Assembly (NCBI GenBank): GCA_027487695.1
Contig: JAIYDB010000019.1
Span: 79,372-131,219 of the forward strand
Reading direction: 5' to 3'
Length of the DNA stretch: 51,848 bases
From: Cytophagaceae bacterium
GTDB taxonomy: Bacteria; Bacteroidota; Bacteroidia; Cytophagales; Flexibacteraceae
Shown: positions 1-51,848 of the stretch, in pieces
Layout: each line of letters begins with the position of its first letter
Numbering within the stretch: the stretch's first letter is position 1
Position numbers and translations under genes: made by a program
The notes under the pieces: model-generated
Database searches by the model: none
What the model was told of the DNA's origin: nothing
What the model saw: only the letters and a program-made list of their open reading frames with translations

Positions 1-629
<629 letters not shown>

Positions 630-647
630 TTAAAGAGAAGATCAGGA

Positions 648-926
648 TTAGATTTTACCGAAGATATCGCTTTCGCGCATAATAAGGTATTCAACACCTT
701 CAATGGTAATTTCTGTGCCAGAGTATTTGCCGTAAAGTACAGCATCGCCAGGGGCAAGGGTCATTGGTTCGTCTTTTTTGCCTGGACCAACTGCAATTAC
801 TTCACCTCTTTGAGGCTTTTCTTTAGCGGTATCAGGAATAATGATTCCAAAGGCGGTTTTTTCTTCCGCTGCAGCAGCTTTAACCAAAACTCTATCGGCT
901 AAAGGTTGAAATTGAACTTTTGACAT
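648..926 (-). CDS. groS: Co-chaperonin GroES (10 kDa)
   Basis: Heptameric lid of the GroEL cage. It is 92 residues long, normal for the family. The N-terminal region contains [17 protein letters not shown], followed by a mobile loop ending in [15 protein letters not shown] and the GPGKKDE and [14 protein letters not shown] stretches typical of Cpn10. It is the promoter-proximal gene of the groES-groEL pair. The 578 bp upstream hold two hairpins that should insulate the operon from ychF transcription. The promoter must lie between about 930 and 1240, but no clear TAnnTTTG element is visible there on the minus strand. Confidence 0.98.
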
Positions 927-1242
927 AAGTACTTTGGTTGTGTTTAGTTAACCAGTTTTTGTGATCTCTTGAATTGGGTGTATTAACATAGTTAATCACC
1001 GTGCTTATTCAATAACATACACTATGCCATAGCATAGTAAATTGAAAAGTTGGCAGTATGCTTTTAGAAGTTTTCTGTTGATAAAACCAAAGCAAAAAAA
1101 TCAGATTATTAAAATCTGCAAAAACGCGAAATAAAGCCTTATAAGGAGCTTAAAACTGGCAAATGGTATTTTCTTGTGATGGTAAGGACTTAAATTAAAG
1201 TTTGTATTAAAGCTAACTTGGTTCCTTTGGCATAAAAGAAAA

Positions 1243-1271
1243 AAGACCACTGCCACACTGGCAGTAGTCTT
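1243..1271 (-). terminator. Hairpin with minus-strand T-tract upstream of groES
   Basis: Arms AAGAC-C-ACTGCCA and TGGCAGT-A-GTCTT pair around a CAC loop with a single internal C/A mismatch. Read on the minus strand the stem is followed at once by CTTTTTTCTTTT, so it fits an intrinsic terminator for minus-strand transcription arriving from the ychF side. Confidence 0.75.
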
Positions 1272-1442
1272 ATAGTTTGGAATGACAAAAAACTACCAAA
1301 AGTATTATTTCACCCAGTGGTTGTGGATGGCCACACATGGTTTCCCTGATTCAGAATCAATTTGTTTCCAAAGATTTTAAAGCAACATATAATCATATTG
1401 AAAGTCCTACTTCCAAAAACGTAAAAACCTACCATAATAAAT

Positions 1443-1489
1443 CTACAATAGAAAGCCACTCCGCCTTGCGGAGTGGCTTTCTATTGTAG
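1443..1489. terminator. 22-bp perfect-stem hairpin after ychF
   Basis: Two perfectly complementary 22-nt arms (1443-1464 and 1468-1489) flank a CTT loop. The core is GCCACTCCGC / GCGGAGTGGC, and the A/T-rich feet CTACAATAGAAA / TTTCTATTGTAG also pair. It begins about 15 bp after the ychF stop. It should terminate ychF transcription on the minus strand. Because it is symmetric it could act in both directions. Confidence 0.8.
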
Positions 1490-1504
1490 CCTATTACTAA
1501 GAAA

Positions 1505-2602
1505 TTAAACGTTAAAGCGGAAGTGCATTACATCGCCATCAGTAACAACGTATTCCTTACCTTCAATTGAAAGCTTACCTGCTTCTTTGCAAGCAGCTTC
1601 AGTTTTATATTGAACATAATCGGCATACTTAATTACCTCAGCTTTAATAAAGCCTCTTTCAAAATCGGTATGGATAACGCCTGCAGCTGCTGGGGCCTTC
1701 CAACCTTTTTCAATGGTCCAAGCACGTACTTCTTGAACACCTGCAGTGAAATAAGTGATCAGATTTAATATGCTATACCCAGCCCTAATCATTTGATTAA
1801 GCCCAGATTCTTTTAAACCATATTCTTCTAAGAACATAGCCTTTTCTTCAGGCTCGGTAAACTCTGCAATTTGTGCTTCTAATGCAGCACAAACTCTAAT
1901 AACTTGGGCATTTTCTGGCTTTACTTCTTCCTCTAATGCTTTGGTGTATTCATTACCTGTAGCCACAGAACCTTCATCTACATTGGCAACATAGATTACT
2001 GGCTTATCAGTTAGCAAGTGTATATCGGCAATGGCAACTTTATCTTCAGCTGAAACCTGCACCGTTCTGGCAGACTTACCGTTTTTTAAAGCTTCTTGGT
2101 ATTCTTGTAAGATAGCTAGTTCCTTTTTGGCTTTAGCATCGCCACTTTTAGCCTGACGTTCAATCTTGCTAATTTTCTTTTCAACTGATTCTAAGTCTTT
2201 CAACTGTAACTCAGTATCAATTACCTCTTTATCGAAAACAGGATCTACACTACCCGCTACGTGAATTACGTTATCGTCTTTAAAACATCTGATTACGTGC
2301 ACAATAGCATCTACTTCTCTAATGTTCGCAAGGAATTGGTTACCCAAACCTTCGCCTTTAGAGGCACCTTTAACCAGACCTGCGATATCTACGAATTCAA
2401 TCACAGCAGGCACTACCCTATTCGGTTTTACTAGGATTTCAAGTTGGGTAAGTCTATCGTCTGGAACGGTAACTACGCCCACATTAGGTTCAATAGTACA
2501 GAAAGGATAGTTAGCCGCTTCGGCTTTAGCATTAGATAGTGCATTAAAAAGAGTTGACTTACCTACGTTTGGTAAGCCTACTATTCCGCATTGAAGGCCC
2601 AT
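1505..2602 (-). CDS. ychF: Redox-regulated ATPase/GTPase YchF (OLA1 family)
   Basis: Obg-related P-loop NTPase that associates with ribosomes and, unlike most of its relatives, prefers ATP. At 365 residues it is of usual length. The G1 loop is GLPNVGKST (9-17), the G3 motif is in FVDIAG, and the G4 position reads NVDE instead of NKxD, the substitution that defines the YchF/OLA1 branch. A central coiled region precedes the C-terminal TGS domain, which includes the [20 protein letters not shown] stretch. The gene lies 27 bp downstream of the AI-2E-type permease on the same strand and may be read from its promoter. A long perfect hairpin follows its stop codon. Confidence 0.96.
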
Positions 2603-2629
2603 TGATTAGCGAGTATTAGATGCTGATTT

Positions 2630-3730
2630 TCAGCGTTTTTGTAAATGAAATATGGTGTACTTATCGTAACCCATACGTATTTCTTTAATAACAACACGTA
2701 GTACGGTATAGGTAGGAATAGCAACAATCATCCCTATAACCCCTGCTATGGTTGCGCCTGCAAAAATAGCAACAAATATTTCCAGCGGATGTGCTTTTAC
2801 ACTTTTACTGAAAATAAGTGGCTGCATAAAAAAGTTATCAATAAGGTGAATTACAGATGTAAGAATGAACACCTTTACCCCCATAACCAAATAAGTATCT
2901 GGCAATGAATTGGTTGGCAAAGTAGTAATAGCAATAAATATGCTGAAACCTCCCCCAATAAGCGGACCTATATAGGGTATCACGTTTATGATTGCTGCCA
3001 AAAAGGCGACAGTAAGTGCATAAGGAACATTTAAGAATGTAAGCCCAAAGGCAGTCATGGTAAAAATTCCTAATAATTGAACGGTAAGCCCTAACAAGTA
3101 GCTCGTTAGCACCTTTTCAATTTTGAATAAAGCACCGAGGGTAAGTTCAAAATAGCGGTTTGGGATAAATTTTAGTAGAGTGCGCTTTAGAATACCTCTT
3201 TCATATAAAAGAAAGAAAGAGATAAACAACACAGCAATAAAGCCGACGAAAGCACTGGTTGTAAAAGTTACAAGGGTATTTATGATTTCAGGAATGTTAA
3301 TTTTTTGGTCTCCTAGGAATGACTTTAGCGCTAATTGTCGCTTTAAAAAGCCAGATTGTTCCTGAACTAGATTAAACCTTAATAAGAATTTTTCAGCTTG
3401 TTTAATTGCAGGCTCTAGTGATTTCATTACGGCATCGTAATCTAGGTTACTTAAAACCAGTAATTGATTGGTAACCAAGGGAACCATAATCAATAGGAAG
3501 CCACCAAAGAATAAAAACAACAATGCAAAGGCCATAATTACTGCTAAAGCTCTTGGCATACGCATTCCAAAAATATTCAGATAGGTAAAGGTTTGCACAA
3601 GCGGCTTTAAAACTGAACTTATCACTACAGATATAATAAGGTAGGCTGCTATCTCCGAAAAGAACCACCCTAGTACAATTCCTGTAACCAGGATTGCCCC
3701 CATCAATAAGTAAATCTGAAACCTTGTCAT
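2630..3730 (-). CDS. AI-2E family transporter (PF01594-type membrane protein)
   Basis: Polytopic inner-membrane protein of 366 residues. Hydrophobic segments lie near 5-35, 60-90, 155-180, 205-250, 260-285 and 300-345. The C-terminal half has the family signature region, including LTVAFLAAIINVIPYIGPL and a following Gly-rich stretch, and near the end IAGVIGMIVAIPTYTVLR. Members have been linked to autoinducer-2 export or Na+/H+ exchange, but the substrate cannot be read from sequence, so AI-2 export should not be assumed. It stands divergent to the rlpA-like gene across about 210 bp and upstream of ychF. Confidence 0.88.
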   Translation of the reverse strand: MTRFQIYLLMGAILVTGIVLGWFFSEIAAYLIISVVISSVLKPLVQTFTYLNIFGMRMPRALAVIMAFALLFLFFGGFLLIMVPLVTNQLLVLSNLDYDAVMKSLEPAIKQAEKFLLRFNLVQEQSGFLKRQLALKSFLGDQKINIPEIINTLVTFTTSAFVGFIAVLFISFFLLYERGILKRTLLKFIPNRYFELTLGALFKIEKVLTSYLLGLTVQLLGIFTMTAFGLTFLNVPYALTVAFLAAIINVIPYIGPLIGGGFSIFIAITTLPTNSLPDTYLVMGVKVFILTSVIHLIDNFFMQPLIFSKSVKAHPLEIFVAIFAGATIAGVIGMIVAIPTYTVLRVVIKEIRMGYDKYTIFHLQKR

Positions 3731-3786
3731 TTTAAAGTAGCAAGTTAATGAGTATTTTACTTTGTTTTAGATGGGTGTTGTAGTTA

Positions 3787-3815
3787 TTGGGGAATTGCTA
3801 TTTCTAATAGCTTTG
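3787..3815 (+). promoter_or_regulatory. Candidate Bacteroidota-type promoter upstream of the RlpA-like gene
   Basis: TAGCTTTG (3808-3815) matches the TAnnTTTG -7 element. A TTG (3787-3789) lies 18 bp upstream, slightly closer than the usual 19-21 bp. It would give a leader of about 120 nt. It is the only such match I saw in this divergent spacer. Confidence 0.4.
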
Positions 3816-3940
3816 TCTAGTTGAAGAGGATTGGTCTAAATACTTCATTTATAGCAGTTTAAGATGGTTTACTTTTCTTTAAAACTTGTTTTTACCAAAA
3901 AAATAGGATATTTGAACTTGTAACCAGCCATTCCTCTGAT

Positions 3941-4687
3941 TTGAATAACGCCATTATTAAGTCCATTTTCATTGTTTTTCTATGTCTATTGCAGGCATTT
4001 GATGGGCTTGCACAAGATACTTTGAATGGCGGCGAAGTAGGTACTGCTTGTTATTATAGCAGAAAGTTGCAAGGTAGAAGAACTTCTAGCGGCGAACCTT
4101 ACAACAGAAAAAAATACACCTGTGCCCACAAATGGCTACCTCTTGGCACTTTGGTAAGGGTGAGTAATTTGGATAATGGTAAATCGGTAATTGTAACTGT
4201 TAATGACCGAGGTCCGTTTACTAAGCTTTATCAAATAGATCTTTCGGAAATTGCTGCTAAGGAAATTGATGTAATTGGGAAAAATAAGAACAGGGTTTCT
4301 ATAGTCCCTTTGCAGACCCCTGAAGGATTTATTACGGTTGAAAAGAACAATGCCGAGTCTGAAAACCAAATGCCTATGCAGAATTGGTTCGAACCAGGTC
4401 AATATTACAACTCAGATGGCGAACTTGCAGAACCTACAGGGTATGGATTATTTATTAAAACTGAAGAAACTATTGAAGCAGCAAATGTCTTTTGCACCTT
4501 TTTAAAGCGAAAAAATAAAGACCGTGAACTTTTTATTTCGCCAGAGGTAGATGCTTTAGGTACCATCAGATACAAGATTTACGTTGGTACTTTTGAAACC
4601 TTGAGCCTTGCCAAAAAAGGCTTGAAACAATTAAAAAAGGAAAACCTGAAAGGAAATTTGCCAGTTATCCGTAAATACGTGCTATGA
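3941..4687 (+). CDS. rlpA: RlpA-like septal ring / peptidoglycan-binding protein (DPBB + SPOR)
   Basis: Probable periplasmic or outer-membrane protein acting on denuded peptidoglycan. It has 248 residues: a signal peptide (about 1-24, ending DGLA-Q), a double-psi beta-barrel domain (about 30-120) with GTACYYS, TSSGEPY, LPLGTLVRV and the diagnostic NDRGPF, and a C-terminal SPOR-like domain (about 165-246). Some RlpA proteins are lytic transglycosylases. The barrel Asp in NDRGPF is present, but activity is not proven. The start is a TTG at 3941. No in-frame ATG precedes the signal peptide, so the non-ATG start is the best choice. Its stop overlaps the ATG of the DUF58 gene (ATGA), indicating translational coupling. 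Confidence 0.88.
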   Translation: MNNAIIKSIFIVFLCLLQAFDGLAQDTLNGGEVGTACYYSRKLQGRRTSSGEPYNRKKYTCAHKWLPLGTLVRVSNLDNGKSVIVTVNDRGPFTKLYQIDLSEIAAKEIDVIGKNKNRVSIVPLQTPEGFITVEKNNAESENQMPMQNWFEPGQYYNSDGELAEPTGYGLFIKTEETIEAANVFCTFLKRKNKDRELFISPEVDALGTIRYKIYVGTFETLSLAKKGLKQLKKENLKGNLPVIRKYVL

Positions 4688-5592
4688 AACCTGAGATTGA
4701 TTTAAGTGCCGCTCGCCAATATGGAAGTTTAGAACTACTAGCCAAGCAGTTAGTAGAAGGCTTTATTACGGGCTTGCATAAAAGTCCTTATCACGGGTTT
4801 TCAGTTGAGTTTGCAGAACATAAAATTTACAATGCTGGTGAAAGTACAAGACACGTTGATTGGAAACTTTTTGCCCGTACCGATAGACTTTATACCAAGC
4901 GATACGAGGAGGAAACCAATCTTCGCTGCCAAATAGTGCTTGATACCAGTAGCAGTATGTACTACCCTGCTGAAAATAATGGCAAGCTTACCTTTTCTAT
5001 AGTTGCAGCAGCTGCCTTGGCTACCTTATTACAGAAGCAACGCGATGCTGTTGGGCTCACTGTCTTTAATGATGGTATTCAGTTTCAGAGTCAGGTAAAA
5101 AGTACTCCTAGTCATTTGAATACACTTATGCAGTATATGCAGGGACTTATGAAAGCGGCTCCAGTTCAACGTACTACCCATGTTGCGGAAACATTGCACC
5201 TGATTGCTGATAAAATGAACAAGCGTTCGCTAATCGTGATTTTCAGCGATATGTTTGAAAGTGCCGATGATACCGAACTGTTTTCTGCCTTGCGTCACTT
5301 GAAGCACAATAAACATGAGGTGCTCTTATTCCATACTTTTCACAAGCCAACTGAAGAGTTATTTGGTTTCGATGAACGTCCTTACATTTTTGTTGACCTT
5401 GAAACTGGTGAAAAGCTTAAACTAAAACCTGCTGAAGTAAAAGAACGCTATACTGCTGAAATGCTAAAAATGAATAAGGAATTGAAGCAGCGTTGTGGGC
5501 AATTCAAAATTGATTATATAGAAGCGGACATAGAAAAAGGGATTAGTCAAATCCTAATCCCTTATTTAAGTATGCGTAAGAAGATGGCTTAA
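4684..5592 (+). CDS. DUF58 domain protein (VWA-like fold)
   Basis: Cytoplasmic protein of 302 residues from a family often found with MoxR ATPases and BatA/BatB proteins. The DUF58 signature is clear: [20 protein letters not shown] (52-71), followed by a VWA-like MIDAS start, DTSSS (87-91), and a second acidic site in IFSDMFE. No MoxR gene lies next to it, which is unusual for the family. It is translationally coupled to the RlpA-like gene and convergent with clpX, with the two stop codons overlapping by 3 bp in a shared TTAA. Function is unknown beyond probable metal-dependent protein interaction. Confidence 0.9.
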
Positions 5593-6827
5593 GCCACTTT
5601 CATTTTTACTCTAAACTTAGAACGACTTATTTTCTCAGTAACATAATCTGCAGATACCACTAATTGGTTATCGGTAACATTGCCTTTTAGCTCAAACATA
5701 GCCTCGTTCAATACCTCTTCGCAAATAGAACGAAGTCCGCGTGCGCCAAGGTTATGCTCCAATGCCTTTTCAACCATAATATCTATGGCATCATCGTCAA
5801 ACTCTAAAGCGATACCTTCCATAGCAAACAGCTTTTGATACTGCTTTACTAAGGCATTTTTAGGTTCAATAAGAATACGCTTTAGGCTTTCTTTAGTTAA
5901 TGGTTCTAAGTAAGAGATCACAGGAAGGCGACCAATTAATTCTGGAATTAAACCAAAGGCCCTTACATCTGAAGCAGTGATATACTGTAACAGGTTTTCC
6001 TTGTTTACTTCTTCGCTGGTTTCATAAGAAGCCACAAAGCCAATAGGACGTTTATTTAATCTATTACCGATTATACGCTGAATACCTTCAAAGGCCCCAC
6101 CGCATATGAACAGGATATTTTCAGTGTTAATTGAAATAAGCTTTTGTTCAGGATGCTTTCTACCTCCTTGAGGTGGAACATTAATGATAGACCCCTCTAA
6201 TAATTTAAGTAAAGCCTGCTGAACACCTTCACCACTTACATCGCGGGTGATGCTTGGGTTATCGCTCTTTCTTGAAATTTTGTCTATTTCATCTATGTAC
6301 ACTATCCCACGTTCAGCTTGCTCAACATCGTAGTTAGAAGCTTGCAACAAACGGGTAAGTATAGTTTCCACATCTTCACCCACATAACCTGCTTCGGTAA
6401 TTACCGTAGCATCGGCAATGCAGAAAGGAACCTGCAATTTCTTAGCTATGGTTCTGGCTAAATAAGTTTTACCAGTACCAGTATCGCCTACCATTAGGAT
6501 ATTGCTTTTTTCAATCTGAACCTCGTCATCTACTTGGTTAGATTTATGAAGCAAACGCTTGTAATGATTATAAATGGCTACAGAAAGAACCTTCTTTGCA
6601 GCATCCTGACCTATTACAAACTCATCTAAATGAGCTTTTAAATCGGCTGGTTTTGATAAGTTAATTTTAGGCTTTGCCTTTGCAGATGGCTTATTTCCAA
6701 CGGTCTTAGTTTCTTCTTCAAGAATTTGGTTAGCCTTCTCAATACAATTATTGCAGATATGTACGTTTTCGCCACTCACAATAAGGGCTACTTCCTTTTT
6801 ATTTCTGCCACAGAAAGAACAATTCAT
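5589..6827 (-). CDS. clpX: ATP-dependent Clp protease ATP-binding subunit ClpX
   Basis: AAA+ unfoldase that feeds substrates to ClpP. At 412 residues it is of normal length. It has an N-terminal C4 zinc-binding domain (C3, C6, C25, C28), a Walker A motif GDTGTGKT (114-121), Walker B DEID (179-182), the pore-loop GYVGED motif, the RPIGF stretch matching the ClpP-docking IGF loop, and a C-terminal sensor-2 region containing GARGLRS. No clpP is adjacent. The start is 13 bp downstream of the small membrane-protein gene on the same strand. The stop overlaps the DUF58 stop on the other strand. Confidence 0.98.
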
Positions 6828-6840
6828 AAGTATTACAAAG

Positions 6841-7446
6841 TTACGATTTCTCTATTACAAATCGACGTCTTGTAGCCATTGAAACAAAAATGGATAGCAC
6901 AAATACTGGGAAAAACTTCTTCATAAACTCATCGTTAGCCTTGATTTCTGGCGTAGTAGCCTTATATTCAGCTAACATTTTAGTATATGCATCTGCACCA
7001 AATTGCGCAATAAAATTTGTTTTAATATAGGTTTCGTTCTGATAAACGAGTTCATTTATATGTCTTTGCAGTGCATCTGGATTGTAAGCACAAAACAAAT
7101 AAACGAACAAAGCTGAACCTAAAGCCGTAAAAAGTGCTGCAATGCTGCCCATTAAAATACCTTGCCAAAAGTGGAAATTTTTGTTGGGGTGTTTCTTCTT
7201 AAAGTAAACAGTACCTACATAAAGGCATATTACACATATCCAAGGTTCAATAAATAACTGGTTGCGCACATCCAAAGAATCGGTTGTGGTAAAGTAATGC
7301 AATGATAAGATGAACAGCATCACCAAAAAGGCTGATGCCAAACCAGTTATAGCACCATATTGATATAATGGCAATTTAGATTCAAGCTCTAAAGGGGAAG
7401 GTTCAGGCACTACGGCCTTATTTTTTGAAGAATTTTTTGGCTTCAT
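6841..7446 (-). CDS. DUF4199-like four-helix membrane protein
   Basis: Small inner-membrane protein of 201 residues if started at the ATG at 7444-7446 (MKPKNSS); an upstream in-frame start would add 18 residues of unlikely sequence. Hydrophobic segments lie near 32-50, 62-77, 93-118 and 175-190, with a polar loop between the third and fourth that contains [15 protein letters not shown]. The layout resembles DUF4199 proteins of Bacteroidota, whose function is unknown. A TATCTTTA sequence just upstream of the start, one mismatch from TAnnTTTG, may be its promoter. It probably shares a transcript with clpX. Confidence 0.6.
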
Positions 7447-7569
7447 TAGGTTGTAAAGATACGGCAGTTTAAGGCTTAGCCCTAAACTTTTGGCAAGCAA
7501 TTGGCTTAAAAATGAATAACTGAAAGGTAATTTATATAGTTACCCACCTAACAATCGTTTATCTATCGT

Positions 7570-7577
7570 TAAGTTTG
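7570..7577 (+). promoter_or_regulatory. Candidate -7 element for the BatA-like gene
   Basis: TAAGTTTG is an exact TAnnTTTG match 20 bp upstream of the ATG at 7598. It overlaps a 10-bp perfect palindrome, GTTTGCAAAC (7573-7582). No good TTTG lies at the -33 distance. Confidence 0.45.
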
Positions 7578-7597
7578 CAAACGTAAAAAATTAAAGA

Positions 7598-9652
7598 ATG
7601 TACTTTACCAATCCTGCTTTTCTTTGGGCTTTGCTTGCTTTAGCTATACCGATAGCTATCCACCTATTTAATTTTCAAAGACCCAAGCAGGTATTTTTTC
7701 CAAGTATCAAATTCTTAAAGCAAGTTCAGCAACAAACCAGAACACTTAGGGAATTAAAGAAGTGGTTGGTTCTAGCTGCCAGATGTTTATTCCTTACTTT
7801 TTTGGTATTGGCTTTTGCCCAACCTATCTGGAATACAGATAGTTCCGCACAAAACAACGCAAAATCAGGACAGAAAATAGTAGGTATTTATATAGATAAC
7901 TCCAATAGTTTACAAGTGCAAGCAGGCAAAGGAACTGCTTTAGATGTTGCTATTTCAGCTGCTGAAAGAGCTGTAAACCAATACAATAGAGAAACAAAAT
8001 TCCACTTAGTTACCAACGATTTTACCGTAAAGGGTGGCTGGTTTGTAAATAAAGACGAGGTACTTTCACAACTACGCAGCATTGATTTAGCCAACAATGC
8101 ACGTACTAGTGCCGAGGTTATTCAACGTTTTCAAACAGCCTTTGCTACACAAAACAGCAAAAACAGGGAAGTATTATGGTTTTCAGATTTTCAGAAAAGC
8201 ACTTTGGGTACAGATTTCAAAGGTTTAGTTTCTGATACTAATACCTATAATTACTTATTCCCAATAAGTACTGAAACCAAAAGCAATGTGGTTGTGGATA
8301 GCGTTTGGCTTGAAACCCCGTTTGTTCAAGTAGGCGTTAACAACACTTTAAACATTCGCCTACATAACTACGGCGATGCCACCGCTGAACAAATCGCGGC
8401 TAAGGTATTCTTAGACAATAAGCAAATTGGTGCCTCTACCGCTAATCTAAGCCCGAATGGCAACCACCAGCTATCGGTTAACTTTTCATTGAGCAGCAAC
8501 AATACGCAAATTGGCAAAATAGAAATTAACGATGCCCCAGTAGTTTTCGATAATAGCTACTTTTTTGCCCTAAAGCCTGCTCCAAAAGTAAATGTGGTGG
8601 TAGTGCAAGACCTCCCTAATAACGCTATTCAAAAGGTTTTTAATAATCCATCGCTGTTTAATACTTCTTTATTTACCTCGGGCAATATTAACTACAGTAA
8701 GTTTTCTGAGGCGGATATTGTTGTAATTAGTCAGCTAGGCAGTATCAATAGTTCATTGACCGACCAACTGGTTAGCCTTGTAAATGCTGGAAAGAGCGTA
8801 TTCGTTATCCCATCCTTAAACCCTGATAAAGGATCATACCAAAACCTGTTTACAAAATTAACTCTTGGTAATATAGATGTAGTTAATGCTTCAGAATTTC
8901 TTTCTACTGCCCAAACTTGGCAGGTGGTAATGCCAAACAAGAATAACGCCTTTTTTAAAGATGTTTTTGAAAGTGTAAGTGCACAAACTGCAAAGCCTTT
9001 TGCAAGTCCTTCAGTGAAGTTGCCAGCAGCTAATGCAATCCTTAATTACCAATCGGGCGAAACCTTCTTTAGTAAATATAATAGAGGTAACGGGCAAGTT
9101 CTTTTATTGGCTGCCCCTGCTTTTGGCGATGGCACCAATCTAAGTAAGCAATCCTTGTTTTTACCATTGCTTTTCAAGGCTGCATTTGGCAGTTTGAAGA
9201 ACTTTGAGCCACTATCTTATACGTTTGGCACCAAGGAAATAACCTTAAATACCCAAGCTTTAGAAGGTGATGCTGTATTTAACCTAGTTAACGGTAGCGA
9301 AAAAGTTATTCCTGCACAGCAGCAACGCAATGGTAAACTGGTATTGGAGGTTCCTAAAAAGCAAATGCCAGCGGGAGTGTATAACCTAACAAATAATAAA
9401 GGTGAAGTGGTGAACAGCCTTGCATTTAACTATTCTCACGAGGAAAGTGACCTTAGTTTACTTGGAACTGACGGACTTAAGCAGTTAACTGCAAACGCCA
9501 AAAACATAAAAATAAGCGCCCCTATTTCAGATGGCGGTGCTACTGCCGATATAGCTAACGAAGGAAAGGGTACTGCACTTTGGAAGTATTTTATTATTGT
9601 TGCATTAGGATTTTTGCTTGCTGAAATCTTAATTCTTCGTTTCTGGAAATAA
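7598..9652 (+). CDS. BatA-like N-terminal domain membrane protein
   Basis: Membrane-anchored protein of 684 residues. The N-terminus (about 1-80) matches the BatA/aerotolerance-regulator N-terminal region (PF07584-type): MYFTNPAFLWALLALAIPIA with a first helix, then IHLFNFQRPKQVFFPSIKFL, and a second helix near 57-79. A long extracytoplasmic region follows, with a VWA-like start at about 93-99 (IYIDNSN), and a final helix lies near 660-680. It probably spans the membrane with a large periplasmic part. It stands one base before the dihydroorotase-like gene, so the two are a tight operon. The precise role is unknown. Confidence 0.85.
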   Translation: MYFTNPAFLWALLALAIPIAIHLFNFQRPKQVFFPSIKFLKQVQQQTRTLRELKKWLVLAARCLFLTFLVLAFAQPIWNTDSSAQNNAKSGQKIVGIYIDNSNSLQVQAGKGTALDVAISAAERAVNQYNRETKFHLVTNDFTVKGGWFVNKDEVLSQLRSIDLANNARTSAEVIQRFQTAFATQNSKNREVLWFSDFQKSTLGTDFKGLVSDTNTYNYLFPISTETKSNVVVDSVWLETPFVQVGVNNTLNIRLHNYGDATAEQIAAKVFLDNKQIGASTANLSPNGNHQLSVNFSLSSNNTQIGKIEINDAPVVFDNSYFFALKPAPKVNVVVVQDLPNNAIQKVFNNPSLFNTSLFTSGNINYSKFSEADIVVISQLGSINSSLTDQLVSLVNAGKSVFVIPSLNPDKGSYQNLFTKLTLGNIDVVNASEFLSTAQTWQVVMPNKNNAFFKDVFESVSAQTAKPFASPSVKLPAANAILNYQSGETFFSKYNRGNGQVLLLAAPAFGDGTNLSKQSLFLPLLFKAAFGSLKNFEPLSYTFGTKEITLNTQALEGDAVFNLVNGSEKVIPAQQQRNGKLVLEVPKKQMPAGVYNLTNNKGEVVNSLAFNYSHEESDLSLLGTDGLKQLTANAKNIKISAPISDGGATADIANEGKGTALWKYFIIVALGFLLAEILILRFWK

Positions 9653-9653
9653 T

Positions 9654-10925
9654 ATGGCACTTACACTTATTACCAATACGATATTGGTAAATCCACAATC
9701 ACAACTGCACTTAAAAGCAGTGAACATCCTTATTGAAGATGGTATCATTCAAACCATTGGAGAAGATACCATTAAGGTTGATGATGACGATTTGGACGAA
9801 GTATTTGATGCCGAAGGGGCCTATTGTAGTTTAGGATGGACCGATTTACGTTGCCAAAGTGGTGAACCGGGATTAGAAAGTCGAGAAACTTTGGAGTCGC
9901 TTGCATTAACAGCTGCTAATGGTGGTTTTACCCACGTTTGTATTTTGCCAAATACAAAGCCTACTATTTCTACTAGGCAGATGGTAGCTTACTTTAAAAA
10001 TGCAGAAACAGAAAGTCCAGTTTCCTTTCACCCAATAGGTAGTTTAACCAAAAACTTAGATGGCAAACACCTAGCTGAAATGATGGATATGGCCGATGCT
10101 GGTGTAACCTTGTTTGCTGAAGCTGGTGCCATTGCCGATGCCGATATACTCTTAAAGTCATTACAGTATAGCGCAATGACAGGTGCTGCTATTATTGATA
10201 GACCAGAAGACCATCATATTTCGGCCTTTGGTCAAATGCACGAAGGCGAACAAAGTACCTTGCTTGGTTTAAAAGGCATACCTCCACTTTCTGAGTTACT
10301 GGCAGTCCAAAGAAATTTGACACTTTTAGAGTATGCTGGTGGTACCCTACACCTATCTTGTATCAGCACCAAAGAAAGTGTAGAAGCGATAAGAAATGCC
10401 AAGGCAAAAGGACTTAATGTAACAGCTAGTATAGCTGCCCACCAATTAAGTTTCTTGGATACTGATTTGGCAGAATTTGATACGTACCTTAAAGTTCACC
10501 CACCTTTCAGATCTCAAGAACATAAAGAAGCTTTATTAGCTGGATTGTTAGATGGCACCATTGATGCTGTTGAAACAGACCACACGCCTTTAGATACGGA
10601 AAGTAAATACCTAGAATTTGATTTGGCTACCCCGGGCATTGCAGGTCTGCAAACTGCCTACCCTGCCCTATTAACTGCAACTGATATTTCTGTAGAGCAA
10701 ACCGCTCAATTGTTCAGCTACAGACCAAGGGCTATTGCCCAAATACCTGTTTACGAAATTGAAGCAGGCGAAATGGCCGATTTAACCTTCTTCCATCCAG
10801 AAATTAATACGCTTGTAAATACGGATATATGGAGCAGTCTATCTAATAACTCTCCCTTCTTTAATCAAAAGTTAAAGGGTGCCGTATTAGCTGTATATCA
10901 TAAAGGGCAACTACATATGTGTTAA
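9654..10925 (+). CDS. Dihydroorotase-like amidohydrolase homologue, probably non-catalytic
   Basis: Clear homologue of class I dihydroorotases (423 residues) with the family backbone: EPGLESRETLES, GGFTHVCILPNTKPTI, KVHPPFRSQEHKEAL, DGTIDAVETDHTP, TPGIAGLQTAYPALL. The zinc ligands are mostly gone. The HxH position reads TDLRCQ (63-68), the HCED histidine is replaced in IDRPED (R183), and the HxST histidine is replaced by Cys236 in HLSCIST. Only the Asp of TDH (D309) remains. It is therefore unlikely to catalyse the pyrimidine step, and another pyrC should exist elsewhere in the genome. The ATG follows the BatA-like stop by one base. An annotation as 'dihydroorotase, PyrC' would be misleading. 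Confidence 0.85.
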   Translation: MALTLITNTILVNPQSQLHLKAVNILIEDGIIQTIGEDTIKVDDDDLDEVFDAEGAYCSLGWTDLRCQSGEPGLESRETLESLALTAANGGFTHVCILPNTKPTISTRQMVAYFKNAETESPVSFHPIGSLTKNLDGKHLAEMMDMADAGVTLFAEAGAIADADILLKSLQYSAMTGAAIIDRPEDHHISAFGQMHEGEQSTLLGLKGIPPLSELLAVQRNLTLLEYAGGTLHLSCISTKESVEAIRNAKAKGLNVTASIAAHQLSFLDTDLAEFDTYLKVHPPFRSQEHKEALLAGLLDGTIDAVETDHTPLDTESKYLEFDLATPGIAGLQTAYPALLTATDISVEQTAQLFSYRPRAIAQIPVYEIEAGEMADLTFFHPEINTLVNTDIWSSLSNNSPFFNQKLKGAVLAVYHKGQLHMC

Positions 10926-10951
10926 TAGCGTAATTGCCCAATTTATTGACC

Positions 10952-12016
10952 TTATTTAGCCTTAGCAGTATCACTTGCTAAGGCTGTTTCTTTTAGTTTC
11001 TTGAGTTGCTCAGTAGCCCTATCTTCGTAGCCCATTTTGTTCGCAATAACAGCATCAAAATTTTTGCGGGCTTCATCTCTTTTACCTGTATAAGCATAAG
11101 CAGAACCTAAGTAAAACAAGATATCTGCTTGCTTAGGTGCATAAGACTTTGCTGCTTCAAAATGGTCGATTGAATTACTATATCTGCGGGCATCAAACTC
11201 ATATTTTCCCAATTTAAAGTGAGCTGAATACAAACCAGGTTCAAAGAAAATCGCCTTTTTCAGCCAGTTTACTGCACTATCAGGCTTTTGGGTATAATCG
11301 AAATACAAGCCCATATTGTAATGTAAGAATGCATCTTTCGGACCAAATCGCAAACCACTTTCAAGGTATTGTTTTGCCATATCGTACTTCTTTTGGTCAA
11401 AATAAAGGACCGCTAATTTATTATAGGCATCCACAAATTCAGGACTTAATTCAATAGCAGTTTGTAAGCTACTTACTGCTTTGGCACTATCCTTCAATTC
11501 AGAGAAAATAAGACCTTTATAGAAGTAAGCCTTTGGTTCATACTTCGCTATTTTAATAGCCTTGTCCATATACTTTATAGCCATGGCATATTCCTTTAAT
11601 ACAAAGTGCATCTCCCCAATCTGAACTAGTAGGTCAGGAGTTTCTAACTTTAAAGCTTCTGCTTTTTTAGCTGCCTCCATTGCCAATTTAACATTAGGCA
11701 AAGTGTATAAAGCTTTGGATTTCAATAGCCAGAACCTACCTTGAGTACTATCTAAATATATTGCACGAACAGCATCTTTATAAGCTTGTTCGCCCTCTTT
11801 CTGATCAAGAAAGTAGTTACCTCTTCTAAAATACAATTCCGGATTTTCAGGATCAGCCAAAACGGCGTCGTTTAATGCCTTTAACTCAATGGTCTCAGAA
11901 TAAGCAGTTTGCTCTGGAACATCTTGAATTGTTTGGTTGGGGTCTTTCTTTTCATCACAGGCAATAACTACCCAAGCCAAAAGTACCGTAAACAGCAAAG
12001 CGGAAATTTTTCTCAT
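10952..12016 (-). CDS. TPR-repeat lipoprotein
   Basis: Exported protein of 354 residues with a lipoprotein signal peptide (hydrophobic stretch, then VIAC with the lipidated Cys at 20). After a short linker it consists of about seven to eight tetratricopeptide repeats (about 50-340). Examples are PELYFRRGNYFLDQKEGEQA, EPKAYFYKGLIFSELKDSAK and DAFLHYNMGLYFDYTQKPDS. TPR arrays bind protein partners, and nothing in the sequence identifies the partner. AATCTTTG about 10 bp upstream of the start is one mismatch from a -7 element. It is convergent with the dihydroorotase-like gene. Confidence 0.88.
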   Translation of the reverse strand: MRKISALLFTVLLAWVVIACDEKKDPNQTIQDVPEQTAYSETIELKALNDAVLADPENPELYFRRGNYFLDQKEGEQAYKDAVRAIYLDSTQGRFWLLKSKALYTLPNVKLAMEAAKKAEALKLETPDLLVQIGEMHFVLKEYAMAIKYMDKAIKIAKYEPKAYFYKGLIFSELKDSAKAVSSLQTAIELSPEFVDAYNKLAVLYFDQKKYDMAKQYLESGLRFGPKDAFLHYNMGLYFDYTQKPDSAVNWLKKAIFFEPGLYSAHFKLGKYEFDARRYSNSIDHFEAAKSYAPKQADILFYLGSAYAYTGKRDEARKNFDAVIANKMGYEDRATEQLKKLKETALASDTAKAK

Positions 12017-12101
12017 TCAATAATCAAAGATTGCGGGGAGTATAATTCCCTTAACGATGGCGCAATTTAGGTAGTATTATTTAACTACCTTTTTCTTCAT
12101 A

Positions 12102-12602
12102 TTATAATTGAGCCAAAAGGTCTTTAAAATTAAGCGGTTTGGTAAACATTACCAGGTTACCATCGGCATCTATTGGCCATTGATCCATAGGTTTATCCCA
12201 ATAAATTTCAAGTCCGTTGTTATCAGGATCTGCTAAGTAAAGTGCTTCAGAAACTCCGTGGTCTGATGCACCTTGAAGAGTGATACCTGCTTCTTGAAGC
12301 CTGACAAACATTTGCGCTAAATCCTTTCTCGTTGGCAAAAGTATAGCTGCATGATACATCCCTACTCCCCTATCAGGTGCTGGAGGCATACCTGCGCTTT
12401 GCCAAGTATTTAATCCAATATGATGATGGTAATTACCTGCCGCCACAAATGCTGCGCTATTGCCAAAGCGCATTTTTAGAGAGAAACCTAATACCTCACA
12501 ATAGAATTGGATTGACCTTTCTAAATCCGATACCTTTAAATGAACGTGACCTATTGTTGTTCCAGCAGGAATTGTATAGGTAGAAATCTCCTGATTATTC
12601 AT
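12102..12602 (-). CDS. VOC-family protein (glyoxalase/extradiol dioxygenase fold)
   Basis: Cytoplasmic metalloprotein of about 166 residues from the ATG at 12600-12602; an earlier start would add five residues. It contains two beta-alpha-beta-beta-beta modules: [20 protein letters not shown] with a metal-ligand His near the start, [23 protein letters not shown], and the C-terminal [15 protein letters not shown] carrying the usual Glu ligand. The pattern resembles the CatE/YfiE-type catechol-2,3-dioxygenase branch, but the substrate is unknown. Its start overlaps the 3' end of the upstream ABC permease by about 8 bp, so the two are probably co-transcribed. Confidence 0.85.
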
Positions 12603-13845
12603 AACGAAGGGCATCAATTGGGTCTAACTGCGAGGCTTTATAAGCGGGGTAATACCCACTAATTAAACCAACTAAGTTACAAACAATAAAGCCAATGGTT
12701 ATCCATAGCCAAGGAATTTTAAAAGCCGCGCCTTCTGCTACCAAACCAGAAACTGAGTTACCAATCAATATCCCTAAGAAAATACCTACAATACCCCCTA
12801 TCTGGCAAATCACAATTGCCTCTACCAAAAACTGCATGCGTATATTAAATGGTGTAGCACCCAACGCCTTTCTAACACCAATTTCTCTGGTGCGTTCTGT
12901 TACAGATACCATCATAATATTCATCAAACCAATGGCTGCACCTAGTAAAGTAAGTCCGCCTATGATATAACCTGCCAATTGCAAATAGCCTGTTACTTCT
13001 TCCATGCTTTTATTGATGCTCTCACTTCTAACCAACTCAAACGACTCAGGCTGGCCCATAGGGTCTTGACGTATTTTACGCATTACCCCTAAGGCACTTG
13101 CCATAGCTGCGTTTACTTCTTCAGCCGTAGTTGCTAGGGTTTGGATATTATAGTTATTACCATAATCGGCACTAAACTTGTTATGGGCATTAATAAGCGG
13201 AATTAATATATATCTTTCAGAAGAATTGTTGCCTACAGATGAACCAGTAGGCGCTATTATACCAATTACTAGGTACTTAGTTCCCAGTATTTGAATTTCT
13301 TGGTTAAGTGCCGATTCCTCGTTATCAAATAGCGCGTCTCTAACTTCCGTCCCTATGAGACAAACCTGATTTCCATCTACCAGCTCACCATTGGTGAAAT
13401 TGCGACCTGTGGTAATAGAAAAGTTCTTTAATGCCAATAAAGCATTATCACCTCCTACTAAGGAAATATTAGGGTTGCTTTTCTTGGAGCCCCTTTTACA
13501 TTCCGCATTGGAGGTAACGAAAGTAAATATGCTGGTAATGTATTTTTTATCCATTTGCTCCTTGTATTTCTTGGCATCGGCAAAGCTAATTTTAGGATAA
13601 CTGTTTTGTACCATACCTCGGCGCCTTCTTCTACCACCTATTTCGCCTTTGCGTTTTATTTCAAAACTTCGGCTCCCCATTTCAGATAGGTTTTCATCTA
13701 CTGAGTTTTGGATGCCATCAATGGCTGTTAAAATACCGACAAGAGCCGTTATGCCTATGGCAATAATTAAAGCTGTGAGCATGGTGCGCAATAAGTTGCC
13801 CTTAATTGCGGTTAATGCCTCCCTGCCGTTTTGTAAGATATTCAT
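12595..13845 (-). CDS. ABC transporter permease, MacB/FtsX type
   Basis: Inner-membrane permease of 416 residues started at the ATG at 13843-13845; a TTG five codons upstream is possible. It has one N-terminal helix (about 19-40), a large periplasmic MacB_PCD domain (about 45-260), and an FtsX core of three helices (about 290-310, 343-370, 380-405). The sequence [18 protein letters not shown]-type turn is visible as [20 protein letters not shown]. Members move lipoproteins, peptides or antibiotics or act mechanically. No ATPase gene is adjacent, so its partner is encoded elsewhere. Confidence 0.92.
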
Positions 13846-14009
13846 ATAGTGAGTTACCAAATAAAAGTTGGCTTACCTTTTTATTGTGAGAGTTATATAC
13901 TGATATAGTTTAAATAAGCAGTAATTAATTTTATGTAATTTTTATGTAACAAAATTTGTGTTTTACAAACTTAGTTCCGAAATTTAAACCGTACCAAACA
14001 CCTGAAAGT

Positions 14010-14990
14010 ATGACCAAACTTAATCAACTTAAGTCATTTTACGAAAATGAGTTGCTTGGCAAACTCCAAAAGCTGGAAGGTTTACGCAAGCGTGTAATTG
14101 GGCAGTTGGTATTTACCATCGTGGCCGGGGCTGTTTCATTTCCTTTAATGGCAATGTACTTGCTTCAAGTTGTAGAAGATACTGTGTATCTGTTTATGTT
14201 TATTCCGCTATTCGGATTATTAGCGCTTATGCTCTACATCATCTATGATAGCGTCTATAAAAATACTGCCTTTTATAAGCAGTACAAACGAGAAGTAATT
14301 TATCGGTTAATTAAGTTCATTAACCCTAGTCTTCACTATGATAATCGGTTGTTTGTTTCCACCAACGATTTCTACAAGTCTGGCTTTTTCGATAAAGGCA
14401 TCAGTGTAGATTTTGATGGAGAAGAACACATAAGCGGGGTGATAGACGATGTAAATGTAGAGTTTTCTGAATTAGAAGTGGAATACAAAAACAAATCTGA
14501 GCGCAGTGCCAATGGCAGTAAGTATATGTTCAGAGGTGTGTTCTTTGTAGCCAAGGCGCCAAAACCTTTCCCTGCCGATATTGTGGTAATCCCAAAAACG
14601 GCTTCTGCTAAAGTTGGTCTAATTGCTATTGAAACCAATAACGAGGTTTTTAATAACTATTTCCAAATCCTATTGCCAAGGAAAGAAGAAGAAGCTTATG
14701 CTTTAGAAATGCTAAACTCAGACTTTATGGAGTCGTTAGTGAAGTTCAGAAACGAATTACCGAATGAAATTCACCTTTCCTTTGTGTACGATCAAGTGTT
14801 TATAGCCATTTCTCATGACGGCAATCTCTTTGAACCTAACCTATGGAAACATACAGTAGGCTTTGAGGCTATCATGAAGCATTTTAAAGATTTGTACTAC
14901 CCTATAAATCTGATTGAGCACTTTGCAGCTCACAAAGCCATTCATATTGGCGATGAAAATGTTGACTACGAAGCAATGATTAATTCATAG
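14010..14990 (+). CDS. DUF3137-type membrane protein
   Basis: Predicted inner-membrane protein of 326 residues started at the ATG at 14010 (MTKLNQLKSFYEN); an upstream in-frame start would add 18 unlikely residues. A charged N-terminal helix precedes two hydrophobic segments (about 35-56 and 61-85). A soluble domain follows, with YKQYKREVIYRLIKFINPSL, SGFFDKGISVDFDGEEHISG and RGVFFVAKAPKPFP. The overall layout matches DUF3137 proteins, whose function is unknown. It is transcribed divergently from the ABC permease and ends at a clear terminator. Confidence 0.75.
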   Translation: MTKLNQLKSFYENELLGKLQKLEGLRKRVIGQLVFTIVAGAVSFPLMAMYLLQVVEDTVYLFMFIPLFGLLALMLYIIYDSVYKNTAFYKQYKREVIYRLIKFINPSLHYDNRLFVSTNDFYKSGFFDKGISVDFDGEEHISGVIDDVNVEFSELEVEYKNKSERSANGSKYMFRGVFFVAKAPKPFPADIVVIPKTASAKVGLIAIETNNEVFNNYFQILLPRKEEEAYALEMLNSDFMESLVKFRNELPNEIHLSFVYDQVFIAISHDGNLFEPNLWKHTVGFEAIMKHFKDLYYPINLIEHFAAHKAIHIGDENVDYEAMINS

Positions 14991-15015
14991 TACAGCTTTT
15001 AGCATACAATCCAAC

Positions 15016-15056
15016 AACCTCTGGCTTATATTTATAGGTCAGAGGTTTGTTTTTTT
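15016..15056 (+). terminator. Intrinsic terminator of the DUF3137 gene
   Basis: Arms AACCTCTG (15016-15023) and CAGAGGTT (15040-15047) enclose an AT-rich loop and are followed by a run of T residues. The downstream arm and T-run overlap the candidate promoter of the DUF3127 gene. Confidence 0.8.
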
Positions 15057-15078
15057 ATAAGGGCTTATGGTATATTTG
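15046..15078 (+). promoter_or_regulatory. Strong Bacteroidota-type promoter of the DUF3127 gene
   Basis: TTTG (15046-15049), a 21-bp gap, then TATATTTG (15071-15078). Both elements and the spacing match the TTTG-N19-21-TAnnTTTG consensus. The -7 element ends only 4 bp before the ATG at 15083, so the transcript would start at or almost at the initiation codon. Confidence 0.6.
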
Positions 15079-15082
15079 ACCT

Positions 15083-15475
15083 ATGGCAAATAAATACGAA
15101 GCTACGGGAACCTTATTTGAAATTTTCCCAGCCTTAAAATTGAGCGATAAATTTACCAAGCGTGAGTTTATCTTAGAAGTACTTGAAGGCAGATACCCTG
15201 AGTTTATCAAATTTCAATTGATTAACGATAAGTGTGACCTTATTGAGCCTTTCCAAAAAGGACAAGCAGTAACCATTTCTTTTAATCTTAAGGGCAAGCC
15301 TGTTCAAGACAGAAATGGAAATACGCAGTTCTATACCAACCTAGATTGTTGGAGAGTTCAGGCAGCATCGGCCACTGATAATACTAGCCAAGAACCAGAC
15401 CCTGCTTTCTTTAACCAATCGCCTGTAAACGATGGTTATGGTAGCAGTCAAGATATGGACGATTTACCCTTCTAA
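15083..15475 (+). CDS. DUF3127 protein, SSB-like with acidic C-terminal tip
   Basis: Small soluble protein of 130 residues. The body (about 1-95) is a beta-rich, OB-like domain typical of DUF3127: ATGTLFEIFPALKLSDKF, KREFILEV, FQLINDKCDLIEPFQKGQ, and FYTNLDCWRVQ. A flexible polar tail (about 96-123) follows, and it ends in DMDDLPF. This closely resembles the C-terminal peptide of single-stranded DNA-binding proteins (DDIPF), through which SSB recruits repair and replication partners. A role at single-stranded DNA or in recruiting the same partners is inferred and not shown. It has its own promoter and terminator, so it is a single-gene unit. Confidence 0.85.
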   Translation: MANKYEATGTLFEIFPALKLSDKFTKREFILEVLEGRYPEFIKFQLINDKCDLIEPFQKGQAVTISFNLKGKPVQDRNGNTQFYTNLDCWRVQAASATDNTSQEPDPAFFNQSPVNDGYGSSQDMDDLPF

Positions 15476-15500
15476 TAATTATTGGTTTCAAGATATACAG

Positions 15501-15530
15501 TCAGGCCTAATTCAAAGGCCTGATTTTTTT
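15501..15530 (+). terminator. Intrinsic terminator of the DUF3127 gene
   Basis: Perfect 8-bp stem TCAGGCCT / AGGCCTGA with loop AATTCAA, followed by seven T residues. Confidence 0.88.
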
Positions 15531-15602
15531 CCCAATACCTCAAGTAGTAAGGTAAATAAACACTTTTTAAAGTTTGTATTTTAGGAATCTAAAGATTCTT
15601 CC

Positions 15603-17507
15603 TTAATCAAAGAACATCCAGCGAACACCAAATCCGAAAGTACGGCGTTGTCCAGGGTAGAAAGGACTTTCCCAAAATCCATTACTACCTCCAACTCCTT
15701 GTAAAGCATTGCTAAAGCGCACAAAAAGAGTAGCCCTACCAATTTCGGCACTTACAAATGGCATGACTGAAACACTACCTGGGATTTCAAAGGATGTTGC
15801 AGCGTTACGGTCCTGTACCACCCAGTTATTCAGATAGGGCAAATAAGCATTACTCAGCCAAGCACTTCTGTATCTGACATCTATACCTGCTTGCAAGTGT
15901 AGCGCATTGTTAAACAGCCTTCCTTGGTAATACCACTTGCTCCAAACTAATAGTTCAGGAACTCGAATAACATCCGCACCATTAACAGTGGTATATTTTA
16001 CTTGGTTTTCAAAAACGAATTTACCAGCCTTTAATGTTGGGTTTACTTCAATAAATAGGACTGAAGTTAAGTCGCTACTTTGTTTTGGACTAGCATCTGC
16101 CGAGAAATAGACTAGGTTTTGTAGGGTTTGCAGATTTCCTTTAAAGGTGATATTTGCCTTGTCTTTACCTAAGTGCAAGAAAGCAAATAGGTGTTGTGCA
16201 CTTTGATTTTTAAAGTCGTTTTGCCAATTCAAATAAGCATTTCTGTAATCGAGTTGTTGTAAAGTAGCACTCCAATTTAGCAACTCTATACCTGCTCCAA
16301 ACTTGCCAATTTTAAGAACCGAGCGCAATTCATAATCCCTACCCAGAATGTAATTAGCTGTTGTATTGAGTGTTGCATTCTTAAATGGCGACAGTTCAAT
16401 ATTACCTCCAATCCAAGTTTCTGTTCTATAACTGCCTTTGTAGTTATTAAAATAACTTACATAATCAAAGGTTCTGGTCTTCGCCCAAAAACTACCAGAA
16501 AACCATCGCCAGTTACGTCTAATACCAAGGGTATGTTCGTTTTCTTGAAATTTAAGTTCATCGGTAAAAAGGACTATACCAGTATCTAGGTTTGGATTAT
16601 CCGTTTGTCTATAACTATACAGTGAACTGTTTTGGGCATCAGGATCCGAAAAGCTGTTTTTCTGGCGGTTATAGCTGTATCTATGAAAAACTACCAAGCC
16701 CAACTTTTTTACATTATACTCCTGATAAACTCTAAAGGAATACCTGAACTCCCTAGAAAGGGAGTTGTTACTGAGTCTTCCTCTTTCTTGCTCAAAATCA
16801 AAAAGATTGTTTTTAACCAAAGCTTTGGTATTAGAAGTATCGTTGGTTGTTGGTTGCACCCCACCGGTTTCTGCTAATCCGTGATTCATAAATGAATAAT
16901 TAGCAAAGACCCTATAAAGCGAATCTTTAGAAGTAAAGCTTGTAAAGAACAATACACTACTGTGTGAGGCTTCTCTTTCTTCTGCGGTTGGGGTTCCTAT
17001 TTGCTTTTGACTGCTAATACTCTTTATATCAAAACCTACATTAAGTCTTGAATTTACGTTTTGGGAGAAGCCAGCCTTTAAAATTTGTCTACCATTACCT
17101 CCTTGAAGATATTGGGCATAAGTAGTTGGTGAATAAGTATTTAAATAATGAATTTCTCCATTATTATAGGCGTAAGGTGTATAAATATCTATTCCTAATC
17201 TTCTTCCTATTTGAGTTGGTAATTCAAAATAAAGGGGTTGGGTGGCTGTTCCAATATTGCCTAAGTTTTGAAGAATCCTGTTAGGCTTCCAGGTATATTC
17301 CTCCATTAAATGAATATTGGTTAGGCTCGTATCAATCAAATATAAGGTATCTAAACCTTTGGCTACATCTGATTCTAAGACGAACCTAGTACTTTTAGGT
17401 CCGTATACATTTTTAGTGGTATCGTCTAATATTTGGGCATGTGCTTCTTGAAAAAAGCAACCAGCCATTAAAAACGCCACAACCACCAATAATACTTGTT
17501 TAATCAC
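15603..17507 (-). CDS. Putative porin (Porin_10-type outer-membrane beta-barrel)
   Basis: Outer-membrane protein of 634 residues. A signal peptide (about 1-24) ends AHA-Q. An internal LMAGC resembles a lipobox, but the AHA-Q site fits an exported barrel better. After an N-terminal region with TSLTNIHLMEEYTWKPN, the rest alternates hydrophobic and polar residues in amphipathic strands with many aromatic residues, and ends in FGFGVRWMFFD with a barrel-like terminal aromatic. The layout matches the 'putative porin' family of Bacteroidota. The substrate is unknown. It lies 25 bp downstream of lpxK and is probably co-transcribed, a plausible pairing of outer-membrane functions. Confidence 0.8.
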   Translation of the reverse strand: MIKQVLLVVVAFLMAGCFFQEAHAQILDDTTKNVYGPKSTRFVLESDVAKGLDTLYLIDTSLTNIHLMEEYTWKPNRILQNLGNIGTATQPLYFELPTQIGRRLGIDIYTPYAYNNGEIHYLNTYSPTTYAQYLQGGNGRQILKAGFSQNVNSRLNVGFDIKSISSQKQIGTPTAEEREASHSSVLFFTSFTSKDSLYRVFANYSFMNHGLAETGGVQPTTNDTSNTKALVKNNLFDFEQERGRLSNNSLSREFRYSFRVYQEYNVKKLGLVVFHRYSYNRQKNSFSDPDAQNSSLYSYRQTDNPNLDTGIVLFTDELKFQENEHTLGIRRNWRWFSGSFWAKTRTFDYVSYFNNYKGSYRTETWIGGNIELSPFKNATLNTTANYILGRDYELRSVLKIGKFGAGIELLNWSATLQQLDYRNAYLNWQNDFKNQSAQHLFAFLHLGKDKANITFKGNLQTLQNLVYFSADASPKQSSDLTSVLFIEVNPTLKAGKFVFENQVKYTTVNGADVIRVPELLVWSKWYYQGRLFNNALHLQAGIDVRYRSAWLSNAYLPYLNNWVVQDRNAATSFEIPGSVSVMPFVSAEIGRATLFVRFSNALQGVGGSNGFWESPFYPGQRRTFGFGVRWMFFD

Positions 17508-17532
17508 GTTGCAAAGTTAAAGGATATTTCAG

Positions 17533-18561
17533 TTACACCACTTCCGAATATGAACGGATAAAGGCATTGATTTGGTGCAATGGACTTTGATCTATAAACT
17601 TAACTTCAATAGGTAGGTAATAAAGGTTGTTTGTATCGTACCCTAATTCAGTGTAAAGTGCCAAAAGCTTAGCAAAATCTTTCTCTGTACATACCACATC
17701 ATCTAACTCAAGTCCCTTTAAGTCAGCTTCTGTAAAGTTATGATGATCAGGATATTGCCTTGTTGCGATGATATTGTAATCCTTAGAAATGGCCTTGTAA
17801 AATGGCTTTGGCAAAGCTATTCCAGAGATAGCAACCACTTGGCTGCCCATCTTTAATAGTTTATTTTGAGAATTTATAGCTACATTATATTCAAACCCAC
17901 TCATATACAAGGCTTTACGCTGTAATAATTTCGGTATTTCTGCGTAAACAGTAGCTAATTGGATGCTTTGCTTTTCGTCTGGTATTTTGGTAAAAATAAT
18001 AGCATCGGCACGGGCAGCTTGACTTGTGCTTTCTCTAAGTCTGCCAAAAGGAAGCATAAAATCTTTAAAGAATGGTGCATTAAAAGGGGTTAAAATCAGC
18101 ACAAAACCAGGCAAAACAGCCCTATGCTGAAAACCATCGTCCATTATTACGATTGGATTAGAAACGTGCTCTTTTACCCAATCTAAAGCGTAAACCCTTT
18201 TTTCGCAGACTATAACTTTTACTTTGGATTTAAACTTAGTGTAAATTTGAAATGGTTCATCTCCAATCATAGTTGGGTTAGCAGTTTCATTGGCAAGGAT
18301 AAAGCCCTTCGTTTTTCTTCCATATCCTCGGCTAAGCACTACGATATTTCTATTTGTAATTGTAGGAAGGTTATTGATAAGCCATTCCGTATGTGGAGTT
18401 TTTCCTGTTCCACCCACTTGAATATTACCTACACAAATAACTGGAAATGAATAAGAAGTACTTTTAAAAACACCTGCATTGTACAAAAAATTTCTTACAG
18501 CGGTAACCCAACCATAAACTAAAGAAATAGGAAACAATAAGTACTTCAATAATTTTAGCAT
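17533..18561 (-). CDS. lpxK: Tetraacyldisaccharide 4'-kinase LpxK
   Basis: Membrane-associated kinase that phosphorylates the 4' position of the lipid A disaccharide. It has 342 residues, normal length. An N-terminal hydrophobic segment (about 6-28) is followed by the LpxK P-loop VGNIQVGGTGKTPHTEWL (about 44-61), the SRGYGRKTKGF stretch, GDEPF, and IMDDGFQHR with the DDGFQH signature. The C-terminal part contains YPDHHNFTEADL and the VCTEKDFAKL motif. It precedes the porin gene and is divergent from the MORN-repeat gene. Together with lpxB at 26.6 kb it shows that the organism makes lipid A. Confidence 0.97.
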   Translation of the reverse strand: MLKLLKYLLFPISLVYGWVTAVRNFLYNAGVFKSTSYSFPVICVGNIQVGGTGKTPHTEWLINNLPTITNRNIVVLSRGYGRKTKGFILANETANPTMIGDEPFQIYTKFKSKVKVIVCEKRVYALDWVKEHVSNPIVIMDDGFQHRAVLPGFVLILTPFNAPFFKDFMLPFGRLRESTSQAARADAIIFTKIPDEKQSIQLATVYAEIPKLLQRKALYMSGFEYNVAINSQNKLLKMGSQVVAISGIALPKPFYKAISKDYNIIATRQYPDHHNFTEADLKGLELDDVVCTEKDFAKLLALYTELGYDTNNLYYLPIEVKFIDQSPLHQINAFIRSYSEVV

Positions 18562-18629
18562 TGAGGAAAATTGGTCGAACCAAGCTTATAAATAAAAAGC
18601 CTTATTCAGAATATAGATAACTTGCGGCT

Positions 18630-20447
18630 ATGCTCAGGTGGGTACTGGTTTTAGTGTTTGGAGTAATTACATTAAATGTAAATGCTCAAAAGCTTATTTG
18701 GCGAAAGGAATTCGCCGATAAAGGTAAAACTATTTTAAAACGTGAATACCAAGTAAGGGCTAATAAACCACAAATTTTAGAAGGTGAGGCTATTACCTAT
18801 TTCAGTACCGGCTCTATTAAAAGTAAAGGTTCCTATTTAAAGAACAAGCCAAATGGATTTTGGCAGTTTTATTATGAAAATGGTAATCTGCAATTCGAGG
18901 TAAATTATTCAGATGGCATCCAAAATGGTCTGTATAAACAGTACTACCAAAATGGAAAGCTATCTAGAACTGGGGTTTTTGAAGCAGGCAAGAAGACTGG
19001 TAAATGGACCAACTTCTATGAAAACGAGCTGATTCAATCTGAAGGTGGCTATATTAAAGGGGTTAGAAATGGGCAATGGATAGGCTATTATGAAAACGGA
19101 AAAAAGAAATATGAACACTTCTATGAAAATGGCAAAAGCTGGTATATAGAGTTTTATGAAAGTGGCAGCCTAAAAATGGAAGGTAAAATGATAGGAGGTG
19201 TGAGCGATAGTGTTTGGACCTACTATTATGAAAACGGAAATATAAAAAGCCAAGGCATAGAAAAAAACGGCGTTAAAGAAGGTGCTTGGAAAACCTACTT
19301 TGAAAGCGGCTGTATTTTGGGTGAAGGCATTTTTGTAAACGGTGAGCCAAGTGGAAATTGGAAGTATTACCATGAATTTTCTGGTAAGTTAGCTAGCGAA
19401 GGTAGCTATGCCAATGGTCAACAAGATGGTAACTGGCGCTTATTCTTTGAAAATGGACAATTACAAGGCACAGGTAACTACCAAAAGGGTACAGGACCCT
19501 ACAAAGAATTTTATGAGAACGGTAAGCTTAAAGTTTCTGGTGAGTATATGGATGGGCTGCAAACTGGCGAATGGCTTTACTACGATGAAGATGGCGTAAA
19601 AGAAGGTGTTTGCAATTACCTTGAGGGACAAGGAAGCTATGAAGGCTTCTACCCCAATGGGAAATTAAAAACCAAAGGAACGCTACAAAAGGGTAAAAAA
19701 GTAGGTACTTGGAGCTTGTTCGATAGCAATGGGAACTTAACTGGAACCTTTGTTTCGTTCCAAGAAAATGCAACAGGTAAACCCATAGTTCATTTGAATA
19801 CACCTGTAATTGATACAATTAAGGTTGTTCCAAAACCTCAAACATCAACATTATCTAGTTTAAGGAAAAAGCGAACATTTTACCTTGCAGCAAAAAACAA
19901 CGAGCGCTGGTGGTTAATAGGAAGTGTAAATCCACTCGCCCTATTATCCAATAACCTTCCATTAAGTTTGGAGTATTATATCCCGAATAGGGTTGGGGTG
20001 GAAATCATATTCAGCCTAAGGCGAAAACCATTTGCGGGTAATTTTAATGATCCAGCACCTAATATCACCTATACCCAAGGTTATTCAATTGGTCTTCAGC
20101 ATAGATTTTATGAAAAGGATAAAGGCTATGGATCGGTTTATTTAGCTGGTGGTGGCCATTTTGCCGATTTTAATCATACCTATGTGCAACAAGGTAACTT
20201 TCCTTTAAACGATACCAAAACCTATTATTATGGTACTGAAAAAAGGTTTGAATTAATTGGTTTATTAGGCTGGAGGGTTGATAGGAATATCACTACCACG
20301 AAGAAAATAACTTTTGATTTTTTTGGCGGATTAGGGTTCGGACAAAGGCAGTTACTACTTGATAACAACGCCTTTTTTACTGACCTTAACAAAAACAAAT
20401 CATATACCCCTTTCAGAATTGGGGTTAGTTTCGGGTATTTGTTTTAA
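18630..20447 (+). CDS. MORN_2/YwqK-type repeat protein with C-terminal barrel-like domain
   Basis: Exported protein of 605 residues. Signal peptide about 1-19 (ending VNA-Q). From about 45 to 375 it is built of some 14-15 repeats of about 23 residues with the pattern G.W..YYENG.L..EG.Y, the MORN_2 unit that databases label 'YwqK family antitoxin'. After a linker (about 375-415) a C-terminal domain (about 420-605) has alternating strands, including GVEIIFSLRRKPF, YSIGLQHRFYEKDKGYG and a final FRIGVSFGYLF, suggesting an outer-membrane barrel or a beta-sandwich. There is no toxin partner, and the antitoxin name should be ignored. The function is unknown. Confidence 0.75.
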   Translation: MLRWVLVLVFGVITLNVNAQKLIWRKEFADKGKTILKREYQVRANKPQILEGEAITYFSTGSIKSKGSYLKNKPNGFWQFYYENGNLQFEVNYSDGIQNGLYKQYYQNGKLSRTGVFEAGKKTGKWTNFYENELIQSEGGYIKGVRNGQWIGYYENGKKKYEHFYENGKSWYIEFYESGSLKMEGKMIGGVSDSVWTYYYENGNIKSQGIEKNGVKEGAWKTYFESGCILGEGIFVNGEPSGNWKYYHEFSGKLASEGSYANGQQDGNWRLFFENGQLQGTGNYQKGTGPYKEFYENGKLKVSGEYMDGLQTGEWLYYDEDGVKEGVCNYLEGQGSYEGFYPNGKLKTKGTLQKGKKVGTWSLFDSNGNLTGTFVSFQENATGKPIVHLNTPVIDTIKVVPKPQTSTLSSLRKKRTFYLAAKNNERWWLIGSVNPLALLSNNLPLSLEYYIPNRVGVEIIFSLRRKPFAGNFNDPAPNITYTQGYSIGLQHRFYEKDKGYGSVYLAGGGHFADFNHTYVQQGNFPLNDTKTYYYGTEKRFELIGLLGWRVDRNITTTKKITFDFFGGLGFGQRQLLLDNNAFFTDLNKNKSYTPFRIGVSFGYLF

Positions 20448-20488
20448 TTTTGTAGGCTTGCACGATAAATACCTGCCTGCCAGTAATA

Positions 20489-22084
20489 ATGAATGAAACT
20501 TTAGAGCTCGTACTCTCGCCAGAGATCGCATTTGATAACGAGCAACTTTGCGACTATCTCAGTAAAACAACGGGAAATACAGTAGTACCTGACAATGTTG
20601 CTTTGATTCGCCGTTCCATTGATGCCAGAAGTAGGCAAATTAAGGTAAACTTAAAAGTTCAGATTTTCCCTGATGGAGTAGTTCCTGAACTTATCTCCTA
20701 CGTTCCAGATAAATTACCTTATGTAGGAAATGCTGAGCAAGCCATTGTAGTTGGTGCAGGTCCTGGAGGGCTATTTGCTGCGTTAAGGTTAATAGAGTTA
20801 GGTATTAAGCCTATCGTTTTAGAGCGAGGCAAAGATGTAAGGGCCAGACGTAGAGATTTGGCTGCCATCAATAAAGATAATATTGTAAACCCTGAAAGTA
20901 ACTATTGCTTTGGCGAAGGCGGTGCTGGCACTTATTCAGATGGTAAATTATATACACGGTCAAATAAGCGAGGAGATATAAGAAGGGTACTGGAAATATT
21001 CGTTGCCCACGGAGCTAACCAAGTTATCTTAGCCGATGCCCATCCACATATTGGTACTAATAAATTGCCTGCTATTGTAGCTGCCTTGCGTGAAACCATT
21101 ATTGCCCACGGTGGTGAGGTGCATTTTGATAGCAAGGTGGTTGATTTCAAATTGGAAGGGTCCGAAATGAAAGGGGTAACCCTTTCAAATGGCAATCAAC
21201 ACGATGGTATAGGGGTTATTTTAGCAACTGGCCACAGTGCAAGAGATATTTTCGAGCTTTTAGCAAAGAAAGATATTCTGATTGAGGCTAAACCATTTGC
21301 CCTTGGGGTAAGAGTGGAACACCAACAGCAATTGATTGATAGTATTCAATACAAACTTCCCGAGCGTGGTAAATACTTGCCACCTTCTAGTTATAGTCTT
21401 GTAGAACAAGTGCGTTACAAAGGTGAAGACCGTGGGGTTTTTAGCTTTTGTATGTGCCCTGGGGGATTTATAGTGCCATCGGCTACAGCTCCAGGCGAAT
21501 TAGTAGTAAATGGAATGAGTCCTTCAAGGAGAGATGGTAAGTATGCGAACTCTGGTATTGTAGTAGCCATAAACGAACCTGACTGGCAAGGATATGCTAA
21601 GCACGGAGTTTTAGCAGCTCTTGAATTACAATCGGCAGTTGAGCGAAAGGCATGCGAAGTTTCAGGTGGTGGACAAGCAGCACCAGCCCAAAGATTGATG
21701 GATTTTACCTTTAATAGATATAGTTCTTCGTTATTACCTACTAGCTATCAGCCTGGGTTAGTAAGTACCCAAATGGGTGAAGTATTACCAGAATTTATTC
21801 ATAAACGCTTGCAAGAAGGTTTCAAAATGTTTGGGCAGAAGATGAAAGGCTATTTAACTAACGAGGCCCAAGTTATTGGAATTGAAAGCCGTACATCATC
21901 GCCAGTGCGCATACCAAGAGAAAGAGAAACCTGCGAGCACCCTATTACCAAACGCCTTTTTCCTTGCGGTGAAGGAGCTGGATATGCAGGCGGAATAATG
22001 TCTGCAGCAATGGACGGCGAACGTTGTGCAGAAGCCCTAGTTCGTGCCTATGCAAAGCACAGTTTACACTTAGAAACAACCTAA
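20489..22084 (+). CDS. NAD(P)/FAD-dependent oxidoreductase (COG2509-type)
   Basis: Flavoprotein of 531 residues. An N-terminal domain (about 1-80) precedes the Rossmann dinucleotide-binding motif VVGAGPGGLFAALRLIELG (about 92-110), ending in a Glu-containing beta-strand, VLERG. Other family stretches are ESNYCFGEGGAGTYSDGKLY, ILADAHPHIGTNKLP, ILATGHSARD, and the C-terminal FPCGEGAGYAGGIMSAAMDG, which contributes to FAD binding. The reaction is not known for this family of 'uncharacterised FAD-dependent dehydrogenases'. mtaB starts 2 bp after its stop, so the two are almost certainly one operon. Confidence 0.88.
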   Translation: MNETLELVLSPEIAFDNEQLCDYLSKTTGNTVVPDNVALIRRSIDARSRQIKVNLKVQIFPDGVVPELISYVPDKLPYVGNAEQAIVVGAGPGGLFAALRLIELGIKPIVLERGKDVRARRRDLAAINKDNIVNPESNYCFGEGGAGTYSDGKLYTRSNKRGDIRRVLEIFVAHGANQVILADAHPHIGTNKLPAIVAALRETIIAHGGEVHFDSKVVDFKLEGSEMKGVTLSNGNQHDGIGVILATGHSARDIFELLAKKDILIEAKPFALGVRVEHQQQLIDSIQYKLPERGKYLPPSSYSLVEQVRYKGEDRGVFSFCMCPGGFIVPSATAPGELVVNGMSPSRRDGKYANSGIVVAINEPDWQGYAKHGVLAALELQSAVERKACEVSGGGQAAPAQRLMDFTFNRYSSSLLPTSYQPGLVSTQMGEVLPEFIHKRLQEGFKMFGQKMKGYLTNEAQVIGIESRTSSPVRIPRERETCEHPITKRLFPCGEGAGYAGGIMSAAMDGERCAEALVRAYAKHSLHLETT

Positions 22085-22086
22085 TT

Positions 22087-23424
22087 ATGAGCAACGCAAT
22101 AGAAAATACAAAAACTGTAGCCTTTTATACCTTAGGTTGCAAGCTTAACTTTTCGGAAACGAGTACCATTTCTAGGTTGTTTGAACAGAAGGGTTATCGT
22201 AAGGTGAACTTTGAAGAAGGAGCTGATATTTACATTATCAATACTTGTTCGGTTACTGAAAATGCTGATAAAAAGTGCAAGAAGGTTGTTTCTGAAGCCA
22301 AGAAGTTAAACCCTGATAGCTTTGTTTCTATCATAGGTTGCTATGCCCAGCTTAAACCTCAAGAAATTGCCACTATACCTGGTGTTGATGCGGTATTAGG
22401 TGCTGCAGAAAAGTTCAGGATGTTTGATTTTATCCCGAATTTTGAAAAGAAAGAAAAGGCGCAGGTTTTTAATTCACCAATTAGAAATGCTTCTGCCTTC
22501 ACTTCGTCATACAGTGTAAATGATAGAACTAGAACTTTCTTAAAGGTACAAGATGGTTGCGATTACTCTTGTAGCTTCTGCACTATTCCTTTAGCAAGGG
22601 GTTCTAGTAGGTCTGATAGTATTTCAAGTGTGGTTAATCAAGCCAAAGAAATTGCAAGCAAAGGCGTAAAGGAAATTGTACTTACAGGTGTTAACATTGG
22701 CGACTTTGGTCTGCAAGATGGAAGACGTGTAAATACCTTTCTGGATTTAGTAAAGGAATTAGATGAAGTTCAAGGTATTGAACGCTTCAGAATCAGTTCA
22801 ATTGAACCTAATTTGCTAAATACTGAAATCATAAATTTAGTAGGCAATAGCAAAAGGTTCGTTCCTCACTTTCATATCCCGTTACAATCTGGTAATAACA
22901 AACAATTGGCTGCAATGCGCAGAAGATACAAGCGTGAGCTGTATGCAGAAAGGGTTGAAGCCATTAAATCTGTAATGCCAAATGCTTGTATTGGGGTTGA
23001 TGTTATTGTTGGATTTCCAGGTGAAACTAATGAAGACTTTAAAGCTACTTATGAGTTTATCAACAACTTAGATATTAGCTACTTACACGTGTTCACTTAT
23101 AGTGAACGTGCGAATACCCACGCACTAAATATAACTCCTGTTGTACCTGGAAATATCCGTGCAGATAGGTCTAAAATGCTGCATACCCTTTCAGATAAAA
23201 AGCGTAGGGCATTTTATGAAACCCAGTTGGGAACTACCCATACTGTTCTTTGGGAAAACGATATTGAAGAGGGACAAATGCACGGCTTTACAGAAAACTA
23301 TGTACGTGTTGCCGCCCAATACGACCCAGCCTTAATTAACGAAACCAGTTTAGTAACCCTTACTGAATTTAACGATAGAGGAACCGTTAACTGCACTTTA
23401 GCAGAAGAAATTCTCAATCATTAA
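22087..23424 (+). CDS. mtaB: tRNA t6A37 methylthiotransferase MtaB
   Basis: Radical-SAM enzyme that adds a methylthio group to t6A at position 37 of tRNAs for ANN codons, giving ms2t6A. The chosen ATG (MSNAIENTKT) gives 445 residues. The N-terminal MTTase domain has three Cys ligands (in LGCKLN, INTCSVTENADKKC and GCYAQ). The radical-SAM domain carries CDYSCSFC (CxxxCxxC), and a C-terminal TRAM region follows. The order and spacing fit MtaB better than MiaB or RimO, and the TRAM end ELTEF-like stretch is short. It is coupled to the upstream FAD oxidoreductase by a 2-bp gap. Confidence 0.93.
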   Translation: MSNAIENTKTVAFYTLGCKLNFSETSTISRLFEQKGYRKVNFEEGADIYIINTCSVTENADKKCKKVVSEAKKLNPDSFVSIIGCYAQLKPQEIATIPGVDAVLGAAEKFRMFDFIPNFEKKEKAQVFNSPIRNASAFTSSYSVNDRTRTFLKVQDGCDYSCSFCTIPLARGSSRSDSISSVVNQAKEIASKGVKEIVLTGVNIGDFGLQDGRRVNTFLDLVKELDEVQGIERFRISSIEPNLLNTEIINLVGNSKRFVPHFHIPLQSGNNKQLAAMRRRYKRELYAERVEAIKSVMPNACIGVDVIVGFPGETNEDFKATYEFINNLDISYLHVFTYSERANTHALNITPVVPGNIRADRSKMLHTLSDKKRRAFYETQLGTTHTVLWENDIEEGQMHGFTENYVRVAAQYDPALINETSLVTLTEFNDRGTVNCTLAEEILNH

Positions 23425-23458
23425 GGGCTTACTAATTCAATAAAATACCAACGATAAA

Positions 23459-23486
23459 GGCAAATAATTGTAGGCAATTATTGCCA
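23459..23486. promoter_or_regulatory. Imperfect inverted repeat upstream of the hydroxyacyl-CoA dehydrogenase gene
   Basis: AATAATTG-TAGG-CAATTATT (23463-23482) is a perfect 8-bp inverted repeat. It extends with one bulged A to GGCAA / TTGCC. It overlaps the -33 region of the candidate promoter, a position suited to an operator. Confidence 0.4.
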
Positions 23487-23500
23487 TTCAATTACATTTG
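23468..23500 (+). promoter_or_regulatory. Candidate promoter of the hydroxyacyl-CoA dehydrogenase gene
   Basis: TACATTTG (23493-23500) is an exact TAnnTTTG match, with TTG 22 bp upstream (23468-23470). The -7 element ends 5 bp before the ATG, so the mRNA would be almost leaderless. Confidence 0.5.
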
Positions 23501-23505
23501 TCTTT

Positions 23506-24342
23506 ATGATAGTTGCAGTAATAGGAGCAGGTACTATGGGGCTGGGCATAGCCCAAGTTTCAGCACAGTTTGGTTTTGAAACATTGTTATTCGATGTGAA
23601 CGAAACTGCTTTAGCCAAGGCAAAAGATACTGTTTTGACGTCGTGGGCAAAGCTTTTAGAAAAAGGCAAACTCACTGCTGAACAGGTAGAAAAGGCTACT
23701 GCTAATTTCAGCACAACTTCTGATTTTGCGCTTTTAAAAGCTGATTTTATTATTGAAGCTATTGTTGAAAAGCTAGAAGTTAAGCAAAAACTTTTTCAAG
23801 ACCTTGAAGCCCAGAATTCTGAAACTGCGGTATTTGCTTCAAATACTTCATCATTAAGTATTACTAAGATTGCTTCGGCTTTAACTCATAAAAGTAGGTT
23901 TATTGGTTTGCACTTCTTTAATCCGGCAACGCTTATGCAGTTGGTGGAAGTAATTGCAGGTGCTGAATCAGGCTCAGAAGCTCTTCAAAAGGCTGCCAAT
24001 TTTGCTAAAGCCTGCAATAAAACTACTGTTCAGTGTGCAGATAGCCCTGGATTTATAGTGAATAGGGTGGCTCGTCCGTTTTACACTGAAGCACTATTAA
24101 TTGCAGAAGAGCGCATTGCCGATATCTCTGAAATTGACGACCTTATGGAAGCCACAGGATTTAAACTAGGTCCTTTCCGTTTGATGGATTTGATTGGTAA
24201 CGATATCAACTTCGCAGTTACCAACAGCCTTTTTGATGCCTTCTACTACCCTGCCCGCTTCCGTCCGAGCAGAATGCAAGGACAAAAAGTTGATGCCAAA
24301 CACCTTGGCAAAAAAACAGGACGTGGCTTTTATCAATACTAA
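23506..24342 (+). CDS. 3-hydroxybutyryl-CoA / 3-hydroxyacyl-CoA dehydrogenase
   Basis: NAD-dependent oxidoreductase of fatty-acid or butyrate-type metabolism, interconverting 3-hydroxyacyl-CoA and 3-oxoacyl-CoA. It has 278 residues, typical for single-domain-pair enzymes of this family. The N-terminal Rossmann motif is GAGTMGLGIAQVSAQFG, with the acidic LLFDVNE end. FASNTSSLSI and IGLHFFNPATLMQLVEVI hold the catalytic Ser and His. The C-terminal helical domain contains DSPGFIVNRV and ends KKTGRGFYQY. It stands alone between mtaB and the XRE regulator with its own promoter and inverted repeat. Confidence 0.94.
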   Translation: MIVAVIGAGTMGLGIAQVSAQFGFETLLFDVNETALAKAKDTVLTSWAKLLEKGKLTAEQVEKATANFSTTSDFALLKADFIIEAIVEKLEVKQKLFQDLEAQNSETAVFASNTSSLSITKIASALTHKSRFIGLHFFNPATLMQLVEVIAGAESGSEALQKAANFAKACNKTTVQCADSPGFIVNRVARPFYTEALLIAEERIADISEIDDLMEATGFKLGPFRLMDLIGNDINFAVTNSLFDAFYYPARFRPSRMQGQKVDAKHLGKKTGRGFYQY

Positions 24343-24426
24343 ACTGCTAAGTTTAGCTAAATATTTAAGGAAAAATGCATTAGTATTGCTTAGGCTTTTT
24401 TAGTTTTACAGCTAAGCTTACTAATT

Positions 24427-25482
24427 ATGAGTTTCACCAGCAATAACCTTCGCTTTTTAAGAAAAAAATTTGGCTATACTCAAGACCGCTTTGCAGAAGC
24501 GGTAGGTATAAAGCGTTCATCATTAGGAGCTTACGAAGAAGGTAGGGCCGAAGTAAAACAAGAGGTATTGGAAGTAATGGCTAACCTTTTCGGGGTTACT
24601 GCCTACGACCTTAAAAATACTAACCTCACCCAAGTAATTAGTAATGTACCCAATAGGGTTGCACCTCCTACTACCCCACCCGACCCAAGGCCACTAACCC
24701 CACAACCGTTTGCTAATATCCCAACAGCAAACCCTAGTGCTGGGCAAGGGACCCCATTTCAAACAAATGCGCCTTTCAGTAATCTGTTTGAAACCCCAAG
24801 GGTAATTGAACCTGCTCCGCAGCCTAGTACTAACAATCCGGTTGCAGGTTACCAGGCACCAATAACGCCAAATCCTGTTGTTGAAGAACTTAAAAAGCAG
24901 GCTCAAGACGAAACAAAAAAGCCAGAAACAGAACCAGCCGCTCCCAAAAAACAATCGCCAAAGATTGATCATGATTTCCTAACTGGCAGAGAGTGCAGGT
25001 ATTTGGCCTATACTGCCAATGAAAATGGAAAGCCATTGCTTAATATGGTAACTGCCGAACAAAGCAAAGACTATCTGAAATCATTAAACGATGTTAAGTT
25101 TTTAAGTGGATTAGAAACGCTTTCTTTTCCTTGGGCACAAGAAGGCGCTTTTTACAGGGCATTTGAATTACCTACAGAAGCTCAATTTTGGGTAATTGGT
25201 AAGTTTTGTAGGAACTGGATAACCCTAGCTGAGATGAGCAAGTTTGTGGTTGTGACTAACAAAGGACTGCAATATGGCATCCTAGAAAAAACCGACCATA
25301 AAGAAGGAATCACCTTACAAATAGGTGCCAATACCAAGCAAATTTCTTGGGAAAGTATCCTCGAAATATGGCAACAGGAAGCTGTAATTAGTCCTGAAAA
25401 GGCGGGTGAAAACTCTGCACTTCAAAGAATTATGGGCAAACTAACCGACCTTCAAACAGAAATTGCAGCCATACAAAAGTAA
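24427..25482 (+). CDS. XRE-family regulator with degenerate LexA/S24-like C-terminal domain
   Basis: DNA-binding protein of 351 residues. An N-terminal XRE helix-turn-helix (about 5-62) contains LRFLRKKFGYTQDRFAEAVG, then KRSSLGAYEEGRAEV. A Pro- and Thr-rich linker (about 78-175) follows. The C-terminal domain (about 183-340) matches the S24/LexA-like domain of Bacteroidota XRE regulators: LPTFSLP-like TLSFPWAQ, FYRAFELP, VIGKFCRNW, KFVVVTNKGLQYGILEK, ILEIWQQE. The catalytic Ser in the usual GDSM and the Lys in the usual VYKRV are both absent (PTEAQ and QYGIL instead), so self-cleavage is unlikely. It probably represses or activates without the LexA switch. The target is unknown. Confidence 0.85.
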   Translation: MSFTSNNLRFLRKKFGYTQDRFAEAVGIKRSSLGAYEEGRAEVKQEVLEVMANLFGVTAYDLKNTNLTQVISNVPNRVAPPTTPPDPRPLTPQPFANIPTANPSAGQGTPFQTNAPFSNLFETPRVIEPAPQPSTNNPVAGYQAPITPNPVVEELKKQAQDETKKPETEPAAPKKQSPKIDHDFLTGRECRYLAYTANENGKPLLNMVTAEQSKDYLKSLNDVKFLSGLETLSFPWAQEGAFYRAFELPTEAQFWVIGKFCRNWITLAEMSKFVVVTNKGLQYGILEKTDHKEGITLQIGANTKQISWESILEIWQQEAVISPEKAGENSALQRIMGKLTDLQTEIAAIQK

Positions 25483-25516
25483 AACTGCAATTCTTAAATA
25501 AATCTTAAGGTTGTTT

Positions 25517-26593
25517 TTAAAGGCCAAGAAGAGCAATAGTGTAATTTCTGTCTATTTTCCCATTAGGTGTATAAGCGAAATTAGGCAGGGAGTAAACAGC
25601 CTTTACATCGTGGTACTTAGCTAGTTTAGCCTTTAAATAGGTTTTAAGGCTATCTGCTTCTTCCATTTTATACTGCTCAATGATAAGAACTAGCTTTTGT
25701 CCTAGGTCCTTATCAGGCAAACCAGCTAAGATAAAAGGTTGCTTAATACCAATTTCAGGTAGGTAAGTGCCTATTTCCTGTTCTAAGGCATCTAAATGTA
25801 GCTTTATGCCGCCACTATTGATTACAAAGTCTAATCTTCCTTTGAATCGGAATGTGGTAGGACTAAGTACCTCAACTAAATCATTGGTTTGCATCCATTC
25901 CCCATTGGTAACATCTGCACGGAGGCGCAAGGCACCTTCCTCACTAGTCTTCACCTCTACCATAGGCATTGCAGTAAAGTAGCCCGAACGGTGGTAACCA
26001 TTAACCCTACGCAAGGCAATATGGCTCACAGTTTCAGTCATCCCATAAGTATGGTATATAGGGATAGGGAAATTAACTATTTCCTTTTCTAGCATTGGAG
26101 GGATGGCTCCCCCACCAACTATAATATTCTTAAGCTTACCAAAATCGGATATTAGTGTTTCCCAGTGCTGAACCAAATTGGCTAATTGCAAGGGTACAAC
26201 TGCCATAAATGTTGGTTTCAAAGGCAAATTACTAGCGAAAGGATTGCTAGTCGCCTCAGCTAGAATGATATCAGCATCTAACTCAGCAGCCCTAATGAGC
26301 ATCATTTTCCCACCGATATAATGGGTATTAATACAACAGTAAAAGACATCAGATTTCTCTAGTCCAAAATGAGAGTTTGTTTTAAACGCACTCTTTTCAA
26401 GTTGACTGCGACTTAGTATTATTGTTTTAGGAGTTCCAGTACTACCACTTGTAGTAATAGCAAGCTCTTCAAGACCAGAATTGTACTCCTTTAGAAATGA
26501 TAAACTGGGTTTAGCCCACTCAGGTGCATTTTCATAGTTAAATGCCAACTCTGGAGTGTAGTTAAAAACTTGCTCCCCCACATATATTTTCAT
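25517..26593 (-). CDS. AMP-binding acyl-CoA ligase, MenE-like (O-succinylbenzoate-CoA ligase)
   Basis: Adenylate-forming enzyme of 358 residues. The AMP-binding signature TTSGSTGTPKTIILS lies at about 47-61, followed by HYIGGKMMLIRAAE, YHTYGMTETVSHIALR, and the C-terminal GRLDFVINSGGIKLHLDALE, with PNGKIDR carrying the catalytic Lys near the end. The length is short for the superfamily, as is common for MenE-like proteins of Bacteroidota, and no domain is missing in the core. The menaquinone substrate is likely but not certain, since no other men genes are adjacent. It is the last gene of a four-gene minus-strand cluster, 9 bp after lpxB. Confidence 0.78.
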   Translation of the reverse strand: MKIYVGEQVFNYTPELAFNYENAPEWAKPSLSFLKEYNSGLEELAITTSGSTGTPKTIILSRSQLEKSAFKTNSHFGLEKSDVFYCCINTHYIGGKMMLIRAAELDADIILAEATSNPFASNLPLKPTFMAVVPLQLANLVQHWETLISDFGKLKNIIVGGGAIPPMLEKEIVNFPIPIYHTYGMTETVSHIALRRVNGYHRSGYFTAMPMVEVKTSEEGALRLRADVTNGEWMQTNDLVEVLSPTTFRFKGRLDFVINSGGIKLHLDALEQEIGTYLPEIGIKQPFILAGLPDKDLGQKLVLIIEQYKMEEADSLKTYLKAKLAKYHDVKAVYSLPNFAYTPNGKIDRNYTIALLGL

Positions 26594-26602
26594 GTTCTGG
26601 TG

Positions 26603-27715
26603 TTACGCCTTAAGGTACTTTATAATCAATGTGGCAGTTTTGTCCGATGCGCTTTCTTTACCTAGAACCTGCTGAATTTCAGCATAACCCTTTAATACTG
26701 TATTTCTATATTCTTCATTGAAAAGTAAAAGCTTCAATTCAGCCGATAGGTTACTTGGGTTAAACTCATCCTGAATTAACTCTTTCACTATAAGCTTATT
26801 GGCTATTAAATTCACTAAGCTAATAAACTTAACTTTAATAAAGGAACGTGCAATGGCATAGGTTATCTCGCTAGTTCTGTAGCAAACTACCTGTGGTACA
26901 TTAAACATAGCAGTTTCTAAGGTAGCAGTACCGCTAGTAACGATTGCTACACTAGCCTGCTTTAGCAAGTCATAGGTTTGGTTGTACACAACCCTGATGG
27001 TATCGTGCCTTCTGAATTTCTCGTAGTATTCTTGAGGCAGATTATTCATACCCGCAATTACAAACTGATAGTTCTGCATAAATGGTGGGATAATACTCAC
27101 CATAAAGTGCAGGAGGTGCTCTATTTCTTGCTTTCTACTACCGGGTAAAACAGCAATGATAGGTCGTTCATCTAACCCGTTTTCAGCCCTGAAATTATCA
27201 TTTGCCTTATGAGCTAATACAGCATCAACAACCGGGTTACCAACATAATCTACCTTAACATCATACTTAGCATAAAACTCAGTTTCAAAAGGAAGTATGC
27301 AGAACATCTTATCTACATATAGCTTCACCTTTTTAACCCTGCTAGCATTCCAAGCCCAAAGCTTAGGAGAAATATAATAGTGCGTTTTAATGCCTATACT
27401 TTTAGCAAACTGAGCAATACGAAGATTGAAGCCAGCAAAATCAACTAAAATTACTACATCAGGTTTATAGCTGGCAATATCTGATTTACAGTTATTGATA
27501 GACTTTCTGAGGGTACCTAGGTTTCTGAACACTTCATAAAAACCCATAAATGAGATTTCCTTGTAGTGTTGCACGAGGTCTAATCCTGCATTTTTAGATA
27601 AATCGCCACCATAACCCCTAAACTGTGCAGCTGGATCTTGCTTCTTAATAGCCTTTATTAAGTTGCTTGCGTGCAAATCGCCTGAGGCCTCACCTGCTAT
27701 GATATAGTATTTCAT
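26603..27715 (-). CDS. lpxB: Lipid-A-disaccharide synthase LpxB
   Basis: Peripheral inner-membrane glycosyltransferase that joins UDP-diacylglucosamine and lipid X to form the lipid A disaccharide. It has 370 residues, normal length. The N-terminus has the family signature AGEASGDLHASNLIKAI, then GYGGDLSKNAGLDLV, VDFAGFNLRIA, YYISPKLWAWN, and PGSRKQEIEHLL in the second Rossmann-like domain, with TSGTATLETAMFNVPQVVCY near the active site. The order and motifs are diagnostic. It lies 41 bp after the queD-like gene and 9 bp before menE-like. Confidence 0.97.
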   Translation of the reverse strand: MKYYIIAGEASGDLHASNLIKAIKKQDPAAQFRGYGGDLSKNAGLDLVQHYKEISFMGFYEVFRNLGTLRKSINNCKSDIASYKPDVVILVDFAGFNLRIAQFAKSIGIKTHYYISPKLWAWNASRVKKVKLYVDKMFCILPFETEFYAKYDVKVDYVGNPVVDAVLAHKANDNFRAENGLDERPIIAVLPGSRKQEIEHLLHFMVSIIPPFMQNYQFVIAGMNNLPQEYYEKFRRHDTIRVVYNQTYDLLKQASVAIVTSGTATLETAMFNVPQVVCYRTSEITYAIARSFIKVKFISLVNLIANKLIVKELIQDEFNPSNLSAELKLLLFNEEYRNTVLKGYAEIQQVLGKESASDKTATLIIKYLKA

Positions 27716-27756
27716 AAGTTGTTTTTTGAAGGCATAGAGCCGTAAATAATTATGGT

Positions 27757-28173
27757 CTAGCCAAAATACTCTACAAAATTACGAGGCGTTTCGTAAAGCT
27801 TTAATGAATGCAGCTGCGCTCTTGGTTCCGCTTCATGAATTGCAGGGGCAAGAATATTCCAAAACTCAATAATTAGGTTTTCGCAGCTAGCGAGCTTGCC
27901 AACCATAAAATCTACATCTAAGTTCAGGTTCTTATGATCAACCTTATCTACTACCAAGGTTTTAGTAATGGTTGAAAGTTTCTTCAAATCCATCACAAAG
28001 CCAGTATCAGGATTAGGGATACCTTTTACAGTAACAATAAGCTCAAAGTTATGTCCGTGCCAATTGGCATTAGCACAGGGACCAAAAACCGCGTTGTTTT
28101 CCTCTTCAGTCCATGCAGGATTGAAGAGTTTATGGGCGGCGTTAAAATGTTCAATTCGGCTTATGTAAACCAT
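27757..28173 (-). CDS. queD: 6-pyruvoyl/6-carboxy-tetrahydropterin synthase (QueD-like)
   Basis: Small zinc enzyme of 138 residues that acts on 7,8-dihydroneopterin triphosphate. Zinc-binding His residues are in HFNAAHKL and HGHNFEL. The stretch GPCANANWHGHN has a longer Cys-to-HGH spacing (CxxxxxHGH), closer to the PTPS type than to many QueD proteins, so the product may be 6-pyruvoyl- or 6-carboxy-tetrahydropterin. VVDKVDHKNLN is the other conserved block, and the C-terminal LYETPRNFVEYFG completes the fold. Queuosine synthesis is the usual role in bacteria. It starts 2 bp after the upstream permease. Confidence 0.88.
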   Translation of the reverse strand: MVYISRIEHFNAAHKLFNPAWTEEENNAVFGPCANANWHGHNFELIVTVKGIPNPDTGFVMDLKKLSTITKTLVVDKVDHKNLNLDVDFMVGKLASCENLIIEFWNILAPAIHEAEPRAQLHSLKLYETPRNFVEYFG

Positions 28174-28175
28174 TA

Positions 28176-29201
28176 CTAAAATCGGTACGTTTTATTTTGC
28201 AGCAAATATAAAAAGAAAGGTAGCCCCAAAAATGCACTAATTACTCCAATGGGTAATCCAGCTGGCGCATATAGCCATCTGGATATGATATCGCACCACA
28301 TTAAAAGCACGGCGCCTATTAAAAATGTAGCGAAAGTACCCGCTTTGGAACCGACTGGAAAAAATGCTCTTGATAAATGCGGTACTACCAATCCTACAAA
28401 TCCAATTATACCCACCGCCGAAACAGCAACCGCTGAAAACAAGCTACTTAGCACCAAAAGAGTGTATTTTAACTGATTAGTGTTTAGCCCTAAGCTATTG
28501 GCTCTCTGTTCGCCTTGGGTTAAAATTTTGATTGATGGAGAAAGCAATAGCGTAAATACGAAGCTTACTAGTGCTATAATAAATACCAGGAGCAATAACT
28601 GCCAAGTGCTTCTATCCATAGAACCAAGCAGCCAAAAAATTATAGACCGTAATTTATTTTCTTCTGTTGAGTAAAAAATCAAAAGGCTATTTAAGGCTCC
28701 CGCTAAACTGCTGAGTGCTATGCCAGCTAATATCAATTTAAGGGTTTTTGATTCTTTGTATGCTTGCGTGCTTAATGCCAAACTTAATATGGTAACTAAA
28801 AAAGCACCCATTGCAGCCCAAACTGAAATACCATATAAACCTAAGAATGCAACTGGTAAAAAACCTAGAATGGCTGCATTTGCCCCTAACGATGCCCCAG
28901 CGGAAATACCAAGTAGGTAAGGGTCTGCTAGGGGGTTCTGGAAAACAATTTGCATTTGATACCCAGATAATGCCATACCACCACCAATTACTATTGCCAT
29001 CAAAGCCCTCGGTAATCTGAGCTGCCAAATAACGCTTGCTTCTATAGAGTTTTGATAGGGGTTTGTTATAATTTCAAGAATATTAGCATATTGCAATTGG
29101 AAGCTACCTAAGGAAAGGCTTAATAACAGGCCCAATACTGCAAGTAACACAGTAATTGTGATTGTTATTACATGAAAAGCACTACCGCCTTTGGCTTTCA
29201 T
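28176..29201 (-). CDS. FecCD-type ABC transporter permease
   Basis: Inner-membrane permease for a siderophore, heme or cobalamin-like substrate. The ATG at 29199-29201 gives about 341 residues; a GTG ten codons upstream is possible. It has roughly ten hydrophobic segments and the family landmarks LPRALMAIVIGGGMALSGYQ, NPLADPYLLGISAGASLGA and a C-terminal VGIIGFVGLVVPHLSRAF. No ATP-binding or substrate-binding gene is beside it, so the system is incomplete here. The next gene in the cluster (queD-like) starts 2 bp later. It is divergent from the Hpt-REC gene. Confidence 0.93.
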   Translation of the reverse strand: MKAKGGSAFHVITITITVLLAVLGLLLSLSLGSFQLQYANILEIITNPYQNSIEASVIWQLRLPRALMAIVIGGGMALSGYQMQIVFQNPLADPYLLGISAGASLGANAAILGFLPVAFLGLYGISVWAAMGAFLVTILSLALSTQAYKESKTLKLILAGIALSSLAGALNSLLIFYSTEENKLRSIIFWLLGSMDRSTWQLLLLVFIIALVSFVFTLLLSPSIKILTQGEQRANSLGLNTNQLKYTLLVLSSLFSAVAVSAVGIIGFVGLVVPHLSRAFFPVGSKAGTFATFLIGAVLLMWCDIISRWLYAPAGLPIGVISAFLGLPFFLYLLQNKTYRF

Positions 29202-29270
29202 ATCGTATTTTAGTTGCCAGAAATAACGCACCTAAAGCTGATTTACATTTAGTGGTATTTCCTAAAGCCT

Positions 29271-30011
29271 ATGTTTGAAAATGCTCAAGAAAACCTGCCA
29301 ATTGTTAATCATGCAAGAATTCATGCTTTAAAAGCTCATTTAACCGATAGCCAACTTAAGGAGGTTATTGAGATTTATTTGAGCGAAGCAAAGGTAATAC
29401 ACCTAAAACTTATTCAAGCACTCTACAATGAAGATTGGCTACTAGCCTCCAACCTTTTCCATCAATGGAAAGGGGCAGCCCTAAGCATAGGTTTGGATAG
29501 GCTTGGTAACTGGCTTCAAGTACAAGAAAACTGTGCCAACAAGCTACCTTTTCTTGAATTATTGGATATACTTAGTAATCTGATAACCAAAACCAATTTT
29601 GAATTATCCGAATACCTACCCCCTTCACAACTTATACCTATGAAAAAAATTCTAATTGCTGAAGATAGCCTTGCTATTCAAAAATTAACCAAAAATATCT
29701 TCCAAAACCAAGGCTTTGAAATTACCACTGCTAGAAATGGTGAACAAGTGCTGGAAATAATGAAAGAGGAAACTTTTGATGCTATTCTTTTGGACATTGT
29801 AATGCCTGTTTTAGACGGTATAACAACAGCTAAAAGAATTCGCGATTTAGAAGCTAACCCTGGTGATTTACCTTTGATTGCCATTACGGGAAACCCTAAT
29901 AACTATACGGAACATGAGTATTTTGAGTTCGGGTTTGATAGGGTTATGCAAAAACCTATTAACTTTGATGTATTGCTTAAATGGGTAATTGAATTAACCC
30001 ACTCTGAATAA
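29271..30011 (+). CDS. Hpt-REC fusion response regulator
   Basis: Cytoplasmic phosphorelay protein of 246 residues with a reversed domain order: an N-terminal Hpt domain (about 1-110) with the phosphoacceptor His64 in HQWKGAALSIG, then a receiver domain (about 123-242). The receiver has acidic pocket residues E131 and D132, phosphoacceptor D175 (LLDIVMP), T206 (AITGN) and K228 (MQKPI), all intact. There is no DNA-binding or enzymatic output domain and no kinase nearby, so it may relay phosphate between a distant hybrid kinase and another regulator. The next gene starts on the base after its stop, which suggests a paired function. Confidence 0.88.
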   Translation: MFENAQENLPIVNHARIHALKAHLTDSQLKEVIEIYLSEAKVIHLKLIQALYNEDWLLASNLFHQWKGAALSIGLDRLGNWLQVQENCANKLPFLELLDILSNLITKTNFELSEYLPPSQLIPMKKILIAEDSLAIQKLTKNIFQNQGFEITTARNGEQVLEIMKEETFDAILLDIVMPVLDGITTAKRIRDLEANPGDLPLIAITGNPNNYTEHEYFEFGFDRVMQKPINFDVLLKWVIELTHSE

Positions 30012-30296
30012 ATGAAAGTAACCACCCACTATCTGCATAAACTGGAGGAACTTTTCGCTGAGAGCGATTACATACTCAGATATGAAAAGGGAAGTTTTAA
30101 AAGCGGCTGGTGCGTTCTGAACGATACCAAAGTAATCCTAGTAAACGCTTTTTATCCATTAGAAGGAAAGGTAAACTCCTTAATTGAGATTTTGAGGAGC
30201 GTGAAACTAGATACCCAAAAGTTTTCTGATAAGAGCAAAAAGCTCTACTACGAGGTTACTCAACTCGAAATTGAGCTACCTAAAGGAAAAGAATAA
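30012..30296 (+). CDS. Small conserved-looking protein of unknown function
   Basis: A 94-residue soluble protein with no signal peptide or membrane segment. It opens with an amphipathic helix, TTHYLHKLEELFAESDYI, and continues with RYEKGSFKSGWCVLNDTKVI, which reads as a beta-hairpin, and ends in a Lys/Glu-rich tail. I do not recognise the family. Its ATG directly follows the TAA of the Hpt-REC gene, so it belongs to the same transcript and probably works with it. It is convergent with the lipoprotein gene, with 8 bp between stops. Confidence 0.7.
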   Translation: MKVTTHYLHKLEELFAESDYILRYEKGSFKSGWCVLNDTKVILVNAFYPLEGKVNSLIEILRSVKLDTQKFSDKSKKLYYEVTQLEIELPKGKE

Positions 30297-30304
30297 AACA
30301 CTAT

Positions 30305-31018
30305 TTACTTTTTCTTACCCTTTGGAGTAGGACGCTGACCACCTTTTAACGGATCGCCCTTTTGTTGGGTTACCACTTTAGGGGTTGGCGGGGTTGGCAC
30401 ATTAGGTTCTTTCTGCTTTTCTACCACTTCTATTGGCCTAGTTGCAGGATCAGTTTCTGTAACCACTACTTTCGGAGCCTTCTTGGAAGAATCAGTAGTT
30501 GTTGCTGGCTTAGGAGCTACTAGATCTTTAGTAGGCACAACCGGTACTTTGTTTTCTTCCTGGTCACCAAAATCATCAGTAGTATCGGTATCTACTGGCA
30601 TAGAAGGCAAATCAGCACCTTCAACATCGTCGTCTTTTTCGATAACTGGAAGCGCAGGACCTTGTCTGAATTGTTCCTTCAAAACAGAATCTTTTTCAGC
30701 AAACTGCATATTGGAAAGGCTATCCTCTTTACTAGGTTTGTTAAAAACAGTAACCATAGGAATGGTAGCTATCATTTTTTCCTTCTGCTTGTAAGGAACG
30801 TATCTGGCAATTAGGTGTTCATCTTTCAACTTCAGATTCAAATCCAATGGAGTTGAATCTGGTCCAAGTTTTGTTGTAAACTGCTTCTTGGCGGCTTCCT
30901 TATCTAGGTAAAAAACGCTCTGGTATGCAGGACATATATACTCAGTTCTCTTGCAGCTCATAGCCACAAGTGAAAACATGGTAAATAACAACAGACCTTT
31001 GAAGAAAGTAGCCTTCAT
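30305..31018 (-). CDS. Lipoprotein with low-complexity C-terminal half
   Basis: Exported protein of 237 residues started at the ATG at 31016-31018 (MKATFFKGLL); an earlier start would add 11 residues before the signal. The lipobox VAMSC predicts lipidation at Cys22. A short folded-looking part (about 22-115) contains YICPAYQSVFYLDKEAAKKQ. The rest (about 116-237) is rich in Pro, Thr, Lys, Asp and Val and looks disordered. TACCTTTG (31032-31039 on the minus strand) is an exact -7 match just upstream. No family is recognised. It may tether an envelope partner, but this is a guess. Confidence 0.75.
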   Translation of the reverse strand: MKATFFKGLLLFTMFSLVAMSCKRTEYICPAYQSVFYLDKEAAKKQFTTKLGPDSTPLDLNLKLKDEHLIARYVPYKQKEKMIATIPMVTVFNKPSKEDSLSNMQFAEKDSVLKEQFRQGPALPVIEKDDDVEGADLPSMPVDTDTTDDFGDQEENKVPVVPTKDLVAPKPATTTDSSKKAPKVVVTETDPATRPIEVVEKQKEPNVPTPPTPKVVTQQKGDPLKGGQRPTPKGKKK

Positions 31019-31031
31019 ACGTTTCGGTGCA

Positions 31032-31039
31032 CAAAGGTA
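31032..31039 (-). promoter_or_regulatory. Candidate -7 element of the lipoprotein gene
   Basis: TACCTTTG on the minus strand is an exact TAnnTTTG match, ending 13 bp upstream of the ATG. No well-placed TTTG was found at the -33 distance. Confidence 0.4.
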
Positions 31040-31104
31040 AACATTAAACAAACAAAATTTGCCCTTTTTGTTAAGAATAACGCCCCAATTATGCTACAAA
31101 AATA

Positions 31105-31138
31105 GAAATACCGATTGAGCAAGCCCAATCGGTATTTC
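31105..31138 (-). terminator. Intrinsic terminator of the ALDH7-type gene
   Basis: Perfect 13-bp stem GAAATACCGATTG / CAATCGGTATTTC with an 8-nt loop, followed on the minus strand by TATTTTTG. It lies 25 bp after the stop of the aldehyde dehydrogenase gene. Confidence 0.85.
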
Positions 31139-31163
31139 TTAGAATCCTAAATTATGCAAAGGT

Positions 31164-32705
31164 TTAGTCTAAATCAAACTTAATACCTTGTGCTAATGGC
31201 AAAGCAGTTGAATAGTTAACCGTATTGGTCTGACGACGCATATACGCTTTCCAAGAATCTGAACCAGATTCTCTACCACCACCTGTTTCTTTTTCACCAC
31301 CAAAGGCACCGCCAATTTCAGCACCTGAAGTACCAATATTAACGTTGGCAATACCGCAATCGCTACCCTTATAACTTAAGAATAGTTCTGCTTCCAGCAT
31401 ATTAGTAGTGAAGATAGAAGATGATAAACCTTGCTTCACACCATTCTGAATAGCGATAGCGTTGGTTACATCGCCTTCATACTTTAATAAGTATAAAATA
31501 GGCGCGAACGTTTCATGCTGAACCATTTCGTAATGGTTTTCAGCTTCAACTATGGCAGGTACTACAAAGTTACCTTTAGCTAATTCACCATCAGTAATTA
31601 CAGTACCACCGTAAATTAGCTTTCCACCTTCTGCCTGAACGCTAGTTAAAGCATTAGTAAAGTTGGTAACCGCATCTTTATCAATCAATGGTCCTACCAA
31701 GTTGCCTTGCTCTAATGGGCTACCAATTGGCAACTTAGGATATAAACGTAATAGTTCAGATTTTACTTTTTCGTACACATCTGAATGAACAATTAAACGA
31801 CGTGTAGTTGTACAACGCTGACCAGCAGTACCCACTGAACCGAAAATAGTAGCTGCAATAGCCATCTTTAAATCGGCCGATGGAGCAATGATAATTGCAT
31901 TGTTTCCACCTAGTTCAAGAATAGATTTACCTAATCTTGCACCAACTGCAGTACCTACAGCCTTACCCATACGCGTAGAACCAGTAGCAGAAACTAAAGG
32001 TACACGAGTATCTTCAGACATACGCTTACCGATATGTGCATCGCCAATAATTAAGCAGAAAATACCTTCAGGAAGGTTGTTTTCTCTTAATACTTCTTCC
32101 ATAATTTTATGGCAAGCAATAGCAGTTAAAGGTGTTTTCTCACTTGGCTTCCAGATACATACATCGCCACAAACGGCTGCAAGCATACTATTCCAAGCCC
32201 AAACCGCCACAGGGAAGTTAAAGGCAGAAATAATTCCGCAGATACCTAGTGGATGCCACTGCTCAAACATTCTGTGGTCAGGACGTTCGCTAGCCATGGT
32301 TAAACCATATAACTGACGACTTAAGCCTACAGCGAAATCGCAGATATCAATCATTTCCTGAACTTCGCCAAGACCTTCTTGGATAATTTTACCCATTTCA
32401 AGCGATACTAGTTCACCTAGTTCTTGCTTGTAATGACGTAGCTTATCGCCGTACTGCCTAACGATTTCGCCACGCTTAGGAGCAGGCATTTTTTTCCATA
32501 TTTCAAAAGCAGCTTGTGCTTCAGAAATACAAATTTCATAGTCGGCATCGTTAGCCATACTTACCGTAGCAAGGTATGCACCATTGATTGGCGAGAAAAT
32601 TTCACGAGTTTGTGCGCTTTCAGAACCAGACTTTAAACCTGTGTACCAGGCTGAGTTATGGTTAGAAATACGAAGCTTGGCAAGAATATCTTGTACCGAG
32701 GCCAT
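31164..32705 (-). CDS. Aldehyde dehydrogenase, ALDH7 / alpha-aminoadipate-semialdehyde type
   Basis: NAD-dependent dehydrogenase of 513 residues, normal for ALDH7. FNFPVAVWAWNSMLAAVCGD and KPSEKTPL line the cofactor site, ILELGGNNAII holds the catalytic Glu, and SVGTAGQRCTTTRRL the catalytic Cys. The AGQRCTT context and the C-terminal IGGAFGGEKETGGGRESGSD are typical of antiquitin-like ALDH7, which oxidises alpha-aminoadipate semialdehyde in lysine breakdown. Other lysine genes are not visible here, so the substrate is inferred from family only. It ends at a strong terminator and is divergent from the CPBP-type gene. Confidence 0.92.
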   Translation of the reverse strand: MASVQDILAKLRISNHNSAWYTGLKSGSESAQTREIFSPINGAYLATVSMANDADYEICISEAQAAFEIWKKMPAPKRGEIVRQYGDKLRHYKQELGELVSLEMGKIIQEGLGEVQEMIDICDFAVGLSRQLYGLTMASERPDHRMFEQWHPLGICGIISAFNFPVAVWAWNSMLAAVCGDVCIWKPSEKTPLTAIACHKIMEEVLRENNLPEGIFCLIIGDAHIGKRMSEDTRVPLVSATGSTRMGKAVGTAVGARLGKSILELGGNNAIIIAPSADLKMAIAATIFGSVGTAGQRCTTTRRLIVHSDVYEKVKSELLRLYPKLPIGSPLEQGNLVGPLIDKDAVTNFTNALTSVQAEGGKLIYGGTVITDGELAKGNFVVPAIVEAENHYEMVQHETFAPILYLLKYEGDVTNAIAIQNGVKQGLSSSIFTTNMLEAELFLSYKGSDCGIANVNIGTSGAEIGGAFGGEKETGGGRESGSDSWKAYMRRQTNTVNYSTALPLAQGIKFDLD

Positions 32706-32799
32706 ATATTTGGTGAATTAATAGTTTACTGTTTTGAATTACAAAGATTAGCAAACTAGCTGAATAATTAAGTAACAAACCTCACAGAATTTAAAAAGA

Positions 32800-33750
32800 A
32801 TGAAGAAAGTTTGGCAATGGCTTAAAGCCCACGTTATTGAAGACTTCCACCCACTCAGCTATGGGTTAATGGCTATCTACTTGGCAGCTTGGATAATCCT
32901 GAACTATACCATCAATTTAGAAAACGGAGTTATTGATAGCCACTTCGGAACGTGGACCTGCTTTTGGCTGTATTTACTCATGAACTGCACCGTTTATTTA
33001 GGTGCTTGTGCCATCCTCTCGCTGAGTAATCCAAAGTACAGGGGTATTTGGAGTACAAATATGTTGATGCGTGCTTTTGTAGGATGTGCACTCATAGCAG
33101 CCGACCGTTCCTTTTATCTATATGATATTGTACAGCAATGGATTACCGATTACGATGTAATGGTATTTGTAACTAAAGTAGCTAATCAATATGTATCTGT
33201 AATAGTGACCTTGATAGCCCTGTTCATTTTTTACAAAGCCACAGGCGATAGCAAACGCATTAACTACTACGGACTTGCGGGCAAAAACCTAGATGTGAAA
33301 CCCTATTGGCAATTGTTTCTGCTCATGCTACCTCTTATATATCTGGCAACGTTTAATAGCGGGTTTATTAACTACTACCCTACTTTTAAGCGATGGGAGG
33401 TATTACCGAAGCTAGATATAGCCCCTATCCAAACTGTATTGTTATATGAAGGCAGCTACCTTCTGAACTTTATCCAAGTAGAGATGCTATTCCGTGGGTT
33501 CCTTGTTTTGGGGGTGGGTGTTGCTATTGGCGAACGTGCCATTATCCCGATGGTGGCGGTATATTGTGCCCTACACTTTGGCAAACCTGTAGGCGAAACC
33601 ATTAGCAGCATATTTGGCGGCTATATACTAGGAGTACTTGCATTTAAATCCAGAAACATTTACGGAGGCATATTCCTACACATGGGCATAGCCGCAGCGA
33701 TGGACTTATTCGCTTGGCTGGTAAAGTACGGGTTTAGAATACCTAGTTAG
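32800..33750 (+). CDS. CPBP-type intramembrane protease-like protein
   Basis: Polytopic membrane protein of 316 residues with about eight hydrophobic segments. The C-terminal part contains the CPBP (CAAX protease and bacteriocin-processing) motifs: VEMLFRGFLVLG in place of the usual EExxxR, then VYCALHFGKPVGE with the conserved His, and YGGIFLHMGIAAAMD with the second. The first Glu of the EE pair is Val here, while the second Glu and the Arg remain. Activity is therefore uncertain. The role and substrate are unknown. It is convergent with ftsK. Confidence 0.8.
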   Translation: MKKVWQWLKAHVIEDFHPLSYGLMAIYLAAWIILNYTINLENGVIDSHFGTWTCFWLYLLMNCTVYLGACAILSLSNPKYRGIWSTNMLMRAFVGCALIAADRSFYLYDIVQQWITDYDVMVFVTKVANQYVSVIVTLIALFIFYKATGDSKRINYYGLAGKNLDVKPYWQLFLLMLPLIYLATFNSGFINYYPTFKRWEVLPKLDIAPIQTVLLYEGSYLLNFIQVEMLFRGFLVLGVGVAIGERAIIPMVAVYCALHFGKPVGETISSIFGGYILGVLAFKSRNIYGGIFLHMGIAAAMDLFAWLVKYGFRIPS

Positions 33751-33786
33751 CGGAGGTATTGGGAGGAAAGGCGGATAGGGAATAGC

Positions 33787-36267
33787 TTACACCACCCCCA
33801 TTTCCTGCAAACGTTGCTCCAATGCCATTTCGTCCTTAATATATACTTCACGGACTTTGCTGCCTTCTGGCGGACCAACAATGCTGTAGGCTTCTAGCTG
33901 GTCCATCAAGCGGCCAGCACGGGCAAAGCCTAGTTTAAGCTTGCGTTGGATAAGGGAGGTACTTCCTTGTTGGTAACGTACTACCACACGAGCTGCCTCA
34001 GCAAACATTTTGTCTAACTCATTCAAAGCAAACTCTTTGGTATCGCCGCTATCGTCGTTAGGGTCAACGAATTCTGGGAGTTGGTAGGCTTCAGAATAGC
34101 CTTGTTGGTTGCCTATCCACTCACAAATAGCCTCTACCTCTGGGGTATCTACAAACGGACATTGCAAACGGGTAAGTTCTGAGTTAGAACTAAATAGCAT
34201 ATCTCCCTGCCCAATCAAGTTTTCGGCACCTGTTTGGTCTAGGATGGTTCTACTATCAATCTTACTGGTAGTTTTAAACGATAATCTTGCAGGGAAGTTG
34301 GCCTTAATTAAACCGGTAATTACGTTAACAGATGGACGTTGCGTAGCCACTACCAAGTGAATACCAATGGCACGAGCAAGTTGCGCCAAACGAGCAATTG
34401 GGGTTTCTACCTCTTTGCCGGCAGTCATCATTAAGTCTGCCAACTCATCAATAATCAATACAATGTATGGCAAGAAACGGTGGCCATCAGTAGGTAACAA
34501 CTTACGTTCTACAAACTTGAGGTTGTATTCTTTCAGGTTCCTACATCCTGCTTCTTTCAGCATACTGTAACGCATATCCATTTCCTCACAAAGGCTGTTC
34601 AGAGTATGGATAACCTTCTTGGTATCTGTAATAATAGCGTCTTCAGTATTGGGAAGTTTGGCTAAGAAATGCCTTTCAATGGTAGAATAGATGCTTAATT
34701 CCACCTTCTTAGGGTCAACTAAAACCACCTTTAATTGGCTAGGGTGCTTCTTATATAATAAGGAAGTAAGCAACACATTTAGCCCAACCGATTTACCCTG
34801 ACCAGTAGCACCAGCCATCAATAAGTGAGGCATTTTAGCTAAATCGGCTATAAATACTTCATTGCTAATTGTACGTCCGAGAACCACAGGCAACTCAAAG
34901 CCACTGTTCATAAACTTTTCAGTAGCCAATACAGAACGTAAACTTACCAACGATCGGTTTTTATTGGCCACTTCTATCCCGATAGTCCCTTTACCCGGTA
35001 TTGGCGCAATGATACGAATACCTAAGGCTTGTAAACTAAGGGCGATATCGTCTTCCAAATTTTTGATTTTGGATATTCTTATCCCTTTGTCAGGAATAAT
35101 TTCATAAAGAGTGACCGTAGGTCCAACTACCGCAGTAATGTGGGTAATAGTGATACCGTAATGACTTAGGGTATCTACAATTCTATCTTTATTGGCCTTT
35201 ACTTCCTCTTCAGGAACCTTAAATTCTGAATCGCCGTGAGCACGTAAAAGTTCTATTGAAGGACTTATATATCTGCTCAAATCTAATTTTGGGTCGTAAT
35301 TAATACCCTCAGTAGCTACTTTTTCCTGAACAGGAGGCAAAACCACAAAATCACTTTCGGGAATACCTACTAACCCAATTTCAATTTCAGGATCTACAAC
35401 TTGGCGGTTAATACTCAATGATACACCTTCCAAAGCAGGTTCATCTGATTCATCAAAAAGCACTTCGGTTTCAAGGAACTCATCTACTAATGAATGACTA
35501 TGAGGAGGGAGTTCTTCTTGCACCTCCACTTCATCAATAGCTTCAACAGGTGCTGTTTTTTGTAAAGGAGCCTTCTTCAAAGGTTCGTTACTATTACTAG
35601 GCAGCTTTGATTCAGATAAATCGGGAATCCAATTCACCTTATTACTGAATAATACAATGTATCCTACTAATGCAATCCCATAAAAAAGGACCGATCCAAA
35701 GCCAATGAGCTCATTGATAATAGTGGCTATTTCATATCCAATAGAACCTGAAAACGCTGTTATAATTCCATCAACTTTAAAGGTTAGTAGCAAGTAACCA
35801 CCTAAGCAAGAAAGCCATACCCCCCAAAAGGTTAGGGCGATACCAAATTTTTGGGTATTTATAATTTCAAGCTTCAATAGCTTTTGAGCACTACGAATAA
35901 ACAGGTAGATAGGTATAACAAAAGCCGCAATTCCTATACCTCTGTATATAAGATAGTGCGCTAAGAATGCACCAAATAGTCCTGTCCAGTTTACCGCTTC
36001 CCTACCCGACTCTCTAATATCGGTAGTAAAAAAACCGTCAATCAAGGAGTTATCTTCCTCGCCAGTAAAAGGAAAAGAGAGTAAAGCAATAAATAGGTAG
36101 GCACTAAAAAACACAGTAACCAACCTCACATAAATCCAAAAATGCGGGTGTCTAGTAAACGCCAAATTTACAATGGGCTTAGCGGCAGGCTTTTTTGGTT
36201 TTATCTTCTCCTTTTCTTCAGGGGAAGCAAGATTTGGTTTTTCTGTACGTGGAATATTTTGACCCAT
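33787..36267 (-). CDS. ftsK: DNA translocase FtsK/SpoIIIE
   Basis: Septum-located motor that pumps chromosome ends into daughter cells and activates dimer resolution. It has 826 residues, usual for Bacteroidota FtsK. An N-terminal region has about four membrane helices (about 45-210), a polar linker (about 215-330), then the motor domain with Walker A GATGQGKSVGLN, Walker B IVLIIDELADLM, and LPTDGHRFLPYIVLI between. The C-terminal winged-helix gamma domain (about 755-820) contains STSLIQRKLKLGFARAGRLM. A TAGATTTG element lies upstream. Confidence 0.97.
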   Translation of the reverse strand: MGQNIPRTEKPNLASPEEKEKIKPKKPAAKPIVNLAFTRHPHFWIYVRLVTVFFSAYLFIALLSFPFTGEEDNSLIDGFFTTDIRESGREAVNWTGLFGAFLAHYLIYRGIGIAAFVIPIYLFIRSAQKLLKLEIINTQKFGIALTFWGVWLSCLGGYLLLTFKVDGIITAFSGSIGYEIATIINELIGFGSVLFYGIALVGYIVLFSNKVNWIPDLSESKLPSNSNEPLKKAPLQKTAPVEAIDEVEVQEELPPHSHSLVDEFLETEVLFDESDEPALEGVSLSINRQVVDPEIEIGLVGIPESDFVVLPPVQEKVATEGINYDPKLDLSRYISPSIELLRAHGDSEFKVPEEEVKANKDRIVDTLSHYGITITHITAVVGPTVTLYEIIPDKGIRISKIKNLEDDIALSLQALGIRIIAPIPGKGTIGIEVANKNRSLVSLRSVLATEKFMNSGFELPVVLGRTISNEVFIADLAKMPHLLMAGATGQGKSVGLNVLLTSLLYKKHPSQLKVVLVDPKKVELSIYSTIERHFLAKLPNTEDAIITDTKKVIHTLNSLCEEMDMRYSMLKEAGCRNLKEYNLKFVERKLLPTDGHRFLPYIVLIIDELADLMMTAGKEVETPIARLAQLARAIGIHLVVATQRPSVNVITGLIKANFPARLSFKTTSKIDSRTILDQTGAENLIGQGDMLFSSNSELTRLQCPFVDTPEVEAICEWIGNQQGYSEAYQLPEFVDPNDDSGDTKEFALNELDKMFAEAARVVVRYQQGSTSLIQRKLKLGFARAGRLMDQLEAYSIVGPPEGSKVREVYIKDEMALEQRLQEMGVV

Positions 36268-36288
36268 TGCAAATGCTTAAAGCAGCTA

Positions 36289-36296
36289 CAAATCTA
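36289..36296 (-). promoter_or_regulatory. Candidate -7 element of ftsK
   Basis: TAGATTTG on the minus strand is an exact TAnnTTTG match, 21 bp upstream of the ftsK ATG. The -33 region is not convincing. Confidence 0.4.
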
Positions 36297-36435
36297 ATAA
36301 AAGGAGGTGGGTTGCATTATGGAAAAATAGGCAAAGCCAAAAAAATATCATAATCAGGGTTAAAGTTGTTTATATTTATTCTAAATAAGAAAGAATATGC
36401 CATTTGAGCCTATTGTTTATTCAAGGTACGCCCTT

Positions 36436-36486
36436 ACTTAATTAAGTTTGCTACTGGAAAGAAAATATTAGCCTTTGGCAAATATT
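36436..36486. promoter_or_regulatory. Two inverted repeats upstream of the aconitase gene
   Basis: ACTTAATTAAGT (36436-36447) is a perfect 12-bp palindrome. AATATTAGCC-TTT-GGCAAATATT (36464-36486) has 10-bp arms with one mismatch. Both lie within 100 bp of the aconitase ATG, positions suited to operators. Function is not proven. Confidence 0.35.
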
Positions 36487-36535
36487 CACTAGCCAATCCT
36501 ATCAAGTCTATTCTTACACATTATCATACAAACGA

Positions 36536-38803
36536 ATGGCATTCGATTTAGAAATGATTAAGGCAGTGTACCAACGTATGCCTGAACGTGTTGCTGCAGC
36601 ACGTCAAATTGTTGGTCGTCCGCTTACTTTGGCCGAAAAAGTGCTTTACTCTCACCTTTATGAAGGTGTAACCACATCAGCATACGAGCGTGGTAAAAGC
36701 TATGTAGATTTTGCACCAGACAGAGTGGCTATGCAAGATGCTACTGCGCAAATGGCATTGCTTCAATTTATGAGTGCAGGTATTAGCAAAGTAGCGGTAC
36801 CAAGTACTGTACACTGCGATCACTTAATCCAAGCTAAAATTGGTGCAACCGAAGATTTAGCTACTGCAAATACTACCAACAAAGAAGTTTACGATTTCCT
36901 TGCCTCTGTATCTGATAAATATGGTATTGGTTTCTGGAAGCCGGGTGCAGGTATTATTCACCAAGTAGTAATTGAAAACTACGCATTCCCTGGTGGTATG
37001 ATGATTGGTACCGATAGCCACACGCCAAATGCTGGTGGTTTAGGTATGATTGCTATTGGTGTTGGTGGTGCCGATGCAGTTGATGTGATGGCTGGTATGC
37101 CTTGGGAGTTAAAATTCCCTAAGCTAATTGGTGTTCACTTAACTGGTAAACTATCTGGTTGGGCTAGCGCTAAAGATGTAATCTTGAAAGTAGCAGGTAT
37201 CTTAACTGTAAAAGGTGGTACTGGTGCTATTGTTGAATATTTTGGTGAAGGTGCTGATAGCCTAAGCGCAACTGGTAAAGGTACCATTTGTAATATGGGT
37301 GCTGAAATTGGTGCAACTACTTCTATCTTCGGTTACGATGATAAGATTGGTTCTTACTTACGTTCAACAGAAAGAGCTGATGTAGCTGCTTTAGCCGATG
37401 GTGTTAAAGAACACTTAAGAGCAGATGCTGAAGTGTATGCTAACCCAGCTAATTTCTACGATCAACTGATTGAAATTAACTTAAGCGAGCTTGAACCTCA
37501 CGTAAATGGTCCATTTACACCAGATTTAGCTTGGCCAATCAGTAAGTTTGCCGCTGCAGTGAAAGAAAATAACTGGCCTGCTAAGTTAGAAGTAGGTTTG
37601 ATAGGTAGCTGTACCAACTCTTCTTATGAAGATATGACCCGTGCTTCATCTCTTGCACAACAAGCAGTTGACAAGAAACTAGTAGCTAAGGCTGAATATA
37701 ATATTACTCCAGGTTCTGAATTGATACGTTATACCACAGAACGCGATGGTATCTTAGATATCTTCGATAAAATGGGTGGTGTAGTAATGGCGAACGCTTG
37801 TGGTCAGTGTATTGGTCAGTGGGCAAGACATACTGACGATCCTAATCGTCCGAACTCAATTATTACTTCATTCAACAGAAACTTCGCTAAGCGTAACGAT
37901 GGTAACCCTAATACCCACGCTTTCGTAGCTTCTCCTGAAATAGTAACTGCCTTTGCAATTGCTGGCGATTTAACCTTTAACCCATTGACCGATTCATTAA
38001 TGAACGAAAATGGCGAAATGGTAAAGTTAGATGAGCCTCAAGGTATTGAATTACCAATCAAAGGCTTTGCCGTTGAAGATGCTGGTTACCAAGCCCCAGC
38101 AGAAGATGGTAGCGGAGTAAATGTAATCATATCTCCATCGTCTGATCGCTTACAGAAACTTGAGCCATTCACCCCTTGGGAAGGAACTGACCTTAAGAGC
38201 CTTCGTTTATTGATTAAGGCAAAAGGCAAGTGTACTACTGACCATATTTCTATGGCAGGTCCTTGGTTAAAGTACCGTGGTCACCTAGATAACATCAGTA
38301 ACAATATGTTGATTGGTGCATTGAACGGCTTTAACAACGCTACTAACTCAGTTAAGAACCAAATCACTGGCCAATACGGTGAAGTACCTGCAACAGCTCG
38401 TGCTTACAAAGCAGCTGGCATTGGTAGTATTGTAGTTGGTGATGAAAACTATGGCGAAGGTTCATCTCGTGAACACGCAGCTATGGAGCCACGTCACCTT
38501 GGCGTAAGAGTGATATTGGTAAAATCATTTGCTCGTATCCACGAAACTAACTTGAAGAAGCAAGGTATGCTAGGTATCACCTTCGCAGATCCTGCTGATT
38601 ACGATAAAATCCGTGAAGACGATCAAATCGATATCATCGGTTTAACCGAATTTGCTCCAGGTGTGCAATTGAAAGTGGTATTACATCACTCAGACAGCAC
38701 AATGGAAAGCTTTGCAGTAAATCATACCTATAACCAAGGTCAGATCGAGTGGTTTAAAGCAGGTAGCGCATTGAATATGATTGCAGCAAAAAGCGGCAAG
38801 TAA
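36536..38803 (+). CDS. acn: Aconitate hydratase
   Basis: TCA-cycle enzyme interconverting citrate and isocitrate through a 4Fe-4S cluster. It has 755 residues, the size of the mitochondrial-type aconitase. Cluster Cys ligands are visible in IGSCTNSS and in [13 protein letters not shown] (two Cys). Substrate-site stretches include [26 protein letters not shown] and [17 protein letters not shown] in the swivel domain. It is a single-gene unit with its own terminator. Codons are clean and strongly biased, as expected for an abundant protein. It is divergent from ftsK over a 268-bp spacer containing two inverted repeats. Confidence 0.97.
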
Positions 38804-38821
38804 TTAAAGGTTATTAATTTC

Positions 38822-38852
38822 AAAAGCCACACTTTCAGGTGTGGCTTTTTTT
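38822..38852 (+). terminator. Intrinsic terminator of the aconitase gene
   Basis: Perfect 11-bp stem AAAAGCCACAC / GTGTGGCTTTT with loop TTTCAG, followed by further T residues, 18 bp after the stop codon. Confidence 0.9.
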
Positions 38853-38894
38853 GTTTGGGTATTTAGCCTACCTTAAAAAAGCTCTAATAAATTC

Positions 38895-39839
38895 CTACCC
38901 ATTACGCCACAAACTATCCATAAACCAACTTTGGCTATCAGTAGAAGATTGAATGATAGTGCAGTTATTTAAATTGGCAGAAAGCTGAATTTCCAGAAGT
39001 GTAAACTTTCTACTTATTTCCGTATGGATAGCCTCCCAAGCGTGAAAGTCAACACTAAAGTTTGCTCCTGAAATAGTGGCCTGCTGATTTTCTATGCTTA
39101 ACAAATAGCTTTCAGCACGTTGTAATTGTGGATTGTAAAAACTATGGTACTCAAACCTAGAGAGGTCAAAGTTGCCACCTAGTTCTTGGTTTATTCTTTT
39201 CAATAAATTCAGATTAAAGGCTTTGGTAACACCCTGACTATCAGCGTAAGCTGCTTCAATAACCATGGGGTCTTTCACCAAATCAAAACCTATTAAAAGA
39301 TAGTCTGTTGGCTGCATTTGTGAGGTGATATTCACTAGCAAATCTTGCCAAACCCCTTCATTAAAATTACAGATGGTACTTCCTAAAAACAAGAAAAGTC
39401 TGGTAGTATCACTTGAATTGGCTTCTATCCAATTTTGAGCAAAGAAATCGGCCTCTAATGGTATTATTTCAAGCGCTGGAAATACCTCGCTTATTTGCTT
39501 TGATAAATGCCTTAAAGCCGAACCAGAAATATCTACTGACTTATAAATTACTTTGTCAATCTCACCTTTAAAGCTTTGAAGTAATTGTATGGCCTTAGAA
39601 CCGTCGCCACCACCTAGCTCTATGATTTCAACTGGTTTGTTATTTGATAAAATTTCTTGAGCTATTTAACTATTGTAGGTTTGCAAAATTTCTCTTTCGC
39701 ACCTTGTTAAGTAGTATTCGTGTAACGTGGTGATTTTATTGTAAAGCGCATCACCTTCATGATCATAAAACCACTTACTACTTAAATATTTTTTTGGAGC
39801 TTCTAAGCCTTCCCTTACTTCTTTGCAGAATTGGTTATT
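38895..39839 (-). pseudogene. egtD: egtD-like histidine N-alpha-methyltransferase, broken by a stop and lacking its 5' end
   Basis: Relic of an S-adenosylmethionine-dependent histidine trimethylase of the EgtD family (ergothioneine pathway). Read through, it keeps N-terminal family blocks (EAPKKYLSSKWFYDHEGDAL, then EYYLTRCEREIL), the SAM motif EIIELGGGDGSKA, and the later LFLGSTICNFNEG, LLIGFDLVKD and FNLNLLKRINQELG, through to a normal-looking C-terminus at 38895. An in-frame TAA at 39666-39668 interrupts it between ILQTYNS and IAQEIL. Upstream, no start codon exists before an in-frame TAG at 39843-39845, because the sequence joins directly to a truncated egtB. The surviving frame downstream of the TAA (38895 to 39665) covers most of the SAM-binding domain but lacks the N-terminal segment, so function is unlikely. 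Confidence 0.88.
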
Positions 39840-40476
39840 AACCTATTTCTTATTGCGTAAGGCTCTAAAAAGGTTCTATGTCTAGGTGTTTCATTGTCGA
39901 AACTAAATCCATTCCCTTCAAACCCTATTTCATAAACTCCTGCTTCGACTTTAATCCATTCTTGCTCAACTAAAGGTAGTTGACTGTATTCCTTTTCTTG
40001 ATAAACTGGAAATGTAGGATTAGTGCCAAGGGTATATTTAAGGTCGGTTACTAAAAGTTCTTGGTGTTGTTGTTCGTGTTGCAAGCCAAGTTCCAAGAAA
40101 TCTAAAACTTCTTTACTCAATTCGTTTTCAAGCAATTGGTGCATTGCTTCATTCACATATTTCCTATATGCAAATACTTGATCTATAGAGGGACGGGTAA
40201 TATTACCCCTATTGGCTCGCTGTAACCGCTTGCCAATACTTTCGTATAGCTATTGAAAAGAAAGCCAAAATCAGGATTAAACTCTTGATAGTTAGCTAAA
40301 TGTGGTTTCAACAAAAAAGTCTCAAAAAACCAAGTCGTATGCGCTAAATGCCATTTCGGAGGACTTGCATCCAGCATTACCTGCACTACCATATCTTCAG
40401 GAGATAATGGCGCACAAATAGCCTCTGTTTGCTGGCGTATGGTATTAAATCGTTGAATGAGTTGTGAGTAAGGCAT
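39830..40476 (-). pseudogene. egtB: egtB-like sulfoxide synthase, frameshifted and 3'-truncated
   Basis: Relic of EgtB, the iron enzyme joining sulfur to trimethylhistidine. The N-terminal DinB-like domain remains, with the iron-ligand regions PPKWHLAHTTWFFETF and LQHEQQHQELLVTDLKY. A one-base loss near 40246-40248 shifts the frame: LFNSY is followed by TKVLASGYS, whereas the other frame reads YESIGKRLQRANRGNITRPS, exactly the expected continuation. The restored frame runs through FDNETPRHRTFLEPY to RNRLITN, then stops after SAKK. The normal protein continues for roughly half its length (the FGE-sulfatase domain), so this part was deleted and the break joins egtD. The start is the ATG at 40474-40476. 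Confidence 0.9.
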
Positions 40477-40543
40477 ATCGATACTTTGTATTGAATACAA
40501 GGTAAGGAAAGTTAGTTATCGCTGATATTTCAATCTGATAAAA

Positions 40544-41581
40544 TTACTTTATCCCCATAGTATCCAAAGCCTTAGTATACTTCGCCACGTTCGCCATATG
40601 CTCTTCATAAGTAACGGCAAAGCTATGATAGCCATTCAAACTGGCATTTGCACAGAAGTAGATATACTTATGGTCGGCCATATTGAGTACCGCATCAATA
40701 GCAGTGATAGAAGGCAAGTTAATTGGAGCAGGTGGCAACCCTTTAACCTTATAAGTATTGAATGGGTTCATCCCTGCCTTATTAATAGTACCAGTATAAA
40801 CACGCTTAATAGTAAAATCTTTAAGTGCATAGATAACAGTAGGGTCAGCTTGCAAAAGCATATCTTGGTCTAACCTATTCTTGTAAACTTTGGCTACTAT
40901 GGGCATTTCATCTGCTTTCTTGGTTTCGGCTTCTGTAATAGAGGCTAATACGTGCACTTGTATTTTAGTTAGGCCTAAAGCCTTTGCTTTCTCTTCCCTA
41001 CCCTTTGCTGACCAGAATGTATTGTATTCTGTTTGCATTCGGCGCATAAACTTATGGATTGGAGTATTCCAATACAAATCATACGTATTAGGAATAAACA
41101 TAGCTGTCACGGTAAGGGTATCAAATCCTAACATTCTGCAGCTATCAGGATTATTCAAGTATCCATAAAATTCCTCGGGCGCAATATTCAACTTACTAGA
41201 TAACCTATTGACTAAGTCTGATTTCAGACGTAAATTATTAAAGGTAAGTTTAATGGAGCTTTGTCTACCAGCCTTTAAACGCCAAATCAAATCTTTATTG
41301 GTGGTATTAGGAGCAACTAAATATGCCCCAGGAATTACTTTATCCTGATAACCAGTAAGTTTAGCAAGGAAGCTAAAACTCAATTCATCGTTTAGGAAAT
41401 CGCCTTGCTTTAAGGAATCTACTACTTGTTTGTAATCTGCCCCTTGTGGAATATATAACCACTTTTCGGTATTTTCTAACCGCAAATTAGGGGTGAATAG
41501 AATTTGGTAAGCATAAAATATTACCGACGAACCTATAACAGATGCCGCAATCAAAAATCCAACTACAAACTTATTTTTCAT
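40544..41581 (-). CDS. mltG: Endolytic murein transglycosylase MltG (YceG)
   Basis: Inner-membrane enzyme that cleaves nascent glycan strands and sets their length. It has 345 residues with a single N-terminal membrane anchor (about 6-27). The catalytic domain contains LKAGRQSSIKLTFNNLRLKS (a LysM-like lead), MFIPNTYDLYWNTP, ASITEAETKKADEMPIVAKV with the catalytic Glu, and QADPTVIYAL. The final TAFDA-type region reads HKYIYFCANASLNGYHSFAV, a known family end. TATTTTTG on the minus strand (41590-41597) lies just upstream as a candidate -7 element. Confidence 0.95.
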   Translation of the reverse strand: MKNKFVVGFLIAASVIGSSVIFYAYQILFTPNLRLENTEKWLYIPQGADYKQVVDSLKQGDFLNDELSFSFLAKLTGYQDKVIPGAYLVAPNTTNKDLIWRLKAGRQSSIKLTFNNLRLKSDLVNRLSSKLNIAPEEFYGYLNNPDSCRMLGFDTLTVTAMFIPNTYDLYWNTPIHKFMRRMQTEYNTFWSAKGREEKAKALGLTKIQVHVLASITEAETKKADEMPIVAKVYKNRLDQDMLLQADPTVIYALKDFTIKRVYTGTINKAGMNPFNTYKVKGLPPAPINLPSITAIDAVLNMADHKYIYFCANASLNGYHSFAVTYEEHMANVAKYTKALDTMGIK

Positions 41582-41589
41582 ATTACTGC

Positions 41590-41597
41590 CAAAAATA
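41590..41597 (-). promoter_or_regulatory. Candidate -7 element of mltG
   Basis: TATTTTTG on the minus strand is an exact TAnnTTTG match ending 8 bp before the ATG. No good -33 TTTG is visible. Confidence 0.35.
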
Positions 41598-41684
41598 GGG
41601 TTTCAAGTTGAACCTTGCACTTAATTGTGTAAAATTGCACCAAGAATAAAGCAAGTAGCTTTATTGATCACCTAAAAATTGCCG

Positions 41685-42605
41685 ATGACTTCAGCAACTA
41701 CAGAGGCACAAAAGCCCTCAGAAACACCCCACAAAGCAGGTTTTGTATCTATCATAGGTAAGCCAAACGCTGGCAAAAGTACCTTAATGAATCGCTTGGT
41801 TGGGGAAAGAATTTCTATCATTACTTCCAAAGCCCAAACCACAAGGCATCGTATTTTCGGGATTGTTTCAGGTACCGATTTCCAAATTGTGTATTCAGAT
41901 ACACCTGGGGTAATACAACCAAGGTATGAGTTACAAAAAAGCATGATGCGCTTTGTGCACGCTTCTTTAGAAGATGCTGATTGTATAGTACTAGTAACTG
42001 ATATTTTTGAGGAATACGACGAAACGGATGTACTAACCAAAATTGCCCATTCTGAACTGCCTATTATCCTACTTATCAATAAAATAGATAAGGCTAAAGA
42101 AAACGTAGTTGAAACCAAAATAGCTTATTGGAAAGATAAACTTCCAGAGGCAATTATTCTTCCTATTTCTGCGCTTGAAGGCACTAATGTAGAGCAAGTA
42201 TTTGATTTGCTCTTACAACACATGCCTGTACACCCAGCTTATTTTGATAAAGAAGAACTTACCGATAAAAGTGAGCGTTTCTTTGCCTCTGAAATAGTGC
42301 GTGAGAAAATCATGGAGCTTTACAAACAAGAGGTTCCATACAGCAGTGAAGTGGTAGTTACCGAATTTAAAGAGCGTGACGATATGATTGTGATTCACGC
42401 TGAAATTTATGTGGAACGCCAAACCCAACGTGCCATTATCATTGGCGATGGTGGTGCGGCAATCAAAAAGCTTGGCATTAAATCAAGAGAAACGTTGGAA
42501 CAGTTCTTTGGCAAGAAAGTGTTTTTAGAAACCCACGTAAAGGTAGAGCCAGATTGGCGCAGCAAGCCTCATAAGCTGAAGTATTTTGGCTACGGTGGTA
42601 ACTAA
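41685..42605 (+). CDS. era: GTPase Era
   Basis: Essential GTPase that binds the 3' end of 16S rRNA during small-subunit maturation. The ATG at 41685 gives 306 residues; an upstream TTG two codons earlier is less likely. G1 is GKPNAGKST, G3 DTPG, G4 NKID, and the C-terminal KH domain (about 200-300) contains the IHAEIYVERQTQRAIIIGDG stretch. The downstream dCMP deaminase gene starts 22 bp after its stop and is probably co-transcribed. Confidence 0.97.
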   Translation: MTSATTEAQKPSETPHKAGFVSIIGKPNAGKSTLMNRLVGERISIITSKAQTTRHRIFGIVSGTDFQIVYSDTPGVIQPRYELQKSMMRFVHASLEDADCIVLVTDIFEEYDETDVLTKIAHSELPIILLINKIDKAKENVVETKIAYWKDKLPEAIILPISALEGTNVEQVFDLLLQHMPVHPAYFDKEELTDKSERFFASEIVREKIMELYKQEVPYSSEVVVTEFKERDDMIVIHAEIYVERQTQRAIIIGDGGAAIKKLGIKSRETLEQFFGKKVFLETHVKVEPDWRSKPHKLKYFGYGGN

Positions 42606-42627
42606 TTTATCCTAATCTGAATTCAAT

Positions 42628-43119
42628 ATGAGCAAGCCTGCATTTGACGATATTTATATGGAATTGGCCTACAATTTGGCCAAGCGTTCTCATTGTATTC
42701 GCCGCCAAGTGGGGGCAGTGCTTACACAGGATACCCGCATTATCAGTATAGGTTATAATGGTCCGCCATCAGGTACCCATAACTGCGACGAGCATTTTCC
42801 TGGCGTTGGTTGTCCAAAAGATAGCAAAGGCTCTTGCTCCCTTGCCTTACATGCAGAAGCTAATGCCATATTGTATGCTGTGAAAAATGGTGGCGATATT
42901 GCAGGTAGTACCTTATATGTTACGCTAAGTCCGTGTATTAGCTGCGCTAGAATCATATTTAGTATGAAGATAGCACGAGTTATTTTCTTAAATAGCTATG
43001 CTGCCTATAAAGGGATACCAACCGATGAAGGTGTAGAATTCCTGCGTACCTATGGTGTGCAAGTAGATCAGTACCAAGGAACCTTAGTGCAAGATAAAGA
43101 GGAGTTTGGTTTGATTTAA
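42628..43119 (+). CDS. dCMP deaminase family protein (ComEB-like)
   Basis: Zinc-dependent deaminase of 163 residues converting dCMP to dUMP for dTMP supply. The zinc site is LHAEANAI (His and catalytic Glu) with LSPCISCARI (two Cys). An upstream Cys/His-rich insert, HNCDEHFPGVGCPKDSKGSC, is typical of the dCMP deaminase branch and may bind a second zinc. ComEB-like and dCMP deaminases cannot be separated with certainty here. A MITE-like repeat begins 23 bp after the stop. Confidence 0.9.
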   Translation: MSKPAFDDIYMELAYNLAKRSHCIRRQVGAVLTQDTRIISIGYNGPPSGTHNCDEHFPGVGCPKDSKGSCSLALHAEANAILYAVKNGGDIAGSTLYVTLSPCISCARIIFSMKIARVIFLNSYAAYKGIPTDEGVEFLRTYGVQVDQYQGTLVQDKEEFGLI

Positions 43120-43142
43120 GAATTTGATTGGATCAGGCAATT

Positions 43143-43324
43143 GTCTAGAACTATGATTTGATTCTTAATATTTTATTCTCACTATCAAGTATGCTGCCCT
43201 TCGGGCAGCATACTTGATGGCTCGCTTTGGTTTGTTCTGAACTGCTTTTTTGCTATAATAATTTCACCCCTACGGGGTTAAAAATCGTCTTTAACTTAAA
43301 ATCCAGTAAATCACAGTTCTAGAC
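43143..43324 (-). repeat. MITE-like repeat, copy A
   Basis: A 182-bp element bounded by terminal inverted repeats, GTCTAGAACTATGATTT (43143-43159) and AAATCACAGTTCTAGAC (43308-43324), 16 of 17 positions complementary. Inside are a hairpin with 16-bp perfect arms (43184-43199 / 43203-43218, core TGCTGCCC-TTC-GGGCAGCA) and a smaller hairpin ACCCC-TAC-GGGGT (43266-43278) next to GCTATAATA. It fills the gap between two convergent genes (dCMP deaminase and DUF2851). Copy B lies at 47846-48005 in the opposite orientation. No transposase is encoded. Confidence 0.8.
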
Positions 43325-43354
43325 TATTACACCTACACAATCAATCCTCCAACC

Positions 43355-44611
43355 TTACTTCAAAGGCCATAACGCGCAACTACTACATTTTACAGGCAGG
43401 CAATGCCCTTTATATAATTGTAATAGCGCCTGACTTTCAAGGGCATTGGCAGGGGACCTATGACCCTCGGATGACATAAAACGAACAATGCGGTTATCTT
43501 CAGGGTGTAATTGCTGCAAATGCTGTAATGCCTTTTCTAAGCCTTCAGAAGCTTTAGCTTGAAAGCGTGCATAAGCCAACTGCAATGGTATTATGCCATT
43601 AATTTGAAGCAATTCAATGGTATTTGGAGAAAGAGCATGACTATGCCGCTTTCTGCTTGGCTCTGAAAGGCTATAATGATACTCCCAAAAATTATGGGTG
43701 CTATGCGATAGCTTTTCCTGCGCTTGAGACGGTTCTAATTGCAATAGAAAATCATGTAACGGGCCTTCTGCTTCTAGGATGGCAGCTAAAATAGCCAACC
43801 TCAGACTAGGACTATGCGCAGGCCTCACCTTACCACTTTGCCAAACGGAAGGCTGCAATGGTTGGGCTACCCTACCACCATAAAATTTTACTTGATCTAA
43901 TAAAGCTTGATGATAGGGCTCTATTACTTGCTCAGAAGATTGTGCTACCTCAAGTAAACCTGCTGCATAAAGCAACAAAGGTTCCCAAGCCATTGCTGGC
44001 ATTTGATAGAGCACTTTAGCAGGCAAGGTTTCAGATAAAAGCTGTGCCGATAGCTGGTTATGCGGTGCAAATAAGGCGGTTAAAAATACCTCATAAGCCA
44101 ACTGCACCCAATTGTATTGCAAAGCCTGCAAACGTAAAAGTATTTGATCTGATTTTTGGATCAGACGTTCTTGTGCCAATTCTTTGAGTAAACTTTGGGC
44201 TAATCTTGCAGAAAACTGATGCCTACATATAAGTGCTTGCATACCGAAAAAAGCCTTTGTGGGTGGTGTATGACTAAGTTTATCGGATAAGGTAAGGGTG
44301 GGAACCAAGGTACCATCTGGATGGTGAATTGGCTTATCATCGGTGAGCACTACATGCAAAATAGTATTATCATAGGCGGCATCTAGGTGGTGCTTATGGT
44401 GGTACCAATCAGAAGATTTTTTATGGATTTCTATGTGGCCAAACCACCTTAAGCTTTCAATAGCAACACTGGCATGCTGAAAATCTGGACCAGAATATGG
44501 GTTATAGGTGCCGGGCTTGTAAATTTGAAGCTGTTCACCTGTGGTAGTACGCAGGTGCTTATGGTTAAAGAGTTGCTTTTGCCAGATATAATGAAGTACT
44601 GCTTCTTGCAT
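43355..44611 (-). CDS. DUF2851 family protein
   Basis: Soluble protein of 418 residues that matches DUF2851, a family common in Bacteroidota with unknown function. The conserved N-terminal part includes MQEAVLHYIWQKQLFNHKHL, YNPYSGPDFQHASV, GHIEIHKKSSDWYHHKHHLD and ILHVVLTDD, a layout reminiscent of a nuclease-like fold, though I do not claim activity. The C-terminal half is helical and ends in CSSCALWPLK. Its start codon is only 5 bp from the start codon of recF on the other strand, a close divergent pairing. Confidence 0.85.
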   Translation of the reverse strand: MQEAVLHYIWQKQLFNHKHLRTTTGEQLQIYKPGTYNPYSGPDFQHASVAIESLRWFGHIEIHKKSSDWYHHKHHLDAAYDNTILHVVLTDDKPIHHPDGTLVPTLTLSDKLSHTPPTKAFFGMQALICRHQFSARLAQSLLKELAQERLIQKSDQILLRLQALQYNWVQLAYEVFLTALFAPHNQLSAQLLSETLPAKVLYQMPAMAWEPLLLYAAGLLEVAQSSEQVIEPYHQALLDQVKFYGGRVAQPLQPSVWQSGKVRPAHSPSLRLAILAAILEAEGPLHDFLLQLEPSQAQEKLSHSTHNFWEYHYSLSEPSRKRHSHALSPNTIELLQINGIIPLQLAYARFQAKASEGLEKALQHLQQLHPEDNRIVRFMSSEGHRSPANALESQALLQLYKGHCLPVKCSSCALWPLK

Positions 44612-44616
44612 TTCCC

Positions 44617-45717
44617 ATGATTTTCCTCACAAATCTATTAAATTTTAAATCTTATTCCGAAATTATTTTTAAACCTTCTTTTGGTTTAAATTTAGTAAGC
44701 GGTAATAATGGAAGCGGAAAAACTAATTTGCTTGACGCATTATACTTAGCGTGTTTAGGAAAGAATATTCGTAATTTACCTGACTCCCTATTGGTAAAGC
44801 AAAACGAGGCTAACTATATGGTATCAGTAAAGATACATGAGGCAGAGGAGCAAGTATTGGTAAGCATTGGCTACCAAATGGGAGAAAAACGTAAATTCTT
44901 TCTTAACAAAGAACCACTTGGCAAATTAGCTGATTATGTGGGAAGGTTTCCTGTGATTTTTTTCTCGCCAGACGATGCCTACTACCTTTTAGAAACCTCT
45001 GAGGAACGTAGAAAACTAATCAACAATACCCTTTGCCAAGCTTATCCTACTTACTTAGAATTACTCAATCAATATACTTACCACTTAGAACAACGTAATG
45101 CACTCCTTAAGCAATTTGCTGAGCGCAACTACCAAGATACCACCTTGCTTGCCCTCTATACAGAACCTATGATTGGGCTTTGTGAGCAAATTTATACTTT
45201 TAGGAAAGAGGCTATTGCCCAATGGGTTCCACTTATTCAGCAACTCTATGCTCAACTTTCTGGGTCTGATGAAATCATTGATCTTCAGTATGAATCGGCT
45301 ATTGCGCATACCCCTCCTGAACAACTATTTAGAGAGGCTACCTTTTCAGATTTAGCTGCCAAACGCAGTACTGTAGGTATCCATAAAGATGATTTACTGC
45401 TCACCATTCAAGATTTACCTTTGAAGAAGGCTGGCTCTCAGGGACAAACCAAAACCTATATTATTGCCCTTAAACTGGTTTTGGCCAAATGGTTGGAACA
45501 GGTAAAAGGCAAATTACCCATCCTGCTTTTAGATGATATCTTCGATAAATTAGACGATGGACGTATTGCCAACCTTATTGCTTGGTTAGATGCTCAACCC
45601 AACCAAATTTTCCTTACCGATGCCAGACCAGAACGTAGTCTGCAATTCTTCAACAATGTAAAACGTCTCTTTGCTGCTTGGAAAGTTGAGAATGGGGAAA
45701 TTAATCCGCTTTCATAG
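44617..45717 (+). CDS. recF: DNA replication and repair protein RecF
   Basis: SMC-like ATPase that helps load RecA onto gapped DNA during repair. It has 366 residues. Walker A is NNGSGKTNLLDAL (about 31-43), the signature region is LPLKKAGSQGQTKTYIIALKL, and Walker B is LLLDDIFDKLDDGRIANL. It starts 5 bp from the divergent DUF2851 gene and is convergent with the SRAP gene, with 7 bp between the stops. The usual dnaA/dnaN/gyrB neighbours are absent, which is common in this phylum. Confidence 0.96.
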   Translation: MIFLTNLLNFKSYSEIIFKPSFGLNLVSGNNGSGKTNLLDALYLACLGKNIRNLPDSLLVKQNEANYMVSVKIHEAEEQVLVSIGYQMGEKRKFFLNKEPLGKLADYVGRFPVIFFSPDDAYYLLETSEERRKLINNTLCQAYPTYLELLNQYTYHLEQRNALLKQFAERNYQDTTLLALYTEPMIGLCEQIYTFRKEAIAQWVPLIQQLYAQLSGSDEIIDLQYESAIAHTPPEQLFREATFSDLAAKRSTVGIHKDDLLLTIQDLPLKKAGSQGQTKTYIIALKLVLAKWLEQVKGKLPILLLDDIFDKLDDGRIANLIAWLDAQPNQIFLTDARPERSLQFFNNVKRLFAAWKVENGEINPLS

Positions 45718-45724
45718 TTCCTGC

Positions 45725-46429
45725 CTATTCGAATAAACTCAATTGCACAGGTTGAGGCTGTAAAATACCTGCGTGGTTATTCTTGGTATCGTTAGCGGAA
45801 GCGGATATAGCCATTGGAAATAAGGGTATCTTATGACTTTGAATGGCATTGACCAATAATGAAGCATCGGTTACGGGGGTGGTAAGCCACTTGTTTTCTT
45901 GTTCTTCTGAAAGCACGAGCGGCATACGGTCGTGCACCCAAGCTATTTCAGGACTTGGTGTTATAGTTATAATACTGAATGAACCAAAACCATCGCCGTT
46001 TTCACCAGTCCACCAATCCCAAATACCCGCCATGGCAAATAAGGGCGCATCTCCATTTTCAGATTGCTTTATCCAATAAGGCTGCTTCAGCTTACCTTTC
46101 TTCTGAAATTCTAAATAACCATCGGTTAAAATAAGGCAGCGTTGGCTTTGAATTAAGTGCTTGAAAGTGGGCTTCTCTAATAGGGTTTCTGCTCGTGCAT
46201 TAAATAAGCTAATCCCCTTATCAGGGCTGCCCGTTTCGCTTTTACTTGGCACCAAACCAAAATGAAAGCACTGTATTTCCCGTGGTTCTGTATTGGTAAT
46301 TACAGGCAAAGCTTGCGTGGGCGCACCATTAAAAGTAGGCTGCCAACCTATTGCCTCCGTGGCAAATTCGGCTTGGAAGCGTTTTTCTATTTCCTTAATG
46401 GACTTGGTTAAAGTATATCTACAGCACAT
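45725..46429 (-). CDS. SRAP domain protein (YedK/HMCES-type abasic-site crosslinker)
   Basis: Protein of 234 residues that forms a covalent thiazolidine link to abasic sites in single-stranded DNA and so shields them. The ATG at 46427-46429 places the catalytic Cys at position 2 (MCCRYTL), which decides the start over an upstream GTG. Other active-site blocks are FNARAETLLEKPTFKHL, ILTDGYLEF with the conserved Glu, and WVHDRMPLVL with the conserved His. It is divergent from dinB across about 150 bp, so the two may share a damage-responsive control region. Confidence 0.94.
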   Translation of the reverse strand: MCCRYTLTKSIKEIEKRFQAEFATEAIGWQPTFNGAPTQALPVITNTEPREIQCFHFGLVPSKSETGSPDKGISLFNARAETLLEKPTFKHLIQSQRCLILTDGYLEFQKKGKLKQPYWIKQSENGDAPLFAMAGIWDWWTGENGDGFGSFSIITITPSPEIAWVHDRMPLVLSEEQENKWLTTPVTDASLLVNAIQSHKIPLFPMAISASANDTKNNHAGILQPQPVQLSLFE

Positions 46430-46546
46430 AAGCGGCACTTTTCAGTAAGGTACAACCTTTTTCTTTGAAGTTTTTTACTGCATGCAGCAAAACCTTTACA
46501 AGGGATGTATTGCAAATATAGCGGTATATGTTTAATTTTACATCGT

Positions 46547-46567
46547 TAGTCTGATTATTTAATAGTC
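46547..46567 (+). promoter_or_regulatory. Direct TAGTC repeat upstream of dinB
   Basis: TAGTC occurs at 46547-46551 and again at 46563-46567, 16 bp apart (start to start), shortly before the dinB ATG at 46583. Tandem half-sites of this kind can be binding sites. No regulator is known to use it here. Confidence 0.2.
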
Positions 46568-46582
46568 AAATCTAGCGCAGCT

Positions 46583-47842
46583 ATGGATAACACGATTGTA
46601 CACTTAGACCTCGATACCTTTTTTGTATCGGTGGAGCGGCTCAAAAAGCCAGATTTATTGGGGAAGCCCGTGCTTATTGGCGGCCTTAGCGATAGGGCTG
46701 TGGTGGCAAGTTGCAGTTATGAAGCCCGCAAATATGGGGTGCGCAGCGCTATGCCTATGAAGCAAGCCCGAATGTTGTGTCCTGATGCCATTGTAATCAA
46801 AGGCGATATGGAAGAATACTCCAAGCTTTCCAGAATGGTAACCGATGTAATTGCCGAAGAAGCTCCATTATATGAGAAAACTTCTATAGACGAGCACTAT
46901 TTGGACATTACCGGGATGGACCGCTTTCACGGATGCCTCCGTTGGACCCAGCAATTACGCCAACGTATTATTTCAGAAACAGGTTTGCCTATTTCCTTTG
47001 GGCTATCGGTGAATAAAACGGTAGCCAAAATTGCCACAGGCGAAGCCAAACCCAGCGGCGAATTAGCCGTTTTCAAGAACCAAGTAAAGCCCTTTATTTT
47101 TCCCTTGCCCATTAAGAAAATACCAGGGTTAGGCGAAAAAATGCAGGAACGTCTCCGCAATATGGGCATCAGCACGGTAGCACAATTGGCAGAATTACCG
47201 CCTGATTATATGCTACACGTTTTCGGCAAAAACGGACAAGCGATATGGGAGAAAGCCAACGGTGTGTACCAAAGTGCCGTGGTGCCTTATACCGAACGCA
47301 AATCCATAGGTAAAGAAATTACCTTTTATGAAGATACCACCGATGAGAAAACCCTCCGAGAAACGCTAATCAGCCTTACTGAAGAAATAGGCTATGAACT
47401 GCGTCGCAAAGGCCGCTTAGCAGGCTGCATCAGCGTAAAAATACGGTATGCCAATTTCGATACCCATACCCACGACCACCAAATACCCTACACCTGTGCC
47501 GACCACGAACTGATTGCCCAGGCACTCAAACTATTCAAAAAGCTACATAGCCGCCGTATGCTTATCCGTTTAGTGGGTGTGCGGGTGAGCCATTTGGTGC
47601 AAGGCTTTCCGCAACTAAAACTCTTTGAAGAAACCGAGCACCTGAACCACCTCTACCACGCTATGGACAAAATACGGGTAAAATATGGGAATGAATCGGT
47701 TATGCGGGCAACAGGATTGCGGGTAATGCGCAGCGTAACAGGCGCCCTCAAAACCGATAAAGTAGCTCCGGAAGCCACTACCTTACAAATACCTGCCAAA
47801 ATAGGGCGCACCCCGTTTGTGGGGCATAGAACGAGTAAGTAG
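46583..47842 (+). CDS. dinB: DNA polymerase IV (DinB, Y family)
   Basis: Error-prone translesion polymerase of 419 residues. Catalytic acidic residues are in VHLDLDTFFVSVE (near 5-17) and SIDEHYLDITG. The fingers region holds SCSYEARKYGVRSAMPMKQA, the thumb helix-hairpin-helix includes KKIPGLGEKM, and the little-finger domain ends near 355. A short basic C-terminal tail follows (about 385-419). The base composition looks GC-richer than the neighbours, especially in the 3' half, which may reflect transfer or a local codon bias. A MITE-like repeat starts 4 bp after the stop. Confidence 0.95.
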   Translation: MDNTIVHLDLDTFFVSVERLKKPDLLGKPVLIGGLSDRAVVASCSYEARKYGVRSAMPMKQARMLCPDAIVIKGDMEEYSKLSRMVTDVIAEEAPLYEKTSIDEHYLDITGMDRFHGCLRWTQQLRQRIISETGLPISFGLSVNKTVAKIATGEAKPSGELAVFKNQVKPFIFPLPIKKIPGLGEKMQERLRNMGISTVAQLAELPPDYMLHVFGKNGQAIWEKANGVYQSAVVPYTERKSIGKEITFYEDTTDEKTLRETLISLTEEIGYELRRKGRLAGCISVKIRYANFDTHTHDHQIPYTCADHELIAQALKLFKKLHSRRMLIRLVGVRVSHLVQGFPQLKLFEETEHLNHLYHAMDKIRVKYGNESVMRATGLRVMRSVTGALKTDKVAPEATTLQIPAKIGRTPFVGHRTSK

Positions 47843-47845
47843 GGG

Positions 47846-48005
47846 GAACTGTGATTTATTTAACCCCGTAGGGGTGAAAGTATTATAGCAAAAAAAGTAA
47901 CCCAAACCCACGACGGCGACCCACGAGTGTGCTGCCCGCAGGGCAGCACACTCGTGGGTGAGAGCAAAATCATAGCCCAACAAATAATCACTTTAATCAC
48001 GGTTC
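47846..48005 (+). repeat. MITE-like repeat, copy B
   Basis: A 160-bp element with shorter terminal inverted repeats GAACTGTGATT (47846-47856) and AATCACGGTTC (47995-48005), 10 of 11 complementary. It contains the same block as copy A, TTTAACCCCGTAGGGGTGAA (47859-47878) leading into TATTATAGCAAAAAA, then a hairpin with 19-bp perfect arms (47919-47937 / 47941-47959) around GCA. The hairpin core TGCTGCCC / GGGCAGCA is shared with copy A, but the outer stem differs with compensating changes. Together with the AT-rich leader of the T9SS gene it accounts for the 399-bp spacer after dinB. Confidence 0.75.
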
Positions 48006-48241
48006 AAAATGAAATCCTTTCAAGCCTCCGTGGTTTGGCATAAATTACCATTATTCTATATGTCATAAAAACGCCAAAATTGACTTTAATAAATAAAGGG
48101 AAGGAATAATAGGCAAAAGCATTATTTATACTTATAAATTATTGATTTATAGAAACATATAAATATAACATAAATATATAATTACACTTACAAGCTATTA
48201 TAATTGATTTTGTGCTATTATTACTATCAAATAACAATAAA
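48006..48241. other. AT-rich leader of the T9SS gene
   Basis: About 236 bp of very AT-rich sequence with no gene that I can support. It probably carries the promoter of the large secreted protein. TGATTTTG (48206-48213) is one mismatch from a TAnnTTTG element, but it is weak evidence. Confidence 0.5.
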
Positions 48242-51200
48242 ATGAGAAATATTCTTATAACCAACCTTGTAATACTGATAGGTTTATTGTCACTACCTTT
48301 ACTTAGCTGGGGGCAGCAAGCAGGCAGTTTAGATGCTACCTTTAATCCTGGCACAGGGGCAAATGGAAATGTTATAGCATCAAAAATTCTTCCAAATGGG
48401 AAAATTTTAATAACTGGTAATTTTACTAATTATCAAGGAGTTAGCAGAAATGGAATAGCAAGACTAAATGCTGATGGTAGTATTGATACCTCATTTAATA
48501 CTGGAACTGGTTTATTTGGAGGATCAGACGGATTTATGGGTAATGCTATAGCACTACAATCTGATGGAAAAGTAATTGTAGCTGGTCGGTTTGATTCTTA
48601 TAATGGATATAGAGTTCAAAATATTGCAAGAATTCACACTAACGGAAGAGTTGATACTACTTTTTATCTAAATTTTTATAGAGGCGAGCCAGTAACCGCA
48701 ATAGCGATTCAAAATGATGATAAAATTATTATTGGTGGACGAAATGGCTACCATTACAATATCGTTAAAAGACTCAATGCTAATGGAAGATTGGATACAA
48801 CTTTCCGTATAGGATACGTTAACTATTTTGGTTCAGGTGATCTAAGTAGCGCTTATTCTATTGCCGTTCAAAGCGATGGGAAAATTTTAGTTGGTGGTTA
48901 TTTTTCTTATTATGATAGCCAAGGTCGAGGCCCTATTGTTAGATTAAATAATAACGGTACAGTTGATACTAGTTTTCAATGGTTTCCGTTTCCTTATGTT
49001 ACAAACATTGCTATACAAGAAGACGGTAAGATTTTGGTCGGAATTCCTCCCAGTTTGGGCGTTTCCTTTGGTGGTAATGTTATTTACCGTAGCCTAATTG
49101 CCAGATTAAACGATAATGGAAGTTTGGATATGTTATTTAATCCAAACTTAGGTGGTTGCCTAGGAGGTTCTAACAGCGCTCACAGGATTAATGCAATTGC
49201 TATTCAACCAAATGGAAATATTTTAGTTGGTGGTTACTTTGATTGTTACAACAGTAACATTCCTCGAAATGGAATTGCCAGATTAAAAAATGATGGTTCA
49301 CTAGATTCTGTTTTAGTATCATACCCTAATAATGCTTCTATGATTAATACCTTATCAATTCAACCCGATAAGAAAATAATTGTAACTGGAACTTTTACTA
49401 CTTTTAATGGCATTTCAGCATCTGGTATTGTTCGGATTTTTACTTGCACCACCCCAAACACACCTTCCATTTCAGGTAATAATACAATTTGCGCTGGTAG
49501 TTCAACAGTTTTAACTTCAAGTGCGCCAACAGGTAACCTATGGAGCAATGGTGATACTACTAGAACTATTATAGTAAGTGCAGCAGGTAATTATACAGTT
49601 AGTGTAATTTCAGGTGCTTGTACTTCTACCACTAGCGAAACTACTATAGTTACGGTAAACGGTTTGCCTACCAGCCCAAGCATTTCATCAAGTAATGGCA
49701 CTTCTATTTGTTCTAATGAAACTACTACACTTAGTGTAGGAAATGCAGCAGGCTATATTTGGAGCAATGGGGCTACAACGGCAACAATTACAGTAGGTGC
49801 GGGAACCTATTCAGTAAGAACATTAAATGCTGAAGGATGTACCTCAGCGGTAAGTGGTGAAGTAGTAATTACCCAACAAGTTTGTAACCAAACCTTTACA
49901 GGAGTAGGTAACCTAAACAGCAACAGCAACTGGAGTACAGGAGCTATGCCAACTACCAATACGGATATTATAGTAGATGGTGTTTTAACCTTTAACATCA
50001 ATTTTAGCTTACGTAACATCACTGTTAATCCTGGTGATACCATTAAAATTCCTTCGGGAGTAACCTTTACTGTAACTGGTAACTTAGCCAATGAAGGCGT
50101 TATCACAGGTTTAGGAACCTTGTTAATGGCAGGTACTAATAACCAAAGTATTGGTGGTGGAACTATTTCAAACTTAACAGTTGCTAATAGTCAATCGGTT
50201 GGTTTAAGTGCTGCAACTTCAATTTCAGGAACTTTAACTTTAGGTACCAACACTACTTTTGATTTGAATAATAATACACTTACTTTATTATCAAACGCTA
50301 CTCAAACCGCTCGTTTGGCTGCAGTGCCAAGCGGTGCAAGTTTAATTGCTGCAGGTAATTTTACGGTTCAGCGTTGGTTAAATCCAACCAATATAAGAAG
50401 AGCAGCCAATGCTACTGGAAATTATTATTTATTAGGTCCAATAGTTCAAAATCAGACCGTTGGATTATGGAATGGGGTAAGTCCTTACGCTCCAGCTACT
50501 TTTAACCAAAGTACGCCAAGTGGAGGTAGCTTCTATTTCTACAATACAGCTGCAAATAATTGGATTAAGCCAATTAGTTTAGGGCAATCGCTGCCAGTAG
50601 GTGTTGGAGCGCAAGTTTGGTTTGGTACACAAGCATTCTTTTTAGGTGGTAGAACTACGTGGAGCGCAAGCGGTACACCAGTAGTAGGTAATTTTAACTT
50701 ACCAATTACTAATGGAGTTGCTGGCTTTAACTTAGTTTCTAACCCATACCCAAGCACGATAGATTGGGATAGTCCGAACTGGACAAAAACCGGAGTGGCT
50801 AATGCAATTTATATCTTTGATTGGGTTAATTTCAGATATAAAACCTACGTAAATGGTATTCAAACCAATGGAGCCAGTAGGTACCTACCAACTGCTCAAG
50901 GTTTTTTTGTAAATACAACTACTACAAGTGCTGTTTTAACGGCAAGGGAGAATATCAAGGTAAGCAACCAATTAGCTTTACAACGTACCGAAAGTCAATT
51001 ATCAGGAATTATCCGTTTACAATTGACGAATGGAACTATAAACGATGAAATGGTTATAGCAAACCGTTCTACTGCTACAGCTGAATTCGAAGCCGACCAA
51101 GATGCTCAGAAGATGATGAACCCAACCACAAACATATTTGTAATTGGTGCAGTAAATCAAAGTATCGCAAGTATGAATTTGAATGGTGTTAATGCTATTC

Positions 51201-51628
51201 CGTTTGTAATTCAAACCAATGCAACAGGTTCAGTAACTTTAAATACTACTGAAATCAGCGGAATGGAAGGATATACTTTCAACCTCTTCAATGAGCAAAC
51301 TGGTGAGTTATTGCCTTATACAGGAACTGAAACGTATACTTTCAATGTAACTGCCAATCAGCCTTATCATTTACAATTGCGAATTGGCTCAGTAACTGGC
51401 ATTAACACCTTCAAAGCAAGTTCTTTTGAAGTATATCCTAACCCTGCCTCTGATAAAGTAACTGTAAATACAAGTGGAACTGGTACTTTAGAAATCCTAA
51501 ATACGCTAGGTCAGGTAGTAATTACCCAACCTGCTGCTGCAACCAATGAAATCAATATTTCTAAATTAGCCAAAGGCGTTTATACCGTTAAGTTTAATGG
51601 GTTAAGCCAAAAGCTATTAGTGAGGTAA
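48242..51628 (+). CDS. Large T9SS-secreted protein with delta-60 repeats
   Basis: Secreted protein of 1128 residues, started at the ATG at 48242 (MRNILITN) because the preceding in-frame start adds no signal-like sequence. The signal peptide is about 1-24 (SWG-QQ). Seven delta-60 repeats (about 25-400), as in NGIARLNADGSIDTSFNTG, probably form a beta-propeller. Two Ig-like or Gly/Thr-rich modules (about 405-540) containing ICAGSSTVLTSS and SICSNETTTLSVG follow, then a large beta-rich region. The end (about 1055-1128) is a T9SS type A sorting domain: FEVYPNPASDKVTV, GTLEILNTLGQVV, LAKGVYTVKF, and a C-terminal KLLVR. It is exported to the surface or medium. The function is unknown. Confidence 0.88.
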   Translation: MRNILITNLVILIGLLSLPLLSWGQQAGSLDATFNPGTGANGNVIASKILPNGKILITGNFTNYQGVSRNGIARLNADGSIDTSFNTGTGLFGGSDGFMGNAIALQSDGKVIVAGRFDSYNGYRVQNIARIHTNGRVDTTFYLNFYRGEPVTAIAIQNDDKIIIGGRNGYHYNIVKRLNANGRLDTTFRIGYVNYFGSGDLSSAYSIAVQSDGKILVGGYFSYYDSQGRGPIVRLNNNGTVDTSFQWFPFPYVTNIAIQEDGKILVGIPPSLGVSFGGNVIYRSLIARLNDNGSLDMLFNPNLGGCLGGSNSAHRINAIAIQPNGNILVGGYFDCYNSNIPRNGIARLKNDGSLDSVLVSYPNNASMINTLSIQPDKKIIVTGTFTTFNGISASGIVRIFTCTTPNTPSISGNNTICAGSSTVLTSSAPTGNLWSNGDTTRTIIVSAAGNYTVSVISGACTSTTSETTIVTVNGLPTSPSISSSNGTSICSNETTTLSVGNAAGYIWSNGATTATITVGAGTYSVRTLNAEGCTSAVSGEVVITQQVCNQTFTGVGNLNSNSNWSTGAMPTTNTDIIVDGVLTFNINFSLRNITVNPGDTIKIPSGVTFTVTGNLANEGVITGLGTLLMAGTNNQSIGGGTISNLTVANSQSVGLSAATSISGTLTLGTNTTFDLNNNTLTLLSNATQTARLAAVPSGASLIAAGNFTVQRWLNPTNIRRAANATGNYYLLGPIVQNQTVGLWNGVSPYAPATFNQSTPSGGSFYFYNTAANNWIKPISLGQSLPVGVGAQVWFGTQAFFLGGRTTWSASGTPVVGNFNLPITNGVAGFNLVSNPYPSTIDWDSPNWTKTGVANAIYIFDWVNFRYKTYVNGIQTNGASRYLPTAQGFFVNTTTTSAVLTARENIKVSNQLALQRTESQLSGIIRLQLTNGTINDEMVIANRSTATAEFEADQDAQKMMNPTTNIFVIGAVNQSIASMNLNGVNAIPFVIQTNATGSVTLNTTEISGMEGYTFNLFNEQTGELLPYTGTETYTFNVTANQPYHLQLRIGSVTGINTFKASSFEVYPNPASDKVTVNTSGTGTLEILNTLGQVVITQPAAATNEINISKLAKGVYTVKFNGLSQKLLVR

Positions 51629-51652
51629 TAAATTAAAATATAGTAGTTTACA

Positions 51653-51683
51653 AAAACCGCCAGCCCGTAGGGCTGGCGGTTTT
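51653..51683 (+). terminator. Intrinsic terminator of the T9SS gene
   Basis: Perfect 14-bp stem AAAACCGCCAGCCC / GGGCTGGCGGTTTT around GTA, about 25 bp after the stop codon. Confidence 0.88.
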
Positions 51684-51695
51684 GCTTGTCCTTAA

Positions 51696-51848
51696 TTGTG
51701 ATTTATTTGATTGAGTATGATTCAAACAAAATAACCTAACCACATAATTTCCCTTCGCATCCTAGTCAGTGCCGAATAGGCATTAACCACCATCCCGATA
51801 GGGATACGATATTGCAGAGACCTGTTTAAAGTGGTGGCAGCTCTGCTG
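51696..51848 (+). repeat. Possible third, divergent repeat element, cut by window edge
   Basis: TTGTGATTTATTT recurs here from the terminal repeat of copy B. Further on a short hairpin ATCCC-GAT-AGGGAT-like sequence (51791-51803) is followed by ATATTGCAGAG, and the window ends in GTGGTGGCAGCTCTGCTG, which could be the first arm of a large stem whose partner lies outside. The order (terminal repeat, small hairpin, A/T-rich link, large stem) is that of copies A and B. Confidence 0.35.

Follow-up and report, generated by a model that had tools for sequence, protein, structure and literature searches.

The window analyzed here is the whole stretch of 51,848 nucleotides taken from one contig of a Cytophagaceae bacterium genome. 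On its forward strand, positions 9654-10925 encode a protein of 423 amino acids, here called the pseudo-dihydroorotase (pDHO), whose start is separated by a 1-bp gap from the end of a BatA-like open reading frame of 684 amino acids (7598-9652). The BatA-like protein matches the Pfam families BatA (80.8 bits) and VWA_2 (30.0 bits), both above cut-off. No pyr gene adjoins pDHO in the source genome, confirming what an initial annotation had described, namely a dihydroorotase homologue lying 1 bp behind a BatA-like gene and away from any pyr gene. The two genes are likely co-transcribed, yet they are separable in evolution. A terminator-like stem downstream of pDHO possibly ends the BatA-pDHO unit, although the sites found by the terminator scan were no commoner than in shuffled sequences. 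The features are listed below, with ligand positions numbered after the dihydroorotase (DHO) of Aquifex (H61, H63, D153, H180, H232 and D305, as given in PMC3880350).

7598..9652, forward strand: BatA-like VWA membrane protein, 684 aa, stops 1 bp before the pDHO start
9654..10925, forward strand: pDHO, predicted non-catalytic partner chain of aspartate transcarbamoylase (ATCase), 423 aa; from profile, ligands, AlphaFold2 model and co-distribution
9849..9857, forward strand: codons 66-68 (R-C-Q), equivalent to Aquifex H61 and H63, both lost
10122..10124, forward strand: codon 157 (Ala), equivalent to Aquifex D153, lost
10200..10202, forward strand: codon 183 (Arg), equivalent to Aquifex H180, lost
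10359..10361, forward strand: codon 236 (Cys), equivalent to Aquifex H232, lost
10578..10580, forward strand: codon 309 (Asp), equivalent to Aquifex D305, the sole ligand retained
10957..10986, forward strand: terminator-like stem of 12 pairs with a T tail, 3' of the pDHO stop

Elsewhere in the window, a ClpX-like gene (identified by eye; 5589-6827, reverse strand) and a DUF58 gene (4684-5592, forward strand) overlap by 4 bp at their 3' ends, and the gene of a DUF4199 membrane protein (6841-7500, reverse strand) adjoins the BatA-like gene. DUF4199 proteins are also encoded around the loci of relatives, downstream of pDHO (L250:4782-5324, L253:4773-5324 and L258:887-1974), and a family 2 glycosyltransferase-like gene is next in the row in L256 and L258.

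Metal ligands and fold of pDHO

When aligned with intact relatives and with Aquifex DHO, pDHO presents R66, Q68, A157, R183, C236 and D309 at the six ligand positions, and thus keeps one of the six metal ligands of a catalytic type I PyrC. The initial annotation had correctly read the class I DHO backbone, the lost histidines of the HxH, HCED and HxST motifs and the remaining Asp309, but it overlooked the loss of the metal-binding aspartate (A157). Its statement that these histidines are needed for catalysis calls for care: according to PMC3880350, the Aquifex type I enzyme functions with one zinc and its H180A and H232A mutants are still active, so the losses at positions 183 and 236 alone do not prove inactivity. 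Judging from the residues present, it is very likely that the joint loss of H61, H63 and D153 has left pDHO inactive.

Matches to pDHO were found in 379 of 392 genomes of the phylum. None of the 55 pseudo-type rows that were aligned keeps more than three of the six ligands; these rows represent 54 genomes (L120 repeats L053) and include two partial genes, in which gaps were scored as not kept. Among 80 named Cytophagales copies, the best 80 of 469 relatives, 36 keep no ligand, 32 keep one, 10 keep two and two keep three; judging from these hits, the source organism is related to Cytophagales. All six ligands are intact in 16 outgroup copies from other classes and in one Hymenobacter-type Bacteroidia copy (L124 of genome G072). 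Because ligand loss is repeated throughout the pseudo-type rows and the Cytophagales copies, it reflects neither chance nor a sequencing slip, and the earlier description of a non-catalytic DHO homologue holds across Bacteroidia. Extremely diverged pDHOs occur in six genomes of family f93 (L270-L275), with about 400 amino acids in five and a 170-amino-acid piece in the sixth; they are near the detection limit, keep none of the six ligand positions and adjoin an opposite-strand gene starting MLPSPAF.

The AlphaFold2 model of pDHO (pLDDT 89.8, pTM 0.91) has the type I DHO fold. The two best structure matches both come from complexes of Aquifex DHO with ATCase and are the DHO chains 4bjh_A (Z 53.1, rmsd 2.0 over 413 residues) and 3d6n_A (Z 52.2); the third to sixth are other type I DHOs (Z 48-50). 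By sequence, the nearest solved relatives are the dihydroorotases of Aquifex, Bacillus and Staphylococcus. A fold that is, in the model, fully kept, together with the conservation of some pocket-side motifs, could be taken to mean that pDHO has changed its chemistry, as an enzyme or as a ligand sensor, with a pocket that would bind a pyrimidine intermediate with no metal. However, the ligand columns in the pseudo-type set fall below typical conservation (commonest residue 0.20-0.39, and 0.59 for D305, against a median of 0.49) and drift freely, in a different way from family to family, with no new fixed residue set. We therefore regard changed chemistry as extremely improbable.

A second dihydroorotase in the source genome

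The source genome (2.89 Mb in 129 contigs, 96% complete) contains two DHO matches, pDHO and a protein of 444 amino acids (L002), which is encoded on the same contig 50 kb away and has 25% identity to pDHO over positions 7-415. L002 scores 705.5 bits (cut-off 535) as a dihydroorotase of the PRK09236 type, which is represented by structure 2gwn from P. gingivalis. It shares a superfamily with pDHO but, unlike pDHO, has most catalytic residues in place: the lysine, HCED and TDHAPH motifs are present, and HxH begins with Gln instead of His. This substitution recurs in the PRK09236-type PyrC of G012, G281, G325, G337 and G468, where the HxH reading covered the PRK09236-type PyrC only, whereas other PRK09236-type PyrCs retain the first His. 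Since pDHO was not found in G012, G325 and G337, all of which have the Gln-form PyrC, this form is probably functional. From its sequence, L002 would be the separate, catalytic-looking PyrC that is to be expected beside a class A2 pDHO. The coordinates of the Gln-form PyrC are L002:1483-2814 and, in the source genome, G000:C110:39800-41038.

These data bear on how the gene is named. Against the NCBIfam dihydroorotase model TIGR00857, pDHO scores 289.0 bits (cut-off 279.05), and this model would call it a dihydroorotase; pDHO is thus easily misnamed as an enzyme, as the initial annotation had anticipated. Its further concern, that annotation as pyrC would falsely complete the pyrimidine pathway, does not apply because the PRK09236-type PyrC is encoded elsewhere in the genome. 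The search for a second, intact pyrC that it had recommended thus found a catalytic-looking candidate, with the substitution at HxH noted above.

Distribution of pDHO, PyrB and BatA

To relate pDHO to other components, 197 Bacteroidia genomes (200 were requested) were scored for pDHO, PyrI and PyrB. Presence of pDHO was assigned by score, with an extra profile run on 36 genomes and the diverged f93 copies read directly; ligands were read directly in 43 of the 197 genomes (all inside the 54 above), and in the other genomes presence rests on score. PyrB was typed by the length of the stretch before the FFENSTRT motif, readable in 188 genomes, as long (31 residues) or short (26 residues). An orthologue of pDHO was found in 179 genomes, including G072, whose DHO keeps all six ligands, so that the ligand-less candidates number 178. 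Long-type PyrB is present in 174 of the 179 carriers, counting as long-type G514, which has both PyrB types and pDHO. A further carrier, G527, has the same type with one extra residue; PyrB was not found in G407, G511 and G551, and that of G416 was not readable. The 18 non-carriers comprise nine with short-type PyrB, five with no PyrB found (G166, G412, G423, G455 and G480) and four with a 31-residue stretch. Thus, detectable PyrB is absent from eight genomes, five of which also have no pDHO, and pDHO occurs in none of the nine genomes whose PyrB is exclusively short-type. PyrI (at least 138 bits) was found in eight of these nine and in no pDHO carrier; a ninth PyrI match, in G029 (25.8 bits, with stop codons), was judged to be due to chance. 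In the source genome, PyrB (319.4 bits) lies on contig C23, where it adjoins a PyrR-like gene (by eye), and a profile search found no match to PyrI. PyrB with PyrI absent from the same genome is the combination expected alongside a class A2 pDHO.

The association between PyrB type and pDHO presence gives a Fisher p of about 1e-14 (196 genomes, with G527 scored as contradicting the rule and kinship uncorrected), a value that overstates the evidence because many of the genomes are kin. We would like to emphasize that the co-distribution represents far fewer independent events than genomes, several non-carriers sharing ancestry. The absences lie in several, possibly independent groups (f12/f13/f108, f7, f90, G412 and G166), and seven further f7 genomes from the phylum sample have short-type PyrB and one weak match each to pDHO. 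There are also exceptions. The genus g225 (G442, G470 and G494) has long-type PyrB with no pDHO found, either because the pDHO partner is too diverged to detect or because PyrB works alone there; the BatA-like gene was not found in these three genomes either. G468 has a 31-residue PyrB segment that lacks the K-x-P motif and no pDHO, and is ambiguous, with its BatA gene at a contig end. The long segment was considered as proof of DHO binding, an idea that was dropped because the DHO-binding ATCase of Aquifex does not have it; it is a lineage marker only. In proteobacterial class A2 PyrBs, the same stretch is 30-31 residues long when judged by eye, with no K-x-P motif.

In other lineages, homologues of pDHO are found beside pyrB itself. 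For example, in f14, which belongs to another class of the phylum, pyrB overlaps a ligand-poor homologue by 4 bp in all four genomes, and these homologues keep zero or one of the six ligands. Sinorhizobium and Sphingomonas likewise have pyrB followed by a homologue with a 4-bp overlap, and Acinetobacter with a 3-bp gap, each homologue again keeping zero or one ligand. A DHO with all ligands adjoins pyrB in 8 of 24 outgroup loci, and also in G330, G339 and G374, which suggests that the pyrB-pyrC pair is likely ancestral. In the one FastTree phylogeny that was reconstructed (80 tips), a clade of 56 tips (support 0.99) unites the proteobacterial, f14 (copy from G001) and Bacteroidia pseudo copies and contains no intact copy, a grouping of fast-evolving sequences that may reflect long-branch attraction. 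In one named metagenome-assembled genome of Cytophagales (L427), 987 bp separate pDHO from an upstream pyrB of the long type. The full-ligand DHO of G072 lies behind a long-type pyrB and groups with pyrB-DHO pairs that two Hymenobacter species carry on plasmids; in the genus mate of G072, G166, neither pyrB nor pDHO was found. On the Hymenobacter plasmids (L482 and L483), where the DHO keeps all six ligands, purine genes lie downstream of the pyrB-DHO pair, so that part of both pyrimidine and purine synthesis is plasmid-borne.

The gene order with BatA is common. Of 41 Bacteroidia loci, 33 have a BatA-like gene within 1.5 kb upstream of pDHO, also where pDHO is strongly diverged (L127, L128 and L131). 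Among the 80 named Cytophagales loci, such a gene is upstream in 50. G407 has the BatA-pDHO pair with no PyrB found. This tight arrangement would fit a pDHO that takes no part in making pyrimidines and has instead been recruited to the BatA-like VWA protein of the membrane, within an envelope system or one of MoxR type. A BatA partner was the first candidate, much as the initial annotation had suggested an adopted role in the membrane, or else in regulation or ligand sensing. It was demoted after the BatA-like profile was run on 41 chosen genomes, in which the two genes are not retained or lost together: seven have the BatA-like gene with no pDHO (G166, G423, G455, G480, G502, G523 and G468), and five have pDHO with no BatA-like match (G346, G378, G253, G091 and G385), all five with long-type PyrB. 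Moreover, no BatA match lies beside the f14 and proteobacterial homologues in the loci scanned, the related lineage f14 keeping its homologue in overlap with pyrB. Presence or absence of pDHO tracks PyrB type rather than BatA, and a purely BatA-related role is in our view very unlikely. Of the conservation that the initial annotation had proposed to check, the ligand losses are thus conserved, and the BatA order is common but separable. BatA-like matches in f93 are weak, with none in the stretches holding the f93 pDHOs, and neither BatA-like gene nor pDHO was found in the f7 (five tested), f12 and f13 genomes.

Proposed role of pDHO and comparison with known systems

By analogy with Pseudomonas, we consider it highly probable that pDHO has lost DHO catalysis and acts as a pseudo-DHO that assembles PyrB into an active ATCase. 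In pyrimidine synthesis, ATCase is the second enzyme and dihydroorotase the third. The initial annotation had named the right analogy, that of a structural partner of ATCase, only to set it aside. The ATCase would be of class A2 type, with pDHO as its non-catalytic chain; as in Pseudomonas aeruginosa, six copies each of PyrB and pDHO would assemble into a dodecamer, pDHO dimers would keep PyrB in the trimeric form that is active, and the PyrC reaction would be left to the separate PRK09236-type dihydroorotase. The complex, its stoichiometry and the dependence of PyrB on pDHO are predicted from the co-distribution and from the pyrB-pDHO pairs of relatives. Once freed from pyrB, the gene may have moved behind BatA, perhaps for co-expression, a relocation that presumably has little functional bearing. 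Counting against an ATCase subunit, the pDHO of the source genome is not beside pyrB, which is on another contig, and the conserved BatA order is left unexplained.

A dual role, in which the ATCase subunit also contacts the BatA-like protein and thereby links ATCase with the membrane or with a VWA/MoxR regulator, would accommodate the BatA gene order and the PyrB co-distribution, both of which occur in one lineage. If so, many Bacteroidia would place or regulate at the membrane the step that commits them to pyrimidine synthesis. However, pDHO persists without either partner needing the other, and gene order alone can reflect co-expression; we consider a dual role quite unlikely.

If pDHO is indeed an ATCase subunit, a class A2-type ATCase would be present in most Bacteroidia other than the groups with PyrI or with short PyrB, and the protein that TIGR00857 would name dihydroorotase in the source genome would be a structural subunit of ATCase. 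Loss of pDHO accompanies the loss or exchange of PyrB, including in G072, where pyrB and the intact DHO match the plasmid-borne pairs. Whether PyrB depends on a dead DHO, a matter hitherto studied in Pseudomonas, could then also be tested in another phylum. No paper on the pDHO of Bacteroidota was found in the open literature (subscription papers were mostly outside the scope of the search), and the word stem for Bacteroidota is absent from PMC7053772.

Three known systems resemble pDHO. The DHO of Aquifex aeolicus (class A1; 3d6n and 4bjh) is its best fold match, at about 31% identity, and, according to PMC3880350, has no activity unless it is bound to ATCase. Unlike pDHO, it has retained its ligands and catalyzes its reaction within the complex, and its ATCase does not have the long PyrB segment. 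The fungal Ura2/CAD-like pseudo-DHO, as described in PMC7053772 and PMC4581275, is also a ligand-less DHO fold linked to ATCase, but it is a domain of a fused protein, and it is likened to pDHO by description and not by sequence. The parallel adopted here is the class A2 ATCase of Pseudomonas aeruginosa, P. putida and P. fluorescens, which according to PMC7053772 likewise has a ligand-less DHO homologue, its own PyrB and a separate PyrC. For P. aeruginosa, the same paper reports that PyrB alone is monomeric and inactive, that pDHO is needed for ATCase activity and trimer assembly, and that stoichiometric PyrB and inactive pDHO give an active dodecamer. Pseudomonas is again likened by description, whereas the proteobacterial relatives that cluster with the source pDHO are those of Acinetobacter, Sinorhizobium and Sphingomonas. 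In contrast to Pseudomonas, the pDHO gene here follows a BatA-like gene, a long way from pyrB, and the complex is predicted. Class A2 ATCases with a pDHO are thus already known from Pseudomonas, and the gene order described here is a variant.
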